22,142 bases of DNA from a virus: the IMG/VR virus record IMGVR_UViG_3300042691_000430, positions 1-22,142 of that record. One strand, 5' to 3'. Position numbers and translations under genes: made by a program. Within the stretch, counting starts at the first letter, position 1. Each line of letters begins with the position of its first letter. The notes under the pieces were generated by a model, which was given only the letters and a program-made list of their open reading frames with translations, was not told where the DNA came from and searched no databases. This document shows, piece after piece, positions 1-22,142 of this stretch.

Positions 1-54
1 CGGGCAATGCTCACCGTCCTCAAGCAGACGAAGGCAGTGCTGGCATTGCTGCAC
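1..54 (-). CDS. Possible start of a zinc-ribbon protein, cut by the window edge
   Basis: Downstream of the 143-aa gene there is a good ribosome binding site (GGAGG on the minus strand, plus positions 64-68). It is followed by two possible starts: ATG at 57-59, overlapping the previous TGA by one base, and GTG at 52-54, nine bases from GGAGG. The GTG frame reads VQQCQHCLRLLEDGEHCP, with C-x2-C-x9-C-P spacing like the first part of a zinc ribbon. The ATG frame reads MSCSNASTAF and looks less protein-like. I prefer the GTG frame for its cysteine pattern. Only 18 codons are visible, so function and even the frame stay uncertain. Confidence 0.35.
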   Translation of the reverse strand, partial: MQQCQHCLRLLEDGEHCP

Positions 55-58
55 GACA

Positions 59-490
59 TCAGTCCTCCGAAATATCCAGCGCCCCTGCAGAGAAGAGCGG
101 CTGAATACCGAGGGAAATAGACAGCGACGCTGCTAGCGCGCCCTTGTAGAGAACCTTGCCCGCGCCCGAAGCGTCCGTGCCTACGGCCACATGCGTTGCC
201 GTTGCCGTGCCGCCTGTGCATTGCGGGAAGGTGATCGCTGCAGCGTTCGTCACGTCGGAGTTCGTCACCGTCCAGCCACCGGTCGTGCGTGCAACAGCCA
301 CACGCGCATAGCCGGTGTACGCAACTTCGTTCGTCGTCTGGTCTGCTGCTTCGCCAGGATCGGCGCTATGCAGGCTGACGTAGAGGTTCGTGACCGGGCT
401 CGAAGCGGCGTTGTCAGCCAGGTTGGCGATCGCCGTTGCGTTGAAGATCAGCTTGAGCAGATCGTTCTCGAAAGTATTTGCCTTTGACAT
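59..490 (-). CDS. Phage virion-associated protein of unknown function (tail-fibre-like family)
   Basis: This 143-aa protein is rich in Ala, Thr, Ser and Gly and has the look of a beta-structured virion component. It reads MSKANTFENDLLKLIFN, then NLYVSLHSADPGE, then YTGYARVAVART. From memory, this matches a widespread small phage family often annotated as tail fibre or hypothetical. The ATG start follows TGAGGCAC at good spacing, nine bases after the stop of the preceding gene, so the two are co-transcribed. No catalytic motif, signal peptide or membrane segment is visible. Its place after the lysis genes, among two other small beta-rich proteins, suggests a decoration or receptor-contact role, which is inference only. 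Confidence 0.8.
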   Translation of the reverse strand: MSKANTFENDLLKLIFNATAIANLADNAASSPVTNLYVSLHSADPGEAADQTTNEVAYTGYARVAVARTTGGWTVTNSDVTNAAAITFPQCTGGTATATHVAVGTDASGAGKVLYKGALAASLSISLGIQPLFSAGALDISED

Positions 491-499
491 ATCAGTGCC

Positions 500-877
500 T
501 CAAGCGTGAGTGATGGTGGCCGAGTTGATTGTGATCGTCTGGCCAGCGTTAATCGACGTATTGTCGAGAATAATGTCGGTTCCAGACGTACCGACTGTAA
601 GTCCGGTAATTACGTCCGTCCCAGCGCTATCTCGAATACGGGCCGCCGCTGCGACACCCGTTGCATTGGCCGAGGAGTCGCTCTTTGGAAAGCCCGAGAA
701 CGTCAGGATGCCGCTTGCAGCGGTAGCCGACGGGTCGCTAAGGGTAATATCAGCAAGCACAGTCGCCATACCAGCGGTGCCGATCTGCAGGACACCAGGG
801 CCCGAACCGGCATCAATCTGGTCCCGTACCGCGAGAAGGCGGGCATTTTTTACAGCGGTTGAATACGTTACAGCCAT
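500..877 (-). CDS. Small phage structural-like protein, unknown function
   Basis: This 125-aa protein begins MAVTYSTAVKNARLLAVRD and has an early conserved stretch around residues 25-36 (GPGVLQIGTAGM). The rest is rich in Thr, Ser, Ala and Asp with alternating hydrophobic residues, ending GQTITINSATITHA, which suggests beta strands. It resembles a recurrent small protein of phage genomes that has no assigned role. ATG is preceded by GAGG about nine bases upstream. The gene sits 20 nt after its upstream neighbour and 9 nt before the next, inside the same transcription unit. A virion role is likely from composition and context but not shown. I see no enzyme motif. Confidence 0.8.
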   Translation of the reverse strand: MAVTYSTAVKNARLLAVRDQIDAGSGPGVLQIGTAGMATVLADITLSDPSATAASGILTFSGFPKSDSSANATGVAAAARIRDSAGTDVITGLTVGTSGTDIILDNTSINAGQTITINSATITHA

Positions 878-897
878 GAGAGAAAACCTCGTACTGG

Positions 898-1236
898 TTA
901 AGCAATGTCTTCGCGAATCCGGAACTTGAGCATGTCGTAGACAGTCTGCCTAGCCCCGATCCCAGCCCAATAAACCTCGACTTCACCCTCGTACTCACCA
1001 GCCGGGAGGTTTAAGTCTGTCGGCTGAAAGACAAAGATGCCTTTACCCTGATTAGCGGTACCGGGGTTAATGAACCCAACCCGCGAAAAAAGGACAGTAG
1101 TGGAGCCTACCTCACGAAAGTGCAAGGTAATCGTCCCACCAGTTAGGTCAATAGCGGCCCCAGAGTTCTCGTCTGTAAGGGTTACCTGTATCTGCGGATA
1201 CGTGTCGCCCTGGACCAATTTGATTTTTTCAGCCAT
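898..1236 (-). CDS. Ig-like/BppU-N-like small virion protein
   Basis: This 112-aa protein contains the pattern VTLTDENSGAAIDLTGGTIT at about residues 18-37, followed by FREV and a long beta-rich tail including LNLPAGEYEGEVEVYW. The phrase 'lt-D-e-n-G-x-x-i-D-L-t-G-x-t' is typical of the N-terminal Ig-like domain of phage baseplate upper proteins (BppU family) and many small phage structural proteins. The resemblance is from memory and unverified. The ATG has a usable ribosome binding site (AAGGGTTAAGG just upstream). A 65-bp gap separates it from the endolysin gene. The likely role is a virion accessory or receptor-binding component. In a podovirus-like genome a true baseplate role is doubtful. 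Confidence 0.75.
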   Translation of the reverse strand: MAEKIKLVQGDTYPQIQVTLTDENSGAAIDLTGGTITLHFREVGSTTVLFSRVGFINPGTANQGKGIFVFQPTDLNLPAGEYEGEVEVYWAGIGARQTVYDMLKFRIREDIA

Positions 1237-1263
1237 CCTTAACCCTTCTAGAGGTAGAGGTGC

Positions 1264-1283
1264 CCCTGAAAATAGTAACAGGG
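1264..1283 (-). other. Weak inverted repeat between endolysin and next gene
   Basis: The arms ccctg (1264-1268) and caggg (1279-1283) are perfectly complementary around a 10-nt A/T-rich loop. There is no T-run on either side, so it is not a convincing terminator. It may be a minor mRNA hairpin or chance. It is the only structure I see in the 65-bp gap. Confidence 0.2.
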
Positions 1284-1301
1284 ACGGGTTGCAAATGCAC
1301 G

Positions 1302-1640
1302 TTAAACTGTGCGTTGGAAATGTGGGACGTCTTTAAACGTCCGCCAGTTCCCGCCCCACTGGTTTTTTGGGTCCAGTGACTCCCAGTAATCACCTAGGGG
1401 CTGAAGCACGCCCCGGTCGTATGTCAGCTTACCGCCCTTAAAGAAGTTGAGATCAATAGCACACCGCTTTAGGTGGATGCTATTCATGGTCTTAGACCGG
1501 CCAGTCTTGACGTAGATCTCCTGCTGCTCAGTAGTTCTAGCCAGCTCTCCACCAGTGACCACAAAACCTAGCTCTGTGGCTTTCTGGACGAGCTTACATA
1601 CGTCTAAAAGAAACGCCGCCTGTTCGCTAACGAGACTCAT
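1302..1640 (-). CDS. Endolysin, M15-type zinc peptidoglycan peptidase
   Basis: This 112-aa enzyme is predicted to cleave the peptide stems of peptidoglycan (L-Ala-D-Glu or D-Ala-type endopeptidase) and so lyse the host wall. The M15/VanY-like signature is visible: SIHLKRCAIDLNF gives H56 and D63 of the SxHxxxxAxD motif, and GGNWRTFKDVPHFQ gives D104 and H107. H56, D63 and H107 would be the zinc ligands. It is close to the minimum length for a single-domain M15 endolysin, with no separate wall-binding domain or signal peptide. It therefore needs a holin to reach the periplasm. Its ATG overlaps the upstream holin-like gene's TGA as ATGA, a translational-coupling arrangement typical of lysis cassettes. 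Confidence 0.9.
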   Translation of the reverse strand: MSLVSEQAAFLLDVCKLVQKATELGFVVTGGELARTTEQQEIYVKTGRSKTMNSIHLKRCAIDLNFFKGGKLTYDRGVLQPLGDYWESLDPKNQWGGNWRTFKDVPHFQRTV

Positions 1641-2170
1641 TTTAGCACCTGTTTCAGTTGGTCAGCCTTGTCCTTGGAGCCCTGCGAGGAGCCAAAGTAG
1701 TACGACACGATCTGAGTGCTGATGGCCGAGAGAACGCCCAAGATGTAGATCAGGATGTCCTTGCGGGTCGAGTCCACAGGGTTGTTGTCGAACATCACCA
1801 CGCCAAAAAGGATAAAGGTCAGGCTGATTACGCCAAGAGCCAGTACCGGGGTGATGATCTTGTTGAGAAGCGGAGCCTTGTCGGAGGTGGCAATCTGGAT
1901 CTCACGACCCCGAGCCGAGTCCGTGTCCTTGAAGTACAGCTCCAGCTCCTGCAAGTCCAACTTGTTCTCTTCAAGTTTCAGACGAAGCAGTTCTTCCTCG
2001 TGCTCCATGGCAGCCGTCTGCACCTTAGCCAGATCCTCATCTGACATCTCTGGCTTGAGCTCTACCCCGAGCTTCTTTTCGACCCATTGTTTACCCTTGG
2101 CTTGAACCGCGTTAGCCACTAGATTGAGGCCGCCGGCCAAAAGTGGCGCTAGTATTGCTGGTATGGGCAT
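1637..2170 (-). CDS. Putative holin / lysis membrane protein
   Basis: This 177-aa protein has an N-terminal hydrophobic stretch (about residues 1-22, MPIPAILAPLLAGGLNL), a charged, probably coiled-coil region (about 43-92, with repeated Glu/Leu), and two clear membrane segments at about 105-127 and 139-160. It ends in a basic tail (SQGSKDKADQLKQ). The position immediately before the endolysin, with a 4-base overlap, is the main reason to call it a holin. The sequence alone would also fit a general phage membrane protein. It is longer than classic holins because of the central charged helix. A strong ribosome binding site (AGGAG) precedes the ATG. No signal-arrest or spanin features are seen. 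Confidence 0.7.
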   Translation of the reverse strand: MPIPAILAPLLAGGLNLVANAVQAKGKQWVEKKLGVELKPEMSDEDLAKVQTAAMEHEEELLRLKLEENKLDLQELELYFKDTDSARGREIQIATSDKAPLLNKIITPVLALGVISLTFILFGVVMFDNNPVDSTRKDILIYILGVLSAISTQIVSYYFGSSQGSKDKADQLKQVLK

Positions 2171-2183
2171 TAGTTACTCCTAG

Positions 2184-5100
2184 TTAAAGTTGGTTGTAGA
2201 CCGGCAACAATCGGTCCTTCAACGTCCGGTCTACGCGCCAGCCATTTTGGAAGGCGGTATCGACAGTCTCGGCCGTGGGCCCTAACAACGTAAACGTTGG
2301 GCTATCCCCGTAAAGTGATGATTGAGACGCCGCGCCTAGCAATGCAAATGGGCCACTAAAGTTTGACTTCTCGAAGGCTGTGCCAAGATACTCCGGCCAA
2401 TCCATACGGTCAGTCTTGAAGTACCGCTGGTCAGCTTCAACGAACGGTAGCACCGCTGCGAGGCCAAACTTAGCGTACTCACGAAGTTCCATGCCCATCA
2501 TGGCGAGCGGCATAGTAGCCACAGCGGTAAGCGCCAACAAACCAGCAGCAGAACCAATGCGGCCCCACGGAGTGCCTTGCTGCTCATTGGTAAGACGCGT
2601 CTCCATTTCGGTGAACATGCCTCCGAGGATGACCTTACCGTACGAGTAGAAGTATCCCTTCAGCTGCCAGATCAAGGCATAGCTAGGATCGGACGCCCAA
2701 GGCGGGCGCTCGGCTGCGTTAGGACGCAGGATGGAGGACGCAACAAACCGCTGTAGCGCCTGCGTTACTTTCTTACCCTCTGGCGTGGAAAGCTTACGTC
2801 CGCCGTCAACCCAAGCAAGAACTTCTTCGCGGGTAATGCCAAGCTCGCTCAGATATCTGTCCGAGTTCGGATTATTGAACTCGTTACGGGCGTGCTTGAT
2901 CATAAACTGCACGCCCATTCGGGCGGAGAATTCGCGAGAGAAGTTAGTGAACCAGTTAAGGCCCGTAATGTTAAACCATATATCTGTAGCTTTACGAGCA
3001 AGCGGATCCATGTAGTCAGCGTCTGCCTCAGACAGCCATGCATTAGAGACAGCTTCTTGCGTTGCTACGCCTATGTCTCTAGCGAACTGAGCCGCCTCAT
3101 CCCGGTTTTTTATGGTCGCAATGATTTCTTTAAGCCCAACGGTTATGGCCCCGAACTCCCTCGAAGCGATAACAGGACCAGCAAGGTCAGTCAGCGACGC
3201 TAGCGCCGCAAACGGAAGCAGGGCAACCGCCTGTATAAACTGAGCCCAGCTATTGAGCTTCCTCCACACCGGATTCAACGGGGCGCGGTAGCCCATGTAC
3301 GTGTTGATAATTCCAAGCGCTACCTCACGGTCTTCTGGGTTGAGAGCATCAAGAAGCGGCTTTAACTTATCGTTGCCCTGATCGTCCTTTGTTGCGCGAT
3401 CAAATTCAACGCGCTTAACCGCGCTTCGCAGGTACTGCATGAAAGCAACTTTAGGCTCGACAAGGTAAGGAGCCAAGTCAGCCATGCTGAGGTTCTTCGT
3501 CAGTTCCAGCGTTTCTGTCACGTTGGAAGCCGGGTTGAGTGGGTCAACCTGTATGTCTGCTGCGTTGGTGATCGACTGCTGAAGGGAAACAATTCCTTCC
3601 ACAGCCTTTTTTACTTTAGCCGCATTCGCCGTCGGGTCCCTGCTTAGAATCAAATTTATAAACGGCTGCGGGTTGTCGGCAATCGTTACTAAGTTTAAGA
3701 CGCGGGGGAAAAAGTTCTTCCTAAAGCCAACCTTAGTCTTAGACGGAACAATGTAACCGCTGTAGAAATTCTCAAGGAACTCACGAATCTGGCGAGCTTT
3801 GCCGCTAAGCTGGGCTGTGGGGACGTCAGACGCAGCGTCACTAAAACCACTAATGACTGCCGGGTCATCGAGTGATCCAATCTCTTTCTGGACGCGGTTT
3901 ATATAGGCTCTAAACGTATCTGGGGATTTAACTGCAAAACCAGTTTGGCCCTTCGACGTAGGGTCTTGAGCACGGACATAAAACATGTCCGCAATCCTAT
4001 CCCCGGCGTAAAGCCGCATGATGTTGTCAGCTGTAACAACAAGGCCTAAAAACTTCTTAAGGATGAAGTTACCGCGATTCTGGTATAGAAACGTTTGAAG
4101 CGGCCTTGGCGGAGTAACCCGTCCACCACCGGGGGGTTGCCCGCCACCGGGAGGTTGCCCGCCACCGGGAACTGCCTGACCACCAGCGAGCTCAGCCGCA
4201 AGTTCGTCGATCTCATACACAAACGCTCTCTCGGTAAACCCAAGCCCGTTTTGGTCAACCTCCGTCCGACGCGCTTCAAGCACCGCATCCATAAAGGACT
4301 CAAAGTCTTGGCTGACGCCGTCTTTGAGTCGGTTCCGTACGGACTTGGTAAGCGCGTTGTACATGCGCTTTAACTTACCGACGAATTCGTCGAAGAACTT
4401 GTCTACGAGATTCTTGCGAGCACGGTTCTTGTACCGGGCACTCGCCCACAGCGATACTTGATCAGAGAACCATTCTTCAAAGCCACGATCGAAGCCGTAC
4501 TTTTCGCTAAGCTGCTTAAACGAAGAGGAGTTCTTATACGCGTTGATAAGACGGGTACGCAGCGCTTTATTAGTTAGCGCTTTGTCACGCTCTTCCTTGT
4601 ACAGGCTGTGGCCAATCTCATGCGCCACAGTAAGAGCGTCTTGCAACTGGTTGTCAGTTGCGCGGTATATGATTACTTTTTCACCAGTTGGAGATGTAAT
4701 GTGCTGCCCGAGTCTAGACGGGATAGTTCTAAACTTTTCAATTGAATCTTTTACGGCCTGTAGGACTTTAGCGTCAGTAAACTCTGCTGCTAACTGTTCC
4801 GCTGACAATGCAGTCAAATCAGCAAGCGTGTAGATCTTTGGGGCTATCTTCAGCTTAAGCGTGTCCAGAAGATCGGTAATGACGCTGCGAACCATGCTAT
4901 CAATACTATTCGACACCGGTGTCCGTCCGATGTCCCCGGACGGTTTGGACGGTACAACAGTAGTTGGAGCAGGAGCTTGGCGGAGGTCAATGGCCGCACG
5001 GCCAGTATCGATATTCATTGGCGTGGCCAATTCGTCGCCGCGAATATCTGACTTCGAGACTCTTATTCTGTCATTTTCAACCGCACCCTGAGTGTCGGTT

Positions 5101-7958
5101 TGACCCTGCTGTTGCTGCCACGATCGGACGTCGTAAAAAACCGCAGTAATTGTGTCTACCAGGTCTTCGTCGATACCGAGACTTTTAATTATCTTGCCGC
5201 GTTTCTGGTTAAGCTCCAACCGGTAAAACACGTCAGAAACAGTTTGAAAGTCCAATCCAAGCTGTTCCGAAAGATACTCAATGTCAGGCTCGCCCCGCTC
5301 ATTAGACGCTCCGGGGGCGTCAAGCAACTCAAATACCTGCTCCTGCAAGGCATCTCGTATGGCTGTTCGTGCTGGCGGTACTGACTGTGATTGGCTAATA
5401 AGATCGGCCAAAGACACGGGGCGTCCACGATCCAGCCAAGCAGTAACCCCCGTTACAGAGGCAGGTATCTCCTTAGTGATGGATTGCCCATCGACCTGCA
5501 CGTCGTATCCGTTGAGAGCAAGATCAGCCAGTAACGCGAAAAAGCCATTTCTAGCAGCAACTCTTGGGTTGGATGTGATCTGTCCTTGGCGATCTGTAGT
5601 ACCAAGCATGCTTTCGCCGCGACCGAATATCAGGCCACGGCCAGAATTTACTAAGTCCCATAAGGCTACTTTCGCCGTTTTACCGCTAGGCGAGACTATG
5701 GTCACGCGATTGGCATCACGTCGAAGAGTCGGATTACCTGGAGCTGCACCAGCGGTGCGTTCTTTTCCGCCGGATAAAAGGTTGCCAGATACTCTAGAAG
5801 CGCGTCGGATCGACTCAACGAGATACTCTTGTAGGTTAAGCATTAGAGTCTGAGTAGTTTCTACTCCAGTCTCTTTATCCTTAACTACCTTCTCAAATCG
5901 AAACTTCTCGTCTTGACCAAAATCTTCTTCCACAAGACGGAACTTACCATCTGGAGTGTCTTCAACGATTATGGCCGAATACGGACTGTCCTTTTGACGC
6001 TTAACAGCAGTAATCAACAGCTGCTCGGTCATTGAAGCAAAGCGAGGACTGCTCCAATCAGTTTCACCGAAAACCTTTTCGTACTCGGCTCTGGCGGATT
6101 CCGTATTATCGAAAACCGCTGCTAGGTTTTTCTTCCTATCGTACGTACCAAGTACCTTACGCTCTGGTTCAATTATCTGAGAACCTTGCCCAAAAATGTC
6201 TACGTCAGTCTGGTCTTCTGTCCCGTTCTGATCGTCTTCGACATTCATCTCGCGGATTTCAACGCGCTGCTCGGCCTCAAAACGGCGCTTGCGATCTTCG
6301 AGCGCCTTCTCAACCGTGGTCTGCTCGACGCGGCCGCCCTGTGGCATAAGCTTGCCAGCCGCCTGGAAAGCCGCAGGCAAGTTGTCTTGTGTTGTAGCCT
6401 CCTCGGATACAACGCGACCGTCTCGGTCAAACACCTGAACCACGAGATCGCCGGGGTTAGCGGCATCTTTGACGGCGCTGTACCCGAGGGCTACCTGTAG
6501 CGCCTTGTCGGATGCACCGGCGGCTACGACCTCGTTGACCAGATTCAGATCAGTAGAGACTATCGTGCCGCGTCCAGGAATGAACGAGGCGTAAGCCATC
6601 TCGCCACCGATCATTAAATTAGTAATGCCATTCGGACGGGCTTTAATCTTGGTTGGTGCGCCAGCAACCCACACAGCGTTCTTACCGCTAGTTGGGTCAA
6701 GCATCGCCCGAAGCTGTGCGTCGATATCGCGCTCCGGCTCGGGGGTTGTACCGCCAGAGAAGATGTCACCGAACTGTTCTCGGTTGACCTGGTCATTGAC
6801 CCGTTGCTCACGGGCGGTGTCCAGCATGCGACGGGCGCGATCGAAGATGTTAGCGGCTTTATCTACAACGTTACCGGCTGCGTCGCGAGCACCTTGCGGA
6901 GTACGCGCCATAGCGTCGCCTGTAGCGCCAAGGACACCGCCAGCTGCGCCGGGGGCAGCACCGCCAAAGAAGCCAGCAAAAGCTGATTCGGCCAGCCGTA
7001 ACTTGGCGTCTTCTGCAGTAAACAACGGGTCGAGGTCAGCACGGTTAGCAACCGCGATGCCTTCCTGCGCCAGTTCAGTCGTCGCTTCGATAGCGCCGCC
7101 CTGCAAGGCACCAGTTCCGACGCGCTTGGCGAAGTTAGCAAAGATCCCGCCTTCTACGGCGGCACGCTTTGTAGCCTGCTCACCGATCAGTCTGAGCAAG
7201 GCGTACTCGCTGCCCACGCCGATAGCGGCTTGGGGGGCAGCGACAGTAGCGGCACGAATAGCCGTACCGGTATCAAGGGGCTGGCCAGACTCTAGGGCTT
7301 CCGACAGGTTGCTGCCTGACAGGGGCGCGAACTCGGCAGCGAAACCGCCGCCAATTGCGCCACGCGTAGCCGCTTGCCGAAGCGAGCCGTAGGCCAGCTC
7401 AGCGATCTGCTGCTCGGCGGGGTCAGCGACACCCTGAACAGTACGATCGACCGAGTCCTTAATAATGCGCTTAGCCGCCTGGCGGTTTACCTGATTCAGT
7501 ACGCCGCGACCAACAACGGCGGTCAGTGCGCCAGTACCGGCGCTAGCAATAGACAGAGCGGCGGAGGGTAGGACCTGGCCAAAACCACGTGTTGCTTGGC
7601 TAATAAACCCGCTAAACGTAGGTTGGTCCAAGAACTGCTCAAAGGTCTCAAGCCCCTCAAGCGGAGCAGCAGCAAACTCTTCGCGAAGCCTCGCTTCTCG
7701 AATATTAGTTTCGGCAGCTTTAGTGTCACCGATTAAGGTGTTCCCAAGGGCTTTGAAGTACTCGAGGTCAGCCGCCAGTCCTTGGGCGCCAGATTCAACG
7801 GCCGCGCTAAACTCTTCACCTAGCGTAGCCGCTCGTCCCTTGAACTCGGGTTTAGGAGCGTTCCCTAGGAACTGCTGAAACTGCAGATCCTCTTCAGGGC
7901 TAGTCTCATTCCCAGCGCGAAGGAACTCAGCAAACGGGTCGTACTGCTCAGGGGCCAT
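2184..7958 (-). CDS. Giant internal virion/ejection protein with zinc-metallopeptidase domain (gp16-like position)
   Basis: This intact 1924-aa polypeptide is the largest gene here. Residues about 115-350 hold Ala/Gly-rich hydrophobic stretches. Residues about 370-1100 are soluble-looking and unrecognised. AHEIGHSLY places an HExxH motif at H1113-H1117, and FEEWFSD follows at 1160-1166, giving E1162 in an ExxSD pattern like thermolysin-type gluzincins. A Gly/Pro repeat hinge lies near 1261-1279. The C-terminal part has hydrophobic segments near 1571-1594 and 1799-1823 and ends with SPTFTLLGPTAETVD, resembling phage large polyvalent proteins (LPD38-like, from memory). It follows the gp15-like gene by 5 nt and precedes lysis, the place of T7 gp16, so I infer ejection into the cell envelope at infection. 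T7 gp16's lytic transglycosylase domain was not recognised here. Confidence 0.8.
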   Translation of the reverse strand: MAPEQYDPFAEFLRAGNETSPEEDLQFQQFLGNAPKPEFKGRAATLGEEFSAAVESGAQGLAADLEYFKALGNTLIGDTKAAETNIREARLREEFAAAPLEGLETFEQFLDQPTFSGFISQATRGFGQVLPSAALSIASAGTGALTAVVGRGVLNQVNRQAAKRIIKDSVDRTVQGVADPAEQQIAELAYGSLRQAATRGAIGGGFAAEFAPLSGSNLSEALESGQPLDTGTAIRAATVAAPQAAIGVGSEYALLRLIGEQATKRAAVEGGIFANFAKRVGTGALQGGAIEATTELAQEGIAVANRADLDPLFTAEDAKLRLAESAFAGFFGGAAPGAAGGVLGATGDAMARTPQGARDAAGNVVDKAANIFDRARRMLDTAREQRVNDQVNREQFGDIFSGGTTPEPERDIDAQLRAMLDPTSGKNAVWVAGAPTKIKARPNGITNLMIGGEMAYASFIPGRGTIVSTDLNLVNEVVAAGASDKALQVALGYSAVKDAANPGDLVVQVFDRDGRVVSEEATTQDNLPAAFQAAGKLMPQGGRVEQTTVEKALEDRKRRFEAEQRVEIREMNVEDDQNGTEDQTDVDIFGQGSQIIEPERKVLGTYDRKKNLAAVFDNTESARAEYEKVFGETDWSSPRFASMTEQLLITAVKRQKDSPYSAIIVEDTPDGKFRLVEEDFGQDEKFRFEKVVKDKETGVETTQTLMLNLQEYLVESIRRASRVSGNLLSGGKERTAGAAPGNPTLRRDANRVTIVSPSGKTAKVALWDLVNSGRGLIFGRGESMLGTTDRQGQITSNPRVAARNGFFALLADLALNGYDVQVDGQSITKEIPASVTGVTAWLDRGRPVSLADLISQSQSVPPARTAIRDALQEQVFELLDAPGASNERGEPDIEYLSEQLGLDFQTVSDVFYRLELNQKRGKIIKSLGIDEDLVDTITAVFYDVRSWQQQQGQTDTQGAVENDRIRVSKSDIRGDELATPMNIDTGRAAIDLRQAPAPTTVVPSKPSGDIGRTPVSNSIDSMVRSVITDLLDTLKLKIAPKIYTLADLTALSAEQLAAEFTDAKVLQAVKDSIEKFRTIPSRLGQHITSPTGEKVIIYRATDNQLQDALTVAHEIGHSLYKEERDKALTNKALRTRLINAYKNSSSFKQLSEKYGFDRGFEEWFSDQVSLWASARYKNRARKNLVDKFFDEFVGKLKRMYNALTKSVRNRLKDGVSQDFESFMDAVLEARRTEVDQNGLGFTERAFVYEIDELAAELAGGQAVPGGGQPPGGGQPPGGGRVTPPRPLQTFLYQNRGNFILKKFLGLVVTADNIMRLYAGDRIADMFYVRAQDPTSKGQTGFAVKSPDTFRAYINRVQKEIGSLDDPAVISGFSDAASDVPTAQLSGKARQIREFLENFYSGYIVPSKTKVGFRKNFFPRVLNLVTIADNPQPFINLILSRDPTANAAKVKKAVEGIVSLQQSITNAADIQVDPLNPASNVTETLELTKNLSMADLAPYLVEPKVAFMQYLRSAVKRVEFDRATKDDQGNDKLKPLLDALNPEDREVALGIINTYMGYRAPLNPVWRKLNSWAQFIQAVALLPFAALASLTDLAGPVIASREFGAITVGLKEIIATIKNRDEAAQFARDIGVATQEAVSNAWLSEADADYMDPLARKATDIWFNITGLNWFTNFSREFSARMGVQFMIKHARNEFNNPNSDRYLSELGITREEVLAWVDGGRKLSTPEGKKVTQALQRFVASSILRPNAAERPPWASDPSYALIWQLKGYFYSYGKVILGGMFTEMETRLTNEQQGTPWGRIGSAAGLLALTAVATMPLAMMGMELREYAKFGLAAVLPFVEADQRYFKTDRMDWPEYLGTAFEKSNFSGPFALLGAASQSSLYGDSPTFTLLGPTAETVDTAFQNGWRVDRTLKDRLLPVYNQL
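4123..4176 (-). repeat. Three tandem 18-bp units encoding a Gly/Pro hinge
   Basis: Three consecutive 18-bp copies of approximately ccgccaccgggaggttgc (4123-4140, 4141-4158, 4159-4176) lie in frame in the giant ejection protein. They encode PGGGQP-type units around residues 1261-1279. The first two are nearly identical and the third has diverged in its last bases. The hinge separates the metallopeptidase part from the C-terminal hydrophobic domains. Copy number could vary between relatives through slippage. Confidence 0.85.
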
Positions 7959-7963
7959 GCGGA

Positions 7964-10264
7964 TTATTGCCTAGCGTTTTTGGCGGCTCGGCCAGAGGCT
8001 ATTTCCTCATTGATAAACGAAGCTGCGGACAAAATCTGAAACATCTCTGGACCGCCGTCGATGCTCTGTATCTGAGTAGCAGTTAGTTCTTTACCTTGCT
8101 GCCTCCCGGTTCCCCGGTTAACAAGGTAAAACGATTTTGCTACTCCATCCGCATCGGTTACGGCCCGTACATTCTGAAGTCGCTGAGCCATAGTGTCCAC
8201 TGTAGGCTTGGTACCAAACCAATCGTAGAGCGCGTCTTTGGGACCACCTAAAAACCCTGCGCTCGGCAACTCGTCAAATATAACGGCTGCTGCTTGAGAC
8301 GCCTGCCCCATATGAACGCCGTAGTATTCACGCGCTGCAACCGGGTCAATTCGAGCCATTTGGCGGATAAACGCCTCGTTTTTCGGAAGCGACATTCTGG
8401 TCCAGTTGGAAACCGCGTCGATGTCTCCCTTAGTCGGGCGTCCATCTACAGTTGGATTGAGCATGGACGCGCCTTCATCAAGCGTTTTCTGTAGCGCTTG
8501 TATGTTAGCAAGCTTAACTGCGGTGGCGTCCCCTGCTCTTTTAGCTGCGGTGGCTTCTCTGTTAGCTTGCAGCTCACGTTCCCGCAATGCCAATTCCCAC
8601 TCATTAAGCTCCTGATCTCGGCGCTTAACGGCGGTTAAGAACGGGCTTCCGGTCTCGCCGGTGTTGGCGATCATCGTCATCAGCTGCTGCTGTTGCCCAG
8701 CGTCATTCGACTGAGCATAGGCTACTGCGAGTGTTGCAATTATCTCTTCGCGCGGTAGGGCCTTAGAAGCAGTACGGATTGCGTTACCGGTTGTGCCGGA
8801 TACTCCAGCCTCTGTGAGACGGGCTCGCAAAGCACGGACTTCCGGCTCAGAAAACTTCAAAGCCCCACTCTGTATAGCTCCTGCTACGTCAGAAGGTGAT
8901 AGCTCTCTAATACGAGAGATAACATTTTGTTCAAGGACCTGATAATCAGTTGTGCGCTGAACGGGAGTGTAGCCGCCGGCCTTAATGAAGGCTTGCTTGT
9001 TTCTATCAACGTCTTGCTTACGAGCGTTCCAATACGAGCGCGACTCAGCGGTCACGTTGGGCTTGGCAAGAGCTTCATCGGCCTTCTTGGAGTCTGCCGT
9101 GTAAGAATCCCACGTAGCCTGGTTCTCGTTGCGTATAAAGTCCCCGCGACGAGTGTTTACCTCGGTTATTTTGTTCTCTATATTCTCTCTAGCTGGAGAC
9201 CCCGCAGGGAGAGCATTAGCTCTTTCTCGCAGAGTTTTAAGTTGCCTCTCAAATGATTTTACGCCGAGGCTGGGCGAAGTAGGTTGCCGCGCAATGCCGT
9301 CGAGCCTGTCAGAAGAATCTGTTGCAGTATCAAAAGGCCTATCAGCCCCAAGTACCGTAGACGAAGCTCCACCGCGAGTCTTAACCTCAGCTTCAATGCC
9401 GAGATCTTTTGCTACCTGCCAAATAAACTCTTCCTTCTGGCGGGGATCTTTAATCGCTGACAGCTGAGAAATAAACGTACGGCTGGCTTCCACAGGAAGA
9501 CCACTAGCATCAATAGCATTTAAAACGGTGCGTGCCCCAGAGCCGCCAGACTCGGCGTAATATGGGGGCTTATTCTCATTAGCTTTCGCAAGTACGGTGC
9601 CCACGCCGAGGGCAGTGCGAAAACGACTTTCGGCGTTAGTCGCGCCAAAGTTTGAGTTCGGAATAACCCGCGTCTGCAAACCGGTGATAGCAAGATCAAC
9701 GCCTTCGTCGATAGTGCTTGTAACAACATTTTCGTCCGGGGAAGATCCACCTTGTGCGGTAAGAACGCCGGGTCGGCCATCTCTGTATGAACCCGTTATT
9801 ACGAGCCTGCCCTGCTTAAGCGCTTCTTTGTCGACCCCGGTAAAAGAAAAATCTGTAGGGTCATAGTTATTACGGCCGATGGCTTCTTCGCGCTTATTGA
9901 CGTTCATGACGTCAGCGAGAAAACGAGTGTACTGTTCGTCTCCAGCCTTAACGCCTTTTGCTAAGGCGTCACGGTCTATAGTGCCGTCTTTTTTAATAAT
10001 ACCGAGCGTTTGACCACGCCCGAATACACGGTCTGCGTCTACACCAAGTTCGGTTCTAGCAAACTTGCGTCGGTTTTCATCAGCCTCTGCTTGGGCGCGA
10101 ACGTCCGCGTTTTGGTTTAGCTTGAGCTGTTCTTGTTCACGGCCAGCCCGTTCACGAGCAAGATCCAGCTCCTGCTGCTGCATAAGCAACTGCTGACGCT
10201 GACGTGCTCCGGCTTGTACTCCCTGGATACCAGCGAGGATTGCGCTACCAAGATCTTGTGCCAT
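7964..10264 (-). CDS. Internal virion/ejection protein, gp15-like by size and position
   Basis: This 766-aa protein has a Gln/Arg/Glu-rich helical N-terminus (about residues 15-70, with QRQQLLMQQQELDLARERAG), a mixed central region, and long charged helices at about 540-610. No enzyme motif or signal peptide is visible. The length is close to T7 gp15 (about 750 aa), and the gene lies between a 201-aa gp14-like protein and the giant gp16-position protein, the same order as the T7 ejection cassette. I infer that it forms part of the channel delivering DNA across the periplasm. The ATG has AGAGGTAAGTC upstream. The sequence itself does not prove homology to gp15. Coiled-coil content and gene order are the evidence. 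Confidence 0.75.
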   Translation of the reverse strand: MAQDLGSAILAGIQGVQAGARQRQQLLMQQQELDLARERAGREQEQLKLNQNADVRAQAEADENRRKFARTELGVDADRVFGRGQTLGIIKKDGTIDRDALAKGVKAGDEQYTRFLADVMNVNKREEAIGRNNYDPTDFSFTGVDKEALKQGRLVITGSYRDGRPGVLTAQGGSSPDENVVTSTIDEGVDLAITGLQTRVIPNSNFGATNAESRFRTALGVGTVLAKANENKPPYYAESGGSGARTVLNAIDASGLPVEASRTFISQLSAIKDPRQKEEFIWQVAKDLGIEAEVKTRGGASSTVLGADRPFDTATDSSDRLDGIARQPTSPSLGVKSFERQLKTLRERANALPAGSPARENIENKITEVNTRRGDFIRNENQATWDSYTADSKKADEALAKPNVTAESRSYWNARKQDVDRNKQAFIKAGGYTPVQRTTDYQVLEQNVISRIRELSPSDVAGAIQSGALKFSEPEVRALRARLTEAGVSGTTGNAIRTASKALPREEIIATLAVAYAQSNDAGQQQQLMTMIANTGETGSPFLTAVKRRDQELNEWELALRERELQANREATAAKRAGDATAVKLANIQALQKTLDEGASMLNPTVDGRPTKGDIDAVSNWTRMSLPKNEAFIRQMARIDPVAAREYYGVHMGQASQAAAVIFDELPSAGFLGGPKDALYDWFGTKPTVDTMAQRLQNVRAVTDADGVAKSFYLVNRGTGRQQGKELTATQIQSIDGGPEMFQILSAASFINEEIASGRAAKNARQ

Positions 10265-10273
10265 GACTTACCT

Positions 10274-10879
10274 CTAGAACGACATCAACATAATGGCTGC
10301 TGATGCCAGCGATCCAATCGTGGAATAAGTGTTTGCTTTTGACTGCGCTTTTGCTTGGGTGTACGCGTTGCGACGCGCTGTTGCGTCGCCAGCAGCAGAC
10401 CCAAGTTGCTGCTGCGAAGCGCGGTTTACGCCCTGGCCGATGTTAATCAGGTCAGAAAGCAACGCTGTGTTTGATTCGCGCTGGGCAATCTTAGCGTCGT
10501 TGACCGCCTGAATACCGCCGAGTGTAGACGCTCGTTGCATAGACAGTCGTTGCTGCTGTATCTGATCCGGCGTTAGAGCAACACCGTACCGCTCAGCATT
10601 ACGAGTCGCGATCCCCTGCGTTAAAGCAGAAGCAGTGCCAACGTCGGCCCGGGCCTGGTCGATAAGCGTCTTATCCGTCTGTGCTTTTTGGATAAGCTGC
10701 TCTTCAAACTTACGGTAGTTACCAACGTAGTCCAAGTACTCTTGGCGAGTCAGATCAGCGTACGCTTTTTCTGGATCAGAGACTTCTCGCAAACCAGAGC
10801 TAAACGCTCCGACTTGCGCCTGCTGCTGCATCCGCAAGAGTTCTTCAACGCTCAAAGAAGACAATGAAGAGGTAGCCAT
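10274..10879 (-). CDS. Internal virion protein, gp14-like by size and position
   Basis: This 201-aa protein is rich in Gln, Ala and Ser with mostly helical character. It ends in a hydrophobic segment (about residues 184-201, STIGSLASAAIMLMSF) that could insert into the outer membrane, as proposed for T7 gp14 (196 aa). Its ribosome binding site, GGGGAGGT six bases before ATG, is among the best in the window. The gene sits between a 258-aa Ala/Gln-rich protein and the gp15-like gene. An early-ejected virion protein is the likely role. No motif identifies it independently of size, composition and order. Confidence 0.7.
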   Translation of the reverse strand: MATSSLSSLSVEELLRMQQQAQVGAFSSGLREVSDPEKAYADLTRQEYLDYVGNYRKFEEQLIQKAQTDKTLIDQARADVGTASALTQGIATRNAERYGVALTPDQIQQQRLSMQRASTLGGIQAVNDAKIAQRESNTALLSDLINIGQGVNRASQQQLGSAAGDATARRNAYTQAKAQSKANTYSTIGSLASAAIMLMSF

Positions 10880-10882
10880 TAT

Positions 10883-11659
10883 TTACCTCCCCTGAACAAT
10901 GGTTCGTCGGAACTGATCGAGACTAGGTGTGTTGGAGAAGTATCCAATAGTCCCATCAGGCCGCACCATCGGGGTAGACATGACCGGCATAGCCGGCTGA
11001 GTAAAGAGAGGGGCAGCTATGCTCAAAGAGCCGCGATCGGCAGGGATATTTCCAGCAGCAGTTCCATACGTGCTGTAGGCAAGGCGATCTTTCATACTAC
11101 TAACCGAAAGACCGGTCTTTGGATCCTTTGGAGTGAACCAAGTACCGCCGCTTGCTTTGTTCTCGGCGGCTTTTGCAATGGCCGCTCCCGCTACTTGGCC
11201 AGCGGCTGACTGCTTAGCAAGAGCTACCTGCTGATTAGCGCGAGCCTTCTCAAGCGCACTAGACGTCGCGAGCCGACTGGCCTGCGCCATACCGGTCTGC
11301 GCATCAGCCGCTTGCCCACGAGCAGTCCCTAAGACGCCTGACTGCATGGTGTTTTGAACCTGCTTTGCAGCAACGTTCGCTTCCCCAAGCTGACCTGTAA
11401 GCGCCTGAGTCATGTCGCCAGCCGAATCTGCAGCAGCCGCTCGTTCGTAACTGGGGGTAGATAGCGATTGCATGACGTCAGCGTTTGCACGCCCGCGCAG
11501 TGTGGACTGCACGTCTTCAGTCATCGACTTATCGCGCATCTGTTGGAGCAGCGGATCATACTTCTGCTTGAAGTATTCGTACTCAGCCATAGCTACCGAA
11601 GCGGATGCTTTCTCCGCCTCACTTGGCTTGTAGTCAGCAGCTTTCGGTTTGCTAGCCAC
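10883..11659 (-). CDS. Ala/Gln-rich putative internal virion protein
   Basis: I place the start at GTG 11657-11659, giving VASKPKAADYKPSE and 258 aa. It shares one base with the preceding TAG (TAGTG) and has GAGGG seven bases upstream. An earlier in-frame start at 11698 would overlap the previous gene by 40 bases and adds an unlikely MGGRHCCVYEG leader. The protein is Ala/Gln/Ser-rich and helical to about residue 175 (for example ADVMQSLSTPSYERAAAADS), followed by a loop-rich C-terminus. It has no membrane segment or catalytic motif. Composition and position before the gp14-like gene suggest a second small ejection protein. T7 has no exact counterpart here, so it may be lineage-specific. Confidence 0.75.
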   Translation of the reverse strand: MASKPKAADYKPSEAEKASASVAMAEYEYFKQKYDPLLQQMRDKSMTEDVQSTLRGRANADVMQSLSTPSYERAAAADSAGDMTQALTGQLGEANVAAKQVQNTMQSGVLGTARGQAADAQTGMAQASRLATSSALEKARANQQVALAKQSAAGQVAGAAIAKAAENKASGGTWFTPKDPKTGLSVSSMKDRLAYSTYGTAAGNIPADRGSLSIAAPLFTQPAMPVMSTPMVRPDGTIGYFSNTPSLDQFRRTIVQGR

Positions 11660-12114
11660 TATAGTTCCCTCGTATACACAACAGTGTCGACCACCCAACC
11701 ATTAGATTCTAAATGATGCATCAGCCCAAGAAATGGAGACCTAGTCTCTAAGTAACTATACCCCGCTTCACGAGCTACACGCTCAAAAAACGACTGGTAC
11801 TTAGCCACTAGACTATTACCTTTCTCCTTAGCCCAAGCCAACCATAGAAACATGGTCTTCTTGTCAGTAAACGGGTCTACCTCAGTAGTCGAAACAACAA
11901 AACCTTCATTCGTAACCCACAACACAGCAGACCTTTGTATACACAGCGCGTATACATCTTCAGGCCTATAGGTAAGTGTCCTAGCGTTGCGTAGGATCTC
12001 TTCGACCCCGCCTCTAACCCAATCCCACTCTTTACGTATATCAGCAACTACTGGTTCAGCCGCCGTTACCGTACCGGTTTCTTCGGCGCGAGTAGGGTGA
12101 ATGGATTCCGCCAT
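11659..12114 (-). CDS. GNAT-like / T7 gp13-like morphogenesis protein
   Basis: The start is taken as ATG 12112-12114 (MAESIHPTRAEETG), with AGGAAGG six bases upstream, giving 151 aa. A longer reading frame to 12273 lies inside the preceding gene and reads as noise. Residues about 40-151 (a Glu/Asp-rich helix, then DVYALCIQRSAVLWVTNEGF, then a tail with YSYLETRSPFLGLMHHLESNGW) resemble small phage GNAT-fold proteins placed before ejection proteins, where T7 carries gp13 (138 aa). The 'R-x-x-L-x-x-L-x-x-x-G-W' ending is typical of GNAT C-termini, where a neighbouring helix-strand closes the fold. Catalytic activity is doubtful, because the usual acetyl-CoA loop (Q/RxxGxG/A) is not visible. It overlaps the upstream gene by 59 bp. 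Confidence 0.7.
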   Translation of the reverse strand: MAESIHPTRAEETGTVTAAEPVVADIRKEWDWVRGGVEEILRNARTLTYRPEDVYALCIQRSAVLWVTNEGFVVSTTEVDPFTDKKTMFLWLAWAKEKGNSLVAKYQSFFERVAREAGYSYLETRSPFLGLMHHLESNGWVVDTVVYTREL

Positions 12115-12742
12115 AAGACACCTTCCTAGCAATACCAACATCAGCCTGCCTGGCCCGCTTATCCGCAGCAATGATACCCTCATTGAAGAGGGCGCCATAC
12201 ACCTGTGCCCCTGCAAAATCGGTCCATTCCTTACTAGGAAGGCGAAGCAGGCGGTACAGTGCTCCGTTAACAATCGTGTCTCGATAGTCCGACATCAACT
12301 CATCGTCAGCGGAAAGCGATGCCTGCGTCGGCTTTAACTGCGCGCGCAGGATCACCCCGCCGACCTTCGTAACATTCGGTACGGGTACGATCCAGAACAA
12401 CGACTGGCTTACCTTGATGTAGTACTCAGGCGTTCCACGGTTAGCCGCATCCCGCCAGCTCGGCTTACGCTGTTCGAGCAAAGCCGTACTAATCGGGTCG
12501 AGGTCCTTACCGTCGTAGATCGCCCACATAATTCTGTGGACAACGGTGTCCGTAGGCGGCTCTAGATCGTACTCAAAGGTTCCAACCCGGGTCGTAACAG
12601 CATCGAGCTCAGCTTGAAGGACTGCTGCCTTCTCACAGAGCTCGATGGTAGCCGCCCGGATGTTGTTTTCAATCAACGTGTCCGGGCACCCCGGTACCAT
12701 CGGGATTATTTCCGACAACAACGACTCGTAGAGCGTTGCCAT
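12056..12742 (-). CDS. Head-tail connector/adaptor-like virion protein
   Basis: This 228-aa protein begins MATLYESLLSEIIPMVPGCPD, with early helices (NIRAATIELCEKAAVLQAEL) that look like phage adaptor proteins attaching under the portal. The central region is beta-rich, and the C-terminus is basic (YSRRRNRYGNGG). It follows a DUF6682-like protein by 6 nt and precedes the ejection block. In short-tailed phages this place is held by adaptor or tail-tube proteins (P22 gp4 or T7 gp11 roles). Sequence identity to these cannot be judged by eye. The last 59 bases overlap the next gene in another frame, a long overlap compared with the rest of the window. Confidence 0.7.
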   Translation of the reverse strand: MATLYESLLSEIIPMVPGCPDTLIENNIRAATIELCEKAAVLQAELDAVTTRVGTFEYDLEPPTDTVVHRIMWAIYDGKDLDPISTALLEQRKPSWRDAANRGTPEYYIKVSQSLFWIVPVPNVTKVGGVILRAQLKPTQASLSADDELMSDYRDTIVNGALYRLLRLPSKEWTDFAGAQVYGALFNEGIIAADKRARQADVGIARKVSYGGIHSPYSRRRNRYGNGG

Positions 12743-12748
12743 GGTCTA

Positions 12749-13471
12749 TTAGCCTACGGGCGGCGCAGAAATCTGCGGGACTCGCGGAACGCTGTTGCTA
12801 CTGTAGTTAGGCGAAGTAAGAGCATCAACCTGGCCCTTGCCAGTGATTGACGACATAAACAGCTGGAAGTGCGAAGCCGCACGCTGGTTGTTACCCGCAT
12901 ACTCCGCGTCCTTCATGTACGCCATGTACAGAACGTAGTTCATGACAGCGTTAGCAAAAATATCCGGGATATCCAGGTTCCCGTTCTGCGCCACTGTCGA
13001 CGGATTCGCCGAGTAGATGATCTCTACAAAGGCAGACCCACCAGACGAGGCAACCCCGGGGTAAACGTAGAAGTTACGGGGGTTCTGCTCGTCATAGACG
13101 TAGTGCTTAACGGTCAGCACATGTGCTGCGTCCCCAGAAACAGTGGGGTCGTGCCAATCGGGGGTCTGGGCGTCAAGCACTTCTCGCGACACAATACGTA
13201 CCGCACGCTTGCCGAGTCCGTTAGTGGCGGCCGACATATTGCGCACCACGCGCAAAAGCCGATTACCGTCGTTCGGGATCTCCTGCTTGGTGCCCGGTGC
13301 CAGGGTCACCGTCGTATTTTTTGCCGAAGAGTCAGGCTTAAGGAGCGCAATCTCACGCTGCGCATCGTTAACCCAAAGGACCAATTCATCGACAACCGGC
13401 CAGCGAACACCAGTGGTGTCCTGAAGGGTCTTCTGAACGCGGTCGACTACGCTTTGTACGGTAACGGCCAT
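12749..13471 (-). CDS. DUF6682-like head-tail adaptor protein
   Basis: This 240-aa protein opens MAVTVQSVVDRVQKTLQDTTGVRWP, with a DELVLWVNDAQREIALLKPDS helix, then GTKQEIPNDGNRLLRVVRNM, the sequence pattern I associate with DUF6682 phage proteins. A second helical stretch (NAVMNYVLYMAYMKDAEYAG) lies at about 186-205. This helix-beta-helix plan is typical of connector rings docking on the portal. A good GAGGT ribosome binding site precedes ATG, and the upstream gene stops eight bases before it. The family assignment is from memory and moderately sure. The adaptor role is inferred from position after the capsid genes. No enzyme motifs are present. Confidence 0.75.
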   Translation of the reverse strand: MAVTVQSVVDRVQKTLQDTTGVRWPVVDELVLWVNDAQREIALLKPDSSAKNTTVTLAPGTKQEIPNDGNRLLRVVRNMSAATNGLGKRAVRIVSREVLDAQTPDWHDPTVSGDAAHVLTVKHYVYDEQNPRNFYVYPGVASSGGSAFVEIIYSANPSTVAQNGNLDIPDIFANAVMNYVLYMAYMKDAEYAGNNQRAASHFQLFMSSITGKGQVDALTSPNYSSNSVPRVPQISAPPVG

Positions 13472-13479
13472 GGCCTACC

Positions 13480-13863
13480 TCACGATTTGATAAACAAACC
13501 CCAAGCAGCCTCTCGGTCCTCGGTGCTGACATTCCGGCCAGCAACCCGATTTACGGCAGCCGCCTTGGGTGTCCCGTCTGCCTTAAAGTCTTCTGGGTCC
13601 GCCTGTTCGACCAGCTTTTCGATTGCGGTAACGACGTCGTCAAGAACTTTGACTACTTCGACCTGATCGATCAGCGGGTCTTCTTTCGCAGGGGCCGGCG
13701 CAGGAGCCGGTGATGCTTTCCCAGTGCCTACTTGCTTAGCTCCAAGCTGAAGCAATTGAAGTCCGATTTCATCGGACAGTTCCCGTTCTTCACCGGGAGA
13801 CAACAGTACGACTGCACCGCTAAGGGTGGCTACTCGAATCTCGTGATCAGAGAATACCTTCAC
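13480..13863 (-). CDS. Small capsid-region protein, unknown function
   Basis: This 127-aa protein starts with GTG at 13861-13863 (MKVFSDHEIRVATLSG), nine bases after the stop-proximal terminator region and behind a GAGGAG ribosome binding site. Residues 1-45 are beta-rich (VATLSGAVVLLSPGEERELSD). An Ala/Pro linker (SPAPAPAPAK, about 51-60) leads to a helical C-terminal part (VVKVLDDVVTAIEKLVEQAD). I do not recognise a named family. Its place between the major capsid gene and the adaptors suggests a head decoration or head-completion protein. The ribosome binding site lies in a hairpin that overlaps the upstream terminator, so its translation is probably restrained relative to the capsid protein. 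Confidence 0.7.
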   Translation of the reverse strand: MKVFSDHEIRVATLSGAVVLLSPGEERELSDEIGLQLLQLGAKQVGTGKASPAPAPAPAKEDPLIDQVEVVKVLDDVVTAIEKLVEQADPEDFKADGTPKAAAVNRVAGRNVSTEDREAAWGLFIKS

Positions 13864-13870
13864 GAGTACT

Positions 13871-13887
13871 CCTCGTTAAAAACGAGG
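13871..13887 (-). promoter_or_regulatory. Hairpin covering the ribosome binding site of the 127-aa gene
   Basis: On the transcript, CCTCGTT and AACGAGG form a perfect 7-bp stem around a TTT loop (plus positions 13871-13877 and 13881-13887). The 3' arm contains most of the GAGGAG ribosome binding site of the 127-aa gene. Two bases (13886-13887) are shared with the upstream terminator stem, so the two hairpins compete at their junction. This would lower translation of readthrough transcripts. The effect is predicted from pairing only. Confidence 0.55.
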
Positions 13888-13910
13888 GCCCCCTCGTGTT
13901 GAGGGGGCCC
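13878..13910 (-). terminator. Rho-independent terminator after the major capsid gene
   Basis: The minus-strand transcript forms a perfect 10-bp G/C-rich stem, GGGCCCCCTC with GAGGGGGCCC (plus 13901-13910 and 13886-13895), around the 5-nt loop AACAC. It is followed by TCG and five T residues. It starts 10 nt after the capsid stop codon. Partial termination here would make capsid mRNA more abundant than the downstream adaptor and ejection genes, the usual arrangement in phages. Confidence 0.85.
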
Positions 13911-13920
13911 CCTAGGCGGC

Positions 13921-15063
13921 TTACTGAGCCGTATCGAGAGCGATCACGCCAAAGTCCTGGACGCTGGCAGTGACATCGCTGTTGTACTTCGGCTTACGGA
14001 GACCGAAGATCTTGCCGATCGAGATACCAGACTGGTTCTGGTAGTCGAAGGTGTCTTCGACGATATCCGGCAGACCGATGTCCGCCATGGCAAGAGCCTG
14101 GGCGCCGCAGAACAGAGCACGCGCACCAACGATGTTGGCGTTCGCACCCCACTTGTAGCCAGCCGCACCGGCGTTAGCCGAGGTACCAGTCGTCGCACCA
14201 GAGGTGTTAAACACATGGCGGAACTCGTGGACCATCACGCCGTCAACCATCAGCGAGCTCGAACCCGCGAACAGCTGGTTGCTCGGACCGCGGATGCCAG
14301 CGTTACGCACGTTGGCAAGGAAGTCCGAATCAAGCTTGAGCGAGGCCATCTGCTGCGGAGTAACGAAGAGATGGAACATCTCGTCGTTGCCAGCGCTACG
14401 CACGCCACGGATATACTGATCCTTGGCGTAAGCCTTGAGGTCGACGATGTGCCGATACTTCAGCTTATCCGTCGCCGTCACAGCCGTCGTGTCGCCAGCG
14501 ACAAGGTTGTCGCCCGAAACTCGGCGGTGGCGCGAAGCCGTCGGGGCCGACACGTCAGAGGCGAACTCGAGGTTTGACAGGTTCTGGCCCGAGGCCAAAA
14601 CGCTGCGAAGCGCACCGTTCGTCTTGTGCGTGTACGCCACACCGGCAAGCGTAAGGAACGAAAGCTGGTCAATACGATCAGCCATCGCATACGCAAGCGC
14701 GTCGCGGCTCGTCTCACGGAAGTTCACCACGCTCTTCTGGTCCGCAAGGCGACCGGCAATGCGGTTCGCAAAACGGAGCTGGTCGAGCTCGATGGTGATG
14801 TCGTAAGCGCGGAGCGCCTCTTCATTACCCTCGAGGGTGCTGTCACCCGTCACACCGTCACCGGTCATGTCGGCGAGCAGCGTGATAACAGCCTTCGTGC
14901 CCTTGTCCGACTTGGTCAGCTCAGTGACACGCGTGATCATCGCGTTGGAACCCGAACCAGCGAACTGGTTCACAAACGACATATTGCGAGCGACGCGCCA
15001 GAAATCACGGCTCCACGCCGTGAGTTGTTCACTAGTCAGCGCCGCAAAATTAGTAAGAGCCAT
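13921..15063 (-). CDS. Major capsid protein, N4 gp56/DUF4043-type
   Basis: This 380-aa protein has the family pattern: LTSEQLTAWSRDFWRVARNM near the start, TKAVITLLADMTGDGVTGDS at about 53-72, then EGNEEALRAYDITIELDQLRFANR and a REXX-DALAYAMADRIDQL helix. The 'GxGVTGDxTLEGNEEAL' element is characteristic of the N4 gp56-type (DUF4043) major capsid fold, which I take as HK97-like. It assembles into the head around the scaffold. The start has a perfect AGGAG site eight bases upstream. It is preceded by a 264-bp structured leader and followed by a strong terminator, which suggests separate, high expression. No prohead protease is seen beside it, and I see no clear propeptide cleavage site. Confidence 0.9.
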   Translation of the reverse strand: MALTNFAALTSEQLTAWSRDFWRVARNMSFVNQFAGSGSNAMITRVTELTKSDKGTKAVITLLADMTGDGVTGDSTLEGNEEALRAYDITIELDQLRFANRIAGRLADQKSVVNFRETSRDALAYAMADRIDQLSFLTLAGVAYTHKTNGALRSVLASGQNLSNLEFASDVSAPTASRHRRVSGDNLVAGDTTAVTATDKLKYRHIVDLKAYAKDQYIRGVRSAGNDEMFHLFVTPQQMASLKLDSDFLANVRNAGIRGPSNQLFAGSSSLMVDGVMVHEFRHVFNTSGATTGTSANAGAAGYKWGANANIVGARALFCGAQALAMADIGLPDIVEDTFDYQNQSGISIGKIFGLRKPKYNSDVTASVQDFGVIALDTAQ

Positions 15064-15099
15064 TTGGCTTCTCCTGTATAAATTGCGTTACAAAATCCA

Positions 15100-15117
15100 G
15101 TAATGCACCTGCATTAC
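15100..15117. repeat. 18-bp near-perfect palindrome upstream of the capsid gene
   Basis: GTAATGCA (15100-15107) and TGCATTAC (15110-15117) are exact inverted repeats separated by two bases, 37-54 bases before the capsid start. As DNA it resembles a dimeric repressor operator. As RNA it gives a 7-bp stem with a four-base AGGT loop. Which form matters cannot be told from sequence. Confidence 0.6.
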
Positions 15118-15311
15118 CAGGCTATTGCCGACTTCTTTGGTGCGGCTAACCCGTTCTCCCGTATCGTGGGGTAACGACTTAGCGCGTGTTCACGAGACGC
15201 GATCTCGGCGGGTTTAACGCCTACGCAGGCGGGGTTCAAACACGTTTTTTACGTGTGCGACACGGCTGGATATCGTTCCAACGGACGAGTTCAGTTGTAG
15301 ATTAACAACAG

Positions 15312-15317
15312 ATTATA
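15312..15317 (-). promoter_or_regulatory. Possible -10 element (TATAAT) for the capsid leader
   Basis: The minus strand carries an exact TATAAT, 10 nt past the stop of the 33-aa gene and about 250 nt before the capsid start. No TTGACA-like hexamer lies 16-18 bases upstream (AAGCAA is the best there), and there is no extended TG. An A-rich stretch precedes it. It may be a weak or activator-dependent promoter, or coincidence in an A/T-rich patch. Confidence 0.35.
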
Positions 15318-15327
15318 AAGTTCGCAA

Positions 15328-15429
15328 CTAGTATTTGCTTTTTTTACGCGGCCCACTAGCAGTTTTCTTCAGGCATTTTCCCGCCTTAGCGCAGCGAGAG
15401 GGCGTTGGGCAGTTAGGACAGGGTTTCAT
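15328..15429 (-). CDS. 33-aa cysteine-rich small protein
   Basis: This short reading frame runs from ATG 15427-15429 to TAG 15328-15330. It begins MKPCPNCPTPSRCAKAGKC, with four cysteines spaced C-x2-C-x5-C-x5-C (C4, C7, C13, C19), followed by a lysine-rich tail ending KKSKY. The pattern fits a tiny zinc-binding protein, and similar mini-proteins occur beside head genes in other phages (memory only). The start lies two bases after the upstream TGA and has GAGGTTGAGT as ribosome binding site, which argues strongly that it is translated. It is basic, so nucleic-acid or scaffold contact is possible. Function unknown. Confidence 0.7.
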   Translation of the reverse strand: MKPCPNCPTPSRCAKAGKCLKKTASGPRKKSKY

Positions 15430-15431
15430 AC

Positions 15432-15611
15432 TCAACCTCGGTTCATCTTGCGGAGGGTCATAGCCAAACGAGCGCGCTGGCCAGTCTTACCCGGCTTCTT
15501 AGCCGCTGCACGCAGCTCTTTAGCCGGGATCTTTTCGTCCTTCTTAACGCCCATGCTCTTACGCAGGGCACCGGGCTTCTTAATCGCGTCCTTGATCCAG
15601 TTCTTAGCCAT
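15432..15611 (-). CDS. 59-aa basic phage protein, unknown function
   Basis: The start is ATG 15609-15611 (MAKNWIKDAIKKPGALRKSM), behind GGGGGAAG, ten bases after the stop of the previous gene. A longer frame to 15812 lies inside the neighbouring gene and is not protein-like. The product is very basic and ends RARLAMTLRKMNRG. This Lys/Arg-rich mini-protein, with its 'GALRKxxGVKKxEKIPAKxL' core, recurs in phage head regions with no assigned function. DNA binding is plausible from charge alone. It lies between a 94-aa basic protein and the 33-aa cysteine-rich protein. Confidence 0.8.
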   Translation of the reverse strand: MAKNWIKDAIKKPGALRKSMGVKKDEKIPAKELRAAAKKPGKTGQRARLAMTLRKMNRG

Positions 15612-15621
15612 TACTTCCCCC

Positions 15622-15906
15622 TTACCATTTAACTTTATCCGCCCAGTACGCAGCAGACATCTTGCCCCTAGCAATATTCGACGCGTGTCTGGCTTTGAAC
15701 GACTCTCGCCGGTTGCGATAGGCTTCCGACTCCCCCTTTTTACGGGGGGAGCCGCTGACGCCCTGCTGTCCGAAGCGAATCGTCTTAACTTGGTCACCAG
15801 ACTTAGCCACAACTACGTGGCTTTTTGTCGGGTGGCTAGGTGTACGCTTAGGTTTGTTGTAGCCAGAGACACCAGCTCGGGCTAAACGCGGGTCACGCGT
15901 AGCCAT
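15622..15906 (-). CDS. 94-aa basic phage protein, unknown function
   Basis: The protein opens MATRDPRLARAGVSGYNKPK and contains RTPSHPTKSHVVVAK, then IRFGQQGVSGSP, then ARHASNIARGKMSAAYWADK. This is a conserved small-protein pattern common in phage head modules, often next to scaffold or capsid genes, but without known role. It is strongly basic and has no membrane segment or cysteine pairs. ATG overlaps the scaffold gene's TGA by one base (TGATG), so the two are probably translated together. A role in head assembly or DNA contact is suggested by charge and position only. Confidence 0.85.
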   Translation of the reverse strand: MATRDPRLARAGVSGYNKPKRTPSHPTKSHVVVAKSGDQVKTIRFGQQGVSGSPRKKGESEAYRNRRESFKARHASNIARGKMSAAYWADKVKW

Positions 15907-16910
15907 CAGACGACATCTCCACGCAGCCGCTTCAGCGTAGCCGCTGGGAGGGCATTAAACTCGTCCTCAGTGAGGGTAGAGATGTCAAACGCCTTCTCAC
16001 CGCGGGACGCAGAACTTTCACCGACGAGCTGAGGCGGCTGTGATTCAGCCACTTTAAGCTTTTTAGCGACGTCCGCTCGCTTCTTAGCGACCTCATCGAC
16101 CACCGCCGGCTTAGCGGCGGGTGTAGCCGCAAGAGACGGGGCTTCAGGGGTGCCCATGTCGACCAAATCGTACTCACGGAGTACGAACTTGGCCGCCTTT
16201 GAGAGTGCAGCGACAGGATTTTCGCCCTTGACTATAAATGCGTCACGCAGATCAATCACTTCCTGCGTATATTTCTCATTAAAGTCGGGGCTGTTGCGGT
16301 CGAAAACCGGAAAGTTCGTCTCCAACTCCGCCGCAGCCTGCTGCAAAGCCGACATCTGCTGGCTCTGAGTGACCTTTTGCTCAACTTTTTGGGTCAGCTC
16401 AAACTCAAGCTGAGCTCGTTCTGCCTTACGGATCTCCGCTCGGAGCGCCGCAGCCTTATCATGCTGCCCGTCGAGCACCATGTTCTGATACTCCACCTCT
16501 TTTGAGGCGAAATCATAGGTGTCCGGAGCAGTTTCAATGGCGGTTTTCGCTGCCATTAGGTCATCGAGCTGCTTCTGGAGCGCCTTCTGTTTAGCCAACA
16601 CCTCGTCTAGGCGCGACTTAGGCACCATCTTCTGCTTGGTCTCCGGTTCCGGAGCCTTCTTCACCTCGGGCGGAGGCGCCTCTTGAGCGACCGGTTCAAC
16701 AACCGGTTCAACCTCAGCCTGCGGCTCCGGCGCTGCAACAGGTTCCGGTGCTTCAATGGCCGGTTCCGTGGCCGGTTCTGCAGCGACAGCCTGTGGCTCA
16801 GTGTTCTCACCCAGCCCAAAGTTAAAATCAAACGCCTTTTCCGGGGCTGGCTCGATGGGGTCCGCTCCGGGCATCACATCAAACGATACTTCCTTCTTCT
16901 CTTCCGTCAT
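15906..16910 (-). CDS. Head scaffolding protein
   Basis: This 334-aa acidic protein has no membrane segments. Residues about 20-95 are a Pro/Glu/Ala-rich, probably disordered stretch built of repeated EP-type units (for example EPVAAPEPQAEVEPVVEP). Residues about 98-200 are long charged helices (KQKALQKQLDDLMAAKTAIE), and the C-terminus has a short helical end (STLTEDEFNALPAATLKRLR). This layout, and its place between portal and capsid genes, is that of phage scaffolds that are lost as the head matures. I start it at ATG 16908-16910, seven bases after AGGAG. An upstream TTG at 16914-16916 is too close to that site. No protease motif is seen. Confidence 0.85.
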   Translation of the reverse strand: MTEEKKEVSFDVMPGADPIEPAPEKAFDFNFGLGENTEPQAVAAEPATEPAIEAPEPVAAPEPQAEVEPVVEPVAQEAPPPEVKKAPEPETKQKMVPKSRLDEVLAKQKALQKQLDDLMAAKTAIETAPDTYDFASKEVEYQNMVLDGQHDKAAALRAEIRKAERAQLEFELTQKVEQKVTQSQQMSALQQAAAELETNFPVFDRNSPDFNEKYTQEVIDLRDAFIVKGENPVAALSKAAKFVLREYDLVDMGTPEAPSLAATPAAKPAVVDEVAKKRADVAKKLKVAESQPPQLVGESSASRGEKAFDISTLTEDEFNALPAATLKRLRGDVV

Positions 16911-16920
16911 ACCCAATCTC

Positions 16921-19071
16921 CTATTGTGGGGTCATCGGCCGCATATTCGGGATGGGTCGCGGCGTACCCTGGTTCTGCGTCTTCGCTGCTGTCTGCATGA
17001 CAGTGGCTGCGATACGCGTCGCCGCAGCTGTCTCCTGCTGCGAACGACGAGTCTGATTGGTGAGAGAGGCAAGCTCGCGTCTAAGCTCAAGCTCACGCTC
17101 TTTGAGGGAGATCTGCGTCTGAAGCTCCGCCATCTTAAGCTGCGGCTGGACGTCGGCGACATCCTGAACCTTGGCCACGTTGACGGCCGCTTCACTCTGC
17201 AGTTTCTGAACTTCCGCTTGCATCTTAGCCAGCGTGAGCTGAACCTGCTGCATCGCAAGCTCCGCCTGCATGTCATTAGCTTCCATCTGCTCCGGAGTCT
17301 GTTCGACACCTGTCATCATGCGGATGCGCTTAGCAAGCTCCTGCTTACGGGCAAGGTGACTATACTCGATGATAGCGTCATCCGGTATGGCAACGCCGAC
17401 CTGTCGCAGGTTAATCGCCTCAGCGAACTGCATCTCGTCGAACGAGTCACGAGCCGGTGCGGTGCCGACCACCACATCGTACTCACCAAGCGTAAGATCG
17501 TTGATAACCCGCCCCTCTGGAGTCATCTCGTTTACAACCAGCGGCTCTCGCGGCTTCAACGGGTCGTCTTCGTTAGTAATCTGGATGACCCGCTGCTCCG
17601 TATAGAAGCGCTGCACCAAGTTAAGGATCTTCTCAGCCAGATACTGACGGGTCTTACGCAAGTTATCCAGCGGCACCTGAATCATGATCGCACCACGGTT
17701 CTGCTTCGCCTGAATAGCGATACCAGAGACCTCGGCACTGTCGGACCCAAGCATCGAGTCGTTCACACCGCTGATCGTCTTAATGTTAAGGGCAGCCTTC
17801 TGGCTGATTCGGTCGAGCCCAGTCGGAATCTGGTTAGGCTGAATCTTAAGCGGTGGCTGCGAGCCACGGTTATATTCAAGCACCAACCCGGTTTCGGCGC
17901 CGTGTTCCTCTAGGTCATCAGCCGTCATACCGACGAGTGATCCGCTCTCGACCATCCAGCCGCTGTTGGCCGTGGTGTTGACAATATGCAGCTCCTGGCT
18001 CGCAATCTTGTTGAGCTGCTCCTGCGGAGAGAGCAGATTGCGCACCATACCGAACGGACGTCCGCGGCGGAAATAGGCGAAATACGGGACAATAGTGAAT
18101 CCTTGATACGGCGACCAGTCGTCGTGAAGCACGACCTTGTCGCACGTCACCGTCCAACGGATTTTACGCACTACCTTACTTACAATCCCAAGACCGTACT
18201 GCTTCGCGAACTTCTTCGCCTTCTGCTCAGCCCAGTCCTCAGGAACCTCTCGCTGATCACCGGTGTTAGGGTCAACGAAGAAATCAGCCCGGCCCATCCG
18301 GCGGTGCTGCCGCTCAATTACACGTAGGGCTTTTACGTTCCGGTAGTCGTCGTTGCCCGGAATCGCGGCGCCAAGGTAATCCTGTGCGCTGTCAGTTTTG
18401 CCGTAACGCGTCTCTTCGTATTCGATCGAGTCTCGACCGAAGCCGTTCCCGTTCTCGGCGACGAAGCGTAGCGCTTCGGCCTTGTCGGCACCGTATAGTT
18501 CCTCGATCTCGTCGAGGGTCATCCATTTGGTCTCAAACACCTCGTTCCACGTAGCTGGATCATACTCCTTAGCATCTGGATCGATAAGGATGTCGATCGG
18601 GTCCTTGGCGACAATTCGTACCTCACCCTCTACGTGATCGGTGAAGTCCATGCGAACGTCAAAGTATCCGCGCCCGTCCATGATGAGGCCGTCGCTGAAC
18701 ACCTGCTGCTCGACCCAGTCGAGCTTATTGTTGTCCGCGATCTGCATGTACAACTTAGTTAGGACGGTAGCTACATCCTGATCCCCGCCACGGCGTGGCT
18801 TGAACTGAATATCAGCACGGCGCGTGGACTGTTCTCCGAGAACGGTGTTCACGGTCGGGAGGATAGTGTTAATGGTCAGCGCCGGACGGCCTTCAGCCTC
18901 AAGCTTAGCCAAGTCAGCGGTATCCCACTGATCGCCGCGATAGTACGCGTCGCATTTCTTAGCCATCTCTACATACTGCAGATGCCCGTTGTCACGGGCC
19001 CGGACATACCGGTTCCACTGCTGGTGGGCAATCTGCTGTTCTTCGATAGACTGGGGTTTCATTTTAGCCAT
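16921..19071 (-). CDS. Portal protein, P22-type
   Basis: This 716-aa portal, close to P22's 725 aa, forms the dodecameric ring for DNA entry. The N-terminal region has RALTINTILPTVNTVLGEQST-like portal sequence (RPALTINTILPTVNTVLGE) and then RRADIQFKPR. A large core follows with WSPYQGFTIVPYFAYFRRGR and GMVRNLLSPQEQLNKIASQ, a recognisable P22-portal motif. Residues about 590-690 are Gln/Glu-rich helices that could make the barrel. I start at ATG 19069-19071, one base after the terminase TAA. A GTG at 19078-19080 (overlapping that stop by eight) is also possible. Neither has a strong ribosome binding site, suggesting translation coupled to terminase. Confidence 0.92.
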   Translation of the reverse strand: MAKMKPQSIEEQQIAHQQWNRYVRARDNGHLQYVEMAKKCDAYYRGDQWDTADLAKLEAEGRPALTINTILPTVNTVLGEQSTRRADIQFKPRRGGDQDVATVLTKLYMQIADNNKLDWVEQQVFSDGLIMDGRGYFDVRMDFTDHVEGEVRIVAKDPIDILIDPDAKEYDPATWNEVFETKWMTLDEIEELYGADKAEALRFVAENGNGFGRDSIEYEETRYGKTDSAQDYLGAAIPGNDDYRNVKALRVIERQHRRMGRADFFVDPNTGDQREVPEDWAEQKAKKFAKQYGLGIVSKVVRKIRWTVTCDKVVLHDDWSPYQGFTIVPYFAYFRRGRPFGMVRNLLSPQEQLNKIASQELHIVNTTANSGWMVESGSLVGMTADDLEEHGAETGLVLEYNRGSQPPLKIQPNQIPTGLDRISQKAALNIKTISGVNDSMLGSDSAEVSGIAIQAKQNRGAIMIQVPLDNLRKTRQYLAEKILNLVQRFYTEQRVIQITNEDDPLKPREPLVVNEMTPEGRVINDLTLGEYDVVVGTAPARDSFDEMQFAEAINLRQVGVAIPDDAIIEYSHLARKQELAKRIRMMTGVEQTPEQMEANDMQAELAMQQVQLTLAKMQAEVQKLQSEAAVNVAKVQDVADVQPQLKMAELQTQISLKERELELRRELASLTNQTRRSQQETAAATRIAATVMQTAAKTQNQGTPRPIPNMRPMTPQ

Positions 19072-19072
19072 G

Positions 19073-20725
19073 TTACGCACTCATCGCGGATCGTTGGCGG
19101 GGTCCGCGAGCAATAGCTAAGAGCCTGTCCCGCCAGGAGGGCACGTGTTCAACCTTAGTACTAAAGGTAGAGAACTCAGACATCATCAGACCAATCCACG
19201 CCAGAGCGTCTACTTGGTCGTCATGTGTACCGTTAGGAAAACGAAGTAATTCGGCAATCAAGGGTCCAGAAAACGCGGCGTCCCGGGGGAAGTAGACCAT
19301 CCCCTGCTGCATACGACCTTGGATGGCTCGAGCCCGAGCCTCCTTGTCGCGACGCCCGGTCTTGAGGTCTTTGAAGTAAGCCTCATAGAGCCCGCGCTCA
19401 CGCACACGTTTTTCGAGAAACGGGCCAAGCGCCATTTCTATGTGTCCCTTTTCGATACCAATGATGGAGGGTTTCCACTGCTCGTACAGGTCAAGTATAC
19501 GCTCAACCAGCTCGAAACCGTCCCATCTGCCGCGAACACAGTCCATTACGTACATCTGGTCGCGTTCATCAATACCGACAACGAGCCCTACGCTGTAGTC
19601 GTTTCGGTCGTTCTTACCAATGGCCAAGTCCCACGCGCAGTAGTATCGGAGCTTCTCCTGATCCACCGCCTCCGGGTCGTAGTACTGCACCATGCTTCTG
19701 GTGAAGTACTGCCCGTCGTCGGCGACGGGGTTCTGCTGATACAGCGCGGACCAGTCCCGGGGGCCGACAGCGCGTTCGATACGGCGTAGGGCGTCAACGC
19801 TGTACCGCTCGGTATGCAACGGCTCGCCGGCTTTGCGGAACTCTTCGTCTTCTTCCGCTATAGCCGGATATCTGACAACTTCCCACTCATCACCGCCTTC
19901 GACACCAGCCTTAAGCAGCCGCCCCGCAAGATCGTCGTCATGCCAGCGGGTAAGGATCACCAGCACCCCGCCACCGGGAGCTAACCGGGTGTACGCCGTT
20001 GACGTATACCAGTCCCAGTTAGCGTCGCGGTTGTTCTGGCTCTCGGCGTCCTCACGGTTCTTAACCGGGTCGTCGATAACGAGGACGTGCGCGCCCTTAC
20101 CGGTGATACCACCGCCTACACCAGCAGCCACGAAGCCACCGCCAGCCGTGGTCAACCACGCTTCAGCGCTTTGACTATCCGGGTCCAGGCGCGTCTTGAA
20201 GACCGCTTTATATGTCGGTTCACGCAGTACTTGGCGTACCTTGCGACTAAAGCCCATCGCAAGCGAACCAGAATACGAGCAACTAATAAACTCGTGCTCA
20301 GGGTTACGCCCCAGATGCCAAGCTGGGAACGCCACAGACGCAAGCGTCGACTTTCCGTGACGCGGCGGCATAAAGAGCATAAGCCGAGGCGACTTTTGCG
20401 CCACAACGTCCCTAGAAAACTGTTCAAGTCGTTTGCAAACATCTTTGTGTACCCACCCTGCCAAATAGTCTGGATTGAACTTCTCCACAAAAGGTAACAA
20501 CCGCTTCCTTGCAAGAAGTCTGAAGGCCAGCTCCCGCTTGGCTTTCTGTTCCACCGACAGCTGCTCAGCCAGCGCGTCCTTTTCCAGCTGGTTAGGTGCT
20601 GGCAGGGCATCCGCGTCGTCGGCCTTGCAATAGACACACAACCCGTCCACGTCACTCGAATACAGAGTAACTGGGTGCGTGTTCTTGCACCGTTTACAGC
20701 GCCTAGTTGGGACTGCCTCTGTCAA
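19073..20725 (-). CDS. Terminase large subunit with N-terminal zinc ribbon
   Basis: This 550-aa ATPase-nuclease packages DNA into the head. The ATPase half has Walker A at 119-127 (MPPRHGKST), Walker B at 214-220 (VLVIDDP) and a coupling motif LTRWHDDDLAG at 258-268. The nuclease half carries YYCAWDLAIGKNDRNDYSVG (D366), E425 in GIEKG and the HDDQVDA motif (D502, D503, D506). An extra N-terminal four-cysteine module, C10-x2-C13 with C30-x2-C33, looks like a zinc ribbon not usual in large terminases. The start is TTG, overlapping the previous TGA as TTGA, with GAGG five bases upstream. No ATG occurs before the Walker A region, so this rare start is well supported. Confidence 0.92.
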   Translation of the reverse strand: MTEAVPTRRCKRCKNTHPVTLYSSDVDGLCVYCKADDADALPAPNQLEKDALAEQLSVEQKAKRELAFRLLARKRLLPFVEKFNPDYLAGWVHKDVCKRLEQFSRDVVAQKSPRLMLFMPPRHGKSTLASVAFPAWHLGRNPEHEFISCSYSGSLAMGFSRKVRQVLREPTYKAVFKTRLDPDSQSAEAWLTTAGGGFVAAGVGGGITGKGAHVLVIDDPVKNREDAESQNNRDANWDWYTSTAYTRLAPGGGVLVILTRWHDDDLAGRLLKAGVEGGDEWEVVRYPAIAEEDEEFRKAGEPLHTERYSVDALRRIERAVGPRDWSALYQQNPVADDGQYFTRSMVQYYDPEAVDQEKLRYYCAWDLAIGKNDRNDYSVGLVVGIDERDQMYVMDCVRGRWDGFELVERILDLYEQWKPSIIGIEKGHIEMALGPFLEKRVRERGLYEAYFKDLKTGRRDKEARARAIQGRMQQGMVYFPRDAAFSGPLIAELLRFPNGTHDDQVDALAWIGLMMSEFSTFSTKVEHVPSWRDRLLAIARGPRQRSAMSA

Positions 20726-21234
20726 GTGGCCTCGGGCTCCAAGTACTTATCGTCCTTACCGACCAGCTTCAGCAGGTCTTCATCAGACATGCGCTCCAGC
20801 TGTGCGGTGTTGACGTTGATATTTATCTGCGTAGCGTTATCCGGCGCGCCCAAGCCATGGAGCTTAACCAGCGAGTCTACGGTGTTCTTCATCTCGGTAG
20901 ATGTAGCCGCTGCGTTGTATGCGTCCAAATACATGGCGTGCGCGTGCGCCTTCGTGAACCTCACTTCTTCTCGGAACTGCTCCCGAAGGTACTCAATGGC
21001 TTTAGCCACAGCCGGGCGTTTAGCCGCTTCCCACGCTGCTTGGTGAGAGGCGTACCCTGCTGCTCGGCCAGCTGCCGCTATAGTCATCCCACGGGTGATG
21101 TAAAGTACCAGTCGCTCCTGCTGAACAGTCAGATCCCCCAGCGTGAGTCCCATGTAGGGGACCATCGACTGGAGTTCCAAGTGATCAGTGGATTGGAGTT
21201 CCTGGACCTGCGATGGCGTCGGCTGTGTCTCCAA
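20722..21234 (-). CDS. Terminase small subunit-like protein
   Basis: This protein of up to 170 aa has LTLGDLTVQQERLVLYITRG then MTIAAAGRAAGYASHQAAWE at about 31-70, the helix-turn-helix-like pattern of small terminases, which recognise packaging DNA. A helical stretch (KAIEYLREQFREEVRFTKA) follows, and an acidic tail (RMSDEDLLKLVGKDD) could bind the large subunit. It immediately precedes the large terminase. The start shown is a TTG with weak ribosome binding that overlaps the upstream gene by 50 bases. TTG at 21180 (four bases after that gene's TGA) or ATG at 21165 may be used instead. All keep the DNA-binding part. Confidence 0.8.
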   Translation of the reverse strand: METQPTPSQVQELQSTDHLELQSMVPYMGLTLGDLTVQQERLVLYITRGMTIAAAGRAAGYASHQAAWEAAKRPAVAKAIEYLREQFREEVRFTKAHAHAMYLDAYNAAATSTEMKNTVDSLVKLHGLGAPDNATQININVNTAQLERMSDEDLLKLVGKDDKYLEPEAT

Positions 21235-21463
21235 TGTGCATCTCGTTCAAGAACACAAAAACTGGGGCTCGGTCTCCGAGCTTGTTTATCTTGATCTTGT
21301 CCAAGTAGTCCAGCAGATCCGTTGCCTTAGGTTCTAGGCTCGGTACTAGCGACTCGGCTACGTACCCGTCATACACCAAGACCTCGTTGGTCCCGCGGTA
21401 GGCGGTACCAATCAAGGCCATATCGAACCCCTTAATAGCAAAGACCTGGACTTCTTGCGCCAT
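21185..21463 (-). CDS. 92-aa phage protein of unknown function
   Basis: The protein reads MAQEVQVFAIKGFDMALIGT, with a following VYDGYVAESLVPS and a RAPVFVFLNEMHIGDTA end. The 'GFDxAxxGT...VYD...APVFV' arrangement recalls a small phage protein often found near terminase genes, without a known role. No metal-binding cysteines, membrane segment or catalytic motif is visible. The ATG has AAGGGG eleven bases upstream, a slightly long spacing. The end overlaps the small-terminase frame if that gene uses its first TTG. Its position suggests a head-packaging context. Function cannot be assigned. Confidence 0.75.
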   Translation of the reverse strand: MAQEVQVFAIKGFDMALIGTAYRGTNEVLVYDGYVAESLVPSLEPKATDLLDYLDKIKINKLGDRAPVFVFLNEMHIGDTADAIAGPGTPIH

Positions 21464-21484
21464 AGATGATAGCCCCTTAAAGCA

Positions 21485-21958
21485 TCAGTCACAAGAGTGC
21501 TGATAGATAGTCTTAACCCACCAGTACAACATGTCGGTACTTAGGGCCTGTTTTATGATGTTTACCCGCAAAGCTACCAGCTGAATATTACCGGGTATGT
21601 AACCGAGAGTAGAGTCTATTCGGTCAATACTGGCATTGAAGTCTTTTACCCCCGTACCGTCGTTGTGGTGGGTAAGCACTACTCCCGATACAGCGCATCT
21701 GCCGTTTTGTGACTCCCATAGGGAGACAAGCTGATCCAGGGTTAGTTCGTACTCCGCAAACCCCCTGCGTTTACTGGATGTTTTGTTACTGGATAAGAGG
21801 GTGGCCAAGTACGGTTTGTAGCTAAGGGACCTTAGTTGACGGGCATTGGCCCTTCGACACGGACGACAAACCGCACGTAGGGATCCGCTTTTAAGCGGCT
21901 CGAACGTGTCCAGTGGTAAGTCCTTCTTGCACCGTGAACAGTTTTTAATGTCCGTCAC
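21485..21958 (-). CDS. HNH-type endonuclease with N-terminal zinc ribbon
   Basis: This 157-aa protein starts with GTG at 21956-21958 (MTDIKNCSRCKKDLP). C7-x2-C10 and C31-x2-C34 form a zinc ribbon. The rest carries GRCAVSGVVLTHHN and ASIDRIDSTLGYIPGNIQLV, the phage HNH-like motif in which the usual 'DHI' histidine position reads DRI. Whether the HH of THHN, or other residues, serve catalysis is unclear. Such enzymes often sit beside terminase genes and may aid packaging-end cutting or move as homing genes. No ribosome binding site is close to GTG. A GGAGG lies about 37 bases upstream inside a hairpin, which may regulate or simply not be used. Confidence in family high, in function moderate. 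Confidence 0.85.
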   Translation of the reverse strand: MTDIKNCSRCKKDLPLDTFEPLKSGSLRAVCRPCRRANARQLRSLSYKPYLATLLSSNKTSSKRRGFAEYELTLDQLVSLWESQNGRCAVSGVVLTHHNDGTGVKDFNASIDRIDSTLGYIPGNIQLVALRVNIIKQALSTDMLYWWVKTIYQHSCD

Positions 21959-21988
21959 CAGTGGTTCGTTCTCGCCGGAAGACCGAGT

Positions 21989-22007
21989 ACCGGCCTCCTG
22001 CGCCGGT
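21989..22007 (-). promoter_or_regulatory. Hairpin exposing a GGAG-like sequence upstream of the HNH gene
   Basis: On the transcript ACCGGC (plus 22002-22007) pairs exactly with GCCGGT (plus 21989-21994) around the 7-nt loop GCAGGAG. The loop displays an AGGAG-type ribosome-binding sequence, but it is about 37 bases from the GTG start, too far for direct use. It may be a translation standby site, a leader structure, or the site of an undetected short frame. Confidence 0.4.
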
Positions 22008-22030
22008 CGAGAACCTGGGAAGTATACCCG

Positions 22031-22054
22031 TAAAAAATTTTATAAAAATTTTTT
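22031..22054. promoter_or_regulatory. 24-bp all-A/T near-palindrome
   Basis: This block contains only A and T: after one T it reads A6-T4-A-T-A5-T6, almost a perfect inverted repeat with one extra base. It lies in the 184-bp stretch between the right edge and the HNH gene. A TATACT at 22021-22026 (minus strand) follows directly, so an A/T-rich promoter upstream element is possible. No convincing -35 hexamer exists. It could alternatively act as a terminator or protein-binding site. Confidence 0.3.
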
Positions 22055-22109
22055 CAGGTTTGCATTTTAAGAGAAGGGGTAGGGGGTCGAATTTTTTCTA
22101 CTACACCAC

Positions 22110-22142
22110 TTACACATTATCTCCCCCCTCGGACTCAAGCCC
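22110..22142 (-). CDS. Possible C-terminal end of an upstream gene at the right edge
   Basis: The minus-strand frame from the window edge reads GLESEGGDNV and ends in TAA (22110-22112). An acidic Gly-containing tail is plausible for a real protein, and genes here are densely packed. Only ten codons are visible, so this is a tentative call. Overlapping it, ATG 22115-22117 follows GGGGGGAG and opens a 16-codon frame (MCKWCSRKNS...) ending at 22067, which could be a tiny leader peptide or chance. Confidence 0.3.
   Translation of the reverse strand, partial: GLESEGGDNV

Follow-up and report, generated by a model that had tools for sequence, protein, structure and literature searches.

The non-coding gap that precedes the major capsid protein gene of this virus contains a conserved RNA, which is best read from the aligned sequences as five tandem H-type pseudoknots followed by a 3′ hairpin. 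A promoter motif lies immediately before the element and the capsid gene is often followed by a terminator, so this RNA most probably forms the 5′ end (5′ UTR) of a dedicated capsid mRNA. The window that we analysed is the complete virus record of 22,142 bp, and the gap (15064–15327, 264 bp) is bounded exactly by the capsid ATG, which starts at 15063 (minus strand), and by the stop codon of a 33-aa ORF. The features are listed in Table 1.

Table 1. Features of the capsid leader and its surroundings in the window.
Feature	Position	Strand	Details
33-aa ORF	15328–15429	minus	stop codon ends at 15328
−35 box TTGCGA of the putative capsid promoter	15322–15327	minus	motif match
−10 box TAATCT	15299–15304	minus	17-nt spacing from the −35 box
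Pseudoknot-array RNA, whole covariance-model match	15123–15292	minus	R1 152.9 bits, E 1.4e-45 (rough); window sequence in the training set
Pseudoknot A	15265–15288	minus	UCGU 15285–15288 with P1 loop ACGA 15273–15276; stem 15278–15282/15265–15269
Pseudoknot B	15243–15264	minus	stem 15261–15264/15252–15255; possible pairing of loop 15257–15259 with 15243–15245 (2–3 bp)
Pseudoknot C	15208–15231	minus	stem 15228–15231/15218–15221; P3 loop GCG 15224–15226 with CGC 15208–15210
Pseudoknot D	15183–15207	minus	stem 15203–15207/15193–15197; P4 loop CGC 15199–15201 with GCG 15183–15185
Pseudoknot E	15157–15176	minus	CGU 15174–15176 with loop ACG 15165–15167; stem 15168–15171/15157–15160
Closing hairpin P6	15125–15148	minus	UAGCCG/CGGCUA type; 5/6 pairs in the window
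Variable hairpin P7	15097–15120	minus	spacer hairpin, terminator-like in the window
Shine-Dalgarno AGGAG of the capsid gene	15071–15075	minus	sequence
Major capsid protein gene	13921–15063	minus	phrog_334 major head protein, E 1.2e-82
Putative intrinsic terminator directly 3′ of the capsid gene	13884–13912	minus	12-bp stem, 10 GC, tail GTTTTT; motif match

The 33-aa ORF, situated just 5′ of the promoter, encodes a Cys-rich peptide (MKPCPNCPTPSRCAKAGKCLKK...) for which no Pfam match was obtained. The same was true of a 1,924-aa virion protein encoded at 2184–7958 of the window (minus strand), which is phrog_30152-like and carries a HEIGH metalloprotease-like motif.

The initial annotation had noticed short stem-loops in the gap, had proposed that the gap is under selection, and had suggested folding against shuffled controls, covariation and conservation in relatives as ways to check it. 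The stem-loops are real (P1–P6 and P7), but they are better read as tandem pseudoknots, so the observation was right and understated. Minimum-energy folding compared with shuffled sequences gave z = −1.67 for the minus strand (capsid sense), which is weak by itself, and −2.51 for the plus strand. The folding energy was unable to decide because it was mild on the capsid-sense strand and better on the opposite one, and it was dropped as a criterion.

Relatives were collected from IMG/VR by a search with the capsid, which gave 80 loci of 82–100% identity, and by a second search with a divergent capsid (L155), which gave 80 more loci down to 55% identity. When the leader itself was used in blastn, nearly all of the 80 first-search loci matched, the more distant ones in the central part only. 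The first alignment was made with MAFFT from 39 sequences using a hand-derived structure; 96.6% of its cells were paired, and 159 cells carried double changes, compared with 39.3 in shuffled and at most 23 in slid controls. A covariance model (R1) was then built, followed by a model-fitted alignment of 58 sequences (A2). R1 found the element about 200 nt 5′ of the capsid gene in loci whose capsids are down to about 65% identical to that of L155, and its matches outside the training set, including the far clade, had E-values of 1.6e-18 or better, although R1 and R2 E-values are rough owing to a shortened calibration. Across the 58 distinct relatives in A2, 95.8% of the structure was paired and 334 cells carried double changes, compared with 77 in shuffled and at most 49 in slid controls; since A2 was fitted to R1, these counts favour the nested helices and not the loop pairings, which R1 does not contain and towards which the counts are therefore unbiased.

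A phylogeny-aware covariation test, written for this analysis and not R-scape itself, was performed on A2. Seven column pairs reached significance (E ≤ 0.05, all column pairs considered), and every one of them belongs to the proposed stems; the strongest signals outside the nested model included loop pairings. With the test limited to the proposed pairs, the loop pairings of pseudoknots A, C and D gave E-values of 0.0014–0.03 (D after local realignment). In the MAFFT alignment, which is independent of R1, the loop pairs alone showed 20 double-change cells, compared with 3.8 in shuffled and 2–14 in slid controls.

Taken individually, A, C and D appear as pseudoknots supported by covariation, and E is supported by invariance together with one compensatory change. 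All five stem pairs of A covary, and its UCGU/ACGA pairing is replaced by UCGC/GCGA in 13/58 sequences. Similarly, the three loop pairs of C all covary (GC/AU, CG/UA, AU/CG/UA/GC), and in D the pairing CGC/GCG changes to CGU/ACG in 17/58, with the 3′ strand locally realigned. The stem of E covaries, and its loop pairing, present in 58/58, is nearly invariant. The stem of B covaries as well; its loop pairing CG/CG is nearly invariant, and the third pair is found in 33/58 and is mismatched in the window; the loop pairing of B is weak and is proposed by analogy. In P6 the cells were 96.6% paired, and C-G is exchanged for U-A in 13/58. The loop pairings are short (2–4 bp), and a minimum-energy fold computed without pseudoknots favours other pairings. 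The hairpin loops of the array are of the CGN, GCA and ACGAUA types, and the sequences ACGAUA and UUAAA are conserved beyond base pairs; the conserved A-rich UUAAA linkers are compatible with canonical H-type pseudoknot geometry.

Several other pairings were tried and rejected. Helix HA (5′ NNCG with CGNN after P2), which was initially part of R1, paired weakly and showed no covariation. A CGU/ACGG helix around P5 was interrupted by G-G in three sequences, and was also broken in the single sequence where pseudoknot E had changed in step. Pairing of the P6-loop CUCC with the Shine-Dalgarno GGAG was not conserved: the loop reads CACC in the window clade and UACC in L059, whereas GGAG is unchanged.

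The nested helices contained 63 G-U pairs and only 2 A-C pairs. This asymmetry, which a structure on the opposite strand would show in reverse, identifies the capsid-sense RNA as the functional molecule and contradicts a DNA-level element or a plus-strand RNA. In far relatives the array retained an identity of 0.60–0.63 to the window, compared with 0.25–0.34 at the four-fold sites of their capsid genes, and their spacer and upstream DNA mostly aligned at or close to the level of shuffled sequence (0.47). Some arrays contain short ATG-started frames; a coding-region reading was rejected, as the indels are not in threes and the gap has no long minus-strand ORF. The proposed selection on the gap is thus upheld by its retention in relatives and by covariation far above the shuffled and slid controls.

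For an unbiased scan, a DNA pattern was derived from the element itself without use of the capsid. It was found in at least 120 IMG/VR viral contigs and in two contigs filed under bacterial bins (L200 and L201, Verrucomicrobiales and Gammaproteobacteria metagenome bins), which resemble phage sequences assigned to bacterial bins. Among the distinct sequences that extend far enough downstream, all had a capsid gene starting about 87–107 nt after the pattern start. In each of 16 contigs of 33–61 kb the array was single-copy and always preceded the capsid gene, and neither these contigs nor the pattern scan yielded the element away from that gene, which bears out the association with capsid expression proposed earlier. 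No DNA match to the element was obtained in cultured phages; the phages that bear it form a large, widespread aquatic clade without a cultured member.

The array was not detected in more distant capsid relatives (KPP25-like, phiA008, AP1, L274, L278 and L281), L275 and L280 gave only a borderline match (E 0.02–0.04), and a scan using the phiA008 capsid found nothing. Since capsid relatives at 45–53% identity lack the array, it is not general to this capsid family. Upstream of position 3001 in L246 a natural deletion variant was seen, in which, as read from the sequence, units A, C and E are seemingly kept and B and D lost (covariance model R2, E 6e-4, a rough value); this apparent modular loss suggests that the units act additively. 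L275 has, upstream of position 3001, a different structured capsid leader with GCGUUAA three times in hairpin loops. In L085 (MW202615.1) a group I intron (RF00028, 67.2 bits) occupies 2649–2971, directly 5′ of the major capsid part, and the capsid match after it begins at residue 74; the capsid gene of this podovirus is probably split by the intron.

We then considered the transcript to which the array would belong. The motif TTGC-N19-TAATNT occurs once in the 22-kb window, at 15299–15327, and the promoter is sigma70-like (TTGC-N19-TAATAT) by motif match, with a predicted transcription start at about 15291–15293. A motif of the form TTGm..-16/18-TA...T was found in 41/58 relatives, compared with 1.7% of shuffled upstream sequences, and TTGC-N18/20-TAAT[AC]T had 28 occurrences at the array, compared with 5 in other places within 410 kb. 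In relatives the −10 box ends 8–13 nt before the array structure (UCGU); in the far clade the same position is mostly occupied by TGG-TATAAA or TGG-TATAAC. The enclosing long-range helix suspected in the initial annotation did not hold up: its 5′ strand UUGCG (15323–15327) is probably untranscribed because it is part of the −35 box, and the partner CGCAA, close to the ribosome-binding site, is absent from many relatives.

At the other end of the gene, the terminator in the window reads GGGGGCCCCC-UCAACACGA-GGGGGCCCUC-GUUUUU, and an intrinsic terminator 3′ of the capsid stop was found by strict criteria in 31/52 relatives, compared with 0.00 in shuffles. The capsid gene thus has a promoter motif directly before it and a terminator motif directly after it, as in a T7-like dedicated unit. 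A single-subunit RNA polymerase (PF00940) was not found in nine of the 16 contigs, which are 54–61 kb long and of unstated completeness, in a search that recovered the T7 positive control, and this fits a host-polymerase promoter. In L274, L278, L281 and L082, which lack the array, a terminator-like hairpin separates the capsid leader from the gene upstream of it; an insulated capsid unit may thus predate the array.

The reading that we favour, with a rough probability of 0.45, is that the leader gives 5′-end protection and high output to a dedicated capsid mRNA. Transcription from the sigma70-like promoter would begin within a few bases of the array, and the RNA would fold co-transcriptionally into five small consecutive pseudoknots with the closing hairpin at the end, followed by a short spacer that contains the ribosome-binding site. 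The intrinsic terminator would, in many relatives, end the transcript just past the capsid stop. The compact pseudoknotted 5′ end may bar RNases that enter or scan from that end, candidates being RNase E with RppH, and RNase J, while the terminator hairpin would shield the 3′ end; the expected outcome is a long-lived, highly translated message for a protein required in hundreds of copies. Bacterial mRNAs are known to be stabilised by 5′ stem-loops and 3′ terminator hairpins (PMC7509114). The sequence evidence covers the structure, strand, linkage, promoter motif and terminator motif. The conservation of the loop sequences exceeds the strict need of a passive barrier, which could be explained by tertiary contacts.

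The same loop conservation speaks for the main rival to 5′-end protection, an autogenous translational operator, in which cooperative binding of the capsid protein, or of a different phage protein, to the repeated pseudoknots stops capsid synthesis once free subunits accumulate. The strict linkage to the capsid gene and the repeated modules, which favour cooperative binding, agree with such an operator, and T4 gene 32, whose product gp32 acts in this way on its own leader pseudoknot, provides a precedent (PMC3014915). However, we found no conserved pairing that would mask the ribosome-binding site, the array ends a median of 50 nt before the ATG, and the absence of the array from capsid relatives at 45–53% identity also argues against it; we consider an operator appreciably less probable than 5′-end protection. 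Most relatives have a GGAG-type Shine-Dalgarno sequence; a calculation of its accessibility was uninformative without pseudoknot energies.

The spacer bears on whether the leader could instead release a separate small RNA, as the initial annotation had also considered; such an RNA would act in trans or structurally (as a sponge or decoy, or in packaging or assembly) and have no more than the promoter in common with the capsid gene. A spacer hairpin of 6 bp or more is present in 37/53 relatives (16.9 expected), and the terminator-like P7 of the window, together with a compact independent fold from the promoter onward, would suit such an RNA. Nevertheless, a strict terminator between the array and the ATG was found in only 5/57 loci, P7 is not clear in parts of the far clade, and the element was never found apart from the capsid gene; a separate small RNA is therefore unlikely. 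Processive antitermination of the HK022 put type, in which the nascent structure modifies RNA polymerase and leads to terminator readthrough, is still less probable: the array does occupy the very start of the predicted transcript, with a strong terminator 3′ of the capsid gene and more structural genes beyond, but the terminators right after the capsid gene recur in relatives, which suggests that they are used, and five pseudoknots are unlike the two stem-loops of put. Least probable of all is a riboswitch or attenuator in which UUAGCCG pairs alternately with GCUA on its 5′ side and with CGGCUA (P6) on its 3′ side, for although both pairings can form in the main clade, with the outer pair of GCUA/UUAG in 44/44, the far clade has lost the 5′ pairing, which also lacks significant covariation, and there is no conserved expression platform.

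To our knowledge, hardly any pseudoknotted leaders are known to control structural genes of phages, and among phage leaders that of T4 gene 32 is the textbook case. The present leader is more elaborate than that of gene 32, is under strong selection in many phages and predicts a dedicated capsid mRNA. We propose that modular tandem-pseudoknot leaders might be a new class of phage expression element, with units that can be lost, in which a nuclease-proof or capsid-sensing 5′ end would set coat-protein output across the clade. If the leader stabilises RNA, it would be a ready-made expression leader driven by host polymerase; if the capsid protein binds it, it would form a feedback circuit on head assembly.

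The earlier suggestion of a new phage RNA element agrees with database comparisons. In Rfam 15 nothing reached the gathering score for the window and 20 relatives, the best sub-threshold match being freshwater-2 (18 bits, cut-off 49.9), and literature searches, covering open-licence papers only, gave no relevant prior description. The closest architecture is the STAXI motif, known from comparative genomics, in which a small pseudoknot recurs in tandem, as a rule with three copies (Weinberg 2010, PMC2864571); it is located close to genes whose products manipulate DNA, and many of its copies contain UUCG tetraloops. Our element likewise consists of tandem pseudoknots, with five units where at least two make a repeat, but these are non-identical, have other hairpin loops and invariably have the capsid gene as neighbour; the STAXI covariance model did not match the window at any threshold used, even with E up to 10.

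The upstream pseudoknot domain of tobamoviruses comprises three pseudoknots. One account (PMC4683447) describes this domain of the 3′ UTR as consecutive pseudoknots, which is a likeness to the array, although it concerns the 3′ end of a plant RNA virus and homology is not implied. The gene 32 leader of T4, T2 and RB69 likewise has a phage 5′ pseudoknot that precedes the ribosome-binding site of a gene for an abundant protein; as of 2010 it was perhaps the only case in which a virus uses a pseudoknot to autoregulate translation (PMC3014915). It has one pseudoknot and a known protein ligand, whereas the present leader has an array of five and no known ligand. The T7 unit phi10 - gene 10 - Tphi resembles the arrangement described here in that the capsid gene has its own promoter, leader and terminator. 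T7 differs in its own single-subunit RNA polymerase, of which the nine related contigs gave no trace, and its leader is short. Finally, 5′ stabiliser leaders such as that of ompA have a 5′-end structure able to lengthen mRNA life, as the capsid leader may; they are single stem-loops, whereas the capsid leader carries conserved tandem pseudoknots.
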